Assembly: GCA_024275165.1 (NCBI GenBank)
Contig: JAJRZQ010000017.1
Coordinates: 1 to 55,296, forward strand
Length of the DNA: 55,296 nt
DNA from: a bacterium
GTDB lineage: Bacteria; SAR324; XYD2-FULL-50-16
Reading direction: 5' to 3'
This document shows positions 1 through 55,296 of this stretch, in pieces. The notes under the pieces were generated by a model. The model was given only the letters and a program-made list of their open reading frames with translations, was not told the DNA's origin and made no database searches. Every line of letters starts with the position of its first letter. The first letter of the stretch is position 1. The translations under genes and the position numbers were made by a program.

Positions 1-125
1 ATAATGATCGCTAAAGAAATGACGAAGGCGATACCCATCAGCAGAGTGATGGTCTCTAAGAGTTCGTCGACTTCGTGAGCGAAAGTGCCACCGACAGGCG
101 GCAGCATGTGATGTAAAAATTCCAT
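1..125 (-). CDS. Partial membrane protein, N-terminal end only
   Basis: An open frame runs off the left edge. It starts at the ATG whose first base is 125, preceded on the minus strand by an AGGGAGAA ribosome-binding site. The 41 visible residues begin MEFLHHMLPPVGGTFAHE, followed by an acidic stretch and the start of a hydrophobic helix (LLMGIAFVISLAII). A short polar head before a membrane helix would fit a cytochrome-oxidase subunit II-type or other respiratory membrane protein, but too little is visible to name it. The start is well supported and the function is not. Confidence 0.6.
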   Translation of the reverse strand, partial: MEFLHHMLPPVGGTFAHEVDELLETITLLMGIAFVISLAII

Positions 126-487
126 CGTTTGTTCTCCCTTTAGTCACGGATGAAATGCATTGCGAATGGGGCTTCCATTCTAATTAACAGGCCAAAGCCT
201 GACCTGTTGAAGAGCTGATTTACAAAAAATAACGGTTTCCCGCTATTTCGGGCCGCTGCCCTTGTTTCACCCCTCAGCCCTTTTCGGAATGAAACCTTAT
301 TGCTTAGCACCCTCCCTATCTTATTTTTTTGAAGGGTGCAAGATTTTTGTAAAAGTCATTTTCAAGCAAGAATGACTTATCTTCATCGCTTTTTTCAGCA
401 TTGATTATTCAAATACTGATTTTTACAGGCTGGACTTGGAACTAAGAACCTGTGAAGCTCTGTTAAAAAATCTTAGTTTTTTTTATC
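126..487. other. Intergenic region between divergent genes
   Basis: These 362 bases separate the minus-strand partial gene from trmFO on the plus strand. The stretch is AT-rich on its right side, with several T runs, and should hold both promoters. I see no convincing coding frame, strong hairpin or clear -35/-10 pair. Confidence 0.5.
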
Positions 488-1810
488 ATGAAAGATAATT
501 TTTCTGTTGGAATCGTGGGAGGTGGGCTTTCTGGAGTCGAAGCCGCCTGGCAATTAACGCGAAAAAAGATTCCCGTTACGCTGTATGAAATGCGACCGGG
601 AAAAACCACCCCAGCCCATCGTAGTGGCGGATTGGCGGAGCTGGTTTGCAGCAACAGCTTTAAAAGCGTGGAACTCAATAGCCCTCATGGCTTATTAAAA
701 GCGGAACTCTCTTTACTCAACAGCCTGTGTTTATCCTTGGCTGAAAAAGCGCGGGTTCCGGCAGGCTCCGCCTTGGCAGTTGATCCTTTGGTTTTTTCTC
801 AAGCGGTTGAAGACCATTTAAGTCAAGAACCCCTGGTGACGATTCGTCGAGAAGAGGCGCAAAGCCTGCAAGCATTACAACAAATCCATCCCTACCTGAT
901 TCTGGCCACCGGTCCCTTGACCGCTGGGGCCATAGCCGATGAGTTGCAAGAACTGACCCAGGGCGATGGCCTTTACTTTTACGACGCCATTGCCCCGGTG
1001 ATTGAGAAAGAGAGCCTGGATTTATCTCAGGTTTTTTTTGCCAGCCGTTACGGCAAAAGCGGAGCGGATTACCTCAATTGCCCCTTGAGCCGTCAAGCAT
1101 ACACCTCTTTTATAGAAGCCTTGTTGGGAGCGGAAAAAGTGCCCTTTAAGGAATACGAACAGGCGAAACATTTTGAGGGTTGCCTTCCCATTGAGGTCAT
1201 GGCCGCCCGGGGGATCGAAACCTTAGCCCACGGCCCCTTGAAGCCAGTGGGGCTGGAAAGGGATGGAGTCCGCCCCTACGCGGTGGTGCAACTGCGCCAA
1301 GAAAACTTGGCAGGCACTTTATACAATCTGGTGGGCTGTCAAACGCGGATGACCTATGGGGAACAAAAACGGGTTTTTCGGATGCTGCCGGGCTTACGGC
1401 AAGCTGAATTCGCCCGCTTAGGCAGCATGCACCGCAACAGTTATCTCAACGCTCCCCGGTACTTGAGCGAGACGCTGGAACTCAAACCCCTGCCCGGGGT
1501 TTTTGTGGCGGGGCAATTGACGGGAGTGGAGGGCTATGTGGAATCCATGGCCACCGGGTTGTGGGCCGCCTTACAGGTGGCGGCGCAAATTCAGGGTATG
1601 CGACCTCCCCAAAGTGACAAACGCTTTATGTTGGGCGGATTGTTGCGTTACCTCAGCGAAGCCAGTCCAGATCGCTTCCAGCCCATGAATGCCAACTTTG
1701 GTTTATTGGAGCCGATTCCCATCCAGGCAAAGCTGAAAAAACAAGAAAAAAGGAAGCTCTGGGCACAGGCGGCACTGGCTTATTTGCAAAGCCGGCCCTG
1801 GGTGAGTTAA
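488..1810 (+). CDS. trmFO: TrmFO, folate-dependent tRNA (uracil-54-C5)-methyltransferase
   Basis: This 440-aa flavoprotein makes 5-methyluridine at position 54 of the tRNA T-loop, using methylenetetrahydrofolate and reduced FAD. The N-terminal dinucleotide-binding motif GGGLSG is at residues 11-16 and is followed by the family signature VEAAWQL. The two cysteines known to matter in the family (Cys53 and Cys226 in the Bacillus enzyme) match C54 in LVCSNSFKS and C232 in HFEGCLPIE. The C-terminal NANFGLLEP block is also typical, and the length is normal. The ATG at 488 fits the conserved N-terminus. The next gene is convergent, 3 bases downstream. TrmFO replaces the SAM-dependent TrmA in many Gram-positives and in alpha- and delta-type proteobacteria. 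Confidence 0.96.
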   Translation: MKDNFSVGIVGGGLSGVEAAWQLTRKKIPVTLYEMRPGKTTPAHRSGGLAELVCSNSFKSVELNSPHGLLKAELSLLNSLCLSLAEKARVPAGSALAVDPLVFSQAVEDHLSQEPLVTIRREEAQSLQALQQIHPYLILATGPLTAGAIADELQELTQGDGLYFYDAIAPVIEKESLDLSQVFFASRYGKSGADYLNCPLSRQAYTSFIEALLGAEKVPFKEYEQAKHFEGCLPIEVMAARGIETLAHGPLKPVGLERDGVRPYAVVQLRQENLAGTLYNLVGCQTRMTYGEQKRVFRMLPGLRQAEFARLGSMHRNSYLNAPRYLSETLELKPLPGVFVAGQLTGVEGYVESMATGLWAALQVAAQIQGMRPPQSDKRFMLGGLLRYLSEASPDRFQPMNANFGLLEPIPIQAKLKKQEKRKLWAQAALAYLQSRPWVS

Positions 1811-1813
1811 CGG

Positions 1814-2497
1814 CTAGATGGTTTCTCCGCCGATTTGAAGGCTGTATTGCAGTTCCAGCTCCTGCACCCGTTGAATATATTTTTTCGTCTCGCCGGGCAA
1901 ACGACTCATGGCCCGGGCAAAATACCCCTCACCATAATGATTGCTTTTATAGATTAAGCATTGGGTCGTTTTACAATAAAAGGCTTGCTTGATTTTAGAA
2001 AAACCGGAGTTGTAGGTCGCCAAAGCCAGTTTTTTGCGTTGGGCCGGGGCCTGAACATGACGAAAGCTGTGTTGAATCTGCGCCAGGGCGTGAATTCCGA
2101 GACCGATATTGAGGTCTGGTTGGGTCAGCAGGTGCGCGCGTAGTTTTGCCGGGTCGGTTTCGCCGCCTTTTTGCTGGTAGAGGCTGTAGGCCGTAACCGG
2201 CATCAACTGCATCAGGCCCAGGGCCCCTTTATGGCTCACCGCATAGGCGTTGAAGGCCGATTCCTGCCGAATCATGGCCAACACCAGGGGAACGGGCACC
2301 TTTTCGGCAAAGGCGTGGCGTTCAATGGTGGGGAAATAGCGACGGATCAATTCTCGTTCGCTGTCATGAAAGCCTGCCATGGTTTGTTCTTGTACCCAGG
2401 GAGCCGGCTCGATGCTGGGCGAAAACAAGAAGCTCAATAAGACGACCAAGCCTGTCAAGCGAGAAAGGTGATTTATTTTACCAAAAACTATTGCCAT
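1814..2497 (-). CDS. Soluble lytic transglycosylase (SLT domain)
   Basis: This 227-aa protein cleaves the MurNAc-GlcNAc bond of peptidoglycan to give 1,6-anhydro-muropeptides. Residues 1-32 look like a signal peptide or membrane anchor with a hydrophobic core (LTGLVVLLSFLF). The SLT catalytic motif RQESAFNAYAVS places the catalytic glutamate at about E79. It is followed by GALGLMQLMP and, further on, by an ALATYNSG block, which are conserved GLMQ and AYNAG-type motifs. It is shorter than Slt70 and resembles a bare SLT domain with an export signal. It ends 3 bases from trmFO on the opposite strand. The anhydro-muropeptides it releases feed the pathway in which Mpl (13.7 kb) works. Confidence 0.9.
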   Translation of the reverse strand: MAIVFGKINHLSRLTGLVVLLSFLFSPSIEPAPWVQEQTMAGFHDSERELIRRYFPTIERHAFAEKVPVPLVLAMIRQESAFNAYAVSHKGALGLMQLMPVTAYSLYQQKGGETDPAKLRAHLLTQPDLNIGLGIHALAQIQHSFRHVQAPAQRKKLALATYNSGFSKIKQAFYCKTTQCLIYKSNHYGEGYFARAMSRLPGETKKYIQRVQELELQYSLQIGGETI

Positions 2498-2631
2498 AGA
2501 TATTTTACCAGGTTAATCTACTATGTTTACCCTACTTGCTCTTTGAGAAGCTGAATTGAAAATAAGCTATCACAGTTTCAGGGTCAATACCAGATAAACT
2601 TTACTTTGCATTATGATATAAGTGGGTTGAG

Positions 2632-3486
2632 TTGAATCAAATCCCTAGGCCAAGACTTTTTTTCAGCGCCTGCTTGAATCTGCGGCCTTGTCGTTACGAT
2701 GGAACCGCTGCCGAGGCCCCCCATCTGCGATCTTTGTTTTCCTTTTGCGACTTAAGCCCCTTTTGCCCCGAAGAGGAGTACGGTTTTCCCACCCCTCGCC
2801 CTCCCATGAAGCTGGTTCAGACCTCTTTTGGGCTTCAACTGTTACAAGAGTCGCAAAGCCGAGACTTCGCCCCTGATTTTACTCCCTGGGCAACTCGTAA
2901 AGTAGCGGGCCTAATGGGGTTCGACGGCGCTTTATTTAAATCCCGCTCCCCCTCTTGCGCCATCCAAGATTGTAAGGTGAGACAAAACAGTTTTGGGGGA
3001 GAGGTCGTCGGGTTTCATCCCGGCCTGTTCCAGCAGAGCTTCAGCAAAAAGTTTCCCCAGCTCATAAGGAGCGATGAAGAGGTCTTAAAACAAACCGATT
3101 CGGCCTTTGCCTTTTACTTAGGGCTCTTTATTCAGGCCCGTTGGCGAGAGTCTTCCTCCTCCTGGGCCGACTTTTACTCCCATCATTATTTTTTGCTGCG
3201 ACTCTACCCCCAGCAAGCCTTGACCGAGTTGGCTCTACTCAAAGAACCCAAAGCCCTGCAAGCTGCCTTTTCCGCTATCTTGCAAGCCGGCCCCGAGCCC
3301 TCGGCTTGGCCCCAAGCCCTGGCCCTAGCCTACGCGCGCCTAAAGCGGAAGGACCCCTCCCCCCCCTCCCCCCAACGACCCTCGGCCAGATGGTTGGTCA
3401 GCGAATTGAAAAAACTGGCTCAGCGCCCCTTGCCCAAGCCCTTAGAGATTTTCGCCACCCCCTTTCCCTGGGAACTAATGCCTTGA
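2632..3486 (+). CDS. rudS: TudS (DUF523)-DUF1722 fusion, RudS-type tRNA 4-thiouridine desulfidase candidate
   Basis: This 284-aa protein has two parts. Residues about 8-150 match DUF523/TudS, with SACL and RYDG near the start, CPEEEYGFPTPRPP at 45-58 and KSRSPSC at 103-109. C14, C45 and C109 occupy the three cysteine positions that hold the [4Fe-4S] cluster of TudS thiouracil desulfidases. Residues about 175-284 resemble DUF1722 (FYSHHYFLLRLYPQQ). Proteins with this fusion are known as RudS, which remove sulfur from 4-thiouridine in tRNA; the role here is inferred. The start is TTG with a weak ribosome site. The second half is Pro/Ala/Leu-rich and more divergent than usual. It lies near trmFO, another tRNA-modification gene. 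Confidence 0.8.
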   Translation: MNQIPRPRLFFSACLNLRPCRYDGTAAEAPHLRSLFSFCDLSPFCPEEEYGFPTPRPPMKLVQTSFGLQLLQESQSRDFAPDFTPWATRKVAGLMGFDGALFKSRSPSCAIQDCKVRQNSFGGEVVGFHPGLFQQSFSKKFPQLIRSDEEVLKQTDSAFAFYLGLFIQARWRESSSSWADFYSHHYFLLRLYPQQALTELALLKEPKALQAAFSAILQAGPEPSAWPQALALAYARLKRKDPSPPSPQRPSARWLVSELKKLAQRPLPKPLEIFATPFPWELMP

Positions 3487-3536
3487 GACTGGATTTTTCT
3501 TGAGTCAATCGTTATCCTTTTTTTAGAGGTAACCCC

Positions 3537-4211
3537 ATGCACGCTATTTTGATCATTGAAGACGAACCGGAAATCCGTGAGCTTTTGGCTTATAATATAA
3601 GCAAAAAAGGCTGGCAGCCCCTGCAAGCGGAAAACGCGAACGAGGGTTTGATTCTGCTGGAGCAACACCCTGTTGAATTAGTGCTTTTGGATCTCATGCT
3701 ACCGGGTTTAAAGGGGGTGGACTTTTTACGCATTTTACGCAGTCAAGAAGAACACAACCTCATTCGCGTTATGGTTTTGAGCGCCTTAAGCGAAGAAGAG
3801 CGCATTGTAGAAGCGTTAAAAATCGGGGCCGATGATTATGTGACCAAGCCCTTTAGCATTGAAGTTCTTTTGGCCCGTATGGGCAGCCTGCTCAGCCGAG
3901 GGCGCGGCAAGGCAGAGCATCTTTTGTCTCTCGGCAAGCTGCGGCTCGATTTAAAAAATCATAGCCTGGAAGTGGAAGGGAAGCCGATCAAACTGACCTT
4001 AAAAGAGTTTGAGCTTTTAACTCGCTTTATGCAGCAACCGGGGCAAGCCCTCAAAAGAGACGACCTCTTAGATCAAATCTGGGACTATGACGCGGAGGTG
4101 CAAACCCGCACTCTCGACGCCCATATCGCCAGCTTACGCCGCAAGCTAGGCCGCGAAGGGCAGCGCATTCAAAGCCGCCCTAAAGTCGGATATGGTTTGG
4201 ATTTAAATTAG
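3537..4211 (+). CDS. OmpR/PhoB-family response regulator, orphan
   Basis: This 224-aa two-domain regulator has a receiver domain at residues 1-120 and a winged-helix DNA-binding domain at about 125-224. The acidic pocket is E8/D9, the phospho-acceptor is D52 in LLDLMLPG, and the conserved lysine is in DYVTKPF. The C-terminal domain carries LTLKEFELL and RTLDAHIASLRRKLG, typical of OmpR/PhoB. The ATG at 3537 has an AGAGGT site 6 bases upstream. No histidine kinase gene is adjacent. A duplicated porin gene pair follows directly, and an 11-bp-phased direct repeat lies just after the stop, so porin control is plausible but inferred. Confidence 0.93.
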   Translation: MHAILIIEDEPEIRELLAYNISKKGWQPLQAENANEGLILLEQHPVELVLLDLMLPGLKGVDFLRILRSQEEHNLIRVMVLSALSEEERIVEALKIGADDYVTKPFSIEVLLARMGSLLSRGRGKAEHLLSLGKLRLDLKNHSLEVEGKPIKLTLKEFELLTRFMQQPGQALKRDDLLDQIWDYDAEVQTRTLDAHIASLRRKLGREGQRIQSRPKVGYGLDLN

Positions 4212-4232
4212 CCTTCCTTTCCTCCAGTCGTA

Positions 4233-4250
4233 TTTTACATTTCTTTTACT
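4233..4250 (+). promoter_or_regulatory. Possible response-regulator binding site (11-bp-phased direct repeat)
   Basis: TTTTACA and TTTTACT are separated by 4 bases, giving an 11-bp period. OmpR/PhoB-family regulators bind tandem 7-bp half-sites with this spacing. The site lies between the regulator gene and the first porin, about 205 bases before the porin start. This is a pattern match only, in AT-rich DNA. Confidence 0.35.
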
Positions 4251-4283
4251 TTTTAATGAGGTTTTTCTTCTTTCTCCCTGGCA

Positions 4284-4348
4284 GGGTTGACTCATCAAGT
4301 CGCCCAAGGAAGCCATGAAGGCAGGCCAGGGCCATCTTGAGTCAACCC
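4284..4348 (+). repeat. Inverted repeat in the porin leader
   Basis: GGGTTGACTCA at 4284-4294 is exactly repeated in reverse as TGAGTCAACCC at 4338-4348, with a 43-base interval. If transcribed, it would form an 11-bp stem about 110 bases ahead of the porin start. No T run follows, so it is not an ordinary terminator. It could be a leader structure or a protein site. Confidence 0.6.
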
Positions 4349-4455
4349 AAAGAAGCGGTTTTTTGTACTGGCTTCACACAGGGTCGGCCCATTGGCCAAA
4401 TTACTTGTGGAATCTTGAAGGTTCCATTCCTAAACCCTCTATAGAAGGATTTTCC

Positions 4456-5571
4456 ATGTCGCAGAATTTAATGAAAAAATTGGCTTCCCTGAGCTTAGCC
4501 ATGATGATGGCTTCAGGTACCGCTCTGGCTCAAGATGATGGAATGAGCGTTAAGATGTCGGGCAAGATACGCGAGTATTTTGGTCAGTACAACAGCGGGG
4601 TCAAAGACACCAACCCTAGTTTGGTAGAGTATGGCGAGGCAAACCTAGGGACGAAGATTTCTTCTGGTAATCTCAGCGGTTACTTTGAGTTGGAATCTCG
4701 AGGCAATTCCCTGGTAACCGCGATTATCCGCCGCTTGGACGCGAAATTCGGTGCCTTGAAGCTCTCTTTTGGTACTCAGAAGCCTAAAGAATCTTATGCT
4801 CTTTCCGCTACTTCCGAAACCGACACCCGGACTAGTGAGAGCGCTAGCTACGGCTTTTATAAAGGCGAGTTGATCAAAACGGAATTAGACGGTTTTCGCG
4901 TTGAATATAAGATCAACAAAATCAAAGTTGGGGTAACGCTTTATGAGGCCGATGCCCTCAACAGCAACAAATACCATTTGGTAAAAAGCTCAACCACCAC
5001 CACCACGGATTCTAGTGGTGATACCTCCACCACCTACACCGCAGCCAATTCGGGTACGAAAATCAAGGAATACAAGAAAGGAAGCGCGGTGCAAATCGGC
5101 GCCCTCGGCACGGTGGGCCCGGTGAAGTTCCACATTTCTTCGATCACTACTAAAACCGATGATCACACCAGCAATGCCACCGTATTAAACCACTCCGGTA
5201 GTCAGGTGGGTTTGCGCTATACCATCTGGAAGGGCTTTACCGCTTCGGTGGACAAAACCTCCAAAACCATCGCGCAAGACAAGACCTATAACAAGGTCTA
5301 TGATGAAAGCGCCTTGCAGGTTAAGTATACCCTGGGCAATCAGCAGAACCTCACGGTTACCCTGGCCAGCACAAGCTTCAAGGACGAGAAGAACAGCGAC
5401 CAATCCAAGGACTACTCCAACGCCTTTACCGACTTGGTCTACAGCATCCCCATGGGAGAAAAGGTTCAGTTGAAGTTCCTCTACGGCGCTGATACCAAAA
5501 CTCCGGCCCTATCCGGTTCTACTGCCGTAACCAAGAACTTCGTCGGTACCGGGTTGTACGCCAAGTTCTAA
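4456..5571 (+). CDS. Outer-membrane porin-like beta-barrel protein (copy 1)
   Basis: This 371-aa exported protein has a signal peptide (MSQNLMKKLASLSLAMMMASGTALA, cleavage before QDD; two segments of one run of 25 residues is avoided by noting its ends: MSQNL to GTALA). Many alternating strand-like segments rich in Gly, Thr, Lys and Tyr follow, and it ends in GTGLYAKF with a C-terminal Phe, the usual sorting signal for the outer-membrane assembly machine. I chose the ATG at 4456, which has an AGAAGGA site, over an in-frame ATG at 4315 that would bury the signal peptide. It is a close paralogue of the gene at 5979. Substrate is unknown. The regulator gene upstream may control it. Confidence 0.8.
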   Translation: MSQNLMKKLASLSLAMMMASGTALAQDDGMSVKMSGKIREYFGQYNSGVKDTNPSLVEYGEANLGTKISSGNLSGYFELESRGNSLVTAIIRRLDAKFGALKLSFGTQKPKESYALSATSETDTRTSESASYGFYKGELIKTELDGFRVEYKINKIKVGVTLYEADALNSNKYHLVKSSTTTTTDSSGDTSTTYTAANSGTKIKEYKKGSAVQIGALGTVGPVKFHISSITTKTDDHTSNATVLNHSGSQVGLRYTIWKGFTASVDKTSKTIAQDKTYNKVYDESALQVKYTLGNQQNLTVTLASTSFKDEKNSDQSKDYSNAFTDLVYSIPMGEKVQLKFLYGADTKTPALSGSTAVTKNFVGTGLYAKF

Positions 5572-5654
5572 GCGTCCCCCCTCGGTGGGCCTAGTAAGGC
5601 AGGCCCACTATGCATAGAGGGCTTATTTCGATAAGTTGCATCGGGGATCGAAGA

Positions 5655-5693
5655 GCCTCGGCATTCCGTTATGCCGGGGCTTTTCTGTTTTTT
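5655..5693 (+). terminator. Rho-independent terminator after porin copy 1
   Basis: GCCTCGGCAT and ATGCCGGGGC pair to form a 10-bp stem (one G-T) with a 6-base loop, followed by TTTTCTGTTTTTT. It sits about 85 bases after the first porin and separates the two porin transcripts. Confidence 0.85.
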
Positions 5694-5802
5694 GGTAAAC
5701 CCGTTTATGGATCAACCGAAGATGGACAGGGTATTCATTGATATGGTGTCCAGGCGCGAAAGTCTTAGAAGTTTGGTAGCGGTTCATCATCCGCCGGAGC
5801 GG

Positions 5803-5841
5803 CTCGCTGGGCGTAAGCGCCCCGCTATTTAAATATGCCCC
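5803..5841 (+). repeat. Short dispersed repeat, copy 1 (other copy at 28071-28108, inverted)
   Basis: This stretch begins CTCGCTGG and contains ATTTAAATATGC. About 32 of 39 positions match the reverse complement of 28071-28108. It lies in the 285-base non-coding stretch before the second porin, which otherwise shows only a small GGGCG/CGCCC hairpin. It may be the remnant of a repeated element or decayed gene. Confidence 0.5.
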
Positions 5842-5978
5842 AGCCTGCCGGAGGCATTGGGTTTATATGCGGGCAGGCCATTGCCGGTGAGCGCTTGTGC
5901 GAGCCCTGCCCGTCTGGTAATATTAGTTGTTTTTACTTGTCCAAAGTTTGCATTTAAAAAAAAACACAAGGCGGCACA

Positions 5979-7091
5979 TTGCGATATTTTATCCAAAAAC
6001 TGACTTGCCTTACAGTCACCTTGCTGGTGTCTACAGGTCTTTGTTTAGCCCAGTCAGATGCAATGAGAGTGCAATGGTCGGGTAAATTGCGGGAGTATTT
6101 TGGTCAATACAATAGCGGGGTTCCGGCGAGTTCGCCTTACTTTCAAGAGTTCGGCGAGGTGAACCTCGGTACGAATATCTATGCGGGCAACCTCAGCGGT
6201 TACTTTGAAGTGGAATCCCGTGGGAATTCCATCATCACGGCCGTTCAACGCCGTTTAGACATGAAATTCGCCGCCCTTAAACTCTCTTTTGGGACCATCA
6301 AACCCAGAGAATCCTACGCCCTGGCCGATGACTCGCTCACCGGCACCATGACCAGTGAAAGTGTCGGTTTTGGTTTTTATAAGGGGGAATTGATCAAAAC
6401 GGAGTTGGACGGCTTTCGCGCGGAGTACAAAATCAATCAAATCAAGCTCGGGGTAACTCTTTATGAGGCCGATGCCCTGAACAGCAAAAAATACCATCTG
6501 GTCAACAGTGGAACCACGACCCTTACGGATTCCAGCGGCGACACCTCCACCGCTTATACCGCGACGGATTCCGGCACAAAAATCAAAGAATATAAAGCGG
6601 GCAGCGCCCTTCAGTTCGGTGCCCTCGGCAAGCTGGGCCCCTTGGAGTTTCATCTTTCTGCGATTCGCTCTCAAACCGATGACCACACCGCGCAGGCCAC
6701 GGTGTTGTCTCATTCGGGCAACCAAGCGGGCCTGCGTTACGCGCTGGGGGAGGGCTTTAGCATCTCTGTGGATCAAGGCTCAAAACGCATCGCGCAAGAT
6801 CAAAGCCACAACAAACTTTACGAAGATCATGCCCTTCAGGTAAGTTACCGCCTCCAAAGCAAGCAAACGCTGGTTGTCACCTTGGCGAACTTTAGTTATC
6901 AAGATGAAAAATACGGCGACGCGTCCAAGGATTATACCCAAGCTCTGGCCAACTTGGTCTACAGCATTCCCCTGGGCAACCGGGTCGCCATGAAGGTGCT
7001 TTATGGCTCAGAGACCAAAACCCCGGCATTGGCCGCTTCTCCTGCCCGAACCAAACATTTTGTGGGGACGGGGTTGTTGGCCAAATTTTAA
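5979..7091 (+). CDS. Outer-membrane porin-like beta-barrel protein (copy 2)
   Basis: This 370-aa paralogue of the 4456 gene shares long blocks such as REYFGQYNSG, YGxFYKGELIKTELDGFR-like segments and GVTLYEADALNS. Its signal peptide runs from MRYFIQKL to TGLCLA, with cleavage before QSD, and it ends GTGLLAKF with a terminal Phe. The start appears to be TTG at 5979, preceded by AAGGCGG; no in-frame ATG gives a full signal peptide. It has its own transcription unit, since a terminator separates it from copy 1. Differences cluster in loop-like segments, as expected for a duplicated porin diverging in surface exposure or selectivity. Confidence 0.8.
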   Translation: MRYFIQKLTCLTVTLLVSTGLCLAQSDAMRVQWSGKLREYFGQYNSGVPASSPYFQEFGEVNLGTNIYAGNLSGYFEVESRGNSIITAVQRRLDMKFAALKLSFGTIKPRESYALADDSLTGTMTSESVGFGFYKGELIKTELDGFRAEYKINQIKLGVTLYEADALNSKKYHLVNSGTTTLTDSSGDTSTAYTATDSGTKIKEYKAGSALQFGALGKLGPLEFHLSAIRSQTDDHTAQATVLSHSGNQAGLRYALGEGFSISVDQGSKRIAQDQSHNKLYEDHALQVSYRLQSKQTLVVTLANFSYQDEKYGDASKDYTQALANLVYSIPLGNRVAMKVLYGSETKTPALAASPARTKHFVGTGLLAKF

Positions 7092-7167
7092 AGATTATGC
7101 CTTATTGTTTCAGTCGATTTGGCGCGTCCCTGGTCTGATTTAGGGGCGGAAGGGGCTGAGCCCGGAT

Positions 7168-7473
7168 TTAAGGCTGTGGTTGAGGTTTTTTGCACATCCC
7201 AATGGAGCCGGGTAGGCATTTCGTGCCGTCGCTCCAGATGGCGCCGGAAAGATCCGCCCCCGTTAAGTCGGCGTTTCTGAGGTCGTATTCATATAAATTT
7301 GCCCCTCTTAAAAAGCAATAGCGGCATTCGTTGAGTTGCAACAGCCGCTCTACATTTTTCTGCACATCCAAGGGGCGCAGGTGGCGCAGCCGCTTCTCCC
7401 AAGCCATTCCCGTACTGGTACAGGCAATGAGCCCAAGCAACAACGCAAGCGTGCCCAACAGTATCTGCTTCAT
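7168..7473 (-). CDS. Small pentapeptide-repeat lipoprotein
   Basis: This 101-aa protein starts MKQILLGTLALLLGLIACTSTG, a lipoprotein signal with lipobox LIAC. The mature part contains pentapeptide-repeat units of the A(D/N)Lxx type (FLRGANLYEYDLRNADLTG, then ADLSGA), which fold as a right-handed beta-helix. Four cysteines flank the repeats and could form disulfides in the periplasm. I prefer the ATG at 7473 over the one 6 bases upstream because GGAAAG is then properly spaced. The role is unknown; such repeats usually serve in binding. It is convergent with the second porin gene. Confidence 0.75.
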   Translation of the reverse strand: MKQILLGTLALLLGLIACTSTGMAWEKRLRHLRPLDVQKNVERLLQLNECRYCFLRGANLYEYDLRNADLTGADLSGAIWSDGTKCLPGSIGMCKKPQPQP

Positions 7474-7547
7474 GATCATCTTTCCACTTTGAGGTTGGAG
7501 GTGATTTCCTCTGCATCCAAAGGTTATCCAAAAAACGGGCCAAAGGG

Positions 7548-8630
7548 CTAAGGCCTTAAGAGTTCACTCAAAAGCCTTAAATCCCCGGCAGGGGCAAAGA
7601 GCTGTTTTACGCGAGGGCTAAAAAAGCAAACCTCGTCTTCTTTGACTCGCATGGCGACCTCTGTTTTGGTCAAATCCAGGTAATCTTGCCCCCAAGCGGT
7701 CAATTGAAACCCGCGACGGCTCGCCTTGAAACGGATCTCTTCCAAATCCAAAAAGGGGCTCAGCAAAAATGAGACCTGATCAGGCTGAGGGGTTAAGGCT
7801 TGGATCAGCTTGGGCAGGGCTTCAAAGCGGCGCAGCCAAGCGGCCTCTAACTCTAAGAGGCGAATCAGTTGTCCGGTTTTCTTTTCAACCGACTCATAAC
7901 GATAGCTGAGTCGGCCTTGAGGAAAAATCAAACCTACCCCCTCAACCTGCAATTCATTTGGATTTAAGGGGAGGATTTCCGCTATGCTAGCCGCTTTTTT
8001 CGCTAAGTTTTCGGCTAAATAAACCGGCAACTCCCGATTGACCGCAAACTCGATTTGATCGGGTCGGTATTTGGCCCAATGCTGAATCAAGGTTAAAACC
8101 TCCTTAGCCCGGATCAGATGGGTTTCTTCAAAGTGAACCGCCTCTAAGCGAAAGCCGGGGAATAAACTAGGGTTTTGCGTAGCCAAAAGCAAATCAGCGG
8201 GGGCCGTTCCTAAGAGTTGAGCCCCTTGGGGTAAATGTTGTTTTAGGTAGCTTTCCAGGCTCAAGGCGGTGAGTTGTCCCCGGTGCCAAGCAGCCCCCCA
8301 GAGCCCCTGCCACAAAAGGCCCCCTAAGAGGCTGACTCCGGGGCGGTTGCCTTGGGGCCAGAGTTCTTTGGGTAACCAGACCAGCAGTCGCCCCTCCCCT
8401 GCCCAAGGGCAAGCTGCTTCATCCCAGGAGGCGGAGAGGGTTAAGCCCGCGCTCTGCTTTTCCAGTTCAGGTCCCCAGTGGGGTTGGTAACATAAAGCCG
8501 GCGGCCCTGTCTCGCCTGGATTCAACCACTCCCCTCCAGAGAAGAGCAAAAAACTTCGATAGAGTTCCTCTTCTTCAGCGACCAACGCGTTAGGGTGGTT
8601 GCCCGGATGATAAAAGAATTTGAGCTTCAT
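7548..8630 (-). CDS. Conserved-looking hypothetical protein, 360 aa
   Basis: The frame starts at the ATG with first base 8630 (MKLKFFYHPGNHPNALV). An upstream in-frame start at 8666 is possible but has no better ribosome site. The protein is soluble, with no signal peptide or membrane helix, and is rich in Leu, Trp and Pro in its first half. The second half is charged and mostly helical in character, with a basic segment near IRFKASRRGFQLTAWG. I recognise no family. Normal codon use over 1.08 kb and the lack of competing frames support a real gene. It is transcribed alone toward the lipoprotein gene. Confidence 0.7.
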   Translation of the reverse strand: MKLKFFYHPGNHPNALVAEEEELYRSFLLFSGGEWLNPGETGPPALCYQPHWGPELEKQSAGLTLSASWDEAACPWAGEGRLLVWLPKELWPQGNRPGVSLLGGLLWQGLWGAAWHRGQLTALSLESYLKQHLPQGAQLLGTAPADLLLATQNPSLFPGFRLEAVHFEETHLIRAKEVLTLIQHWAKYRPDQIEFAVNRELPVYLAENLAKKAASIAEILPLNPNELQVEGVGLIFPQGRLSYRYESVEKKTGQLIRLLELEAAWLRRFEALPKLIQALTPQPDQVSFLLSPFLDLEEIRFKASRRGFQLTAWGQDYLDLTKTEVAMRVKEDEVCFFSPRVKQLFAPAGDLRLLSELLRP

Positions 8631-8734
8631 AGCCTGATTAGAGCAAGACGCGCCGTGGCTTGGCAAGCCTGCTTTAAGCTTGACAGCGTTGCGGATAAAG
8701 CGGAAAGAAAAAGGCAGGCCCCCTATAATATTTT

Positions 8735-8938
8735 AGAGGGGGGAAAACCCCAAAGACCTTTGTCGATGTTGCTTTGTACCCACCATCCATACCCCCAAGC
8801 CTTTGTAGAAAAGAAGACGGCATGGGTGCGCCTGATGATTGCGGACCCCGCTCCAAGGCAAGGCAAGGCATAAAAGAGTTCTTTTTTATGAAAGATACCT
8901 AAGCCCCCGAGCCTACCCGCTCGGGGGCTTTTTTTTTG
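8735..8938 (+). ncRNA. Candidate intergenic small RNA ending in a strong terminator
   Basis: A very strong terminator at 8901-8938 faces right, yet no plus-strand gene lies upstream of it for 1.5 kb: the neighbour to the left is on the minus strand. A TATAAT box at 8724-8729 precedes this stretch, but its -35 region is poor. The first transcribed bases would form a GGGG-AAAA-CCCC hairpin. Inside are three AAGGC repeats. I do not recognise 6S, SRP, tmRNA or RNase P RNA. The 5' end is a guess; only the terminator is firm. Confidence 0.4.
8901..8938 (+). terminator. Rho-independent terminator with 12-bp perfect stem
   Basis: AAGCCCCCGAGC (8901-8912) pairs perfectly with GCTCGGGGGCTT (8919-8930) around the loop CTACCC and runs into a T tract to 8938. 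The minus-strand version lacks a T tract, so it acts on rightward transcripts. Confidence 0.92.
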
Positions 8939-8975
8939 CTTTTTTTTTAAAATCTTATAGTGGGAGGAAATAACC

Positions 8976-9083
8976 ATGAAAGTCTTCATCGCAACCCCCT
9001 TTGCCCTGCTTCGACGCAACTCTTGGAATAACGATGTTTTTCCCCTATCCAGACCGCGGAGGAGAGATGAAATACTTTGCTGA
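8976..9083 (+). CDS. Short upstream ORF (35 aa), possible leader of the MFS gene
   Basis: ATG at 8976 has an excellent GGGAGG site 8 bases upstream and opens a 35-codon frame (MKVFIATPFALLRRNSW...) that ends at TGA 9081-9083, overlapping the first codons of the MFS gene at 9067 in another frame. Such an arrangement can couple or attenuate translation of the downstream gene. It may instead be a fortuitous frame. There is no protein family to match. Confidence 0.4.
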   Translation: MKVFIATPFALLRRNSWNNDVFPLSRPRRRDEILC

Positions 9084-10254
9084 ACTCAACCGCTCCACTT
9101 GGGTTTTGAGTCTTGCCTTAGCCCTGGCCATTACGGGTCAATTGATCCTCTTTTCCGTTTCCAGTCTGGCCGCGATAGAAATGGGCGCCAGCTTGTCACA
9201 GGCGACCTTGCCCTATTTTTTCGGCTTTTTGGGCGCCCTGTTGACCACCTTGCCTTTTTCTTTGGCCATGAGCCGCAGGGGCAGAAAACCTTGGTTTGTC
9301 ATTGCCGCGCTTACAGCCGCCTTGAGCGCTATTATCATGGCCTGGGGCTACGCCTTGGGCAGCCTGTTTTTATTTTTTGTCGGGCAAACCCTTTTTGGTC
9401 TGCAAATGGCCAGCGGCTTTTTTTATCGTTTTGCCGTCTTGGAAAGCGCAGCAAAGGGGCAGGAACAAAAATCCCTGGGCTTTTTGTTTTTCAGCGGCGT
9501 CTTTGCCGCCTTTTTAGGGCCTAATTTAGCCCAATGGAGTCACGGTTGGGAAGGCCAGGGGTACTTGGGCAGCTATTTTTTAATGACCTTGCTTTATTTA
9601 ATCGTGGCAGGGGTTTTAAGTCTGTTGCCTTTAAATATTCCCCCTAAGGTCTTGCTCCCCGTCCCCGTCCCTAGGCATGGGGGGGCTTTGAGGGCTCCCG
9701 GTTTTTTACAGGCCCTAATCGCGGGAATGAGCAGCTACGCGGTCATGACCCTTTTGATGGGGGTGACCCCCATGGCCATGCAGCAGGAGCAATTTGCTTT
9801 TTCTGCCGTTACTTTGGTGATCCAATGGCATATGTTGGGGATGTTTCTTCCCGGTCTCTTGACGGGCCGCTTGCTGGAGAAGTGGGGCGCCGGCCCCTTG
9901 TTGACCTTGGGGGGCTTTATGTACCTCGGCTGTTTTGGCTTAGGCTTTGGGGAGCAAAGCTTTTGGCTTTTTTGGGGGGAACTGTTTTTATTGGGGCTCG
10001 GCTGGAATGTGAGCTATCTGGCTGCCACCAGTTTATTGCAACGATCCCTCCGACCGGGGGAAGCGGGCCTAGGCCAGGGGTTGAACGAAATGGCTATTTT
10101 AAGCGTTAATGCCCTGGTTCTCTTGACCTCAGGCCAACTCATCGCCTTGTTGGGTTGGGGCCATTTGCACTGGTTTATTTTACCCCTGGTAGTCCCGCTG
10201 CTCGTCGTGGGGCTCCAAAGCCAAAAAAAGGAAAAAAAAGGCTGGGCGCGATAG
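9067..10254 (+). CDS. Major facilitator superfamily transporter
   Basis: This 395-aa inner-membrane protein has about twelve hydrophobic helices and the MFS loop 2-3 signature SRRGRKPWFV, so it is a secondary transporter. The substrate cannot be told from sequence. I chose ATG 9067, which has GGAGGAGAG directly upstream, over a longer frame from 9001. The central loop (residues about 190-215) is short and rich in Pro and Val. A 35-codon upstream ORF overlaps its start. The gene is preceded by a terminator at 8938, so it has its own promoter in the short gap. Confidence 0.88.
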   Translation: MKYFAELNRSTWVLSLALALAITGQLILFSVSSLAAIEMGASLSQATLPYFFGFLGALLTTLPFSLAMSRRGRKPWFVIAALTAALSAIIMAWGYALGSLFLFFVGQTLFGLQMASGFFYRFAVLESAAKGQEQKSLGFLFFSGVFAAFLGPNLAQWSHGWEGQGYLGSYFLMTLLYLIVAGVLSLLPLNIPPKVLLPVPVPRHGGALRAPGFLQALIAGMSSYAVMTLLMGVTPMAMQQEQFAFSAVTLVIQWHMLGMFLPGLLTGRLLEKWGAGPLLTLGGFMYLGCFGLGFGEQSFWLFWGELFLLGLGWNVSYLAATSLLQRSLRPGEAGLGQGLNEMAILSVNALVLLTSGQLIALLGWGHLHWFILPLVVPLLVVGLQSQKKEKKGWAR

Positions 10255-10364
10255 ACGCTCTTGCTTTACAGAGGGGGGTTGGTTTTTTTTGCCAGACAGA
10301 CAAACAGCCCGGCTTTGACTATGCTGAGGGTAAAAAAAGGTAGAATCCAACCCCTTCACCTATA

Positions 10365-10402
10365 AAGGAAACTCTGAAAAACGCGGAGATTCCCAGCAAG
10401 CG
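10365..10402 (+). repeat. End fragment of the TTAA-flanked repeat family
   Basis: AAAGGAAACTCTGAAAAACG and the following bases to CCCAGCAAG match the left end of the full elements at 27114, 32550 and 37061. The rest of the element is missing. Directly after it lies a CAAGCGC/GCGCTTG hairpin at 10397-10417. The rest of the 290-base gap before polA holds no gene that I can see. Confidence 0.7.
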
Positions 10403-10544
10403 CTTCCAACGCGCTTGAAAATCCAAGTGGGGGGGCGGATTTCACCCTGGTGGTCTAGCCCCGGTTTGCCGGGCCTCGGGCCGCCTCTTGCCACCCCCTC
10501 TTGCATGGGCTAGGCTAAACTTTTCCTTTTTAGCCCAAGCGACC

Positions 10545-13220
10545 ATGAAACCCAAGCTCTTGCTGGTTGATTCCAGCAGCTATATCTTTCGCGCCTTTTT
10601 TGCCGTAAAAACCGGGCTCACCAACCCCGCCGGGGTGCCCACCAATGCGCTTTTCGGCTTTAAGCAGATGCTGTTGCACCTGTTGCAGGCAGAAAAACCC
10701 ACCCACATCGCCATGGTGTTCGATACCCCTGGCGGCAGTTTTCGTAATCGGCTTTATCCCCTCTACAAGGCCAACCGGAGTGCCCCTCCAGAAGAACTGA
10801 TCCCGCAGTTTCCCTTGATTTTTCGACTCACCGAGTTATTGAACCTGCCGATTTTAAAGCTAGACGACTATGAGGCCGACGACCTGATCGGCAGCCTCGC
10901 CCACCGTTTCAGTAGTGAGGCGGAGGTGGTGATCATCAGCGGGGATAAGGACCTGACCCAGTTGATCAACGATCAGGTGGTAATGCTCGATACCATGAAG
11001 GATTTTCGCTATGGCCCCGCAGAGGTCAAAGCCAAGTTCGGGGTGGGGCCGGAAAAAATTGTGGAGTATTTGGCTCTCATGGGAGATAGTTCCGACAACA
11101 TCCCCGGGGCAGTGGGCATTGGCCCGAAAACGGCGGTCAAGCTTTTTGAGAAATACGGCAGCATTGAGGGAATCTACGCCAACATCGACCAGCTTAAGGG
11201 CAAGCAAAAAGAAAACCTCGAAGCCTTTAAGGAACAGGTCGCCCTTTCCAAGCAACTCACCCAGGTGGTGCTGGATTTAGATTTACCAGTCAGCTTGGAC
11301 GACCTTGCCTTAAAGCCCCCCCAGCAAGAGCCCCTCATCGCCTTTTACCAAGAGATGAATTTTCGCCCCGATGCCTTTGTGCATGCCGCCATTGAGGAAG
11401 AAGGCCCGGTGGACGAATGGGATTACAGCCGCTACCGCGCCATCACGACAGACCTCGACTTGCAAAACCTGCTGGCCGAACTGCAAAATCAAGCACAACT
11501 ATCCTTAGATTTCGAGACCACCAGCCTCTTAGGCGTAGAAGCCCAGATTGTAGGGATTTCCTTCGCCTGGAAGGGGGGCGACCCCGTTTACATCCCCACC
11601 GGGCACAGCACGGGGGAGCAGCTTGCCTTGAACCAAGTTCTAGCGGCGCTAAAACCCCTTTTTGCCGACCCCCAAAAAACCTGGATTGGGCAAAACCTGA
11701 AATATGAACTCTTGGTCTTGGCCAACTATGGTTTAGATTTAGCAGGCAAGCTGGAAGACTCCATGATCCAGTCTTATTTGCTCGATGCCAACAGCCATCG
11801 CCATAACCTGGATGAATTGTCCCGCATCCACCTCGGTCATGAGATGATTCATTTTACCGACCTTTGCGGCAAGGGGAAGAAACAAATCCCCTTTGCTCAA
11901 GTCGGCTTAGAACAAGCCCTGCATTACGCCGCGGAAGACGCCGAAGCGGCGTTGAAAATTCAGGAAATATTATCCCCAAGGCTCAAAGAAGAACAGCTCA
12001 CTGAACTGTACCAAGAGATGGAGATCCCTCTGGTACGCTGTTTGGCTCATTTGGAGCACGAGGGGGTGCGCCTCGATTTGCCCTATTTAGAGCAGCTCAA
12101 GGCCGAACTCTCCGAAGATCGCGACGCCTTGGAACAGGCGGTGTATGAAATCACGGGGGAAACCTTCAACCTCAACTCCACCCAGCAGTTGGGCGAGATT
12201 CTTTTTCAAAAAATGGGGATCACCGAAGCCTTAAAAAAAACCAAAACCGGTTTTTCCACGGACGCAAGCGTCTTAGAAGCCTTAGCCCCCAAGTACGAAA
12301 TCGCCCGCCTGCTTTTAGAACATCGCGGTAAAACCAAGCTGCTCAACACCTACTTAGAGCCCCTACCCAATTTGGTGAGTGAAAAAACAGGACGCGTCCA
12401 CACCAGCTTTAATCAGGTCGTGGCCGCTACGGGTCGGCTTTCTTCTCAAAACCCGAACCTGCAAAACATTCCCATTAAAGGGCAAGACGGGAAAAAGATT
12501 CGCAAAGCCTTTATTCCCGCAGAGGGCTGCAAGCTGGTGAGCGCGGACTACTCCCAGGTGGAGCTGCGCTTTTTGGCGCACCTTTCAGATGATCCGGGCC
12601 TATTGGAGGTTTTTGCCCAGGGGGGCGACATCCACCGCCAAACAGCGGCAGCGATTTTCAACCTGCGACCCGAGCAAGTGAGCCTGGACCAACGGCGCGC
12701 CGCCAAGGCGATTAATTTTGGCATCATCTATGGGATGGGGGCCTATCGTTTGGCCAAAGAAATCAATGTATCCAACAAAGAAGCGAAAAACTTCATCGAG
12801 GCCTATTTTGCTCGCTATCCCAAAATTAAATCCTACATGGATGAAAGCGTTGCCATGGCAAAAAACCAAGGCTTTATCACCACCTTGTTTGGGCGCAAAC
12901 GAAAGATTGAGGGGCTCCATTCCAAAAACCGGATGATCCGCCAGGGGGCGGAACGAGTCGCCATCAACAGCCGGATTCAAGGTAGCGCCGCGGACTTGAT
13001 CAAGCGGGCCATGATTCTTTTGGATCAAGAATTTGCCCAGTTCGGCCCTAAAAACCGGATGATTTTGCAGGTGCATGATGAACTGGTTTTTGAAATCGAA
13101 GAGGCGCGGCTCGATGAGTTGATCCCCATGATCCAACAGCGGATGCAGGGCGCCGCTAAATTAAAAGTGCCCTTGCTAGTTGAAGTCGGTTATGGCAGCA
13201 ATTGGGGAGAAGCCCATTAG
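10545..13220 (+). CDS. polA: DNA polymerase I
   Basis: This 891-aa enzyme fills gaps and removes Okazaki primers. Residues 1-290 form the 5' nuclease (LDDYEADDLIGSLA, GDSSDNIPG). Residues about 310-490 form the 3'-5' exonuclease (LSLDFETT, IGQNLKYE, YAAEDAEA). The polymerase follows with motif A SADYSQVELRFLAH, motif B RRAAKAINFGIIYG and motif C LQVHDELVF. Start ATG 10545 (MKPKLLLVDSSS) fits the family; a longer frame from 10488 is unlikely. One oddity is that the aspartate of the LKYD motif (third metal ligand in the E. coli exonuclease) is glutamate here, while the other acidic residues are kept. Confidence 0.97.
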   Translation: MKPKLLLVDSSSYIFRAFFAVKTGLTNPAGVPTNALFGFKQMLLHLLQAEKPTHIAMVFDTPGGSFRNRLYPLYKANRSAPPEELIPQFPLIFRLTELLNLPILKLDDYEADDLIGSLAHRFSSEAEVVIISGDKDLTQLINDQVVMLDTMKDFRYGPAEVKAKFGVGPEKIVEYLALMGDSSDNIPGAVGIGPKTAVKLFEKYGSIEGIYANIDQLKGKQKENLEAFKEQVALSKQLTQVVLDLDLPVSLDDLALKPPQQEPLIAFYQEMNFRPDAFVHAAIEEEGPVDEWDYSRYRAITTDLDLQNLLAELQNQAQLSLDFETTSLLGVEAQIVGISFAWKGGDPVYIPTGHSTGEQLALNQVLAALKPLFADPQKTWIGQNLKYELLVLANYGLDLAGKLEDSMIQSYLLDANSHRHNLDELSRIHLGHEMIHFTDLCGKGKKQIPFAQVGLEQALHYAAEDAEAALKIQEILSPRLKEEQLTELYQEMEIPLVRCLAHLEHEGVRLDLPYLEQLKAELSEDRDALEQAVYEITGETFNLNSTQQLGEILFQKMGITEALKKTKTGFSTDASVLEALAPKYEIARLLLEHRGKTKLLNTYLEPLPNLVSEKTGRVHTSFNQVVAATGRLSSQNPNLQNIPIKGQDGKKIRKAFIPAEGCKLVSADYSQVELRFLAHLSDDPGLLEVFAQGGDIHRQTAAAIFNLRPEQVSLDQRRAAKAINFGIIYGMGAYRLAKEINVSNKEAKNFIEAYFARYPKIKSYMDESVAMAKNQGFITTLFGRKRKIEGLHSKNRMIRQGAERVAINSRIQGSAADLIKRAMILLDQEFAQFGPKNRMILQVHDELVFEIEEARLDELIPMIQQRMQGAAKLKVPLLVEVGYGSNWGEAH

Positions 13221-13274
13221 CTGCAAGGATTCTCAAGGCTGAAGTTTCCCCTTACTAAATTCAAGGTAAAAACA

Positions 13275-13664
13275 ATGGTGAAGCCCTTTAACTCAAAAAC
13301 CGCGCCTCCAGCCCTGGGGCCTTATTCCCACGGAAGCATCCACCAGGGGGTTTTGTATCTCTCCGGCCAGTTGGGCATCGACCCTCAAACAGGCCAACTC
13401 GCCCCCGGCGGGGTCGCGGCGGAGGCCACCCAGGCCTTAAAAAACCTGACCAATATTTTAGAAGAAGTGGGGGCCGACTTCACCCAGGTGATTCAAACCA
13501 GGCTGTACTTGCTGGACTTGGCTGATTTTGCCGTGGTCAACTCCATCTACGCTCAGATCTTAGGTAACGCCAAACCGGCCCGCACTACCGTTCAGGTGGC
13601 CGGTTTACCCCTTGGCGGTTTGGTGGAGATTGAGATGACCGTCCAATTACAGAATTATTCCTAA
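13275..13664 (+). CDS. ridA: RidA family enamine/imine deaminase
   Basis: This 129-aa protein hydrolyses reactive 2-aminoacrylate and related enamines made by PLP enzymes, and forms a trimer in the cytosol. The N-terminal GPYSHGSIHQG and LSGQLGIDPQTG motifs are classic. The substrate-binding arginine is R103 in AKPARTTVQV, and the conserved acidic residue lies in LVEIEM. The length is standard. ATG 13275 follows an AAGGTAA site. It sits 54 bases after polA and 3 bases before mpl, probably in one transcript. Confidence 0.95.
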   Translation: MVKPFNSKTAPPALGPYSHGSIHQGVLYLSGQLGIDPQTGQLAPGGVAAEATQALKNLTNILEEVGADFTQVIQTRLYLLDLADFAVVNSIYAQILGNAKPARTTVQVAGLPLGGLVEIEMTVQLQNYS

Positions 13665-13667
13665 ACC

Positions 13668-15077
13668 ATGACCCATTACCACTTTTCTGGAATCTGCGGC
13701 ACCGCCATGGCCAGCCTGGCCGTACTACTGAAAAACCGGGGGCAACAAGTCACCGGCAGCGACCAAAACATTTACCCCCCCATGTCCACTTTGTTGGAGG
13801 AGAACAAAATTCAGGTCTTTTCAGGCTATCGCCCCGCTCACCTGCAACCCCATCCGGATTTTGTGGTGTTGGGAAACGCCTTGAGCCGAGGCAACCCGGA
13901 GGTGGAATATGCCTTAAAAGAGCATCTTCATTACCTTTCCATGGCCGAACTCTTAAAAAACGAGTTCATTCGGGGGCGATTGAGCCTTGTCATCAGCGGC
14001 ACCCATGGGAAGTCTTCCACCGCTGGTTTAACCGCCCATCTCTTTGCCCAGGCCGGGCGACCCACGGGGTTTATGATTGGGGGGATTCCTTTAAATTTTG
14101 ACACCTCGGCGCGGGATGTAGCCGCAGGCGGATATTTCGTGGTGGAGGGGGACGAATACGACACCAGTTTTTTTGACAAACGCTCCAAGTTCTTCCATTA
14201 CCTGCCTGACCGCCTGATCATCAACAATATTGAATTTGATCACGCCGATATCTTTAATAACCTGGAAGAAATCAAAAAATCTTTTATCTTGGCCTTGAGG
14301 CAAATGCCGGAAAACGGCCTGATTTTGGTGAATGGAGATGATGAAAACGCGGTGGAGGTGGCTCGTCAAGGCTTTTGCCCCCTGGTTACCTTTGGCCTGG
14401 GCTCTGCCAACGACGCGGTGATTGAAAAGCTGCGTCCCAACCGAGGCGCCATTGGCATGACCTTTACCTTAAATTATGAGGGAGAGGCCCAAGAATACAG
14501 CCTGCCTCTGTTTGGGGAGTTCAATGTAAGAAACGCGACCGCGGTCATCTTGCTGGCCCTGCATGAAGGCCTGAGCCGAACCGAGATTCAGGCGGGGTTA
14601 TCGAGCTACAAAGGGGTAAAACGCAGGCTGGAGCGCCTTACCACAAATGATCAGGTGCGGGTCTTTGACGACTTCGCCCATCACCCCACCGCCATTGCCG
14701 AAACCATCAAGGCCTTGCGCCATGCTTGGCCTGAGGCGAAAATTCATGCGATCTACGAGGCCCGTTCCAACACCAGCGTCCGCAAATTTCACCAGATCAA
14801 GATGGCTGAAGCCTTTATGGACGCGGACCAAATCACTTTTTACAAACTCCACCGAGGAGAAAGCTTACCCCCGGAGAATCGCTTGGATTTAAATCAGGTG
14901 GTCACCGAGCTGGTTCACCAAGGCAAAGAGGCCGCCTACATTGAAGAGATCGAAGAGATTGCCGCCCATGCGCTCCAGCAGGCAAAGCCTGGAGAGCTGA
15001 TTTTGGTCATGAGCCAAGGGGCCTTTGCAGGGCTCGCGCGTCGTTTGGCTCAAGCATTGGACCAACAATATGGCTGA
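13668..15077 (+). CDS. mpl: Mpl, UDP-MurNAc:L-Ala-gamma-D-Glu-meso-DAP ligase
   Basis: This 469-aa Mur ligase attaches recycled tripeptide to UDP-MurNAc, saving peptidoglycan fragments. The N-terminal Rossmann motif HFSGICGTAMASLA and the SDQNIYPPMS block are specific to Mpl rather than MurC. The ATP-binding loop GTHGKSST is at 111-118, EGDEYDTSFFDKRSKF is the Mpl-type central motif, and DDFAHHPTAI follows. The length is normal. It starts 3 bases after ridA, and its stop overlaps the next gene. The lytic transglycosylase at 1.8 kb would supply upstream recycling substrates. Confidence 0.96.
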   Translation: MTHYHFSGICGTAMASLAVLLKNRGQQVTGSDQNIYPPMSTLLEENKIQVFSGYRPAHLQPHPDFVVLGNALSRGNPEVEYALKEHLHYLSMAELLKNEFIRGRLSLVISGTHGKSSTAGLTAHLFAQAGRPTGFMIGGIPLNFDTSARDVAAGGYFVVEGDEYDTSFFDKRSKFFHYLPDRLIINNIEFDHADIFNNLEEIKKSFILALRQMPENGLILVNGDDENAVEVARQGFCPLVTFGLGSANDAVIEKLRPNRGAIGMTFTLNYEGEAQEYSLPLFGEFNVRNATAVILLALHEGLSRTEIQAGLSSYKGVKRRLERLTTNDQVRVFDDFAHHPTAIAETIKALRHAWPEAKIHAIYEARSNTSVRKFHQIKMAEAFMDADQITFYKLHRGESLPPENRLDLNQVVTELVHQGKEAAYIEEIEEIAAHALQQAKPGELILVMSQGAFAGLARRLAQALDQQYG

Positions 15078-16329
15078 ATGGGAAGGGCTAAAGACCCGTC
15101 ACCCCCCCTTGGCGGATCTTTTTGCGCGGCATTGGGAAACCCAACTCCAAGACTTTGCCCCCTTGCTTTTTTCCTGCCGCCCCGCCCAAATTGAACCCCG
15201 ATTTCTGCAAGCCCTTACCCAGTCGTTAAGGCAACAGGGGCGAAACGCCGTGGAATGCCGGCAAATGGTCCGCCAGTTGCAAACTCGGCCCCTCTTGCAA
15301 ACCAGCCACCATGTAACCCCCACCGCGGGCCCCACCTTTTTGACCCTCGACCTTATCGCCTTATCGGGCTTGCCTAAAAAGGAGCGCTTATTGATTGGGG
15401 CCAACTCAGGGGTCGCTTTTTCCAATTCCGCTTGGAGCGGGGCCTTAAGCTATCTCTCCAGCAAGACCACCGACCTTTTGCAAGCAGGCGCGCTCTGCCG
15501 AGAGGCGGAGAAATCCAACGCCACCCGCTTGGCTCAAGGGGTAGAGCAAGAACAACGAATCAGCCTGATCCCTGCCCAGTCGCGGGATCAATTAGTCTAT
15601 GGGGAGCCCTTTCCCCCCCGCGGTTTGGAGGTCTGGCAGGCAGCCCGCCCGGCTTTGCGCGACCTGCTGCCAAAGCCGATAGTGGGCAGCGACTACGCTG
15701 CCTGGGCCACCTTGACGGCCCAAGGGCTGCAAAAAGCGATTTTTCAAGCGGAGATCAATATTTTCGACCTCAATCCGGTTATTGCCCGTTATCTCAGCCG
15801 CCTTTTGCTCGAAGACCCCCATCACCCCCTCTGCGAGCTTTTAAGGCAACCCAGCTTGGAGCTGGAAAAGGCGACGGGGCAGGCCATTACTTTTTTACGC
15901 CCCTATAAAGGGAAAAAATCCTTTAAGGTCGAAAGCCTGCGCTGGAACGGTCAAGCTTTGCGGGGGGAAAAAAGCGGCTCAGAAGCCATGAGCTTGGAGG
16001 AATTATCCCAAGCTCTGCAAAGCGAGCGACTTTGCCCGGGGGTGACAATACTTTTTATGGCCTTGCTGTTTCAGGGGATCAAATGCCTCGGCAGCTTCAA
16101 TCAGGCGGTTTATTTGGCTCAACTGCGAAAGGGCCTGCGGCGGTTGGACCTCTTTCCCTGCCTTGAGCCCTTAGGCGAAGAGATTACCACGGGCCGACTC
16201 TTCTTAGAGGGTCGCCCCTTCATGCCCTTAGATATGGTCTTGCAAGGGCAAAAGCTTTCTTTGGATGATTTTTCTGAAATTCCAATGAGCCGCTTTTGGC
16301 AATATTATGCGGCGAAACTCCAAGCCTGA
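15070..16329 (+). CDS. Hypothetical protein translationally coupled to mpl
   Basis: This 419-aa protein starts at ATG 15070, inside the last codons of mpl, and the overlap suggests coupled translation. It is soluble and Leu/Gln/Arg-rich, without a signal peptide or membrane helix. Notable segments are LLIGANSGVAFSNSAWSG (about residues 110-127) and a C-terminal half with EGRPFMPLDMVL. I recognise no family. Co-translation with mpl hints at cell-wall recycling or a shared need, but nothing in the sequence proves it. It ends 115 bases before the sensor kinase. Confidence 0.75.
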   Translation: MAEWEGLKTRHPPLADLFARHWETQLQDFAPLLFSCRPAQIEPRFLQALTQSLRQQGRNAVECRQMVRQLQTRPLLQTSHHVTPTAGPTFLTLDLIALSGLPKKERLLIGANSGVAFSNSAWSGALSYLSSKTTDLLQAGALCREAEKSNATRLAQGVEQEQRISLIPAQSRDQLVYGEPFPPRGLEVWQAARPALRDLLPKPIVGSDYAAWATLTAQGLQKAIFQAEINIFDLNPVIARYLSRLLLEDPHHPLCELLRQPSLELEKATGQAITFLRPYKGKKSFKVESLRWNGQALRGEKSGSEAMSLEELSQALQSERLCPGVTILFMALLFQGIKCLGSFNQAVYLAQLRKGLRRLDLFPCLEPLGEEITTGRLFLEGRPFMPLDMVLQGQKLSLDDFSEIPMSRFWQYYAAKLQA

Positions 16330-16444
16330 TTTTTTTTATCTCCTTTCCTTTATCCAGAAAAAGGAGGTAATTTATAAAAATACATCGTAGAAATTGTAGT
16401 CTCTAATAAAAAACAAAAACTAAAAAAAATAGGGAATGTAAGCA

Positions 16445-18247
16445 ATGAAAGGCGACATTCGTATTGTGCAGGGCAAGGCATTGGCTTTAAGCAAACTCCC
16501 TGATTTTTTAGAGCAAAAATCAGAAACAGCGCGGGTCATTTATCGTCTTTTGCAAGAGATGATGGCTTCCGAGCAAATCAGTGAACTCTTAACTGATTTT
16601 TGCAAGCTCGCCAATGTATCGGCAGCGATTATCGACCTCGATGCCAATGTGCTGGCGGCCTCGAAATGGCAACGCCTCTGTACCGATTTCAACCGCGCCA
16701 ACCCCCGAAGCTGCGAAGGCTGCATCCAAAGCGATATGCATCTCGCCAATCGCCTGCAAGAGGGGGAACGGTTCACTCTTTACGCTTGCGAAAACGGCCT
16801 CACCGATTGCGCTTCCCCGATCCTTATCGAGGGGGAACATGTGGCCAATGTTTTTATCGGGCAATTTCTGTTACAGCAGCCGGATTTGAATTTTTTTCAA
16901 CAGCACGCGGCAAGCCACGGTTTTGAGTGGAGCGACTATCATCAAGCCTTGCAGGAGGTGCCGATTGTAGCGGAGGAAAAAATTCCTCATATCTTAAGCT
17001 ACTTGGTTGGTTTTGCCCGCTTAATTGCCCGGATGGGCCTGGATCGCTACTCTAAAGAAAAAGCGGCGCAAAAAGCGCGCGAAGATTTAGAAAAACAAGT
17101 GCTCCTACGCACTAAAGAGTTGGCCCGAGCCAAGGAAGAGGCGGAAAAATCCAATCGCACCAAGGATAAATTCATCTCGATCATCTCCCATGACCTGCGC
17201 GGCCCCATGGGGAGTTTATCGGTCTTGCTGAATGAAGTCATTCGCACCCCCAAAGATTTTACCCCGGAACTGCACGAAATGGCTCGCAACGCCAGCAAAG
17301 CGACCCAGCAACTTTTAGAGGATTTACTCGATTGGTCCAAACAGCAAAGGGGGGATTTAGAACTCCACCCGCGGGATTTTGACCTCTACCAACTCGTTGA
17401 AGAAAATCAGCATCTTTTTACGCATTTATCTCAAGAAAAAAACCTCCGCTTGGAGTTGGATATTGCTCCGGGGAGCTATGTCCATGGAGACCGCAACATG
17501 ATCAACGCGGTTTTGCGCAATCTGGTGGCAAACGCGATCAAATTTAGCCCCCCGGGCAATTCGATTCGCCTTGGCGCCCTTCAAGAAGGGGAGCGTTGGC
17601 GTTTAGAGGTGGAGGATCACGGCATCGGGATGGCTCCAGCGAGAATCAAGACCCTTTTTAGGGCAACTCCAAGAAGAGACCTGCAAGAAGGCACCCAGGG
17701 GGAAAAGGGTTCGGGGTTGGGTTTGATCTTAACTAAAGAATTCATCGAAAAACACGGCAGTCAGATTGAAGTTGCTTCACAGCTCGGTCAGGGAAGTTGT
17801 TTTTCTTTTTATCTCCCCTTGGCCCAGGGAGGAGAAACAGCAGAACGGCGCCAGGCCTTGAGCGCGCAATTGAGCAAATTTAAGGCGCTTTTGGTGGAAG
17901 ACAACCCCCTGCATATTGAAACGAGTAAAAAAGCCTTGCATCATCTGGGAATTCAGCATGAATTGGCCCTCAACGGTCTTTTGGCCTTGGAAAAAGCCTT
18001 GGAAGGCGGGTACCAATTGATTTTAATGGATATTGAGTTGCCCTGGCTCAATGGGGTGGAAGTGGCGAAGAAGCTGCGGCAGATGAATACCCAAGCTTGG
18101 GTGATCGCTTTAAGCTCTTATGACAAAGCGGAGTTGATCTCCCGTGGGGAGGCAAAGCTGTTTGATAGCTATCTCCAAAAACCCTTACGCCCCGATGAGC
18201 TGTTTGATGAATTGCTCGGCTTAAACCACTTTACTCAAAATGCCTAA
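16445..18247 (+). CDS. PocR-domain hybrid sensor histidine kinase
   Basis: This 600-aa soluble hybrid kinase has, in order, a PocR sensory domain at about residues 35-195 with clustered cysteines (SCEGC at 89-93, C115, C122), a coiled coil at 200-240, HisKA with phospho-histidine H249 (IISHDLRGPMG), HATPase with NAIKFSPPG and GSGLGLILTK, and a C-terminal receiver domain with D529 (LILMDIELP). No membrane segment is seen, so it senses a cytosolic signal. In other proteins PocR binds small hydrocarbon-derived ligands or may use its cysteines. No separate response regulator is adjacent. A small membrane-protein gene follows immediately. Confidence 0.93.
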   Translation: MKGDIRIVQGKALALSKLPDFLEQKSETARVIYRLLQEMMASEQISELLTDFCKLANVSAAIIDLDANVLAASKWQRLCTDFNRANPRSCEGCIQSDMHLANRLQEGERFTLYACENGLTDCASPILIEGEHVANVFIGQFLLQQPDLNFFQQHAASHGFEWSDYHQALQEVPIVAEEKIPHILSYLVGFARLIARMGLDRYSKEKAAQKAREDLEKQVLLRTKELARAKEEAEKSNRTKDKFISIISHDLRGPMGSLSVLLNEVIRTPKDFTPELHEMARNASKATQQLLEDLLDWSKQQRGDLELHPRDFDLYQLVEENQHLFTHLSQEKNLRLELDIAPGSYVHGDRNMINAVLRNLVANAIKFSPPGNSIRLGALQEGERWRLEVEDHGIGMAPARIKTLFRATPRRDLQEGTQGEKGSGLGLILTKEFIEKHGSQIEVASQLGQGSCFSFYLPLAQGGETAERRQALSAQLSKFKALLVEDNPLHIETSKKALHHLGIQHELALNGLLALEKALEGGYQLILMDIELPWLNGVEVAKKLRQMNTQAWVIALSSYDKAELISRGEAKLFDSYLQKPLRPDELFDELLGLNHFTQNA

Positions 18248-18493
18248 ATGAATTGGCGCATTCTCTTGCAGTTGTTTTTTTTGTCGATTTTTCTCGGTCA
18301 GATCCTTTACTTGAGTTATTACCTACCGCAAATCGCCTTTTCCGCCGATGATTTCCCTCAAGACATTAAGCTTTCCTTGCTCCTTGCCGGGGTAGCGATT
18401 GGCATGCTCTGGGCGATCAAGCCGAGGCCGCCCAAAGAGGCGCCGCCTGTAGAAGAAGAAAAGGATCCGACCAAGCTTGAAGAAAAACGCTGA
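18248..18493 (+). CDS. Small two-helix membrane protein
   Basis: This 81-aa protein starts directly after the kinase stop, so the genes are co-transcribed and likely coupled. It has two hydrophobic segments (residues about 6-24 and 42-58) joined by an acidic loop, then a Pro/Glu/Lys-rich tail. It could be an accessory of the kinase or an unrelated small protein. No family is recognised. Confidence 0.7.
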   Translation: MNWRILLQLFFLSIFLGQILYLSYYLPQIAFSADDFPQDIKLSLLLAGVAIGMLWAIKPRPPKEAPPVEEEKDPTKLEEKR

Positions 18494-18505
18494 GTTTGCG
18501 GGGGG

Positions 18506-18799
18506 TCAGCTCGCCAGAACCCCTAAGGTAACCACAATCACTTTATCTTCCAGCACCAACAGTTCCATCCAAAAACCGGGGTGCCCGCCCCCATCGGAAG
18601 GGGCGGCCGGGGCCTTGGTGGTGAACAGGTTGGGGGTTTGCCCCTGGGGAGTGAGCTGGGGGTGCTTTGGACCCAGTTTGCAAACCTCTAAGATATGGGC
18701 CTTGATGGCCCAGGCCGTATCGGGCTTTCCCTGGTCGAGCAAATGCTGCATAAAATGCATGGGCGCCCCCAGGTAATGGATCCTGCGCAAGGGGGTCAT
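18506..18799 (-). CDS. Small hypothetical protein, 97 aa
   Basis: The frame starts at the ATG with first base 18799 (MTPLRRIHYLGAPMHFMQ), which overlaps the stop of the upstream minus-strand gene in an ATGA arrangement. The protein has no signal or membrane segment and ends in a hydrophobic strand-like stretch (LLVLEDKVIVVTLGVLAS). No family is recognised. The tight overlap argues that both genes are real and make interacting products. Confidence 0.6.
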   Translation of the reverse strand: MTPLRRIHYLGAPMHFMQHLLDQGKPDTAWAIKAHILEVCKLGPKHPQLTPQGQTPNLFTTKAPAAPSDGGGHPGFWMELLVLEDKVIVVTLGVLAS

Positions 18800-19164
18800 A
18801 TTTTTGCTTGATGCACAAATTGTTCTAGTTCTTTTCTGGGGATCAAGGGGTTTTGCTGTTCGTCGCGAGCGACCCAATCTCCGTAATGCCGTTCAAAAAG
18901 CGTTTCCTTGGTTTTAAATTGCGCGATCTGATAAAAAAAACCGCGAATCTCTTCCGGGCTTTTATGCAAGCGTTGCCCCTCAGAAGCAAAAAAAGCGGAG
19001 AAATCCTCTGCCTTTTTTAAAATACCCCCCCATTTTAATTCCGCCGCCTTCAGTTGAATCACGGTGTAGAGGGTTTTTTCCAATAGGGTTAGGTATTCCT
19101 CCTGAAAGGCTTGCAGCCAATTGGAGGGCATAGCTTTTTTTAAGTCTTTTAAAGTGGAATGCAT
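18796..19164 (-). CDS. Small hypothetical protein, 122 aa
   Basis: The first gene of a two-gene minus-strand operon. ATG at 19164 is preferred over a TTG at 19179. The protein is helical and charged (LKDLKKAMPSNWLQAFQEEYLTLL near the start) with no membrane segment. No family is recognised. The second gene overlaps its stop by 4 bases. It diverges from the gene at 19240 across a short AT-rich gap with an inverted repeat, which might be the control region for both. Confidence 0.6.
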   Translation of the reverse strand: MHSTLKDLKKAMPSNWLQAFQEEYLTLLEKTLYTVIQLKAAELKWGGILKKAEDFSAFFASEGQRLHKSPEEIRGFFYQIAQFKTKETLFERHYGDWVARDEQQNPLIPRKELEQFVHQAKI

Positions 19165-19187
19165 GCTTTTTCTTGCCAAATGTTCGG

Positions 19188-19211
19188 ATATATTTTAATA
19201 TTCTAATATAT
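19188..19211. promoter_or_regulatory. AT-rich inverted repeat between divergent genes
   Basis: ATATATT (19188-19194) and AATATAT (19205-19211) form an inverted repeat with an AATATT in the middle. It lies in the 75-base gap between divergent small genes, where promoters and an operator are expected. Such AT repeats can also arise by chance. Confidence 0.35.
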
Positions 19212-19239
19212 TTAATTTCCTTTTTCAAGCAGGAGTTCC

Positions 19240-19545
19240 ATGGAAGTGATCGAAATTGGCGAAGGGGCCTATATCTTAACCAGCCCTGAAATGAATTATG
19301 TGTTTTTTCGTTCCAACATCGCTGTGCGTTTAGATAGCGATAATTTAGTTTATATGGTAAAATTGGAAGCGGAGAAAGACGGGTATCTGGTCCCCGTACA
19401 GGCCCAGGTAAGTCTGAAAGAAATCATCCAAGCTAAAACAAAGGGCCAATCCCCCCTTGCTGCCATGATTGCGGCGTTGCGGCCTTTAGTCGAACAAAAG
19501 TGGGATGCGGAAAAGGCCAAGGTCTTAGACGCGATTCCCGTTTAG
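19240..19545 (+). CDS. Small hypothetical protein, 101 aa
   Basis: ATG 19240 has a clear CAGGAG site. The 101-aa protein starts MEVIEIGEGAYILTSPEM, looks beta-rich in its first 50 residues and helical after that, and has no signal peptide. No family is recognised. It diverges from the 18796/18506 pair. The 258 bases after it hold two inverted repeats (AAGCGGC/GCCGCTT at 19590-19610 and CAAGGCGG/CCGCCTTG at 19735-19766) but no gene that I can support. Confidence 0.65.
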   Translation: MEVIEIGEGAYILTSPEMNYVFFRSNIAVRLDSDNLVYMVKLEAEKDGYLVPVQAQVSLKEIIQAKTKGQSPLAAMIAALRPLVEQKWDAEKAKVLDAIPV

Positions 19546-19803
19546 GTTAGGGTGGCAATTGGCTTGCATGCTCGCTTTAGACTTTTTGCAAGCGGCTGGG
19601 GAGGCCGCTTGGTCAAGGGAGCTTGCTCCGTTACATTTTCTTACAATCTTTTACCCTCTGTTGATGATTTCATCTGCCAAGGAGCTAAGATTGAATTGTG
19701 TTCATGATGATCCGTGCATCATACCTCTGTCGCCCAAGGCGGTTTTCTCTCCCTTTCTCCGCCTTGCGGGGCAACCTCACTCCACCCCAACCCATACCCT
19801 GTT

Positions 19804-20244
19804 ATGAAACGAAGTCTCGTTGTACTTACCCTGATTGTTGCTAGTGTTTTTTTCTTTTCCGCTTGTGACCGCGCGAAACAAGGCCATCATGGTCATGGTT
19901 TGTGGGGGAAGCAGGTGATAGAAAAAATTTCTTCTGAACTGGATTTAACGGCGCAACAGCGTGCCACCTTAGAGAGCATTCAAAACGATTTCAAGGCAAT
20001 GCATAAAACGCATGCGAATCAGCGGCAAACCTGGATCCAAGGCTTGGTCGCCGAGGTAAAAAAAGACCGCGTCGACCCGAAGAAACTCGAAGCCATGGTT
20101 GAAGCGCGCGCAACCCACCAGCGTGAAATGATCCAGAAGTTTTCGACCCGCCTCAGTGATTTTCACGCAAGTTTAAATAGCAAACAAAAAGAGACCCTAG
20201 CCCAATGGATCGAAAAATGGGGAAGCCATATGGGGCCAAAATAA
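19804..20244 (+). CDS. Spy/CpxP-like periplasmic lipoprotein
   Basis: This 146-aa protein begins with a lipoprotein signal (lipobox FSAC, lipidated Cys at about 20). It carries a His-rich stretch (HHGHG), an LDLTAQQRATLE motif of the LTxxQ type and long amphipathic helices, all typical of Spy/CpxP/ZraP proteins. These act as chaperones or metal-linked dampers of Cpx-type kinases. ATG 19804 was chosen because it gives the signal peptide. A regulator and kinase of matching type follow on the same strand, separated by a terminator-like hairpin, so this is a CpxP-R-A-style set. Confidence 0.85.
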   Translation: MKRSLVVLTLIVASVFFFSACDRAKQGHHGHGLWGKQVIEKISSELDLTAQQRATLESIQNDFKAMHKTHANQRQTWIQGLVAEVKKDRVDPKKLEAMVEARATHQREMIQKFSTRLSDFHASLNSKQKETLAQWIEKWGSHMGPK

Positions 20245-20289
20245 AGCTTTCGGGAATCAATTAATCCAAGGCGTTTTTTGTAATCATCA

Positions 20290-20312
20290 AGGCGATTTTT
20301 CATCGCCTTTTT
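20290..20312 (+). terminator. Terminator-like hairpin between cpxP-like and regulator genes
   Basis: AGGCGAT (20290-20296) pairs with ATCGCCT (20302-20308) around TTTTC, and T residues follow. It may end the lipoprotein transcript or reduce read-through into the regulator gene, allowing unequal expression. Confidence 0.65.
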
Positions 20313-20388
20313 CGTGGATTCCCTTTACCCTTGGATTAAACCTTTATTCGCGCTTTCACAAAGCCCTAAGGGCAGCAGACATCAAGCG

Positions 20389-21075
20389 ATGACGAAAATT
20401 TTAATTCTTGATGATGATGAGCAATTCAGCCAATTGCTGGTTGAGTATCTAACCCGTTTTGGCTTTGAGACGATACAGCTGTTCCATCCGGCTCAAGCTC
20501 TGGCCGTGATTGCTCAGGAAAAGCCCGACTTGATGACCCTCGATGTGATGATGCCGGGCATGGACGGCTTTGCTTTGTTAAAAGAGATTCGCCAGCAAAG
20601 CGGTCTGCCCGTGATTATGTTGACCGCCAGAGGAGAGGTCACAGATCGGGTTGTGGGGTTGGAGATCGGCGCCGACGATTACCTTTCTAAACCTTTTGAG
20701 CCCCGCGAACTGGTGGCCCGCATCCAAACTATTTTACGGCGTACTTCTGGGGAAACCCAAAAAGGCAACCATCTTGAATTTGACGGGCTCAAGCTCGATT
20801 TAATCAAGCATGAGGTTTTTTTGGAGGGGCAAAGCTTGGACTTGACCAGTACGGAGTTTGAATTGCTCAAGTTGTTTGCCTTGCAGGCCGGTGAGGTATT
20901 AAGCCGAGATCAATTGATGAACGAACTCGCCGGGGTTGAATGGGAGAGTTACAACCGCAGTATTGATGTTTTGGTCTCTCGCTTGCGGCAAAAGTTGGGC
21001 GATGATCCGAAACACCCAAAATATCTCAAGACCGTTTGGGGTTCCGGCTACCTCTTTTTGGGGTTGCGCGCTTGA
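20389..21075 (+). CDS. CpxR/OmpR-family response regulator
   Basis: This 228-aa regulator starts at ATG 20389 (MTKILILDDDEQ); a longer frame from 20314 has no support. The receiver domain has D8/D9, phospho-acceptor D52 in LMTLDVMMPGMDG, and lysine in DYLSKPFEP. The C-terminal winged helix has LDLTSTEFELL and RSIDVLVSRLRQKLG. The stop overlaps the kinase start by 3 bases. With the lipoprotein before it and the kinase after it, it looks like an envelope-stress system. Confidence 0.93.
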   Translation: MTKILILDDDEQFSQLLVEYLTRFGFETIQLFHPAQALAVIAQEKPDLMTLDVMMPGMDGFALLKEIRQQSGLPVIMLTARGEVTDRVVGLEIGADDYLSKPFEPRELVARIQTILRRTSGETQKGNHLEFDGLKLDLIKHEVFLEGQSLDLTSTEFELLKLFALQAGEVLSRDQLMNELAGVEWESYNRSIDVLVSRLRQKLGDDPKHPKYLKTVWGSGYLFLGLRA

Positions 21076-22385
21076 AAACGGACCCCTTCACCTGGCTCGG
21101 CAACCGCAGTATTCTTTTTAAATTATTGTTGGTGATCTTCTTTGCCGCTTTGTTGGTGAATGTGGTGATCAGCGCGGTTTTTCACAGCCTGACCCAGCAG
21201 CCCCGCGGCAGGCTGGTGCATTTTATTCAAGGTTATACTGATTTTGTCATTCGCGATTTAGGCGACCCTCCGCAATTGGAACGAGCCATGCGCTTTGTCG
21301 ATGATTTTGGACTCAATATTTATTTTATTGGAAAAACAAATCGTTGGGCTACCACAGGGCGTTTGGAAGACTTGAATGAAGTCAAGCTTTCCCGTTTTCA
21401 CTCCGGTTTGGGCATGGATTACGGCTACGATGGGAGAAAGATTTTCTTTCGTCTCATCAAACCCCAGGGGGAATTTTACTTCAGCCCCGACTTCGTCATT
21501 GACCCCCCTCGCCACCAGATATGGATCGCGCTCTTGGTCATGATGATGAGTGCTATTTTTTTGGCGATCTACGCCTTAATTCGTCGTATTTTTCGTCAGC
21601 TCTTCGTCCTCCGCCAAGGGGTGTGGGAGGTCAGTCAAGGCAACTTAGAGGTGCAGATTCCCGTCAACAGTTTCGATGAATTAGGGCAAATCTCTCGGTC
21701 CTTTAACGAAATGACGGCGCAGGTCCGCGGGCAACTCCGCTCCAAGGAGCAATTATTGCTCAATGTAAGCCATGAACTGCGCAGCCCCTTGACCCGCATG
21801 AAGTTGCAATTGGAGTTTTTAGAAGATGAAACCATGAAGTCCCGGCTCGGCTGGGAAGTCGCCGTGATGGACCACATGTTGGAAGAGCTGTTGGAATCGG
21901 CGAGACTCGAACACGAGTATGGGGTCTTGCGCAAAACCCCGGTTGACCTAGTCGGACTGGTTCACCGATGTTTGGAAGAGGTTTTGCCCTCGCCGCAATG
22001 CGCCCGTCTGACGGTGCCCGATCAAGCCGTGGTGATCTCTTTGGATGAACGGCGTATCTACAGTTTGCTGAAAAACTTACTGGAAAATGGCCTAAAGTAT
22101 TCCAATCCCCTGCAAACCCCCTTGCAGATTAATCTGCAAACAACCTCGACAGAGGTTTATTTTTGTCTGCAAGACTTCGGGGAGGGTATTCCCTCAGAAG
22201 ACCTCCCTCATATTTTTGAAGCCTTTTACCGGGTGGATAAATCACGCAATCAAAGAACCGGCGGGTATGGCCTCGGCCTCGCCCTGTGCAAAAAAATCGC
22301 GGAGGCCCACGGCGGCAGCCTGAGCGTGCAATCGCAACGGGGGTGGGGCAGTACCTTTACCCTGCGACTTCCTTTGGTAAATTGA
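21072..22385 (+). CDS. CpxA-like membrane sensor histidine kinase
   Basis: This 437-aa kinase starts at TTG 21072, overlapping the regulator stop (TTGA). It has a membrane helix at residues 14-37, a periplasmic sensor of about 110 residues, a second helix at about 150-172, HAMP to about 222, HisKA with H234 ([14 protein letters not shown]), and HATPase ending [19 protein letters not shown]. The HELRSPLTR motif is as in CpxA. It phosphorylates the regulator encoded just upstream. An in-frame ATG at 21036 would overlap the regulator more and has no ribosome site. The stop lies next to the convergent MCP gene. Confidence 0.93.
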
Positions 22386-22386
22386 T

Positions 22387-24639
22387 TCAAAAATCCTTAA
22401 AGTCATTCCGCAAGGGGATTTTATCCGCTTTTTTGACTTTTTTCCCTTGCTGGAGGCGGTTCCCAAATAGCGAAGGCGAAGGGGCTTCCAGTCGTGGCGG
22501 GGGCTCTGTCGCTTGCGCTTCCTTTGCCGCTTGTTGTTTAGGGGGGGAGGCAACCGGGCTTTTTTCTTTCAGCAAATCACCCCCCACTTGCAGCCCCACT
22601 TGAGAAACCATCTCTTGCAGCATTTCTGCTTGGGCCGAGAGTTGCTCTGCTGCGCTGGCGGTTTCTTCGGCAGAGGCCGCGTTGGCTTGGGTGACCTGAT
22701 CGAGTTGCAAGAGGGCCAAACGAATTTGCTCTACCCCTTGGGCTTGTTCATTGGAACTGCGTTCCATGGATAAAACCTGCTCGGCCATGGCTTGTAGTTC
22801 TTGGGCTTGATCCTGACTGTTTTTGGAGATTTCCCCCATCAAGCCCGCGACCCCTTGGGCTGTACCCAAAATATTGGAAAGCGCCTTGTCCCCCTCTTGC
22901 ACCTGCACCGAGCCATGTTTTGCCTTGGCCGCGCTCTCCTTTACCAATTGACTGATCTCCTTAGCCGCGCTCTTGGAGTTTTCCGCCAATTTGCTGACCT
23001 CGTCCGCGACCACCGCAAACCCCTTCCCGCTTTCACCGGCGCGGGCGGCCTCAATGGCGGCGTTGGTAGAAAGCATTTTGGTTTGGTGGGTGATTTCATT
23101 GATGACTTCCACGATATCCCCAATTTTGCTTGAGCTTTGGGTGATTTCATTCATCGCCCTTTCAATGCTCTGCATGGAGCTGACTCCTTTTTGCGCCGCT
23201 TCTCTAGCTTCATTGGCCAGCCCGAGTGCCTGGTCGGAACTGCTTGCCGTTTGGCTGGCTTGGGTACTGATCAAGCCCACGCCCTGGGCCGCATTGGTTG
23301 CCTTGGTCGCGTTGTCTTGGGTTTGGGCCGCCAACTCCTCAATCGCCGCGTTGACTTCTTCTAAACTAGCGGCTTGGGTACTGGCCCCTTGGCTCACCCC
23401 GGTGCTGTGTTTGGCGATCTCCCCCGCGGCCCCGACAACTTGGGTGGAACTTTGCAGTAAATTCCGCACGAGGGAGACTAAAAGCCGGGTGATACTGCGG
23501 ATAAACAGGCCGGCAAAAAGCCCGGTCACCAAAAACCCCAAGGCGGTCATTCCCCACATGAACCCCACCGCGTTTTTGCTGCTGGAACTGATGTTTTGAA
23601 TCAAGCTCAAGGTCGCTTGTTTTTCTTGTTGCAGGCGGCTTAGCAAAGCGGTTTGGACTTTGTTGAGCTGGCCCGTCAACCTTTCGGTCAATTCATTTTT
23701 ATCAATCTCTAAAAAGAGGAATTCGTTTAAGACCTCTAAATAGGTGGCCAAGTAATCCGTTGCTTTTTTACTGGTCGCTCGGTTTAAGTCCGAAAGCCGT
23801 AAAGACTGCTGGAGAAAAGCAATCTGGTCTTGTACTCGATTGATTTCATTTAAATCTCCATTTTCAAAAAAGAGTTTTTCGTGGTGGCGAGCCTTTAAAA
23901 AACTAGCCATGCCCCCAGGGATAAAACCCTGTTTCAGCACCACCTCTAAGCGAACCATATCCCGCTCCAAACCCGCAAACCCTCGTCGATTATCGGCGCG
24001 CAGACTCAATTGTTTGGCCCTCGCGGCCAATTTCGGCGCTGCCTCAAGCTGTAAACTCAAGTTGCTCAAGGCTTTTTTCAAGGCCCGACCCAGGGCCCGG
24101 GTGGGGCTTTTTCGCTGCCGCTCCAAAAGAATCTTGCTTTTTAACAGATAAACATAAGCGGCGTCAAAATCCCGTTTGCCTAAAAAATCCTCCAGCTCTC
24201 CCACGGCTTTGTAAAACAGGGCCTGCAACCCTTGGTCGCGGCTCAAGCCTTTTTTAACCTGCATTTTTTGCAGTTCTGCCAAAAGCGTTTCAATCTCCTG
24301 AAAACCCTTTTCCAGCGTGAGTAAATTTTGTTGTTGCTCTGTTTCATCGGTAAAGGTCGTCATCTGCCGGATCAAGGTCGAAGACTGCCGGGCTGTACTC
24401 AGGGCCTCTTCGATAAAAGGGCCTTGCTGTTCGGATAAATAAGCCTTTAAGGCAAAGCGAATCCGCAAAAGGTCGCTTTCTAGTTCCTTCATCTCGCTCT
24501 CGTGAGCGACCTGCGGCAAGACGCCTAAGCGATAACCGTCATCCACCCGGTTGAGCTGAGTCACCCCTAAAAATACGACGGCCAGTAAAACCAATAAGGA
24601 AAGCCCAAAGCCGAATGTCAACTTTTTGCCAAGCGTCAT
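22387..24639 (-). CDS. Methyl-accepting chemotaxis protein
   Basis: This 750-aa transmembrane receptor has helix 1 at residues about 10-28, a large helical periplasmic ligand-binding region to about 350, a second helix near residue 370 ([17 protein letters not shown]), and a cytoplasmic coiled-coil signalling domain. The hairpin tip reads [20 protein letters not shown], the part that contacts CheA and CheW. The tip carries KMLST where most receptors have NLLAL. The tail is Pro/Lys-rich. ATG 24639 has a GAGGGT site; a longer frame lacks one. It follows an unknown gene on the same strand. Confidence 0.94.
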
Positions 24640-24701
24640 TTTTTTACCCTCGAATGCTTTTTTTTCAGTATGTACAGACTTTGCCCTTTGCGCCAAGGGG
24701 C

Positions 24702-25127
24702 TTATTCCAAAAGACGGCGCAGCCAGTTTTGATAAGGCCGAGGCGCGGTTGCGGTTTGCAGGATTGCCCGTCCTCGACTCAAGGTGGAGGCCTCTTGACT
24801 GGGGATAAAGGTGCGGCTGCCCTTTTGTCGTCCCTGCTTTGCGCTCACCTGCTGAAAACGGTTGGTTTTTCCGTAGCTCAAAGCTTGCCCTTCACGCCAT
24901 TCGATCATTTCTTCATTGAAAAAAAATTGAATATGAGTGGGCTCATTTTTTTGCTCAAACCAGAAAAACACCTTGATCAAGGGCTCATTGACGCAGGCCA
25001 AGGTAACTTGCCAATGCCCCTGGGCATCGGGTTGAGACTTCTTGCTTTGGATCAGATAAAACTGGTAATTCGGTTCATTCATCAGCATATCACAATATTT
25101 GTCCTTCTCCGATTCGGCGATGTGCAA
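24702..25127 (-). CDS. Hypothetical protein upstream of the MCP gene
   Basis: A frame of up to 141 aa; the first codon is TTG (25127) with a GGGGCGG site, or ATG at 25088 ([12 protein letters not shown]). It is mixed alpha/beta with no signal peptide, and contains a [10 protein letters not shown] segment and an Arg-rich C-terminus ([12 protein letters not shown]). No family is recognised. It precedes the MCP on the same strand by 62 bases and may share its transcript. Confidence 0.6.
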
Positions 25128-25235
25128 TCGATCTGCCGCCCCTATGAGAGGGCAAAGCCTAAAAAGGCTTGAAAGGGCGGGCCTCCCTTGCTATCTCTAA
25201 TCTCACCTGAACATTCTATTGCCCCGCTAGGTAAG

Positions 25236-25925
25236 ATGCAAAACAATTCCCCGAAAAGTGGCCCCGTCAAAGGAGAAGATTTTTTTAAACTCGTTTGCGG
25301 CTTCGTGATCGAGCAAGGGGGTGAAGCCCTTTTGAGTTTTAGTGAAGAGGAAAAAAAAATCCAGGCCCGTTTACACCAACCCCAAGCAGAGCAGGGAATC
25401 GACGAATTGTGCAGCTACTTGCTCGGGGCGACCCAAGAGGTTTTAAGCCAATCCACGGGAACCGAGATTCAATACGCAAAAACCATTCAAGAGATTGCCA
25501 GCGTGCATTTAAAGCCCGATGTAGGTTGTTTTGTACAGTTTAACGGGGATTATCAGGGCCTGTTAATCATGAATTTTTCGACCAGTGCCGCCTTAGAGCT
25601 TTTTCGGGAATATATGCTGCACATGGGGATGCCCGAAGAGGAAATCGCCTCTTCTCATGTTTCTGAAGAAGTGATCGACTCCATTGGGGAATTCGTCAAT
25701 CAGATCATCGGGCAGTTTCGCCAGAAGATCGAGCAACGCTATGGTTTGGTTGCCCATAACAGCCAACCTAAGGCGATTCATATTAACGAAGCCATTACTC
25801 TTTCTATTGGCCCGCAAAAAAATAGCGAACAATATCGAAGGCTTTCCTTTCGGATTCATTCGCTCCCCTTTCAGGCTGAAATCGCCTTTGAAACGAGTCA
25901 GTTCCGCTCAATTGAAGCTTTATGA
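25236..25925 (+). CDS. DUF3334 family protein (CheX/CheC-like fold)
   Basis: This 229-aa cytosolic protein matches DUF3334 over its central and C-terminal part: LKPDVGCFVQFNGDYQGL, MNFSTSAALELF, YMLHMGMPEEEI and DSIGEFVNQIIGQF. The ExxxEFxN-type arrangement resembles CheX/CheC phosphatases and suggests a two-component or chemotaxis link, but activity is unproven. ATG 25236 has an AGGTAAG site; a longer TTG frame from 25188 is possible. It diverges from the gene before the MCP and precedes siaB-siaC. This arrangement suggests a signalling module controlling motility or surface behaviour. Confidence 0.8.
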   Translation: MQNNSPKSGPVKGEDFFKLVCGFVIEQGGEALLSFSEEEKKIQARLHQPQAEQGIDELCSYLLGATQEVLSQSTGTEIQYAKTIQEIASVHLKPDVGCFVQFNGDYQGLLIMNFSTSAALELFREYMLHMGMPEEEIASSHVSEEVIDSIGEFVNQIIGQFRQKIEQRYGLVAHNSQPKAIHINEAITLSIGPQKNSEQYRRLSFRIHSLPFQAEIAFETSQFRSIEAL

Positions 25926-26086
25926 ATGGAGCTTGATATTTTTACTTGTTTTTTGTTAATTTATGCGAGAATGGTATTATAACACGAGTTTGAACCGATC
26001 CAATATCAGATGGCCCTTTTTTTGCTTTTCCCTGTGCTGAAGGACTCCGTCAAAACTATGACCCTCGTTGCCTAGCCTTAATCACA

Positions 26087-26638
26087 ATGTATTTTGATCT
26101 GCTTCATTTAAAAAATGACCTTAGCCAAAAAGGGATTTTCTTTGAGTTCAGCGGCCCCTTGACTCAATCCCTTTTAGTTGAATTGGGGGATATCCTAAAG
26201 CTAAAAATGAAGCTTGAATCCGCCAGTACCTTAACCATCTTAAAGGTATTCGCTTTAGTGGTCGAGCAAACCCAAAACATCATCCATTACTCTGCTGAAA
26301 AACAAAACCAAAATCCGGCAATCAATCTGGATTTGAGTACCGGCATTATCGCGGTGGGTTATAAAGATCGAGAATATTTTGTGCAGGCTGGAAACCTCAT
26401 GGAAACCGATGATGTCGCTCGGCTCAAAAGCAAACTCAATTTGCTTAAAACCATGGACGCCGCGCAATTAAAGAAGTTATACAAAGAACAACGGCGTAAA
26501 GACCCGGGTGAGAAAAGTAAGGGAGGGGGGCTAGGCTTTATTGAAATAGCTCGTAAATCCAGCCGCCCGATTGAATTCGATTTTGCCCCCGTAGACGAAA
26601 AGTATTCATTTTTTTCCCTCAATGCGCACATTAGCTGA
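26087..26638 (+). CDS. siaB: SiaB-family protein kinase
   Basis: This 183-aa GHKL-type protein kinase has an N-box-like VVEQTQNIIHY around residues 62-72 and a glycine-rich GGGLGFIEIAR near residue 148, plus the LKKLYKEQ helix typical of SiaB. In Pseudomonas, SiaB phosphorylates SiaC and so controls the diguanylate cyclase SiaD. The SiaC partner gene overlaps in the neighbourhood, 8 bases downstream. No SiaA phosphatase or SiaD cyclase is in the window, so the output here is unknown. Confidence 0.88.
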   Translation: MYFDLLHLKNDLSQKGIFFEFSGPLTQSLLVELGDILKLKMKLESASTLTILKVFALVVEQTQNIIHYSAEKQNQNPAINLDLSTGIIAVGYKDREYFVQAGNLMETDDVARLKSKLNLLKTMDAAQLKKLYKEQRRKDPGEKSKGGGLGFIEIARKSSRPIEFDFAPVDEKYSFFSLNAHIS

Positions 26639-26645
26639 ATCCATC

Positions 26646-27035
26646 ATGCAAATTCTGGAGATCCCCGCAACCAAGTACACCCCCTTTGTCCGACTAGACC
26701 CGGAAACGAAGAAAATTGAAATTCGAGGGGAATCCTACCCCGAAAATACCATCGAATTTTACTCCCCCCTTTTGGCTTGGTTGCAGGAATTTTTTTCCCT
26801 TCCCGCCACAGAGACCCCCTTGGTCATTGAAATCGAGATCATCTATTTTAATTCCAGCAGTTCAAAGGTGCTGATGAACCTGTTTGATGAGTTGGAGGAA
26901 CGGGTCCAACAGGGGTTTGCGGTTCAGGTTTTTTGGATCTACGACCCAGAGAATGAATCGGCTTTGGAATATGGAGAAGAGTTCCAAGAAGATTTAGAGC
27001 ATCTCGACTTCTGCTTGACCGAAAAGTCTATATAG
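26646..27035 (+). CDS. siaC: SiaC-family regulatory phosphoprotein
   Basis: This 129-aa protein has the SiaC signatures IPATKYTPFVRLD, GESYPENTIEFY, LAWLQEFF and WIYDPENESALEYGEEF. The phosphorylation region (Thr68 in Pseudomonas) corresponds to FNSSSSK at 68-74, so a serine is the likely acceptor. ATG 26646 was chosen because an upstream start at 26622 lies inside siaB. It is the kinase's natural substrate and probably binds a diguanylate cyclase or other effector when unphosphorylated. A repeat element lies 79 bases downstream. Confidence 0.9.
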   Translation: MQILEIPATKYTPFVRLDPETKKIEIRGESYPENTIEFYSPLLAWLQEFFSLPATETPLVIEIEIIYFNSSSSKVLMNLFDELEERVQQGFAVQVFWIYDPENESALEYGEEFQEDLEHLDFCLTEKSI

Positions 27036-27113
27036 TTAAGGCTGCAAGAAAAGCACTGGGCTTAGTCAAAGGGTGGACTTCTTTCTCTTTGTGGGGCTCG
27101 GGTCTGTATATTA

Positions 27114-27332
27114 TTAAGGAAACTCTGAAAAACGCGGAGTTTCTTCGCAAGGCAGGGATGCCTTGCCAAATCAAAAAGCGCGACTTATTGATTCGCGTTG
27201 GGATTGTGGATTTCATTCCCAACCGAAAAGATCGAAAAACTCGACGCGCCCCCAGGGCCATAATCAGCCCGAAGGGCATGAGCCTACCGCTTGAACAAGC
27301 GGTAGGCAAGGAGTTTTTCAGAGGTTCCTTAA
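27114..27332 (+). repeat. TTAA-flanked MITE-like element, copy A (219 bp)
   Basis: The ends read TTAAGGAAACTCTGAAAAA and, in reverse complement, TTAAGGAACCTCTGAAAAA, giving 19-bp near-perfect terminal inverted repeats. Inside lies an 11-bp palindrome CCTACCGCTTG/CAAGCGGTAGG near the right end. Copies B (32550) and C (37061) lie in the opposite orientation and match along their whole length, at roughly 85-90 percent by eye. No transposase frame fits inside. It sits between siaC and the FKBP gene, both intact. Confidence 0.85.
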
Positions 27333-27381
27333 TAAAGCCATCTTGAGGCAGGGCCTTCCTACATTTTTATTTCAAATTATC

Positions 27382-27816
27382 ATGACTCAGGCAAAATCAG
27401 GTGGTCTGGTGCGAATTCATTATCACGGCACCTTAAATAACGGTGATATTTTCGATTCTTCTAAAGAAGGCGAACCCTTTGAGTTTGTCTTAGGTTCCAA
27501 TCAAGTGATCCCTGGGTTTGAAACCGCGGTCGCAGAAATGCGGGTGGGCGAGACAAAAGAAATCACCCTCTCCCCAGATCAGGCTTATGGAGAGCGCATG
27601 GAGCAGCTTTTGCTCCAAGTACCCAAAGAGCAACTCCCCGAACAGGCGGAGCTGGGGATGTCGTTCCAAATCCCTCTTTCCAACGGGCAGCCTCATGTTT
27701 TTCAATTAATTGAGATTAAAGAAGACTTTGCCATTTTAGATGGCAATCATCCCCTCTCTGGGCAGACTTTGAATTTTGCTTTAGAACTCATGGCCATTAA
27801 CCCCGAAGCTGGATAA
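27382..27816 (+). CDS. FKBP-type peptidyl-prolyl isomerase, SlyD-like
   Basis: This 144-aa cytosolic isomerase has the SlyD pattern: VRIHYHGTLNNGDIFDSS near the start, EFVLGSNQVIPGFE with the flap-domain boundary, MRVGETKEITLSPDQAYGER, an inserted flap (IPLSNGQPHVFQLIEI), and DGNHPLSGQTLNF near the end. It acts as a folding helper. It lacks the His/Cys-rich metal-binding tail of E. coli SlyD. ATG 27382 was chosen over a longer frame from 27343. A tiny membrane-protein gene follows after 6 bases. Confidence 0.93.
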   Translation: MTQAKSGGLVRIHYHGTLNNGDIFDSSKEGEPFEFVLGSNQVIPGFETAVAEMRVGETKEITLSPDQAYGERMEQLLLQVPKEQLPEQAELGMSFQIPLSNGQPHVFQLIEIKEDFAILDGNHPLSGQTLNFALELMAINPEAG

Positions 27817-27822
27817 AGTCAG

Positions 27823-27984
27823 GTGGAATTTGAATTTGTCGATCTTATTTTTCTCATTGCCTTTGGTTTGCTGGTAAGGAAGATTTATCAAACCGTGCGC
27901 AGCTTAAAAAAACATCCCTCGCAAAAGGGGCAACTCATGCCCTTAAAAGACGATTCCCCACCTGCTGAAGAGCCTGAAAGCTAG
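27823..27984 (+). CDS. Small single-helix membrane protein, 53 aa
   Basis: GTG 27823 with an AAGTCAGG site opens a 53-codon frame 6 bases after the FKBP stop. The protein begins MEFEFVDLIFLIAFGLLVRKIY, a single membrane helix with a positive inside end, then a basic stretch and a Pro/Glu-rich acidic tail. This is typical of small unannotated membrane proteins. No family is recognised. Close spacing suggests co-transcription with the isomerase. Confidence 0.6.
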   Translation: MEFEFVDLIFLIAFGLLVRKIYQTVRSLKKHPSQKGQLMPLKDDSPPAEEPES

Positions 27985-28070
27985 AAAATTTCTATTTTTA
28001 ATCCGGCCTCTGTATATCGTCCCTGTTTTAAAAAACTCACTGGGGTCTGGGGCTTTCAGCCCCAGGCGGC

Positions 28071-28108
28071 GGAGCATATTTAAATGCAGAGCGCCTACAT
28101 CCAGCGAG
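28071..28108 (-). repeat. Short dispersed repeat, copy 2
   Basis: Read on the minus strand it begins CTCGCTGG and contains ATTTAAATATGC, matching 5803-5841 at about 32 of 39 positions. No other copy is seen in the window. Confidence 0.5.
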
Positions 28109-28186
28109 TACTTGCGCAAGCCACCCCGCTTGGCAATTTTGCCTTCTGCAAGCTCAGCCCAAATCAGCTACCTCGAATAGGTACAA

Positions 28187-28212
28187 TAAAGGAAACTCTG
28201 AAAAATGCAAAG
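28187..28212 (+). repeat. End fragment of the TTAA-flanked repeat family
   Basis: TAAAGGAAACTCTGAAAAAT matches the left terminal inverted repeat of the full elements, and the sequence then diverges. Like the fragment at 10365 it begins TAAAGG rather than TTAAGG. Confidence 0.6.
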
Positions 28213-28250
28213 GTTCCTAAAGGCATCAGATTCATATCTGGAAATTAAAA

Positions 28251-28306
28251 AAAAACCCGGTTGAACCCGGGTTTTTTTACCCGGTGGGGCGAGCGCCCCA
28301 CCGGGT
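28251..28306 (-). terminator. Tandem hairpins ending the flagellin transcript
   Basis: Reading leftward from the flagellin stop, a 13-bp perfect palindrome (ACCCGGTGGGGCG/CGCCCCACCGGGT, 28279-28306, 2-base centre) is followed by a second hairpin (AAACCCGG/CCGGGTTT, 28253-28274) with T runs on both sides. The second can act in both directions. A double terminator suits a very highly expressed flagellin gene. Confidence 0.85.
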
Positions 28307-28368
28307 TAGATTCCCCGACCCCGTTGGCTAGAGGTCGAGCCTTTTAAGAGAATTCTTAAAAGGAGAAG

Positions 28369-29823
28369 TCATTTCTCAATCAAGCGAAACACCTTATTAG
28401 GGACCTGATTCGCTTGCGCCATCATTGCGGCGGCGGATTGGGCCATCAGGGAGTTCCTGGTGAAGTTGGCCATCTCCATCGCCACATCGGTGTCGCGAAT
28501 CGTCGACTCCGCTGCGATCATATTCTCAACGGTTGCCTGCAAGGTGGCTATGTTGGTCTCCAGAGTATTCTTCTGGACATTTCCCAAAGCGCTCCTGGCA
28601 GAGGTGACATCGTTGATCGCTTTATCAATCAACGCCAAAGCATCCTGAGACCCCTGAGCCGTCTTGACATTAATGTCTCGCAGGCTCATGAAATTGCTCC
28701 TATTGACTACACCTCTACCCAGCTGGTTGCTGGCAAGGTTTTGCAGAGCAATCTGGACTTTTTGGCCCGCGCCCCCCCCGATTTGAAAGGTCAGGGAGTT
28801 TTGCGAAACCAGCACTTTACCTACTGAGCTGGCTTCTGGCACAGCCTCTCCATTGGAAAGGCCATTAAAGCGGACAACCAAGCCATCGGTCATGGGGTTT
28901 CCCACAATCCCGCTCAAGGTTGTCCCCTTGCCTAAGGCGGCTTCACCGTTGATCATACCGACAATATCCTGACCCGTTTGGACACGGTTCAATCCATTGG
29001 CGAGTTCACTTAAAACACCTGCGGTGCTGGAAGAAACCTCAAAGTATTGATCCTTACCCTTTTCTAAGTGATTGATCCCGATGATTCCGGAATCATCGAC
29101 ATCAATATTCACCAGCAGGCCAGCCTGCTTTGCCGCAGCAGCGAAGTTCCGGACGGCGGAAGCAACGGTGTCTTCTTTTTTGGTCGTATAAGAAGCGGTT
29201 TTACCCCCTTCACTGATCAATAAGATCTCACCGTTTTTAATCAACTCGTCTGTTAAGGCAGTTGAAGCGACCATACTCGAAGCTTTCGCCTCTTGGGTGA
29301 TCGTAACCGAAAAACCTTGTTCATCCGAGCTGTGGGTCGCGGTGGTGGCGGAAACGAATTCCAAACCATCACCGATTGCCGCGCCAGATACCCCGTTGGA
29401 GCCATCCAACAACTTTTTTGACCCAAACTGGGTTGTTGTGGCAATCCGGTCGATGTAAGAGATTTTAGACGAAATGTCTTGCTGATCCGCTTCCAACATC
29501 ACCGCATCGTTGGCTCCCTCGTTGGCGGCATGGATCGCGAGCGATCGCATCTCCACCAACATGTTGTTTACTTCTCCTAGAGCGCTTTCTGAAGTTTGAA
29601 CCATGGAAACCGAGGTTTCCGAGTTCTTGATGGCCTGTTCCAAGCTTGCGACTTGGGAGCGCATCTGCTCTGAAGCGACCAACATAGCCGGGGCGTCCCC
29701 GGCTCGGTTGATCGCCAATCCGGAAGATAACTTTTCCAACGAACTATTGACTCGTTTGTCGGCTTTTATCAAATTCCGGTGAGCATTCAAACTGCTCGTG
29801 TTATGATTGATTCTAAGACTCAT
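28369..29823 (-). CDS. Flagellin (copy 1)
   Basis: This 484-aa filament subunit has the conserved N-terminal D0/D1 region (MSLRINHNTSSLNAHRNL, LSSGLAINRAGDAPA) and the C-terminal D1/D0 region (ESTIRDTDVAMEMANFTRN, ending in PNKVFRLIEK). The middle holds a Flagellin_IN-type variable domain. ATG 29823 has a GGAGG site; a longer frame is unlikely. A paralogue of almost the same length lies 360 bases upstream, and fliS and fliD further on. Export depends on the flagellar type III apparatus and the FliS chaperone. I could not define a sigma-28 or sigma-54 promoter with confidence. Confidence 0.95.
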   Translation of the reverse strand: MSLRINHNTSSLNAHRNLIKADKRVNSSLEKLSSGLAINRAGDAPAMLVASEQMRSQVASLEQAIKNSETSVSMVQTSESALGEVNNMLVEMRSLAIHAANEGANDAVMLEADQQDISSKISYIDRIATTTQFGSKKLLDGSNGVSGAAIGDGLEFVSATTATHSSDEQGFSVTITQEAKASSMVASTALTDELIKNGEILLISEGGKTASYTTKKEDTVASAVRNFAAAAKQAGLLVNIDVDDSGIIGINHLEKGKDQYFEVSSSTAGVLSELANGLNRVQTGQDIVGMINGEAALGKGTTLSGIVGNPMTDGLVVRFNGLSNGEAVPEASSVGKVLVSQNSLTFQIGGGAGQKVQIALQNLASNQLGRGVVNRSNFMSLRDINVKTAQGSQDALALIDKAINDVTSARSALGNVQKNTLETNIATLQATVENMIAAESTIRDTDVAMEMANFTRNSLMAQSAAAMMAQANQVPNKVFRLIEK

Positions 29824-30182
29824 AAATCCTCCAAAGGATTGAATGAACGGTAATAAAACCAGTAACATCAATGTAATTGGTTTTCTAAAACTGGGCTTAC
29901 CCACAAGCTCCAGCCTGGGAAACTCCTTTTCAAATCGCCATCAATGGCAGGCTATGAGCCCGAAACTTGAAAAAGCGGTTCCCCTGAACCACAAGGGTCC
30001 CCTCCTTGGATGTTGAGGTTCAGGGCAACCGCCGAACAGATCGGTTGCCCCAACAATCAATTTCCTTCCTTTGGATCGGTTGAGGTTCTTCACAAACCCC
30101 AGCCTAGGCGACAACTCAAGGGGAACCCCCCTGAGCCGCCGCTGGTTACGCCCCGCCAGGGACACAGCCAAACCCTTGGATT
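29824..30182. other. Region between the two flagellin genes
   Basis: This 359-base gap should carry the terminator of copy 2 and the promoter of copy 1. It contains an inverted repeat GGGCAACCG/CGGTTGCCC (30023-30050, 10-base centre) without a T run. No gene is seen. Confidence 0.5.
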
Positions 30183-31640
30183 TTAACCCAAAAGTTTTAA
30201 GACCGTGTTGGGAACCCCATTGGCGTGGGCCAGCATGGCTGTTGCCGATTCGCTCATGATCTTGTTGCGGGTAAAGTTCGCCATTTCGGCGGCCATATCC
30301 ACATCGCGAATGGTTGACTCGGCAGCAGTCAAGTTTTCGGATGCAATCCTTAAGTTAGAGAGATTGCCTTCGAGAGTATTCTTCTGGAAAGCGCCCAACT
30401 CGCCCCGGATCGAGGTGATGTCGTTAATCGCCTGATCCAAGAGCAACAAGGCATCCTGCGCGCTTTGGGCGTCGGTGACCTTGATATCTCTTAAACGACT
30501 GAATCCACTTTTATTCTCAATACCTTTGGCTAGGTTTAAGCTGGAGGTATTGAACAGACTGATGGAGGCAGTCTGCCCACGATTCCCCCCAACTTGAAAG
30601 TTAAGGCTGTTTTGGGTTACCGAAACCTTACCCACTTGAACCCCTTCATCGGATATGGTTCCCCCCTCAGCGGCCCTACCCCAATAGCCGATCTTCAGAC
30701 CGTCTACATTGGCAGTGCCTTTGGCTCCCGTCAGAATCTGCCCCTTACCAAAAGCCGACTCTCCATTGATACGGCCTGCGATATCGTTCCCATTTTGAAT
30801 GGTGTCGATCGAGCCCGCTTGGGTAGAGAGTACCCCGGCACTGGTACTGGAAACCTGAAACTGATAAACAGAGCCGTATTTCTGATGGGTTACGCTCATG
30901 GCGCCGCTGTCGTCAACGGCGACATTCACATTTAACCCCGCATCCTTAACCGCGCTAGACAAACGCTGAACAGCCGTCTGCACCGTATCCGACTTTTCTG
31001 TCGTATAAGTCGCGGTCTTTCCGTTTTCGATGATGGTGAAGGTTTCTCCATTCTTCACCATCGCGTCGGTTAAGGCATTGGTCCCATGGACGCTTGCTTT
31101 CGAGGCGTCTCGGGTAATGACTACATCGTAGCCTTCGCCAGAAGAGGCCTCGGTCGCCACACTAGCGTCCAAGAATTCCACGCCTTCACCGATCCCGATT
31201 CCAGAAACCCCGTTGGAACCATCCAACAGGAGCTTGTTGCCAAACTGGGTCTGGCCGGCAATCCGATCAATGGTTTGGAGAGCGTTGTCGATCTCCAATT
31301 GATCGGCTTGCAGCATGACTTCGTCATTGGCGCCGTCGTTGGCCGCATGAATCGCCAGTTGGCGCATATTGACCATCAGACGGTTTACCTCATTGAGGGC
31401 CCCTTCTGTGGTCTGCACCAAGCTGATGGCTGTTTCGGAGTTGTTGACCGCTTGGTTGAGAGACTTAACCTGGGCACGCAACTGCTCTGAAATAACCAAG
31501 GACGCAGGGCCATCGCTAGCCCTGTTGATTTGCAAGCCGGAAGAAAGCTTTTCCAAGCTGCCGCTGAGGCCTTTTTCATTGGCCAAAAGGTTACGGTGCG
31601 CCATCATCGCGCTGGTATTATGATTGATTCTCACACTCAT
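30183..31640 (-). CDS. Flagellin (copy 2)
   Basis: This 485-aa paralogue of the 28369 gene starts MSVRINHNTSAMMAHRNL and keeps LSSGLQINRASDGPASL, the variable middle domain and the C-terminal ESTIRDVDMAAEMANFTRN, ending PNTVLKLLG. ATG 31640 has an AAGGAG site. The two flagellins are alike at both ends and diverge in the middle, the exposed part of the filament. Having two suggests a composite filament or stage-dependent use. Confidence 0.95.
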   Translation of the reverse strand: MSVRINHNTSAMMAHRNLLANEKGLSGSLEKLSSGLQINRASDGPASLVISEQLRAQVKSLNQAVNNSETAISLVQTTEGALNEVNRLMVNMRQLAIHAANDGANDEVMLQADQLEIDNALQTIDRIAGQTQFGNKLLLDGSNGVSGIGIGEGVEFLDASVATEASSGEGYDVVITRDASKASVHGTNALTDAMVKNGETFTIIENGKTATYTTEKSDTVQTAVQRLSSAVKDAGLNVNVAVDDSGAMSVTHQKYGSVYQFQVSSTSAGVLSTQAGSIDTIQNGNDIAGRINGESAFGKGQILTGAKGTANVDGLKIGYWGRAAEGGTISDEGVQVGKVSVTQNSLNFQVGGNRGQTASISLFNTSSLNLAKGIENKSGFSRLRDIKVTDAQSAQDALLLLDQAINDITSIRGELGAFQKNTLEGNLSNLRIASENLTAAESTIRDVDMAAEMANFTRNKIMSESATAMLAHANGVPNTVLKLLG

Positions 31641-32121
31641 TTTGCACACTCCTTGTGAGAGGTTTAAGCTTATGATCCGTCACAAGCTAAAAACGGTATG
31701 ATTCGGCTTTTGCCAAATCCCCGTTGGGATTGGAGCTGCCGACCAGAGGCAATCCATGCCGCCGGGCCAGAGCAGCTCCCATATCCAGCCCCCCAAGAGC
31801 CAACTCGGAGTAGGATAGGGCAACTGCCTGGCGTACATACACAATCTCACAGGGAAATTTTTTCCATAGCCTCCTTTTGCTTAAAGTGAACGAAAAGCCC
31901 TTTTTAGGCATCCAGCCTCATCAGGGATGACGCCTTACGGCATCGCCCGAGCCTTCCTTGCCTCGGGCGGAAAAAGGACAGAGCGCCTGGCCTGGCTGGG
32001 CCGGTGTCTTCCTTTTTTCCCTTTTGGGCCTGGTTTTCAGGCCCTTATTTTATATTTCTTGTTCTTTAAAAATGAAGAACAAGCGGAGTATTGGCTTGAT
32101 TCCCCCTTTTTAATTTAGGGT
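31641..32121. other. Intergenic region upstream of flagellin copy 2
   Basis: These 481 bases hold the promoter region of the flagellin gene and, on the plus strand, a run of hairpins: GATGACGCC/GGCATC near 31925-31943, CGCCCGAG/CTCGGGCG near 31945-31971, and a terminator at 32026-32056. No protein frame is convincing. The hairpin series could be a short structured RNA. Confidence 0.4.
32026..32056 (+). terminator. Rightward terminator without an obvious gene
   Basis: GGGCCTG (32026-32032) pairs with CAGGCCC (32038-32044) around GTTTT, followed by TTATTTTAT. No plus-strand gene lies upstream, so it would end an unknown rightward transcript. Confidence 0.6.
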
Positions 32122-32310
32122 TTAAACCACCTTTTTATCTTTGTTTTGCTTTTCTTGAATCTGCACCAGCAAAGGCGGTTGATCTGAGAGGATCAGCAAT
32201 TTTAGCCCCGTGGAAAGGTTATTCATTGATTCTTGATCAAAACAAAGGTTTAAAATTCGGCGGCGCGCATCCGATCTGTCTTCATAAATTGCTGAGTTTT
32301 TTGCTCCCAT
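32122..32310 (-). CDS. Small hypothetical protein in the flagellar cluster
   Basis: This 62-aa frame has an AGGGGGC ribosome site ahead of ATG 32310. The product is charged and helical (ARRRILNLCFDQESMNNL) and ends in a Lys-rich tail. No family is recognised; it does not match FlaG or CsrA. Its place between fliS and flagellin genes on the same strand suggests a flagellar link, but the support is thin. Confidence 0.45.
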   Translation of the reverse strand: MGAKNSAIYEDRSDARRRILNLCFDQESMNNLSTGLKLLILSDQPPLLVQIQEKQNKDKKVV

Positions 32311-32388
32311 TTTGCCCCCTATGGCATATGATTCGCATATCTTTTAATATGACATGTTGATTCGCACACTCATGATCACTCTAAGGAT

Positions 32389-32420
32389 TTCCGAGGGGAT
32401 TCCCCACAATCCCCTCGGAA
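32389..32420. repeat. 13-bp perfect inverted repeat
   Basis: TTCCGAGGGGATT (32389-32401) and AATCCCCTCGGAA (32408-32420) pair perfectly around CCCCAC. No T run follows on either strand. It may be a transcript end stabiliser or factor-dependent terminator downstream of fliS. The rest of the 32311-32549 gap shows no gene. Confidence 0.7.
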
Positions 32421-32549
32421 CCTTCCGACCCCCCCCATTGGTTTGACGCAGGTCTCCTTGTGAAATAAGGCCCTCTGCAGAACCCATCCACTCCTCCAAT
32501 GATTTCCCTGGCCCAAGGCAAAGGGCTCCCCTTGTTTTCAGACCTTTTT

Positions 32550-32768
32550 TTAAGGACCCTCTAAAAAACTCCTGCCTACCGCTTGCTCAAGCGGTAGGTT
32601 CGTGCCCTGCGGGCTGATTATAGCCCTTTGGGGCGCGTCAAGTTTTTCCGTTTTTTCGGTTGGGAATGAAATCCACAATCCCAACGCGAATCAATAAGTA
32701 CCACTTTTTGATTTGGCAAGGTATCCCTGCCTTGCTGGGAAACTCTACATTTTTCAGAGTTTCCTTAA
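32550..32768 (-). repeat. TTAA-flanked MITE-like element, copy B (219 bp)
   Basis: This copy is in the opposite orientation to copy A. It starts TTAAGGACCCTCT and ends CAGAGTTTCCTTAA. The inner palindrome CCTACCGCTTG/CAAGCGGTAGG is perfect. TTAA lies at both borders. It sits just downstream of fliS, within a stretch without genes. Confidence 0.85.
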
Positions 32769-32814
32769 GTATTCGCTTTTCCAAGGGTTGAAGCTTGCCA
32801 ACCCTGAAAAAGAA

Positions 32815-33255
32815 TTACCCCTCTAAATTCAAACTTTTTGCCGCCGCCCGGTTTGTCGGAATGCTTTTGCCTTGGTCCTTTCTCTGTCCAACCACAACCC
32901 GCCAACCCTCGCGTACTTCTTCCAACAAGATTTCCACCTCTTCCACCTTTTTCATGTTTTTTTGCACATTGGCGTCAATCAGGCGATTATAGATAAAGGT
33001 ATAAAGCTGCCTTAAATTGGTGCCCACCTCTCCGGCCGCTGCCGCGTCCAAGGAAGCAAGCAATTCGGCGATGATGTCTTTGGCCCGCACCAAATTGTGA
33101 TGCACGGCTTCTAAATCATTTTTTTCCATTTTGCGCCGCGCGGTTTTACAAAACCGAATGGCTCCATCATAGAGCATCAGGATTAAGGTTCCCTGATCCT
33201 CGGTAGTGACCGAGGCTTGTTTATAAGCCTTGGTCGATTTGAGATACGGATTCAT
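32815..33255 (-). CDS. fliS: FliS, flagellin export chaperone
   Basis: This 146-aa helical protein binds the flagellin C-terminus in the cytosol and prevents early polymerisation. The signatures are MNPYLKSTKAYKQASV at the start, LILMLYDGAIRFCKTA, and IIAELLASLD with YTFIYNRLIDAN. It lies 39 bases downstream of fliD on the same strand, the usual order. Its C-terminal extension (QGKSIPTNRAAAKSLNLEG) is longer than usual. Confidence 0.95.
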   Translation of the reverse strand: MNPYLKSTKAYKQASVTTEDQGTLILMLYDGAIRFCKTARRKMEKNDLEAVHHNLVRAKDIIAELLASLDAAAAGEVGTNLRQLYTFIYNRLIDANVQKNMKKVEEVEILLEEVREGWRVVVGQRKDQGKSIPTNRAAAKSLNLEG

Positions 33256-33294
33256 CTCTGCTCATGGTTAAGGTTTGCCGATTAGGCTTTGCCA

Positions 33295-36200
33295 TTATCC
33301 CAATTTGGATAATTGCTGGGTTAAATAACTCTGCTCCGACTTGAGTTTGCCAAGCTTCGCTTCCATGTTGGCGAATTTTGCTTTCAGCTTTTCACGCTTT
33401 GCCTCAATGCGCTTTTCTAAAACCTTCACTTCTTTGTCATAACCTTTGAGTTGATCTTCCACATTTTTGGTAAAGGTTCCCAAAGAACCATTTTCCGGGT
33501 TCATCACCTTCTCAATATATTCGGTTACCTTGGTGCCCACTCCCTTGGTAAAGACCAGAGTGCCCTCTGTTTGTTCCGATATCTGTTTGTCACTCAGGCT
33601 GACATAGAGCTTTAAACCTTCATACTTGGTGCCCTCGGGGCCGCTTAAAATTTGCCCTGCCCCGTTCATCTCCACTCCATCAATGGTTCCCTGCACATTG
33701 AGCCCGTCTGTGGAGTTGCCTCCGGCCAAGGGGTGCGTTAGGGCCAATTGCGGGTCTTTGGGCCGTATGGTTACGCTGGAGCGGGCTCCGGTCATATTCG
33801 AGCGCACGACAATACGGCCCTCGTCTTGAGTTACCGCTATGTTAAGCTTAACGAGAAACTTATCTTCAATAATCGCGCGTTGCAACTCCTTGGCTAAGCT
33901 CGCTATATCATATTGCCCGGGGTTAAGCTTTATCTCTGCGGATTCCCTCCCATTGACCTTAACAAAAATCGACTGGTTCGCCTCGGTGATTTCCACCATT
34001 TGGAGCAGGGGCCTGGTCGCGTAAAAGCCTCGGGTTGCCGCGGCGGTGATATCCAATTTGTACCCCTCCTCTCCACTAATCTTAGTTTTTGCGCTGGAAC
34101 TGAGATAGGTAATTCCCGGGTTTTCAATTTCTCCATAGCTGCGAAACAAGTTGGCCACCTTGGCTAAGTTGTCTTCGGTTAGATTTTGCACCTTGTCTTC
34201 ATCCACCTTGATCAAACCGTCATCCCCCAAGCGCAGGCCCAAGGCCATCAATTGGTTGGAGTCTTGGGGCAGACCCTTTACCGTATCAATAAAAATCCGA
34301 TTCATTTCCGCTTGAATTCTCGGTAAATTCCGGTCCCCTTGCAGAGGGCCCGCGACTTTAGTATCCTTGTCGTACTTGGTGACTTCCTGGAAATAGTTGA
34401 GCATCTCATTATAAGAAGCGACAAAATCCAATACGCTTTTCACCGCGGTTTCCGTATCCCCTTTAATCGAGATGGTCACGGGTTTGGGGTCGGTGGCGAC
34501 GAGAGTCAATTTAACCCCGTCGATCACATCATCCAACACATTGGTCGGATTGGTGATCGTCAGTCCTCCGCCCAGTTCGGTCGCCCCTAAGCGTACTTCG
34601 GCGTCTTGCGGGGGCTGGATGACCGGGCTAAAGGTACGAAAATTAAAACTATCGGTTTCAAACACATCGCCCTCACCTAAAACCAAACTTAAGCCTGAAT
34701 CAAAGGCAATCGGTTCCCCGCGTTGATATCCATCACCGACTTCTAGGGTGCCGCTGTTTCCTTGGCTGTCCTCCCATTTCAGTTCCAAGCCCTTAGTGAC
34801 CCCAATCGCCCCGCTGTTTAAGGCGGTAAAGGTATAGACCTTGGATTCAAAGGAGTCGTACTTGCCTACAATCTGCGCTTTCGCGTTTGAAATCCTCGGG
34901 CCTTTGGGACGGCGAACCTGAGCTAAGCCCTCGCCGCCTCCGATAACCTCTTCTTCCTCTTCTTCTTCTGGTTGAATCCATTGGGTGAGGTTTTTAACCA
35001 AATCCCCGCTGGTTTGTTCCGCGTCATCAAGCCACCAAAAGTTTTCCGTTGAGCCCGCCTGATAATCAAAGGTCGCCGTGGCCCCATCGGTTAAAATTCC
35101 TGAATTGAGGGTCAACTCTAAGCCGTGGCCCAGGCTGAGTTTCGATCCCGGGGTATAGCCACTGCCCACATAGGCGGTTCCCTTTAATCCATTTTCAGAG
35201 GTATATTCAATTTGTACCTCTCCATCGCCCACCGTACCGTTGCCGATTACCTTTAAGGTGAAGCGGTCGTCTTCTCCCGTGTCCAGCTTTCCGGTGATGA
35301 TGGGGCCGCCCTCGGTGGCCTGTTTGCCCCAAGATTTAGGTTGGCCGATTCTCGGTGCCCGTTGGGTTGCGTCCTTCCACCAAAAGAGTTCCGATTCTTG
35401 AGGTTTGGCTTTCGCCTCAAAGGTATCGTTCACCAGAATTTCGCCCTCGCTCATGATCAAACTGATCCCATCGACTACCGCGATAGGTTCCCCCGGGGTA
35501 TAGTTAAAGCTGCCTAGGTCGAGGTAACCATACCTGTCCTGATTATCTTCCCAGCGGAGGCGCAAACTCTCGGCCGTACCCACGATGCCGGTATTGACAA
35601 CGGTAAATTTTAAATCCAGGGGCTCGGTTCCCTGGTATTCTCCCACCAGTTCTGGAATCGCTGTTGAGGCGCCTACGCCCGTAGGTTGCTTGGCTTTTGC
35701 CTCCTCCAGTTTTTTAATGCCTTTCCATTTATCGGGCTGGCTGTAATAGGGGTCAAAGGTTGGGCTTTCCAATTCCCCATCCAATTCCACCTGGATATTG
35801 ATTTTTCCTTCTAAACCTGTCTTGGCGCTGGTCAATACGATCTGATAGGGCTTGGTTTTGCTCCCCGTTTTGATTATATTGGCCGTTACTCCTAATTCCT
35901 TTTGGTTGATCGCGTTGGCAAAGCCTTGCAAAGTATTGTTGCTGTTATCGATTACCATAGTTTCCGGTTCGCCCTCGCCCACGCTGATCACGACTTTACC
36001 CTGCCCGATCTGGGTATCCTTTTCCTCAAAGGATTGACTGGCAACCTGATGGGACAAGGCAAGCTTATCGACCACCAGGGTATGTTTTCCCGGTTTCGCG
36101 CCACTGGTGGCAAGAGCCTCGACCACTTCCGGGTTGGAACTGGAGACAATCTTACCCTCCCACATACTTTTTTTACTCAAGACATCGCTGGTGGTCTTGA

Positions 36201-36381
36201 CCTTTTCCAACTGGGATTTGACCTGTTTCCAGGTATCCAGTTCAAGGGTCTTTTGCTCTTGGCGCGCCTTGATGGGTTCGACCTTCTTCTTTTCCGCCTC
36301 GATCAATTGCTTTACAATCGACTTGGTATCCATGCCAGAAGCAAGACCGGTCACCACATTTGGATTAAAATCAGCAGCCAT
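33295..36381 (-). CDS. fliD: FliD filament cap protein with three inserted repeat modules
   Basis: This protein of 1028 aa is about twice the usual length for FliD. The N-terminus (PNVVTGLASGMDTKSIVKQL) and the C-terminal region with a coiled coil (EKRIEAKREKLKAKFANME) are the FliD_N and FliD_C ends. Between them are three related modules at about residues 246-336, 362-453 and 505-585, each with a Y/D-rich start, GxVG, a LExxWED-like strand and a GxxYxxGEPIA-like turn. A Glu-rich linker (472-478) precedes the third. The ATG at 36381 has AAGGAT upstream. It precedes fliS. The modules probably extend the outward-facing cap domain. Confidence 0.93.
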   Translation of the reverse strand: MAADFNPNVVTGLASGMDTKSIVKQLIEAEKKKVEPIKARQEQKTLELDTWKQVKSQLEKVKTTSDVLSKKSMWEGKIVSSSNPEVVEALATSGAKPGKHTLVVDKLALSHQVASQSFEEKDTQIGQGKVVISVGEGEPETMVIDNSNNTLQGFANAINQKELGVTANIIKTGSKTKPYQIVLTSAKTGLEGKINIQVELDGELESPTFDPYYSQPDKWKGIKKLEEAKAKQPTGVGASTAIPELVGEYQGTEPLDLKFTVVNTGIVGTAESLRLRWEDNQDRYGYLDLGSFNYTPGEPIAVVDGISLIMSEGEILVNDTFEAKAKPQESELFWWKDATQRAPRIGQPKSWGKQATEGGPIITGKLDTGEDDRFTLKVIGNGTVGDGEVQIEYTSENGLKGTAYVGSGYTPGSKLSLGHGLELTLNSGILTDGATATFDYQAGSTENFWWLDDAEQTSGDLVKNLTQWIQPEEEEEEEVIGGGEGLAQVRRPKGPRISNAKAQIVGKYDSFESKVYTFTALNSGAIGVTKGLELKWEDSQGNSGTLEVGDGYQRGEPIAFDSGLSLVLGEGDVFETDSFNFRTFSPVIQPPQDAEVRLGATELGGGLTITNPTNVLDDVIDGVKLTLVATDPKPVTISIKGDTETAVKSVLDFVASYNEMLNYFQEVTKYDKDTKVAGPLQGDRNLPRIQAEMNRIFIDTVKGLPQDSNQLMALGLRLGDDGLIKVDEDKVQNLTEDNLAKVANLFRSYGEIENPGITYLSSSAKTKISGEEGYKLDITAAATRGFYATRPLLQMVEITEANQSIFVKVNGRESAEIKLNPGQYDIASLAKELQRAIIEDKFLVKLNIAVTQDEGRIVVRSNMTGARSSVTIRPKDPQLALTHPLAGGNSTDGLNVQGTIDGVEMNGAGQILSGPEGTKYEGLKLYVSLSDKQISEQTEGTLVFTKGVGTKVTEYIEKVMNPENGSLGTFTKNVEDQLKGYDKEVKVLEKRIEAKREKLKAKFANMEAKLGKLKSEQSYLTQQLSKLG

Positions 36382-37060
36382 AAACCTATCCTTGGAGCTA
36401 GGAGGTAATCGGCAAAAATTACCATTCCTAGGGCATAAAGAGCCTGAACAACCGGAATAAACATCGAAGATGTCGTTTCTTACGCCATTAGCCAATAGTC
36501 GAGGCAATCAGGGAATGAGCGTCCCCCGGTTGGCCTAAAGCCTGGCGGCAAGATTGGTGGTCTCGGCAATGGGGCCTTCACGCAGAAAACCCCAAGGATA
36601 GGTTTACAAGGATTGTTCCACTCCCTTGGTTTAGCGCTTTCTTTTTTCCATTATCTTTCCTTTTTGAGTTTCATGACAGGCAACCCTTAGGCGGGCTAAG
36701 GCACTCATTTTTGAGCCCGCGGGGGAGGTTGCCCCTTAAAAATATATTTTCTTTGCTCGATCTACCAAGCAGAGCTTTTGCCGCACCTTGCCTTCATCCT
36801 TTCTGCCTGAACAGAAATGGATTGGGCGGGACCAGCAAAACGGCGTATCCTTGTCATTGCCCTAAGAAGTTGTTTCTTGTGGCGCGCCGCAGAGGCTTCT
36901 CCCTCTGCCGTCAAATCGTGCGGATTTGACGGGTTTTAAACTTCGTTTCCAAGGCCTGCATGGGTACCCCCTTCCCTAGATAAAGGACTCCCTACCGAGA
37001 GTCTGGTGGGTTGGGTTTCCAAGCTCAGCTTTTCTTTGTATCGGTTGCTTTACAAATAAC
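36382..37060. other. Non-coding region with structured elements upstream of fliD
   Basis: No convincing gene is seen. The fliD promoter must lie near its left edge. Two structures stand out: nested inverted repeats at 36679-36733 (GGCAACC/GGTTGCC enclosing GCGGGCT/AGCCCGC) and a terminator at 36908-36937. Together they could mark a rightward structured RNA of about 250 bases. Confidence 0.45.
36908..36937 (+). terminator. Rightward terminator without an obvious gene
   Basis: CCGTCAAATC (36908-36917) pairs with GATTTGACGG (36923-36932) around GTGCG and runs into GTTTT. The stem is perfect over 10 bp. No plus-strand gene precedes it. Confidence 0.6.
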
Positions 37061-37277
37061 TTAAGGACCCTCTGAAAAACTCCTTGCCTACGCTGTTCAA
37101 GCGGTAGGTTCGTGCCCTTCGGGCTGATTATATCCCCTGGGGCGCGTCAAGTTTTTCCGTCGTTTCGGTTGGGAATGAAATCCACAACCTCAACGCGAAT
37201 CAACAAGTTCCGCTTTTTGATTTGGCAAGGCGTCCCTGCCTTACTGGGAAACTCCGCGTTTTTCAGAGTATCCTTAA
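37061..37277 (-). repeat. TTAA-flanked MITE-like element, copy C (217 bp)
   Basis: Same orientation as copy B. It starts TTAAGGACCCTCTGAAAAAC and ends CAGAGTATCCTTAA. The inner palindrome is damaged (CCTACGCTG against CAAGCGGTAGG), so this copy is more decayed. It lies about 310 bases before the tRNA gene. Confidence 0.85.
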
Positions 37278-37522
37278 ATTTTCCTTTTGTCTTGAGTTGC
37301 CCTTTCGTTTTTTTTCACATTGCTTCGCTGTTCAAGTGAAGCGGCAAGGGTTTCTTAACTCCTTATCGGCAGGAGGGGAAAAAACTAAAGGAACTTTTTT
37401 ATTTTTTTCTCTTGGCTTATAGGGTGGGGCTAGAAGAGGAGGTCTCGGCTCGCTCAACCTGGAAAAACATACAAACCGCCTGTGGGAGGGAGAGAAAAGT
37501 AAAAAATTGATTCAACCACGAC

Positions 37523-37551
37523 TTGACGCTAAAGTCGAAACAACCTAGGCT
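37523..37551 (+). promoter_or_regulatory. Probable promoter of the tRNA-Leu gene
   Basis: TTGACG (37523-37528) and TAGGCT (37546-37551) have an ideal 17-base spacing and lie 38 bases before the tRNA. The -10 box is weak, while the -35 box and spacing are good. Confidence 0.5.
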
Positions 37552-37588
37552 GTTTTTTTTATAGGGCTTGCCCCTTTCCCCCCATCAA

Positions 37589-37675
37589 GCCTGGATGGCG
37601 GAATTGGTAGACGCAAGAGACTTAAAATCTCTCGATCGTAAGATCGTGCCGGTTCGATTCCGGCTCCAGGTACCA
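37589..37675 (+). tRNA. tRNA-Leu (anticodon UAA), CCA encoded
   Basis: This is an 87-base class II tRNA. The acceptor stem GCCTGGA pairs with TCCAGGT (one G-U), and the anticodon arm AGAGA-CTTAAAA-TCTCT has TAA at 37623-37625. The long variable arm is GATC-GTAA-GATC, and the T arm contains GGTTCGATTCC. The discriminator A and CCA end at 37675. Phage-type genes begin right after it, so its 3' end is a likely integration site. Confidence 0.97.
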
Positions 37676-37727
37676 GAATTTAAAGGACTTTCAAGCCTTC
37701 TTGCAGCCAAGGGGCATGGATCACATC

Positions 37728-37798
37728 GACTCACATTTCTTGTAAAAGCCTATTTTTTGGCTCTTTGAAATCGACAATGACTCACATTTGACTCACAT
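37728..37798 (+). repeat. Three GACTCACAT repeats next to the tRNA
   Basis: GACTCACAT occurs at 37728-37736, 37779-37787 and 37790-37798, mostly followed by TT. Short direct repeats just inside a tRNA-bordered element resemble arm-type sites of tyrosine integrases. The last two overlap the end of the methylase frame. No integrase gene is in the window. Confidence 0.5.
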
Positions 37799-38447
37799 CC
37801 AGGGATGTGATTTTTCCCTTTTGCGGGTGCTTTTTAGGCAGCAGATCATCAAGATTATTGATGCGCTGAGTGGCTAGATCAAACCATTGCCGTTCCTTTT
37901 CGATCCCAATAAATTTACGACCTTCTAACCTTGCAGCCATCCCGACCGATCCAGACCCCATAAAGGCGTCTAAAATCACGCCTCCAGGGCGACAGGTTGA
38001 GCGAATAAGGATTTGCGCCAGAGGCACGGGCTTGGTTGTTGGGTGGTCGCTGTTGTGCCATTGCCCTGCTACCGTTGAATGGGTAATGACCTCGGTTACC
38101 CCTTTTTGATACTCAAAAAAGCGGCTTTCTTCCTCTTTTGGGTAGCTGTCTTTTAGCCGGTCGTATTCTGTTTTTAATTCGGTCCAGGGTCGAGGCTCAA
38201 AAGCTGGGTCACGGGGCAGCTTGAGCAGCTGCTTGTAGGTTTTTTCGGTGACTAGGCGCCATTGGGCGCGATCCCAACGGAAGAAATGTTCTGCTTTTTG
38301 GTGGCCAAGGGCCTTGTTGACCTGACCTCTGGTCATGCCTAAAGCCGCTTGAAATTGGCGGGCATAATCCCGCAAGTTGGGGAACTTGGTTGGGTCATCG
38401 AGCAGTTTTTGCAGAGGGCTGCGTTGTTGGTCTGGGTCTTTACTCAT
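37782..38447 (-). CDS. DNA methyltransferase, C-terminal part only
   Basis: This 221-aa product carries the SAM-binding half of a beta-class N6/N4 amino-methyltransferase: HPTTKPVPLAQILI, then the motif I region DAFMGSGSVGMAA and GRKFIGIE. The catalytic DPPY-type motif, which in this class lies toward the N-terminus, is absent, and the first 110 residues instead match the middle insert of phage methylases (MTRGQVNKALGHQ, then HFFRWDRAQWRL). It is therefore probably inactive or dependent on a partner. An alternative TTG start lies at 38456. It is the last gene of the tail operon. Confidence 0.75.
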   Translation of the reverse strand: MSKDPDQQRSPLQKLLDDPTKFPNLRDYARQFQAALGMTRGQVNKALGHQKAEHFFRWDRAQWRLVTEKTYKQLLKLPRDPAFEPRPWTELKTEYDRLKDSYPKEEESRFFEYQKGVTEVITHSTVAGQWHNSDHPTTKPVPLAQILIRSTCRPGGVILDAFMGSGSVGMAARLEGRKFIGIEKERQWFDLATQRINNLDDLLPKKHPQKGKITSLDVSQM

Positions 38448-38475
38448 ATAATACAAAGCCCCTTTGAGGCTTGGG

Positions 38476-38709
38476 TTATTGGGTCATTTTTAAAGGCTGC
38501 CCAGCCTCTTTCTCCATTTGCTGCTTGATCATTTCATAGCGGCCACGGGAAAAATGGATCAATGCCCTCTTGGGAATTTCCAGCCGGGAATCATCATTTA
38601 AAATTAAATAACGATTACCGTTTTCGGGCATGATTCCATCCCCTTTTACTCGTTTGACCTTGCGCCAAAAACAGGCCCCCGGGGATTTATATTTAACGGT
38701 GTAAAGCAT
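38476..38709 (-). CDS. Small phage protein, 77 aa
   Basis: ATG 38709 has an AAAGGT site. The protein starts MLYTVKYKSPGACFWRKVKRV, is basic and beta-rich, and ends helical. No family is recognised. It lies between a small tail-region gene and the methylase on the same strand, in a tightly packed operon, which supports its reality. Confidence 0.65.
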   Translation of the reverse strand: MLYTVKYKSPGACFWRKVKRVKGDGIMPENGNRYLILNDDSRLEIPKRALIHFSRGRYEMIKQQMEKEAGQPLKMTQ

Positions 38710-38722
38710 TTTTACCTTTAGT

Positions 38723-39028
38723 TTAAGCGTCCACAAAATCGGCAAAAAGCGGGATATTGCTCTTGATCCAGGCATAGGCCAGGGCATAGGTATTTGCCCA
38801 TGCCGGGTCTTGAGCGGTAGTATCCATCTCAGCCGAGGGCAGGTGATAGGTCATCGTCTGTTCCAGCCTGTCTGGTTGGGGATTGGTGGTTGCCGCATCT
38901 TTGAGCCACAGGTCAAAATCCACATAATGCCCCACTCCCTCTTGAGCGCCGGGCTTGTTGCGCATAACCCGGCGTACTACTCCATAGTAATACAGAGTTC
39001 CACCGGCAATATCTTTTTTAAGAGCCAT
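38723..39028 (-). CDS. Small phage tail-region protein, 101 aa
   Basis: ATG 39028 has a GGAGGATTT site. It begins MALKKDIAGGTLYYYGVVRR and has a strand-rich first half and a helical C-terminus (WIKSNIPLFADFVDA). It follows the tail-fibre gene by 11 bases, the place where phages often keep fibre assembly or accessory genes. No family is recognised. Confidence 0.65.
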   Translation of the reverse strand: MALKKDIAGGTLYYYGVVRRVMRNKPGAQEGVGHYVDFDLWLKDAATTNPQPDRLEQTMTYHLPSAEMDTTAQDPAWANTYALAYAWIKSNIPLFADFVDA

Positions 39029-39039
39029 AATAAATCCTC

Positions 39040-40098
39040 CTAATAAACTTTGATAATAAAAAAACAAGATAGATATTTTGGCCGATTTTCGGTGGCTGTT
39101 GGGGCCAGGCCTGACCCAATCGCCCCGCTTAAGGCATGCCCGTGTGCTGGAACATAAATTTCCACATCTGGCGATGCGGAAATATAGCCTTTTGCGTAGG
39201 ATGCCCGGATGTTTGAGTATGATCCGTTTGCGCTATCGGTTGGGTCAACGGTGACGGTTCGACCGGTAATATCGATAACCCGAGTCGCTGCGACGGATGA
39301 TATTGATAAAGTACCTAACCCGTGATTATGGTCTAACATCGCATTGCTTCCCCCGCCCCCGCCCGCCGTGGTACTGCCTTGTAAAAAGCGGCTGTCGGTC
39401 AGATTGGGAAGGTTTTTGCCTGCGGCATTGTAAAGGGGAGAGTAGGCTAAGCTTAAGGCTGACCCATCGCAGGCGAACCAGCCCCTGGGGTTTAGGTAAG
39501 CGTTTGCCCCTGTCACATCGTTGGTGGCCGCCAAGGCCAGCGCAAAGGCACCATTGCCTCCGTCGCCAAAGGTGCCAGGCATCCAGGCAATGATGCTGCC
39601 TGCCGGCAGGCTCTCATCTTTTTTTGGGGCAATCCATAAAGCAAAATCAAGAATAGTTGCCTGCGTATCTTGATGTTGTCCTACATGCATCAAGGGGAAA
39701 AGGGTTTCATCGGCTACTCGGTTGGCCAAATCCGCCCCATCCGTATAAAGATCGTTTAAAGGGCCTGGGTCTTGTCCTTCCAATGCTTCGGCGATAATCG
39801 TCCCGGTCGCGTGATTGGCAAAATAAACCTTTCGGGTCGCGTCGGGTACGATATTGATGGTGGGAAACTCAACTATATCCACCGTTCCATCGGCAAAAAA
39901 ATATTGCACCGCCACCCCGGAAAGGTCGCCGGTCATTGAGTTGTAATCCCCGGCAAGCAATCGGTTTTTGCTGATCAAAGCCTCTAAAATAATGCCTTGC
40001 AGCATGGTATCGGCCCGCAGGCTCCCCTGCGCCTTGGTGCCGATTTCGGGCAACATGGTGCCGATGGGTGTAATCTTACGGATTAAGCTATTTTGCAT
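39040..40098 (-). CDS. Phage tail fibre/collar-domain protein
   Basis: This 352-aa protein has a tail-collar domain in its C-terminal half: GSIIAWMPGTFGD, RGWFACDGSALS, LPNLTDSRFLQGS and LDHNHGLGT, and ends NRPKYLSCFFIIKVY. These motifs are typical of short tail fibres and receptor-binding collars. The N-terminal part is likely the baseplate attachment. ATG 40098 has a GAGAGG site. The C-terminus would face the host surface. Confidence 0.88.
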   Translation of the reverse strand: MQNSLIRKITPIGTMLPEIGTKAQGSLRADTMLQGIILEALISKNRLLAGDYNSMTGDLSGVAVQYFFADGTVDIVEFPTINIVPDATRKVYFANHATGTIIAEALEGQDPGPLNDLYTDGADLANRVADETLFPLMHVGQHQDTQATILDFALWIAPKKDESLPAGSIIAWMPGTFGDGGNGAFALALAATNDVTGANAYLNPRGWFACDGSALSLAYSPLYNAAGKNLPNLTDSRFLQGSTTAGGGGGSNAMLDHNHGLGTLSISSVAATRVIDITGRTVTVDPTDSANGSYSNIRASYAKGYISASPDVEIYVPAHGHALSGAIGSGLAPTATENRPKYLSCFFIIKVY

Positions 40099-40107
40099 GG
40101 TCGCCTC

Positions 40108-40617
40108 TCAAAAAAAATGGCCAAAGGGTGAAACTCCAAACCCGCCGGTATCATCGTATTGCAAAAGCTGAAACCAGGGGATGCACCTCGCGGGCAGCAT
40201 GAGTTGAATAAATTCGTCTACCTGAGCCAAGGCGGACTCGTCTAAAGGGGAAACCCATATCCGCACGGTCACCCAGGGATAATATGCGGCAAGGGGGCTG
40301 TATCTCATTTCCTCATGGCGAAACAGCGCCAGGGCAAACATGGTTCCGATCAAGTCTAGCCCTGAGCTGGTCGCAACCTGTTCCATTACTTGGTCATAGT
40401 AGCGGGCAAAATATCGTTTATTTGCCTTACTTAAGCCTGCGGGGCGAATGGGCACATCGGCCCAAATAATCTCCATTCCCGTTTTGGTGAGGTGCTTAAT
40501 TCGCCCCGACTCAAAAACCGTTTCAACCCAGCCCTCGACCAAAGCCCACAAAGCTTCAGCCATAAATTGAAAGGGGGCTGCCCCTTTAAGCCAAAATGGC
40601 AGATCTGTTAACTTCAC
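40108..40617 (-). CDS. Tail protein I / Mu gp48-like baseplate protein
   Basis: This 169-aa protein follows the baseplate J gene with a 4-base overlap and precedes the tail fibre, as gpI or gp48 does in P2 and Mu. It begins MKLTDLPFWLKGAAPFQF; GMEIIWADVPIRP and LMLPARCIPWF are plausible family segments. The assignment rests on both gene order and weak sequence resemblance. Confidence 0.7.
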   Translation of the reverse strand: MKLTDLPFWLKGAAPFQFMAEALWALVEGWVETVFESGRIKHLTKTGMEIIWADVPIRPAGLSKANKRYFARYYDQVMEQVATSSGLDLIGTMFALALFRHEEMRYSPLAAYYPWVTVRIWVSPLDESALAQVDEFIQLMLPARCIPWFQLLQYDDTGGFGVSPFGHFF

Positions 40618-41762
40618 GGCAGTATCCCTGGCGTGGTGGTTGGGGTAAAAAAGTTGCCTGTGGGTAAGGCCATGCTTTGGGGGGTGATCCTTGTCTTCAG
40701 GTCAGGCCAAGTCTCTTGAGCGTAATCATGTAAATCACTCGCTTCAAAGTCTGTCCCCTGGATGATCCCTTCCCTTGTGCCGTTCATTTTTCCTTGGAAA
40801 AAGTCGGCCACTTTTTGTCGCGTCTCCGCATCGGTGCCCCCGTTTTTGTAAAGCAGCTCGATGTCGATATTTAAAGGAGCGGCGGCGTTTAAAACCCCGT
40901 GGTCCGTTTTCATTTTTTCAGCGTCAAACAAAGCCTGCGCCTCGCTTAAGGTTGCCCCCGGCACTTGGCCCGTTTCTCCGTAAAGAGTTATGGACATCAT
41001 CGCCGTGTTGGGGTCGGCGCTGTCTAGAGTGCATTGAGCTACGCCCGCAACCGTTTTGAGCAGTCGTTCATAGTAAAGCCATCCCCCTAAGAGGAAATTT
41101 TTTAAAGATCGAAGGTTGATAATTCTTGCTCGGTAAGCTTCGTCATCTTCGGGGTCGGTGCCGGCCAGATCGGTCACCCCTGCAAAGGTAATGCCGCTAA
41201 AGGAGAGTTGGCTTTCACAAGCCCAATCGAGCCCCGCGGCGGCATTGTAGGCAGTGGAAAAAACCTGCGCGCGTCCATCCAAATAGAGTGATTCCGGGCA
41301 GATCGCCTCAACCTGGGCGGTAAAATTGGTATCGGCGTCTAAAGGGGTGATATCGACTAAGGTCTGGTAACGGCGAGGGCTCGACTCTAAAATATAAAAC
41401 ACCGTCCCGATTGGGGCAGACAGTGGCGTGCCCGCAGCCTTGACCAAGTCCAAGGTAAGCTTAGTCTTCGTCCCCAGGTCGCGCTCTAGCCCGTTGTCCA
41501 AACCTTGCTCGTCGAGCCAGTGACCGGTAGCATAGCGTAGATAAAGCTGCGGAATTAAAAGCCGAAAAGCAGCCATCACCAAGAGCCAAGCTCCAACAAG
41601 ACAAATATCCAAAAGCCTTGTAAATGGGTCGGATAAGGCCCCAACAATCGAGCTGATCCCTTGTTTAGCAGCTTCGGCCTGTATCTGGTCGGCCATGTAA
41701 TTATCAGAAAGCCCTAATTCATTAACTAGGGTCTCTAGTTTGGTTTCATCCATTGCAGGCAT
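40614..41762 (-). CDS. Baseplate J-like protein (Mu gp47)
   Basis: This 382-aa baseplate wedge protein has the J signature GVTDLAGTDPEDDEAYRARI preceded by a segment of the IGTVFY type and followed by a GGW/VAGVAQC region, with a C-terminal IDIELLYKNGGTDAETRQ that resembles the usual late domain. The length fits. A hydrophobic segment near residues 55-72 (LVGAWLLVMAAFRLL) is normal for the family. It overlaps gp48-like by 4 bases and follows gp46-like by 3 bases. Confidence 0.88.
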   Translation of the reverse strand: MPAMDETKLETLVNELGLSDNYMADQIQAEAAKQGISSIVGALSDPFTRLLDICLVGAWLLVMAAFRLLIPQLYLRYATGHWLDEQGLDNGLERDLGTKTKLTLDLVKAAGTPLSAPIGTVFYILESSPRRYQTLVDITPLDADTNFTAQVEAICPESLYLDGRAQVFSTAYNAAAGLDWACESQLSFSGITFAGVTDLAGTDPEDDEAYRARIINLRSLKNFLLGGWLYYERLLKTVAGVAQCTLDSADPNTAMMSITLYGETGQVPGATLSEAQALFDAEKMKTDHGVLNAAAPLNIDIELLYKNGGTDAETRQKVADFFQGKMNGTREGIIQGTDFEASDLHDYAQETWPDLKTRITPQSMALPTGNFFTPTTTPGILP

Positions 41763-41765
41763 ATT

Positions 41766-42116
41766 TTAAGACTCCAGCAGATTTAAGATAATCGAGATCG
41801 AGCGGTTGTCATTGCCAACCAACTCGGCAGTCAGCTCTAAAGTGGCTGCCTCATATTTAATGCTGATTCCGCCTACCCGCAGCGCATCGAAAGAGGCTTC
41901 AATATCGTCTTCCAGCGCGCTTAAAAGGCTATATCGCCTCTCTGGTCGAGCATTGACCAATTTGATGGTATTGGGGTGTTCCCTTACCGCAAAAAGCATC
42001 GCCTGTTCTAAGCAGGCCAAACCTGCCAAGGTAACCAGTCCCCCAGTAACGGGGTCGACCTTGATTGCCCCAGTGAGCTGATCCACCTCTAAACTAATCA
42101 AATCATCAATAACCAT
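41766..42116 (-). CDS. Mu gp46 / gpW-like baseplate wedge protein
   Basis: This 116-aa protein is placed between a small gene and baseplate J, as gp46 or gpW always is. It contains GGLVTLAGLACLEQAMLFAV near the N-terminus, a YSLLSALEDDIEASFDAL helix and strand pairs at the end. The length and order are right. The start at 42116 has no strong Shine-Dalgarno but no better candidate. Confidence 0.75.
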   Translation of the reverse strand: MVIDDLISLEVDQLTGAIKVDPVTGGLVTLAGLACLEQAMLFAVREHPNTIKLVNARPERRYSLLSALEDDIEASFDALRVGGISIKYEAATLELTAELVGNDNRSISIILNLLES

Positions 42117-42124
42117 GCTGCTGT

Positions 42125-42349
42125 CTAAGGAAAATCAAATTTACCGCCTGTCATAGCCCCGCCGGTTAGGGGTTGTGGGCCTAACTGAGTGGCTGTGGTA
42201 CCAATGACGGCCCCTGCCGCCGCGGACCAGGTGCCGTTAGCGGCCAACTCCTCAAAAATCGCTTGGATAATCGCCTGCAATACCGGGCTGGCTGTTTTGC
42301 CGGTGCTGGTTTCGTATCGGGCCACCGCCCCTGCCGCGCTAGCTGCCAT
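42125..42349 (-). CDS. Small Ala/Gly-rich phage protein, 74 aa
   Basis: It overlaps the end of the gp45-like gene by 11 bases and precedes gp46-like by 8. It begins MAASAAGAVARYETSTGKTA and is low-complexity, rich in Ala, Gly and Thr, ending GGAMTGGKFDFP. This looks like the tip or PAAR-like accessory of a spike. The exact role is unknown. Confidence 0.6.
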   Translation of the reverse strand: MAASAAGAVARYETSTGKTASPVLQAIIQAIFEELAANGTWSAAAGAVIGTTATQLGPQPLTGGAMTGGKFDFP

Positions 42350-42935
42350 TGAGACCTATTTTGACTACGGGCGACTTGACTAAAGGCACCTTGTTTTTTA
42401 TTGAATCCGCGGAGGTTTGCACCGCCGTCAAGTTTTGGTTGGGGGCCCCAAAGCTGTCGGATTGGGCGCAGGTTACAATCAAGTCGGCCAGCTCATTTAA
42501 TCGCTTGGCTAAGGGGCCATATAAAGCGGCAAAATCCTCGGCGCTGCCAAACTTGTATGCCATCGCCCCTTGAAACTGAACTGTTTTTTCTTCCACCTTG
42601 ACCATGCGACCGGTATAGAGATAGCCGGTGATGATCACCTGATCGGCCCTCCAATAGGGGTGGCTGATAATGCAGATCCGCCCCTTTTCTGGAGGGGTGT
42701 CATCGTAAGGGTTGGCGCTGGTTAAGGGAACCCGCATGATCGGTTTTTTAAATCGAGGGTCTCGCTTTAAGTTTGGCCCTAAAAGTTCGATATCGGCCAC
42801 TACTCTTGCGGGGTTTTGCGCCTCCATTCCCATGGCGGGGTAGACCCGCGCAATCTTGCCGTAGCGGGTCACATGCCATCCCCCCAAACCGGGGAAGGCT
42901 CGCATCATCAATTTTTTAAAGGCGCTCAGTTCCAT
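42339..42935 (-). CDS. Mu gp45-like baseplate spike protein
   Basis: This 198-aa protein begins MELSAFKKLMMRAFPGLGGW and has strand-rich segments (TRYGKIARVYPAMG, KGRICIISHPYWRADQVIITGYL) typical of the spike fold of Mu gp45 and P2 gpV. A helical C-terminus follows, which is less usual. It is the first gene of the visible tail operon, and no clear ribosome site precedes it. Upstream there should be gpD, tape-measure and sheath genes, but accessory plus-strand genes lie there instead. Confidence 0.65.
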   Translation of the reverse strand: MELSAFKKLMMRAFPGLGGWHVTRYGKIARVYPAMGMEAQNPARVVADIELLGPNLKRDPRFKKPIMRVPLTSANPYDDTPPEKGRICIISHPYWRADQVIITGYLYTGRMVKVEEKTVQFQGAMAYKFGSAEDFAALYGPLAKRLNELADLIVTCAQSDSFGAPNQNLTAVQTSADSIKNKVPLVKSPVVKIGLNGS

Positions 42936-42987
42936 TTGCTATCTAGGCTAGTTCCGGTTAAAATCAATTACATATTCAAGAGGAACA

Positions 42988-43182
42988 ATGAATACTCCCT
43001 TATCCCTAACCGCAGACCAAATGCTGCAAGTGGCCGAATTGGCTGTCGAACTGACGACCGCCCAAATTGCTACCTTGAGCCGCAACCCAGTCGGCAGTTC
43101 CGAAGTGGATAAAATCTTCAAGGCGGCCATAAAACAACCTCGCTCTTTAAACATTACAATCTCGCAACGGAAGAGGAATTGA
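42988..43182 (+). CDS. Small accessory phage protein, 64 aa
   Basis: ATG 42988 has an AGAGGA site. The product begins MNTPLSLTADQMLQVAELAV, is helical, and ends in a basic tail (ISQRKRN). It lies 26 bases before the 275-aa accessory gene on the same strand and may be its partner. I prefer it to an overlapping minus-strand frame (42948-43154), which has no good start. No family is recognised. Confidence 0.55.
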   Translation: MNTPLSLTADQMLQVAELAVELTTAQIATLSRNPVGSSEVDKIFKAAIKQPRSLNITISQRKRN

Positions 43183-43208
43183 GCGATACTAAATGGCTAT
43201 AGAGACAA

Positions 43209-44036
43209 ATGGGTAGGGAATTAAAGAGACTAAAGCGAAGAAAAAAGCTTTTAGCAAAAATCGAAGAAATTTTGGAAAATGCCTCCACCGCAATGGTAAT
43301 CCATTATTCTTGTGAAAGCTTTTGTGATAAAGCCAATGGCAAAACATCCAGAATCACCTCCATTGCTGTTCGTAATTTTGAATCAGGCCAAACAGAATCC
43401 TTTTCTATTCATCAGATTGCCGAAGAAAGAAAAATCGATATTAGCGGAATTTCTGGCCACTATGATGACATGGAAACGGAAATGCTTAGACGGTACTTTG
43501 ATTTCGTTAATATAAGGCAGCATTGCACTTGGGTTCATTGGAACATGCGAGATGTCAATTATGGATTTGCGGCAATTGAGCATCGATACCGAGTACTTGG
43601 AGGGGAGCCTATTCTCATTCCTGAAGACAGGAAATTTGATTTAGCAAGAGCTTTGGTTAGTATCTATGGAGTTGGCTATATAGGGCATCCGCGATTAGAG
43701 AAGATTGTTAAGAAAAATAAAATTTCTGATTTGGACTTTCTGAAAGGGGCCGATGAGGCTGAAGCTTTTGAAAACAAGGAATTCATTAATTTACATCGAT
43801 CCACATTGCGAAAAGTTGATGTCCTTGCGAATCTTTTTGAAAGGACTTCAAATTTTACGCTAGAGGTAAACTCTACATGGCGAGAACAATATGGAGTTAC
43901 CCCCGCTGTAATTGGCGAATTGATCAAAGAGCACTGGATTACCGCCTCTCTGATTACTCTCGGGGGATTATTGACAGTGATTATCCGTGTCTTTGAGCTT
44001 TGGGACCTTTTCAATGGGTGTGGGGGCTGGAAATAG
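43209..44036 (+). CDS. Membrane-anchored accessory protein with possible RNase H-like fold
   Basis: This 275-aa protein has a basic N-terminus (RELKRLKRRKKLL), a central globular domain and a C-terminal membrane helix (ASLITLGGLLTVIIRVFELW, about residues 249-268). In the domain, a first strand (AMVIHYSCESF), further strands, a helix with HWNMRDVNYGF, then FDLARALVSIYG, HPRLEKIV and a final helix with HRSTLRKVDVLANLF follow the order seen in DnaQ-type exonucleases. The DxExT motif is lacking. This is inference; no family is known to me. The DNA is more AT-rich than neighbours. It sits between tail genes and repressor, a common spot for phage-borne defence genes. Confidence 0.6.
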   Translation: MGRELKRLKRRKKLLAKIEEILENASTAMVIHYSCESFCDKANGKTSRITSIAVRNFESGQTESFSIHQIAEERKIDISGISGHYDDMETEMLRRYFDFVNIRQHCTWVHWNMRDVNYGFAAIEHRYRVLGGEPILIPEDRKFDLARALVSIYGVGYIGHPRLEKIVKKNKISDLDFLKGADEAEAFENKEFINLHRSTLRKVDVLANLFERTSNFTLEVNSTWREQYGVTPAVIGELIKEHWITASLITLGGLLTVIIRVFELWDLFNGCGGWK

Positions 44037-44181
44037 TTTGCGTAAAGATAAAAAGGAGATAAGCTATTCATAACAGATGTTTAGAAGGATTTCAGCGGCG
44101 CGAGGGGGGTGTGAAAAGTTTGCGCAAAAATGATAAAAAATGAGTAGATTTTGCCTATTTAGTGACAATATTTTGCGTAAA
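44037..44181 (+). repeat. Three TTTGCGYAAA sites at the probable left end of the Mu-like phage
   Basis: TTTGCGTAAA at 44037-44046, TTTGCGCAAA at 44119-44128 and TTTGCGTAAA at 44172-44181 are spaced 82 and 53 bases apart. Three spaced sites resemble the L1-L3 transposase sites of Mu attL. The same TTGCGCAA core recurs in the operator region at 45.4 kb. The exact phage end cannot be fixed here. Confidence 0.5.
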
Positions 44182-44237
44182 TCACGACTCCGAAATTTTT
44201 AAGGTTTGACCTCGCTTGGAGTTGTAGAAATCTGAAA

Positions 44238-44417
44238 TTATTCTGAGGAGGGGTTTTGGCGGTGAGGAATGATTTTTTTTAACTCATCCAATAGCTGCTC
44301 TCGCATTAGTTTGATGCTTTGCTCAGTAATACTGTAGCGCGCGGCTAAAACCTTGTCAGACTCATTGCCCCGAAGAACTGCCAGGGCAATTTGGTATCAT
44401 CCGTCTGATTGATACAT
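44238..44417 (-). pseudogene. Small gene interrupted by an in-frame TGA at codon 7
   Basis: An ATG at 44417 has an ideal GAGGT site and opens MYQSDG, then TGA at 44399-44397, then a continuous frame to TAA at 44238: YQIALAVLRGNESDKVLAA, followed by a helix-turn-helix-like RYSITEQSIKLMREQL segment and a Lys-rich tail. One base change from TGG would restore a 59-codon gene. It lies downstream of the repressor on the same strand. It may be a true nonsense mutation or a sequencing error. Confidence 0.55.
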
Positions 44418-44432
44418 CAAACTACCTCGCTA

Positions 44433-45275
44433 TTAAATTGAGCCCCCTGCCCAAACAGCCATGCCGATAATACTTACACTATCATCCTTGGGTAGCAATT
44501 GCGAATTGTAGCGAGGGTTATCTGATTTTAAAGCTATGTTTCCGTTGATTTGAACCTCAAAACGCTTAACTAATAATTGGTTATCTACTCTGATTACAAA
44601 AACCTTGCCGTTGCGAGGCGTGTTTTGAGACAGATCCACGAGTAGGATGTCATCTTCGCTCAAAGTTGGCTCCATCGAGTCACCGTAAACATTTACAAGT
44701 ACTAGTTTATCTGTATTGCCTTTGACTTTTTGTTTTAACCAATCTTTGCGAAAAGCCAAGTATTTTGGTGCGTAATCTAAGTAATTTTCTACCCCCACCC
44801 CTGCCGATACCTGAATATCATAAAGCGGCACCATCTCAAAATCTTTAGAGGAGAGTGCAACCTTGCTTTTTTTATTGTGCTCAATTCTTGGCTCCTTTAC
44901 TCGATCGGCTTGTGTTATATCGGAGGTGGGGGCAGGTTTGATATCTGCTAGTTCCGGCCAGCGATCAATTAGAATCTCTCTTGCTTTTAAACATAAACCC
45001 CTAGCCGATCCATTCCAAACGGAAGCCATAGGAAATTTTTTTCGCAAAATCCATCCCACAGCTTCTTCTGCTATTTTTTTATCTTTCAAGTTTTGAGCCC
45101 AAGCGATTTGTATTTCATCGGGCAAAACATCTACTAGATATAATCTTTTAGGTCGTCCAGCACTGGATTCCGGATCAGAAATAAACCCCCAATTTTTACG
45201 AATCGCTTTTTCATACAGACCTCTGGTTTGTAGTGTGAGTAGTTTTGCTAAATCGGTAATTGTAAGAGTTTGCAT
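44433..45275 (-). CDS. Mu-type phage repressor with S24 (LexA-like) autocleavage domain
   Basis: This 280-aa repressor has an N-terminal Mu-type winged-helix DNA-binding domain (LTITDLAKLLTLQTRGLYEK) that resembles the transposase N-terminus (LTIKDLVALLDLKERGLYER), so both may bind related operators, as in Mu. The C-terminal peptidase S24 domain has S200 in VYGDSMEPTL, K237 in LLVKRF, and a possible cleavage site A158-G159 in VSAGVGV. It should be induced by RecA-dependent DNA damage signalling. It diverges from the early operon. Confidence 0.92.
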   Translation of the reverse strand: MQTLTITDLAKLLTLQTRGLYEKAIRKNWGFISDPESSAGRPKRLYLVDVLPDEIQIAWAQNLKDKKIAEEAVGWILRKKFPMASVWNGSARGLCLKAREILIDRWPELADIKPAPTSDITQADRVKEPRIEHNKKSKVALSSKDFEMVPLYDIQVSAGVGVENYLDYAPKYLAFRKDWLKQKVKGNTDKLVLVNVYGDSMEPTLSEDDILLVDLSQNTPRNGKVFVIRVDNQLLVKRFEVQINGNIALKSDNPRYNSQLLPKDDSVSIIGMAVWAGGSI

Positions 45276-45513
45276 AAAAATCTTGAACTGCGTTTATTTT
45301 TGCATTTATCTGCGTTTGTTGTGCGTCCGCTTTTTGGTAAAAATCACTCTTTAAAAACAACGAAAAGCAATATTTTTTAAAAAAATACTTGCGCAGTTTA
45401 ATTTATGCGCTACTCTTGAGCTGAAAATAGTTAAGCGCATCATTAAAAAATTGCGCAATAACGCAACGAAAAAACATTTTACTGTAAAAAATAAAGCAAC
45501 GCAAGGAGATTAA
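45276..45513. promoter_or_regulatory. Divergent operator/promoter region of the Mu-like phage
   Basis: This 238-base AT-rich gap between repressor and early genes contains repeated elements with a GCGCA core. CTGCGTTTAT (45289) and CTGCGTTTGT (45310) face one side; TTGCGCA (45389), TATGCGC (45404), TTAAGCGCAT (45431) and TTGCGCAA (45451) cluster near the early operon. They are likely repressor and transposase operators. Promoter boxes are not distinct. Confidence 0.6.
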
Positions 45514-45834
45514 GTGAACGCAATAAATACCCTGGAAGCGCGCATTATTGAATTAACTCAGAAAGCAGCCAGGAATAAACAGAATAGCGAAGGCATGAGT
45601 GAATCTGTTGACGGTTTAGTTAAGGCTTGCAATTGGACCAGGTCAAGCCTTGCAATGTCGATGGAGTCAATCATTGTAAGAGAAAAAGGTAAGTTAGAGA
45701 AAAATTTTAGCTGGAGCTATCTATATAAAGTTTTATTAGTGAAAGAGCATGCTCCAGAGTTGCTTGAGCGCATGCTGTTGCACGCTACCCAAAACCCTCG
45801 ACCAGGCGCGTTTATTACCCAGGGGACAAAATGA
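45514..45834 (+). CDS. First early phage gene, Ner position, 106 aa
   Basis: GTG 45514 follows AAGGAG by 6 bases. The product begins MNAINTLEARIIELTQKAARN and is helical; a segment near VKACNWTRSSLAMSMES could be a helix-turn-helix. The place matches the Mu ner gene, but the sequence is not an obvious Ner. Its stop overlaps the next start (ATGA). Confidence 0.65.
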   Translation: MNAINTLEARIIELTQKAARNKQNSEGMSESVDGLVKACNWTRSSLAMSMESIIVREKGKLEKNFSWSYLYKVLLVKEHAPELLERMLLHATQNPRPGAFITQGTK

Positions 45835-45965
45835 AAAAAACTGAAGAATTAAAAACCTGTCCATATTGCGGGAGTAGTGAATATGCCTCAATTACAGACC
45901 ATCCCGTTAAATTAGCTTATATAGTTCAATGTTTTAATTGTAACGCTTTGGGCCATATGCTTTAA
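45831..45965 (+). CDS. Lar-like zinc-ribbon protein, 44 aa
   Basis: A 44-codon frame starting at ATG 45831 (AGGGGAC site) encodes MKKTEELKTCPYCGSSEYA and then VQCFNCNALGHML. The CPYCG and CFNC pairs form a zinc ribbon as in the Lar family, which in Rac phage eases host restriction. Its first codon overlaps the previous stop. The family resemblance is good; the anti-restriction role is inferred. Confidence 0.7.
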   Translation: MKKTEELKTCPYCGSSEYASITDHPVKLAYIVQCFNCNALGHML

Positions 45966-46019
45966 GCAGGGATGGAGCAATTTAAAAATGGAATAAACGA
46001 CTAATTCGGAAGGATTGAT

Positions 46020-46661
46020 ATGAGAATTTTTCTGATTTTGATCACAGGGGCCTTGATGGCCTGGGAAGCAGGAGAGGCCTATGCCGGTTTTTATCATAGT
46101 TTTACTTGGCGGGGATACGCCATGGCGGGGCTGGCTGAAATTTTTTTAGCGATTTGCCTGGCGATACGACTCCCCGAAAACCCCTTACTCAGATTTAGTT
46201 TTAGGGGATTGGGGGTGTTGTTGTTTGTTGTGGTGGTTGCTGGGGCAGCGGCTAGGGACGCAAGGCAAGTCTGGGTAGGGATAAATCAAGCACAGGCGCG
46301 ACAGGCCAGTGAGGAGGCTTTAAACAAGGCACTCGCTAATAGTGATAAGGCTTTAATTCTAGTGGCTGGACAGCGGACAAACACGGTTTTGCAACTTAAA
46401 CGACGGGCTGAGTTAGAGGATCGATTGATTACCATTCAAAATCAAACCACAAACAGCGCGATAGAGTGGGGAACGCTGATTTTGGTTTTGCTCCTGCGGT
46501 TTGGAGTGCAAGCGGGGAACGCCTTACTGGCTCACAACTTAAGTCTGGATGGATTAAAATCTAAAAACAAAGAGCTTAAAGTCAACCCCGCGAGCGCTAT
46601 TGCCATCTTACGCAAACAAGGCAAGAGCCAAGTGAAACAGATTATCGCTAAAGTAAACTGA
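46020..46661 (+). CDS. Phage membrane protein with coiled-coil loop, 213 aa
   Basis: ATG 46020 has a GGAAGGA site. There are probably four hydrophobic segments (residues about 1-15, 33-48, 58-77, and 148-166), with a coiled-coil stretch between the third and fourth (ARQASEEALNKALANSDKAL) and a basic C-terminus. It lies directly before the transposase gene. No family is recognised; the arrangement could suit a superinfection-exclusion protein, which is speculation. Confidence 0.65.
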   Translation: MRIFLILITGALMAWEAGEAYAGFYHSFTWRGYAMAGLAEIFLAICLAIRLPENPLLRFSFRGLGVLLFVVVVAGAAARDARQVWVGINQAQARQASEEALNKALANSDKALILVAGQRTNTVLQLKRRAELEDRLITIQNQTTNSAIEWGTLILVLLLRFGVQAGNALLAHNLSLDGLKSKNKELKVNPASAIAILRKQGKSQVKQIIAKVN

Positions 46662-46665
46662 ATTT

Positions 46666-48765
46666 ATGAGTGATCTAACTATCAAGGATTTAGTTGCTCT
46701 ACTCGACCTAAAAGAGAGGGGGTTATATGAGCGAGCTCAACGAAATCAATGGTCTTATAAAGAGATAAAAGGCCGAGGCCGAGCGAAACGCCTCTACCCC
46801 TTTGCAAGTCTGCCTCAGGAGGTGCAGTTAGAGGTGATTAAAAAAGCGACGCCCGAGCTGATTACTAAATTGACAACCACTCAAGGACTGAAAAATAGCG
46901 TGGCGGCAAGCCTCGCCCAGCGTGTTAACGAGATCAATAAGGCTCAGACCCCAAAAAACGAAACGATCTTTAAATTACCCCTACGGGCTTTAACTGACGA
47001 GCGCAGAGAAGGGGCTTTAGAAAAAGAAGCCTGGGTAAAATGGTTTTATACCCAAAAGGCCGAAAGATACAAGTTAAAGGATATCGCTATGATGTTGGAG
47101 CAACGCAAGCAAGCTGGTGAGGCAGCCCCCTCATTAAGAATGTTGCAGTATTGGGTTAAAGCGGTTGATGACAAAGGCCGAGGTGGTTTGATTGATCAGC
47201 GTTGGAAAAGCGGGCGCAAGACCAAAATAACGCCAGAAGTGGAAGAGCAACTGATAAGCTTGATTGTACATAATCCTGATGCTCGCGTCCCTCATTTGGT
47301 CGAAACCATGAGATTGCTGCTCGGCGTCGATATCAAAGAAGACACCTTGCGCCAGTGGCTACATCGTAAAAAGGATCAAGTGGATAAAAGGCTCATGGCT
47401 TTTTTGATCAACCCCGACAAAGCAAAGAGGTATCTACCTTATCCGGGCCAAGCGCACGGGTGGACTCGGTTGAAATACCTCGACATGATAGAATGGGACG
47501 GCACACCTGCCGATGTACATTGCATTGACGGACGCTATACCTTAATGGCTGCTATAGATGTGGCCACCCGCCAAGTGCAGGCTATCCTCACTAAAACCTC
47601 GACTGCCGAGGCATCTAAAATGCTGCTGCGACAGGTTATATTGGGATGGGGTAAACCTAAAGCTTTCCGAGGTGACCAAGGGTCAGAATTTATTAACAGC
47701 GAAATCGAATGGGTGTTTGGCAATTTGGATATCGTAATGATGCCAGCACCGCCATACAGTGGTGAGAGTAAGCCGTTTATTGAGCGGTTTTTTGGCACTT
47801 TAACCCGCGGTCTGTTTGAAATAACCCCTGGGTACAAGGGGCACAATGTTGCCGATGCGCAAGATATTCGGTCGAGACTGAGTTTTGCCAAGCGCAAGGC
47901 CTTGGAAAAAGAGGATGAAGCGGTTAAAGATAAGGTCTACTACCGCGTGCAGCTAACAGCGACACAACTTTATAAGCGAGTGAACCAGTATTTAAGCGTT
48001 TATCATGAGACGGTACACAGCAGCTTAAGTAAAACACCTAATCAACGCCTGGAGGAGCTATTGCCTCAAACCGAGATCATTCGTCCGGATGAACGGGAGT
48101 TGGATATCTTACTCAGCGATCAGCGAACAGGCAAGATCACTGCTAAGGGGATTGTGTTTAAAACCCTGGGCGAGAGCCGTATTTACACTGCTGACGAATA
48201 TATAAATCACATTGGGCAAAAGGTACGGATTTTTATCGACCCCAACCCTCACATGATCCATCTGTTTGATTTTGAGGGTCAATATCTGTTTACCGCCTAT
48301 GACCGGGCGGTTGACCCCAAAAAGGCACTGGCCGCCAGAGGCGAAATTTTAGAAAACATCCACAGCCGCTTAGAGTATTACCGAGATTTAGCTAAGCAAG
48401 CGGGCTGGGATGAACGAGATCCTCATATGCAGGCTCTGGAGATTAAAGCGGCAATGGGAGGTGAACGAGAAACAGAATTACTGAACAAGATCAACCAAAA
48501 GGCGGTTAAAGAATCAAATCTAGAACTCGCCAAGGCTGTGGAGGCCGCTATTGCCGACCAAAGCATCAATCAAGCCAGAGAGACACTTAAATCTAGGCAT
48601 CACCAAGAGCAAGCGGCAGAACAAGACTTGTACCTGGATGGTTATTTACGACTCCAACAAAAACTGAAAAACGGAGAAAAACTCACCCCTGACGAATCGC
48701 AGACCATGATTGACTTTGCACGGGCAGCAAGTGTCCGTGATTATCTAACACCAGAGGAGCAATGA
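46666..48765 (+). CDS. MuA-like DDE transposase
   Basis: This 699-aa transposase drives integration and replicative transposition of the phage. The N-terminal Mu winged helix (LTIKDLVALLDLKERGLYER) is followed by further DNA-binding domains, and the RNase H-like core has D278 (MIEWDGTPADV), D337 (FRGDQGSEF) and E373 (KPFIERFFGT). A C-terminal domain (residues about 500-699) is for assembly and MuB contact. Its length is close to that of MuA. ATG 46666 lies 4 bases after the previous stop; the stop overlaps muB by 4 bases. Confidence 0.96.
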   Translation: MSDLTIKDLVALLDLKERGLYERAQRNQWSYKEIKGRGRAKRLYPFASLPQEVQLEVIKKATPELITKLTTTQGLKNSVAASLAQRVNEINKAQTPKNETIFKLPLRALTDERREGALEKEAWVKWFYTQKAERYKLKDIAMMLEQRKQAGEAAPSLRMLQYWVKAVDDKGRGGLIDQRWKSGRKTKITPEVEEQLISLIVHNPDARVPHLVETMRLLLGVDIKEDTLRQWLHRKKDQVDKRLMAFLINPDKAKRYLPYPGQAHGWTRLKYLDMIEWDGTPADVHCIDGRYTLMAAIDVATRQVQAILTKTSTAEASKMLLRQVILGWGKPKAFRGDQGSEFINSEIEWVFGNLDIVMMPAPPYSGESKPFIERFFGTLTRGLFEITPGYKGHNVADAQDIRSRLSFAKRKALEKEDEAVKDKVYYRVQLTATQLYKRVNQYLSVYHETVHSSLSKTPNQRLEELLPQTEIIRPDERELDILLSDQRTGKITAKGIVFKTLGESRIYTADEYINHIGQKVRIFIDPNPHMIHLFDFEGQYLFTAYDRAVDPKKALAARGEILENIHSRLEYYRDLAKQAGWDERDPHMQALEIKAAMGGERETELLNKINQKAVKESNLELAKAVEAAIADQSINQARETLKSRHHQEQAAEQDLYLDGYLRLQQKLKNGEKLTPDESQTMIDFARAASVRDYLTPEEQ

Positions 48766-49499
48766 ACGAGCTGTTGGCGATAAATTTTTTGGAGACCTTG
48801 TCGAATGTCCAACGCTTTAACGAGGCGCTTGGCTCATTAGAGATGCAGGGCGAAACAGGCGAAAACCGGATCGGTTTGATCTATGGCGATTTTGGCCTTG
48901 GTAAAAGCGAAACCGTTAGGTGGCGCGCGGCCAAAGATGGCAATAAAATCGTGCGGGCCGACTTGCTTTGGACTCCCAGAGACATGTTGGGGGCAATCCT
49001 CAATCGATTTGGCGAGCATGTGCCCCACCGCACAATGGAGCGTAAAGATCGATTGGTAGAGTACCTAACCCGTAACCCTCAGACCTTGTATTTGGATGAG
49101 GCAACTCAAATTGCGCGCAGCGAAAAAATGGTCACCACCCTGCGCAATCTGATTGATCAAACCAGCAGTCGCTTGATGTTGGTTGGAGAGCCAGAGACAG
49201 ACCAACAACTGCGCAGGTATGGAGCATTTTACTCTCGATTAATTGTCAAGTGTAAGTTTGAACTCCTGACGGTGATTGATTTCGAGTTGGTAGCCCACAA
49301 AATTTTTGATGGCCAGGGGTTTGATATCGATCCCGACGCGATCCGCATGGCCCACAATGCCACTCAAGCCAATTTACGAGAGTGGATGGTGCTGCTATCT
49401 CATTTAACCAACCTCAAGAGGGCTGGTAAAATAAACAAACTCAATCCTGACGCGATTCGCAAAGCGGACGCGATCCGATCCAAGGAAAAGCGTAAATGA
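48762..49499 (+). CDS. MuB-like AAA+ ATPase, target selection
   Basis: This 245-aa ATPase binds target DNA and activates the transposase. Walker A is GDFGLGKSE at 42-50 and Walker B is LYLDEATQ near 109-116. Sensor and C-terminal helices follow. It is shorter than MuB (312 aa) but similar in layout to MuB-like ATPases of other phages. The ATG overlaps the transposase stop. Confidence 0.93.
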   Translation: MNELLAINFLETLSNVQRFNEALGSLEMQGETGENRIGLIYGDFGLGKSETVRWRAAKDGNKIVRADLLWTPRDMLGAILNRFGEHVPHRTMERKDRLVEYLTRNPQTLYLDEATQIARSEKMVTTLRNLIDQTSSRLMLVGEPETDQQLRRYGAFYSRLIVKCKFELLTVIDFELVAHKIFDGQGFDIDPDAIRMAHNATQANLREWMVLLSHLTNLKRAGKINKLNPDAIRKADAIRSKEKRK

Positions 49500-49915
49500 G
49501 CAAAATCGTTAAAAAAAAAGCGGCACGACGCAACATGATGGCGCGTTGGGCGGAGCAGATGCTCGGATTGTTACAGTCCACCAATAAACCAACAATTAAA
49601 ATACAGATTTTGTTGGAGATGTACGAAAACGAGAAAGAGCGCACTCGGCAAAGAATTGGAACTGTTACTTTGAGTGAACGCATCTATAATTTGGTCGAAA
49701 ATACAAACGCAGGTCAGGTGTTGACCTCCGTCAAACTGGCGCAGCTCAGCGAATCGGTGGGGTCGAGGCAGCCCGCAAAAATGCTGCTGAAATTGAGCAG
49801 GCATGGATACTTAAAAAAGACGGGCGAAAATCACAAAAATAATATTTATACTCGGACCTCAAAGCGTATGCCGATAAGCTATCAGGCCTACAAAGACCTG
49901 CATGGCCAAGCGTAA
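49496..49915 (+). CDS. Early phage protein, possible winged helix, 139 aa
   Basis: ATG overlaps the MuB stop by 4 bases. The product starts MSKIVKKKAARRNMMARW, is basic, and its C-terminal half (LTSVKLAQLSESVGSRQPAKM, then LLKLSRHGYLKKTG) has a helix-turn-helix look. The role is unknown. It belongs to the packed early operon. Confidence 0.65.
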   Translation: MSKIVKKKAARRNMMARWAEQMLGLLQSTNKPTIKIQILLEMYENEKERTRQRIGTVTLSERIYNLVENTNAGQVLTSVKLAQLSESVGSRQPAKMLLKLSRHGYLKKTGENHKNNIYTRTSKRMPISYQAYKDLHGQA

Positions 49916-50129
49916 AAAATGGGGCGAACGATTTCCGGGGCTGACAGCCCGGCTTGAGCGACACAAACAATTGGCGACCTTTTGCCAAATACAGCAACTT
50001 AAGGAGTTGGCCGCCTTGAGGCGGGTGCGGCTGGTAGATGAATGCAAACGCAGATACAACATTGATGAGCCTCAATGGCTCTACAAGGCCCAAGCGGCGG
50101 CTTGGATCAAGGAGATGAGAGATGACTAA
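49902..50129 (+). CDS. Small basic early phage protein, 75 aa
   Basis: ATG 49902 overlaps the previous gene by 14 bases, and the stop overlaps GemA by 8. It begins MAKRKKWGERFPGLTARLER and is strongly basic and helical, ending KAQAAAWIKEMRDD. This size and place are common for uncharacterised early Mu-like genes. Confidence 0.6.
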   Translation: MAKRKKWGERFPGLTARLERHKQLATFCQIQQLKELAALRRVRLVDECKRRYNIDEPQWLYKAQAAAWIKEMRDD

Positions 50130-50496
50130 CAAACAGATTGCGATGATCCATGCTTGGGCCAAGAGACAAGGTATGGATGACGAGCTTTATCGGGATTGGT
50201 TGCGAGCCAACTTTGGGGCGACCAGTTGTAAAAATATGAATGCAGGCCAGTTTGGGCAGTTTTTAGCCATGGCAGGCTTGGCGCCGCCTATGCCTGGGCA
50301 AAAAAAACACCCAGACCGACTGACTGATACGCAAAACCGCATGATTTTAGCCCTTTGGGGGCAGAAAAGCCGCAAGGGCGATCTGCAAAGTCTGTCGGCT
50401 TGGCTTAAGGGCCGCTGGGGTGTGGCTAGCAGCAAACAGCTAACCAAATCGCAGGCAAGTCGAGTGATCACGGCCTTACAAAAAGAGGGGTGGTAA
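50122..50496 (+). CDS. gemA: GemA/Mu gp16 family regulatory protein (DUF1018)
   Basis: This 124-aa protein matches the GemA/gp16 family: MIHAWAKRQGMDDELYRDWL, then LTDTQNRMILALWGQ near residue 70, and a C-terminal SKQLTKSQASRVITAL. In Mu, GemA alters host gene expression and DNA supercoiling. The family is common in Mu-like prophages in this position, after A and B. The stop overlaps the next start. Confidence 0.85.
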   Translation: MTNKQIAMIHAWAKRQGMDDELYRDWLRANFGATSCKNMNAGQFGQFLAMAGLAPPMPGQKKHPDRLTDTQNRMILALWGQKSRKGDLQSLSAWLKGRWGVASSKQLTKSQASRVITALQKEGW

Positions 50497-51212
50497 TGAC
50501 CGCCGATAAGTTTACTCCAGAGGCTGTGCCTGTTATGCGACACAGCGCCTCCTTGGCCGAGGCGCAAGAGCGGTTAAAAGACCCAGACTATAAAGCCTCG
50601 GTCGCGCGCCGGCTAAAAAAAGAAGGAATGGAAATTGATGACGAAGGGAAATTGAAAATCGTCGATATCCCCAAAATACTCCAAACCCTTAACAATATCC
50701 CGCCCCCTTTAAGCCTGGAGGGTATTAATGCTCGATTAGCCAATTGGCCCACGGCCTTGTTGCGGTCTGACGCTCTTGTGCCTGCCGATTTAGCGACCAT
50801 TTCTAAAAAAGGTGGGTGGATATGGCTGCAAGCCTTGGATCAACGACTTGGCGGAGAGGTGGCAACCGCAATCGTTAGGGGTTGGTTGGCCAAAGAGCCC
50901 AGGGCAAGAGCTCGTTGGATCAAGACCGAGACTTGGTTGCAGGCTCAACGGCCCAAAGAGGCGGGGGCTGATCGTCCTCCGTTGCCTAAAGCCCTTGGAA
51001 TTACGGTTATCCAAGGCTTTTGGCCAGCGGCGACCACTGAATGGGCGCATACCCGCTTGGCGCATTGGGTTGATGATCTGGATCAAGGTGAGAGCAAATG
51101 GGTCATTTTTTTAGATCGACACCCTGCCCGCAATGTTTTTTTGCCCGAAGATTTGGATTTAGAGGGGATGCAGCGCACCCTTGAATCGCGCTGTAAAAAG
51201 TACAGACTATAA
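50496..51212 (+). CDS. Phage protein of unknown function, 238 aa
   Basis: ATG 50496 overlaps the GemA stop (TAATG); an in-frame GTG lies 6 bases before. The product is soluble and Trp-rich (KKGGWIWLQALDQRL, AKEPRARARWIKTETW), and ends with a helix RTLESRCKKYRL. No family is recognised. It precedes the DUF3164 gene by 12 bases. Confidence 0.65.
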   Translation: MTADKFTPEAVPVMRHSASLAEAQERLKDPDYKASVARRLKKEGMEIDDEGKLKIVDIPKILQTLNNIPPPLSLEGINARLANWPTALLRSDALVPADLATISKKGGWIWLQALDQRLGGEVATAIVRGWLAKEPRARARWIKTETWLQAQRPKEAGADRPPLPKALGITVIQGFWPAATTEWAHTRLAHWVDDLDQGESKWVIFLDRHPARNVFLPEDLDLEGMQRTLESRCKKYRL

Positions 51213-51224
51213 AAGGAGTAGAGC

Positions 51225-51845
51225 ATGGCAGATACACAAGTTATTAACGATAAGGTTTATTGGGTTAACCCCCAAGGCGCATTGATCCCCCAAGAGCGGG
51301 TCAAAAAAGAGGATCAAATTAAAGAGGAGTTGTTAGACGATATTAGTACTCGCTGGGCCGATGCTCAAACAGCGCTGCGACAACTTAAGGCTTGGATTTA
51401 CAGCGAGGTGGGCGCTTATTTGATTTTGATCCAAGAGCAATACGGCGCTCCGCCCCGTAAAGCCGAAGGGCTTACCTTAAAAGATTTTACTGGTCGGCGA
51501 AAATTGGAAATCAAGGTTGCCAGCTTGATCGATTTTGATGAGCGGCTGCAAGTGGCTAAGGGCCTCATCGACCAATGCATCGACCGCTGGAGTGAAAATA
51601 GCGATCAAAACTTGGTCACGGTAATCAAAGATGCCTTTAGGGTCAACCAAGAGGGACGAGTCTCCATCCCTCGCATTTTGGGGCTACGGCGATTAAATAT
51701 TGCGGATAAGGATTGGCAACAAGCCATGACCGCTATCACCGACTCGGTAATTGTCGAGCATACCAAAAAATACATAAGACTGTACCAACGAAGCGAGGAC
51801 GAGGGCAAATGGATAGCCCTGCCTCTGGATTTGGCCAGTTTGTAG
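51225..51845 (+). CDS. DUF3164 family phage protein
   Basis: This 206-aa protein is well conserved in Mu-like phages, with VYWVNPQGALIPQERVKKED at the start, a long helix region with LTLKDFTGRRKLEIKVA and a C-terminal SVIVEHTKKYIRLYQRSEDE. The function is not known to me. It has an AAAGGAG site before ATG 51225. It marks this as a typical Mu-like early region. Confidence 0.85.
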   Translation: MADTQVINDKVYWVNPQGALIPQERVKKEDQIKEELLDDISTRWADAQTALRQLKAWIYSEVGAYLILIQEQYGAPPRKAEGLTLKDFTGRRKLEIKVASLIDFDERLQVAKGLIDQCIDRWSENSDQNLVTVIKDAFRVNQEGRVSIPRILGLRRLNIADKDWQQAMTAITDSVIVEHTKKYIRLYQRSEDEGKWIALPLDLASL

Positions 51846-51857
51846 GGGGTAGCAGAG

Positions 51858-52376
51858 ATGGAACAACCGCAAAAACAAGCCGGCGAAATGATCAAACGAC
51901 ACGAAGGGTTAAAGTTAAAGCCTTATCGTTGCACGGCAGGCAAGCTAACCATCGGCTATGGTCGCAACCTGGATGATCGGGGCATCACCGAGCACGAGGC
52001 TGAGCTATTGCTTGCCACTGATTTGGCTCAAATCACCGGCGAATTGGATCGCTACCTGCCTTGGTGGCAAAGTCTACCTCAAGCCGCCAAAGAGGTCTTA
52101 GTAGATATGGCCTATAATCTGGGGACCAGCGGCTTACTCAAGTTTAAAAAAACCTTGGCGGCTCTGCAAGCAAAGCGGTGGAAAGAGGCCGCGATAGAAA
52201 TGCTCAATAGCCGCTGGGCCAAACAGGTCGGCCCCCGGGCGATTGAACTGAGTGTGATCATCAAAAGGCTGGTCAATGCCGAGCCGACCCCTGCCCAAAT
52301 GCAGCAACAAATTAAAGAGGTTTGGGACGAGATCAATCGCCTCCAAGCCATCGTGGATGAGCGTCAAAAGAGGTAG
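51858..52376 (+). CDS. GH24 phage lysozyme (endolysin)
   Basis: This 172-aa muramidase cleaves peptidoglycan at lysis. The catalytic glutamate is E16 in IKRHEGLKLKPY, and the position of T4 Asp20 is C25 (RCTAGKLTIGYGRN), with T31 matching T4 Thr26. The Cys variant is common in phage GH24 enzymes. DMAYNLGTSGLLKF is the C-terminal lobe motif. There is no signal peptide or SAR helix, so a holin is needed; none was identified. Its place before the Mor-like gene is unusual compared with Mu. Confidence 0.9.
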   Translation: MEQPQKQAGEMIKRHEGLKLKPYRCTAGKLTIGYGRNLDDRGITEHEAELLLATDLAQITGELDRYLPWWQSLPQAAKEVLVDMAYNLGTSGLLKFKKTLAALQAKRWKEAAIEMLNSRWAKQVGPRAIELSVIIKRLVNAEPTPAQMQQQIKEVWDEINRLQAIVDERQKR

Positions 52377-52378
52377 CT

Positions 52379-52747
52379 GTGCCTGCTGTCGCTATAAATG
52401 ACCTACTCGATGCGCTTGGTAGCGCAGCCCTAAAAGCTTTGATTGAGGCCAAGAGCGGGCAAGCTGTTTGGGTGTCTAAAACCCCGGCAGGCTGGATGAT
52501 CGCGGCAATGGGCGAAGTAGCGGCAAAAAAACTTTGCGCAAACTACGGAGGCGAACAGCTGGTCATCCCTGTGGGCCGCGCGTTTAAAAGCGCCGATTTG
52601 CAAAACCGCATCGAAGAGTTGCGCAAGCAAGGCGCAACCATCAATCAGATTGCAGAGCAGCTAAGGCTGCACTCTGATACGGTGTACAAACGGCTCAGCG
52701 ATATCGCTGACCCGAATCAATTAACTCTATTTGAGGTGAAAAAATGA
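52379..52747 (+). CDS. Mor-like transcription activator
   Basis: This 122-aa activator belongs to the Mor/C family that switches on middle and late Mu genes. It begins at GTG 52379 behind AGAGGT. The C-terminal half has a dimer part with KKLCANYGGEQLVIPVGRAF and a helix-turn-helix GATINQIAEQLRLHSDTVYK. It would turn on genes beyond the window or the tail operon. Its stop overlaps the next gene by 4 bases. Confidence 0.88.
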   Translation: MPAVAINDLLDALGSAALKALIEAKSGQAVWVSKTPAGWMIAAMGEVAAKKLCANYGGEQLVIPVGRAFKSADLQNRIEELRKQGATINQIAEQLRLHSDTVYKRLSDIADPNQLTLFEVKK

Positions 52748-52944
52748 ATAAAAACAGTAAATCCTGGGCGCAGATTGTGCCCATGGGAAAAAACGGGGTG
52801 TTTGCGATCCAACTACTCAAAGACAATGCTGATGGCAGGGCTTGGGTAGACTACCAAAAAGGCAAAAAAGTTTGGAAAGGCACCCGCAAGGAGGCCAATG
52901 AGCTGATTGATAAAATGGGATGGGCGCTGTTGGGGTTGCCATGA
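52744..52944 (+). CDS. Small phage protein, 66 aa
   Basis: Overlaps both the Mor-like stop and the HD gene start by 4 bases each. It begins MNKNSKSWAQIVPMGKNGVF and contains DYQKGKKVWKGTRKEANELI. It is basic, alpha/beta and soluble. No family is recognised. The double overlap argues it is expressed. Confidence 0.65.
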   Translation: MNKNSKSWAQIVPMGKNGVFAIQLLKDNADGRAWVDYQKGKKVWKGTRKEANELIDKMGWALLGLP

Positions 52945-53570
52945 ACGCCGGTTTTAGCCCTGTTATGCGAACTGCCAGCGGATTGAGGTATAACCCTTTC
53001 CGGCCTAACCCGGCGGCGGTACAAATTGAAGATATCGCCGCTGGGTTGGCTCGCGTGAGTCGCTATGGCGGCAATCAACCTGGTGAGAGCAACTACAATA
53101 ACGCCTCGCACAGTCTTTGCGTGCTGAGCGCAGGGTTCGCAAAAGGCGAAGGTGGACTTGACCCTCTAATCGAGTTGGATTTGCTGTTGCACGACGCCCC
53201 AGAGGTCTATTTAGGGCTGGATATAGCCAGCCCCCTAAAACGCTATGTGCGAATCGGCGGCAGGGCCGTCGGTGATTTAGAGTTTGATTGGATGCGCGCG
53301 ATCTTTGAAGGCTTGGGTTTGCCGCCTGAGGCGTTGGATAATCCTGTGTTGCGGGATGCCGTGGCGCAAGCGGATGAATTGACAAGACAAATCGAGGAGG
53401 CGGTGATTTGGGAAGTAGAGAGCAAACCGAAAGATGATTGCGCGCCACTACTCGCATGGGTGTTAACTCGAGTAATGCGTCAACGCCCATGGCAACAAGA
53501 CCGAGACGAATTCTTGTCAAATTACTATTTTTTAAAAGAGGCTCAACGAGCCGAATTGAGGGAAATATGA
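52941..53570 (+). CDS. HD-domain phosphohydrolase, YfbR-like
   Basis: This 209-aa protein has an HD metal site: H in NNASHSLCVLSA and HD in LDLLLHDAPEVYLG, with IASPLKRY following, which matches YfbR-like 5'-nucleotidases. Such phage enzymes could change nucleotide pools, for example dNMP dephosphorylation. ATG 52941 overlaps the previous stop; a longer frame from 52920 is not needed. The substrate is inferred. Confidence 0.82.
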   Translation: MNAGFSPVMRTASGLRYNPFRPNPAAVQIEDIAAGLARVSRYGGNQPGESNYNNASHSLCVLSAGFAKGEGGLDPLIELDLLLHDAPEVYLGLDIASPLKRYVRIGGRAVGDLEFDWMRAIFEGLGLPPEALDNPVLRDAVAQADELTRQIEEAVIWEVESKPKDDCAPLLAWVLTRVMRQRPWQQDRDEFLSNYYFLKEAQRAELREI

Positions 53571-53773
53571 ATATACCTATCCATTTAGAGATCCACTTGC
53601 ACCTAAGTATTGATTCAGCGACAGGTACCACACAAGTGCGGGTTGCGCCTCAGGAGCAGGTTGTTACGCCCAACTGCGATGCAGTCGAAAACTTACTAAA
53701 ACCAACCGGCCAAATGGCAAAAGGCAAGAATTTGTCCGACCAATTGCCGGCTAGTTATTTGAGGCTTGTGTAA
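53567..53773 (+). CDS. Small phage protein, 68 aa
   Basis: ATG 53567 overlaps the HD stop (ATGA). The product begins MNIPIHLEIHLHLSIDSATG, a strand-rich His-containing start, with a Lys/Pro-rich second half. No family is recognised. The overlap makes it part of the operon. Confidence 0.6.
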   Translation: MNIPIHLEIHLHLSIDSATGTTQVRVAPQEQVVTPNCDAVENLLKPTGQMAKGKNLSDQLPASYLRLV

Positions 53774-53799
53774 ATGGCGGTGGCCTGATCACGGGCAAG

Positions 53800-53855
53800 C
53801 CCAATCCCCTGACCCGCTGCCTCCCCTGGGAATGGGCGAAAGAAGAGTTTTTGAG
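53800..53855 (+). repeat. Diverged repeat shared with 54811-54855
   Basis: About 46 bases here resemble 54811-54855; in matching frames they encode LPWEWAKEEFL and LPWEWAKKEFL. The frame here runs to 53912 without an obvious start codon, so it may be a gene fragment. The gap 53774-53934 otherwise holds no gene that I can support. Confidence 0.4.
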
Positions 53856-53934
53856 TGAGGCGGTGATTTTAACCGACCTTCTGCCCGATAATTCAAGCAA
53901 TGGATTTTTATAATGAACCGCTCCAACAAGAACG

Positions 53935-54303
53935 ATGCTTTATAAAAGAACTTGGCTGAACGAAACCTCAAAAATGCTGGCTCAAAAATCTCAATCGCTT
54001 TTGTGCTTTTGTGGAGAGTCCGCTTGCGCAAAGTTAATTCATTGTACTCACAACGCGGCATCCTATATCCAAACCGACTGCGGAATGAAATTTAACCCCT
54101 ATGAGCTTGAAAAATATACTAAATTAAGAGGTGTTTTTATTGAAGACAAAGAAAATTTTGAGCGGGCCGTAACCTATGCCGACTGTTTGATTCATGACTG
54201 GAATAAGCTAGTCGCGTCGCCTAATAAAAGCAAAACAAAATCTGTAACTCATGGCGACAAAGGCACATTAAAAATCGAGAAGAATAGGCAACTGAGTTTT
54301 TAA
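53935..54303 (+). CDS. Cys-containing hypothetical phage protein, 122 aa
   Basis: ATG 53935 has only a weak ribosome site; another ATG lies at 53974. The N-terminal part contains CFCGESACAKLIHCTHNAA and TDCG, a possible metal site, and the rest is helical and Lys-rich. No family is recognised. It is more AT-rich than the operon before it. Confidence 0.5.
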   Translation: MLYKRTWLNETSKMLAQKSQSLLCFCGESACAKLIHCTHNAASYIQTDCGMKFNPYELEKYTKLRGVFIEDKENFERAVTYADCLIHDWNKLVASPNKSKTKSVTHGDKGTLKIEKNRQLSF

Positions 54304-54512
54304 GATGAACGCGCGCCCTAGACCGATCCTCCGCTGGTGCCATGCCCGGGCAAAAATGGACAAAGAAGATGTCTATTTTGCCCATAGTCATCGGTGAATA
54401 TTAAGACGGCCAGTATCGAGATTGACTCGATCCGAGCTAAGAGTAGCCCTAGCGGGGCCAGATTGGGAAGTTTTTGGTAAGTTGATTTTTAATAATTAAA
54501 ACAAGGCATAAG

Positions 54513-54809
54513 ATGAAACATAAACAGAATTTATCAGGGATTGAGTTAATTGCCGCTGAGCGCGGACGCCAGATCATTAAAGAGGGTTTTACCTCAAAGC
54601 ATGACCAGCAGCATCAATACTCCGACCTTGCCCAGGCGGGGGTAGCCTATGCTGTTTTTGCGATTGGAGGCGAGGGGTCGGAAGAATTTGCGGAAAGGTT
54701 ATGGCCTTTCGAGGGTGAGTTTAAGCCAAAAGGACTAACCGAAGACTTGACTCGTGCCGGGGCCTTAATTGCCGCGGCCTTGGATCGGGCCATTGAGCAG
54801 GATTTGTAA
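54513..54809 (+). CDS. Small conserved-looking phage protein, 98 aa
   Basis: The product begins MKHKQNLSGIELIAAERGRQ and contains EGFTSKHDQQHQYSDLAQAG and a C-terminal LIAAALDRAIEQDL. The ER-RQ...EG...HD..H pattern is frequent in phage early regions. The function is unknown. The 209 bases before it hold only a 30-codon frame (54305-54397, MNARPRPILRWC) without a ribosome site. Confidence 0.65.
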   Translation: MKHKQNLSGIELIAAERGRQIIKEGFTSKHDQQHQYSDLAQAGVAYAVFAIGGEGSEEFAERLWPFEGEFKPKGLTEDLTRAGALIAAALDRAIEQDL

Positions 54810-54897
54810 TACCCTTAACCTGCTACCCTGGGAGTGGGCAAAAAAGGAGTTTTTGATCAACAACTCAGCTTGGATGAGCAAATTCATTTTTAAAGTT

Positions 54898-55296
54898 ATG
54901 AATACGGGAATCAGATGCAAACAATGTAACCGCTTAATCCAAGGAAAAAGATCTGACGCCAAATTTTGTTCTGAAAGCTGTCGTGTATATTTTTTCCGAA
55001 GACAGAAACAAAGGGCTGGCCAAATTGCTTCAATCAGGCCTGTAATGGATATCAAATTTTTAGATAGCCGTGACACTATCGGTTTGGCCTGTGATTTTAC
55101 GGGGTTTCCCAATCTGGCGATGATGAAGATATCAGCATACGCAAAACAACACGGAGTAAAAGTAGAACTCTTTGACCCTACAAAAAACTATAGTCAAGTG
55201 TTTGCCTCGAAGGTGTTTTCTTTTTCTCCAGAGCTTGAAGGACTACCTGAAGATACGATCAAAGGGGGAACTGGTTGGGGGTTAAATAACTGGTTA
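54898..55296 (+). CDS. Partial zinc-finger protein with possible B12-binding/radical SAM-type N-terminus
   Basis: The frame is open to the window end (133 codons). It begins MNTGIRCKQCNRLIQGKR, with CKQC and CSESC forming a zinc finger at residues 7-29. After a linker, FPNLAMMKISAYAKQHGVKVE, SKVFSFSPE and IKGGTGWG resemble the N-terminal domain of a family of phage/bacterial radical SAM-like proteins; this is recalled from pattern, not searched. The start is uncertain: ATG 54874 or TTG 54853 (AAGGAG just upstream) are in frame. Confidence 0.5.
   Translation, partial: MNTGIRCKQCNRLIQGKRSDAKFCSESCRVYFFRRQKQRAGQIASIRPVMDIKFLDSRDTIGLACDFTGFPNLAMMKISAYAKQHGVKVELFDPTKNYSQVFASKVFSFSPELEGLPEDTIKGGTGWGLNNWL

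What the first reader, a model, noticed from the sequence alone, without database searches (positions are those of the whole stretch)
42988..44036. Accessory gene pair in a prophage hot spot, with a membrane-anchored possible nuclease-like protein
A 64-aa gene and a 275-aa gene lie together on the plus strand between a minus-strand tail module and a minus-strand repressor. They are more AT-rich than their neighbours. The larger product has a basic start, a domain whose strand-helix order looks like a DnaQ/RNase H fold without the usual acidic motif, and a C-terminal membrane helix. Prophages often carry defence or exclusion genes at such spots. The fold and role are inference.
Basis: inference. 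Interest (0 to 1): 0.62.

Follow-up and report, generated by a model that had tools for sequence, protein, structure and literature searches.

The report
Membrane-anchored pseudo-exonuclease prophage cargo gene
A gene tucked between the tail and repressor genes of a bacterial prophage makes a membrane-anchored protein with the shape of a DNA-trimming enzyme but without its usual catalytic residues; the same unnamed protein is scattered over at least 13 bacterial phyla, on prophages, plasmids and next to antiviral genes, which makes it a strong candidate for an undescribed way of protecting cells from viruses.

Summary
The 275-aa gene (43209-44036, +) is real and intact. It belongs to an unnamed family (PHROG 8766, "unknown function", E 1.7e-69) with at least 248 members among GTDB species genomes, in at least 13 phyla, and on temperate-phage contigs and plasmids; one of 52 genomes in its own phylum has it. 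The fold carries an active-site switch: two of the four metal-binding acids are replaced in all 113 aligned proteins (ExoI Asp by Ser34, Ala in one; ExoIII Asp by Lys202), and four members have no acid at any of the four positions. A C-terminal membrane helix is near universal. The 64-aa "partner" is an orphan without homologues, so the pair is not supported. Neighbours elsewhere include Gabija, type I and IIG restriction, Hma and PDC defence genes; in one E. coli lambdoid prophage the gene sits at the tail-fibre/att end, where lambda carries a Septu-like pair. Most likely: a solitary, tail-anchored, non-catalytic nucleic-acid sensor giving prophage-encoded exclusion or abortive infection. Fold prediction, residue switch and distribution are shown; function is inferred.

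The parts
43209..44036 (+). 275-aa protein, PHROG 8766 family: basic N-terminal helix (res 3-23), DEDD-exonuclease-fold domain (about 28-214), C-terminal membrane helix (about 243-262)
43302..43322 (+). ExoI-equivalent strand motif HYSCESF (res 32-38); H32 and Y33 invariant in 113 sequences, Ser34 in place of the ExoI Asp (112/113)
   Evidence: position of Ser34 by motif spacing and strand position, not by a residue-level structural alignment
43536..43568 (+). ExoII-equivalent motif HWNMRD...GF (res 110-120); H110, W111, R114, G119, F120 invariant
43791..43820 (+). ExoIII-equivalent helix motif LHxSTLRKVD (res 195-204); Ser198 at the Tyr position and Lys202 at the Asp position of DEDDy enzymes, both invariant
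43935..43994 (+). C-terminal membrane helix (about res 243-262); hydrophobic segment near the C-terminus of 104 of 113 relatives
42988..43182 (+). 64-aa orphan ORF, possibly a leader ORF of the same transcript; not a conserved partner
44433..45275 (-). S24-peptidase-type phage repressor (flank)
38723..42935 (-). baseplate and tail-fibre module (flank)
46666..48765 (+). Mu-type transposase (rve, Mu-transpos_C), showing that the element is a Mu-like prophage

Best explanation
The 275-aa protein is a solitary, horizontally mobile cargo ('moron') gene of a Mu-like prophage. It has a cytoplasmic domain with the DEDD 3'-5' exonuclease fold whose metal-binding acids have been replaced by an invariant Ser/Lys set, tied to the inner membrane by a C-terminal helix. 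Most likely it protects the lysogen from other phages: the pseudo-exonuclease pocket binds a nucleic-acid end or nucleotide made during infection, and the bound, clustered protein acts at the membrane, by permeabilising it (abortive infection) or by blocking entering DNA. Shown here: intact gene, family, fold prediction, residue replacement, membrane helix, sporadic distribution, and prophage, plasmid and defence-gene contexts. Inferred: anti-phage role (about 0.7 on its own), ligand (nucleic acid), non-catalytic mode, membrane effect.
For: Family and spread: PHROG 8766; 45 viral contigs; at least 248 places in species genomes, 80 kept, 13 named phyla in the tree with inter-phylum nesting; plasmids in several phyla; 1 of 52 genomes of its own phylum. 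Fold: pLDDT 92.8, nearest PDB folds are PolB, T7 polymerase, RNase T and DnaQ exonuclease domains; 38 of 113 members weakly match Pfam DNA_pol_B_exo1, best 5.8e-6. Switch: Asp at 34 in 0 of 113, Asp at 202 in 0 of 113, S198/T199/K202 invariant; four members lack all four acids, and one of them is predicted to keep the fold. Membrane helix: 104 of 113. Context: PADLOC models hit among 105 immediate neighbours 335, against 25 among 105 arbitrary genes; full-length Gabija GajA, HsdR twice, type IIG, HmaB, PDC-S06, -S19, -S56 neighbours; Streptococcus prophages between repressor and excisionase, opposite strand to lytic genes; E. coli lambdoid prophage between tail fibres and att, where a lambda prophage has a Septu-like PtuA/PDC-M01 pair.
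Against: No experiment. No PADLOC, NCBIfam or Pfam family describes it. Foldseek E-values to solved structures are modest (best 0.0077) and the profile alignment that maps the ExoIII residues is weak alone (P 0.009). Glu36 and Asp115 are kept in 108 and 106 of 113, so some chemistry or one metal site may remain. PADLOC model counts are not independent (many models per system). Prophages and defence islands also carry non-defence cargo.
Confidence: 0.5

Rival explanations
1. It is an active, atypical nuclease or phosphodiesterase held at the membrane, using the conserved His32/Glu36/His110/Asp115 set (one metal or none), that degrades entering phage DNA or RNA.
For: Glu36 and Asp115 kept in 108 and 106 of 113; invariant His32, His110, Arg114, Arg126; exonuclease fold.
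Against: Both Asp positions that complete the two-metal site are replaced in all members (Ser or once Ala; Lys); L031, L049, L051 and L052 have Gln/Asn at the two remaining acids yet keep all other invariants.
Confidence: 0.25
2. It is lysogenic-conversion or element-maintenance cargo with no anti-phage role (host membrane or stress physiology, plasmid stabilisation).
For: Present on plasmids and in genome regions without obvious defence genes.
Against: Strong defence-gene neighbourhood against control; repeated placement in phage lysogeny and tail/att accessory slots.
Confidence: 0.13
3. It is a counter-defence protein, for example a membrane-bound binder (sponge) or hydrolase of nucleotide immune signals used by the phage.
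For: A nuclease-like pocket could bind oligonucleotide signals (inference from the fold); carried by phages.
Against: Equally found in non-phage genome contexts beside defence genes, and often oriented against lytic genes, so probably expressed in the lysogen.
Confidence: 0.07
4. It is a phage structural or replication gene.
For: Lies beside a tail module.
Against: Found in unrelated phages at different sites, on plasmids and in chromosomes; membrane helix; opposite strand to the tail operon.
Confidence: 0.02

Closest known systems
Family B DNA polymerase 3'-5' exonuclease domain / predicted exonuclease PF10108 (DEDDy)
   Same: Predicted fold, strand-helix order, WN motif at ExoII, colinear profile alignment.
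   Different: Stand-alone with a membrane helix; ExoI Asp is Ser, ExoIII Tyr and Asp are Ser and Lys throughout the family.
MAEL domain of Maelstrom (PMC4408791, PMC2628886)
   Same: DEDD fold that lost the acids, with a basic residue (Arg306) in place of the last Asp; the metazoan form binds ssRNA without cleaving it (PMC4408791). It appears among the structural matches.
   Different: Eukaryotic, zinc ECHC motif, no membrane helix; probably an analogue by convergent loss, not an orthologue (inference).
PdpSau, prophage-encoded abortive-infection protein of Staphylococcus aureus (PMC10127798)
   Same: Single prophage accessory gene, membrane-anchored, positively charged cytoplasmic part; causes membrane depolarisation and cell death on infection.
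   Different: Its membrane helix is N-terminal and the paper describes similarity to an apoptotic protein; sequence relationship was not tested here.
Cap18 3'-5' exonuclease (CBASS-associated; PDB 7t2s)
   Same: DEDD-fold protein of a defence locus; appears among the structural matches.
   Different: No membrane helix in the solved chain of 177 residues; weak match (TM about 0.3-0.4); no family-level relation shown.

Membership tests
PHROG 8766 (unknown function) | Profile match over most of the length | tested here: met
   E 1.7e-69, residues 10-251 on profile 9-244 of 262
DEDD (DnaQ-like) 3'-5' exonuclease superfamily | RNase H-like exonuclease fold | tested here: met
   Models m96973a574e3f and md3e1927c656f; Foldseek top matches are mostly DEDD exonuclease domains, probability about 1.0 but E about 0.003-0.01
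DEDD (DnaQ-like) 3'-5' exonuclease superfamily | Four acidic metal ligands: ExoI DxE, ExoII D, ExoIII D | tested here: not met
   Ser or Ala at the ExoI Asp and Lys at the ExoIII Asp in all 113; four members have none of the four. Hence exonuclease-like, not an exonuclease by sequence
DEDD (DnaQ-like) 3'-5' exonuclease superfamily | Metal-dependent 3'-5' hydrolysis | not testable with these tools
   Needs purified protein
Known anti-phage defence system (PADLOC-DB 2.0.0) | Match to a defence-system model | tested here: not met
   0 models at E up to 10 for both ORFs
Anti-phage defence gene (as a kind) | Enriched next to known defence genes | tested here: met
   335 against 25 PADLOC models hit among 105 immediate neighbours and 105 control genes; named neighbours
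Anti-phage defence gene (as a kind) | Protects cells from phage | not testable with these tools
   Needs plaque assays
MAEL domain | ECHC zinc motif | tested here: inconclusive
   Conserved His/Cys/Glu residues exist (H32, H110 invariant; C35 in 111, E36 in 108 of 113), but no coordinates were available to test zinc geometry
Two-gene system with the 64-aa ORF | Partner conserved next to the family gene | tested here: not met
   No homologue in the other loci, in phages or in 57 other genomes

The most novel reading that the evidence does not exclude
A phylum-spanning, single-gene immune protein in which a DEDD exonuclease fold has been turned into a non-catalytic receptor for infection-derived nucleic acid and fused to a membrane effector helix: a bacterial counterpart of the Maelstrom active-site switch that works as an all-in-one sensor and membrane effector.
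Probability: 0.35. Interest if true: 0.78.

Novelty: new variant of a known kind. Interest (0 to 1): 0.58.

Why it matters
If right, a widespread and strongly conserved family (about 48% mean column identity over 113 proteins) that the searched libraries leave without a name or function is an unrecognised single-gene phage-exclusion protein, with a pseudo-enzyme rather than a nuclease as its recognition module. It offers small, directly testable genes, including one from E. coli (WP_064996024.1) at the lambda b-region position, and a clean mutational hypothesis (Ser34, Lys202, membrane helix).

Tried and rejected
First viral-contig scan with the single protein found nothing; the alignment query found 45. 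Pfam, NCBIfam and PDB sequence searches gave only chance-level hits. I briefly took several PF03104 hits in relatives' genomes for family members; inspection showed genuine FDIET exonucleases, so that evidence was dropped. Comparison with PF10108 alone aligned only part of the domain; a broader set gave the colinear alignment. Paper searches for the PHROG number and for membrane pseudo-exonuclease defence proteins found no description of this family. The gene-pair idea was rejected. The prophage could not be followed past 55296, where the contig ends. One E. coli query (L021 homologue) found nothing, another (L023 homologue) found a single genome.

Full report
OBSERVATION. The 275-aa frame is well beyond chance (0 of 500 shuffles) and its N-terminus matches relatives. 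The 64-aa ORF is within chance length, has tail-like rather than cargo-like composition, overlaps an antisense ORF, and has no homologue in phage records, in the 57 other genomes searched as relatives, or in any other locus collected. It has a Shine-Dalgarno-like sequence and a promoter-like match upstream, so it may be a leader ORF; it is not a conserved partner. The AT-richness is shared with the repressor region.

SURROUNDINGS. The element is a Mu-like prophage: baseplate and tail-fibre genes on the minus strand (38.7-42.9 kb), an S24-type repressor (44433-45275, minus), and a Mu-type transposase and early genes on the plus strand to the end of the contig. The gene lies between the modules on the strand opposite to both immediate flanks, a common arrangement for an independently expressed cargo gene.

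FAMILY. The protein matches PHROG 8766, unknown function, over nearly its whole length (E 1.7e-69), and no Pfam, NCBIfam or PADLOC family. Relatives occur in Streptococcus prophages, plasmids of cyanobacteria, Bacillota, alpha- and betaproteobacteria, 45 viral contigs and at least 248 places in GTDB species genomes. A tree of 80 rows spans 13 named phyla, with Chloroflexota/Atribacterota, Chlorobiota/Gammaproteobacteria and Bacteroidota/Bacillota rows nested together under good support. Only one of 52 genomes of the window's own phylum has it. This is the pattern of a mobile accessory gene; transfer is the natural reading, although the tree alone does not prove it.

FOLD AND ACTIVE SITE. With 113 sequences AlphaFold2 gives pLDDT 92.8 and pTM 0.84. 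Foldseek's best solved matches are mostly DEDD 3'-5' exonuclease domains: PolB, T7 polymerase, RNase T, DnaQ, Cap18 (probabilities up to 1.0, E about 0.01). The best viral-library matches are exonuclease and polymerase proteins (E 4e-5). Thirty-eight members weakly match Pfam DNA_pol_B_exo1 (best 5.8e-6). A colinear profile alignment to real PolB-type exonucleases puts Ser198 and Lys202 on the ExoIII Tyr and Asp, and Asn112 on the ExoII Asn (weak on its own, P 0.009). By motif spacing Ser34 takes the ExoI Asp position. These replacements hold throughout: Ser34 in 112 (Ala in one), Ser198 in 113, Lys202 in 113; Glu36 in 108, Asp115 in 106. Four members (L031, L049, L051, L052) keep no acid at any of the four positions, and L052 is still predicted to have the same fold (pLDDT 89.8). 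So the two-metal site is absent while a different residue set, including His32, His110, Arg114, Arg126, Ser198, Thr199 and Lys202, is invariant. The closest precedent is the MAEL domain, which lost its DEDD residues, has an Arg in place of the last Asp and binds ssRNA without cutting it (PMC4408791); MAEL structures appear among the matches in both searches.

MEMBRANE HELIX. 104 of 113 members have a hydrophobic 19-mer (KD at least 1.6) near the C-terminus and none reaches that value elsewhere. Basic residues are more frequent before the helix than after it, and the tail is short (median 4), consistent with a tail-anchored protein with its domain in the cytoplasm (inference by the positive-inside rule).

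CONTEXT. Among 105 immediate neighbours in other genomes and plasmids 335 PADLOC models are hit at 1e-8; among 105 arbitrary genes from some of the same genomes 25 models are hit, largely generic. The counts are of models, which are redundant, but individual neighbours are unmistakable: GajA (L093), type IIG (L089), HsdR (L085, L125), HmaB (L115), PDC-S06 (L074), PDC-S19 (L057), PDC-S56 (L083), and a partial PDC-S11 match (L081). In L125 the gene lies 8 bp before hsdR and overlaps the preceding gene by a few bases. In E. coli one of 5426 genomes has a homologue (89% identical to the contig query), 190 bp from ssrA, between the att site and the tail-fibre genes of a lambdoid prophage; it keeps the HYSCESF, HWNMRD and STLRKVD motifs. 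The matching flank in a lambda prophage carries a PtuA/PDC-M01 Septu-like pair. In Streptococcus prophages the gene lies between repressor and early genes on the lysogeny strand.

MECHANISM. Best reading: a lysogen-expressed exclusion or abortive-infection protein in which the pseudo-exonuclease pocket recognises a nucleic-acid end or nucleotide and the membrane helix delivers the effect. Anti-phage role about 0.7; the full statement, with non-catalytic sensing and membrane action, about 0.5; the main rival is residual atypical catalysis at the membrane. The prophage protein PdpSau shows that a single membrane-anchored prophage protein can act through membrane depolarisation (PMC10127798).

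LIMITS. No model coordinates were available, so pocket geometry (including a possible zinc site) is untested. PADLOC-DB dates from 2023 and the paper library is open-access only, so a description elsewhere cannot be excluded.

Noticed in passing
window 38723-42935: The minus-strand tail module begins with baseplate genes and has no tape-measure or sheath genes upstream of it on that strand; the repressor and early region follow in the opposite direction, an unusual order for a Mu-like phage. The contig ends at 55296, so the rest cannot be seen.
   Followed up: partly
L191:15001-15822 (E. coli NZ_CP159455.1 4210421-4211242): Only one of 5426 complete E. coli genomes gave a DNA match to the L023 homologue, at the att-proximal end of a lambdoid prophage in ssrA.
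   Followed up: yes
L194:2284-4748: The lambda prophage of E. coli J53 has an AAA ATPase and HNH pair between its tail fibres and bioA/ybhB that matches PtuA/PDC-M01A and PDC-M01B, so the b region itself is a defence-like slot.
   Followed up: partly
L125:4664-10009 and L085:3054-8037: Family members sit directly beside or within apparent type I restriction operons, recalling the position of anticodon-nuclease guards such as PrrC.
   Followed up: no
L081, L084, L088: Three loci from Chloroflexota, Atribacterota and Bacteroidales share the same downstream 419-aa and 848-aa genes, starting 14-19 bp after the family gene, a possible multi-gene version of the system.
   Followed up: no
window 44433-45275 and 46666-48765: The N-terminus of the repressor matches a transposase PHROG (phrog_310, E 0.0023), consistent with the shared DNA-binding domain of Mu repressor and transposase.
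   Followed up: no
window 46020-46661: A 213-aa early protein that looks membrane-bound and has no convincing family match.
   Followed up: no
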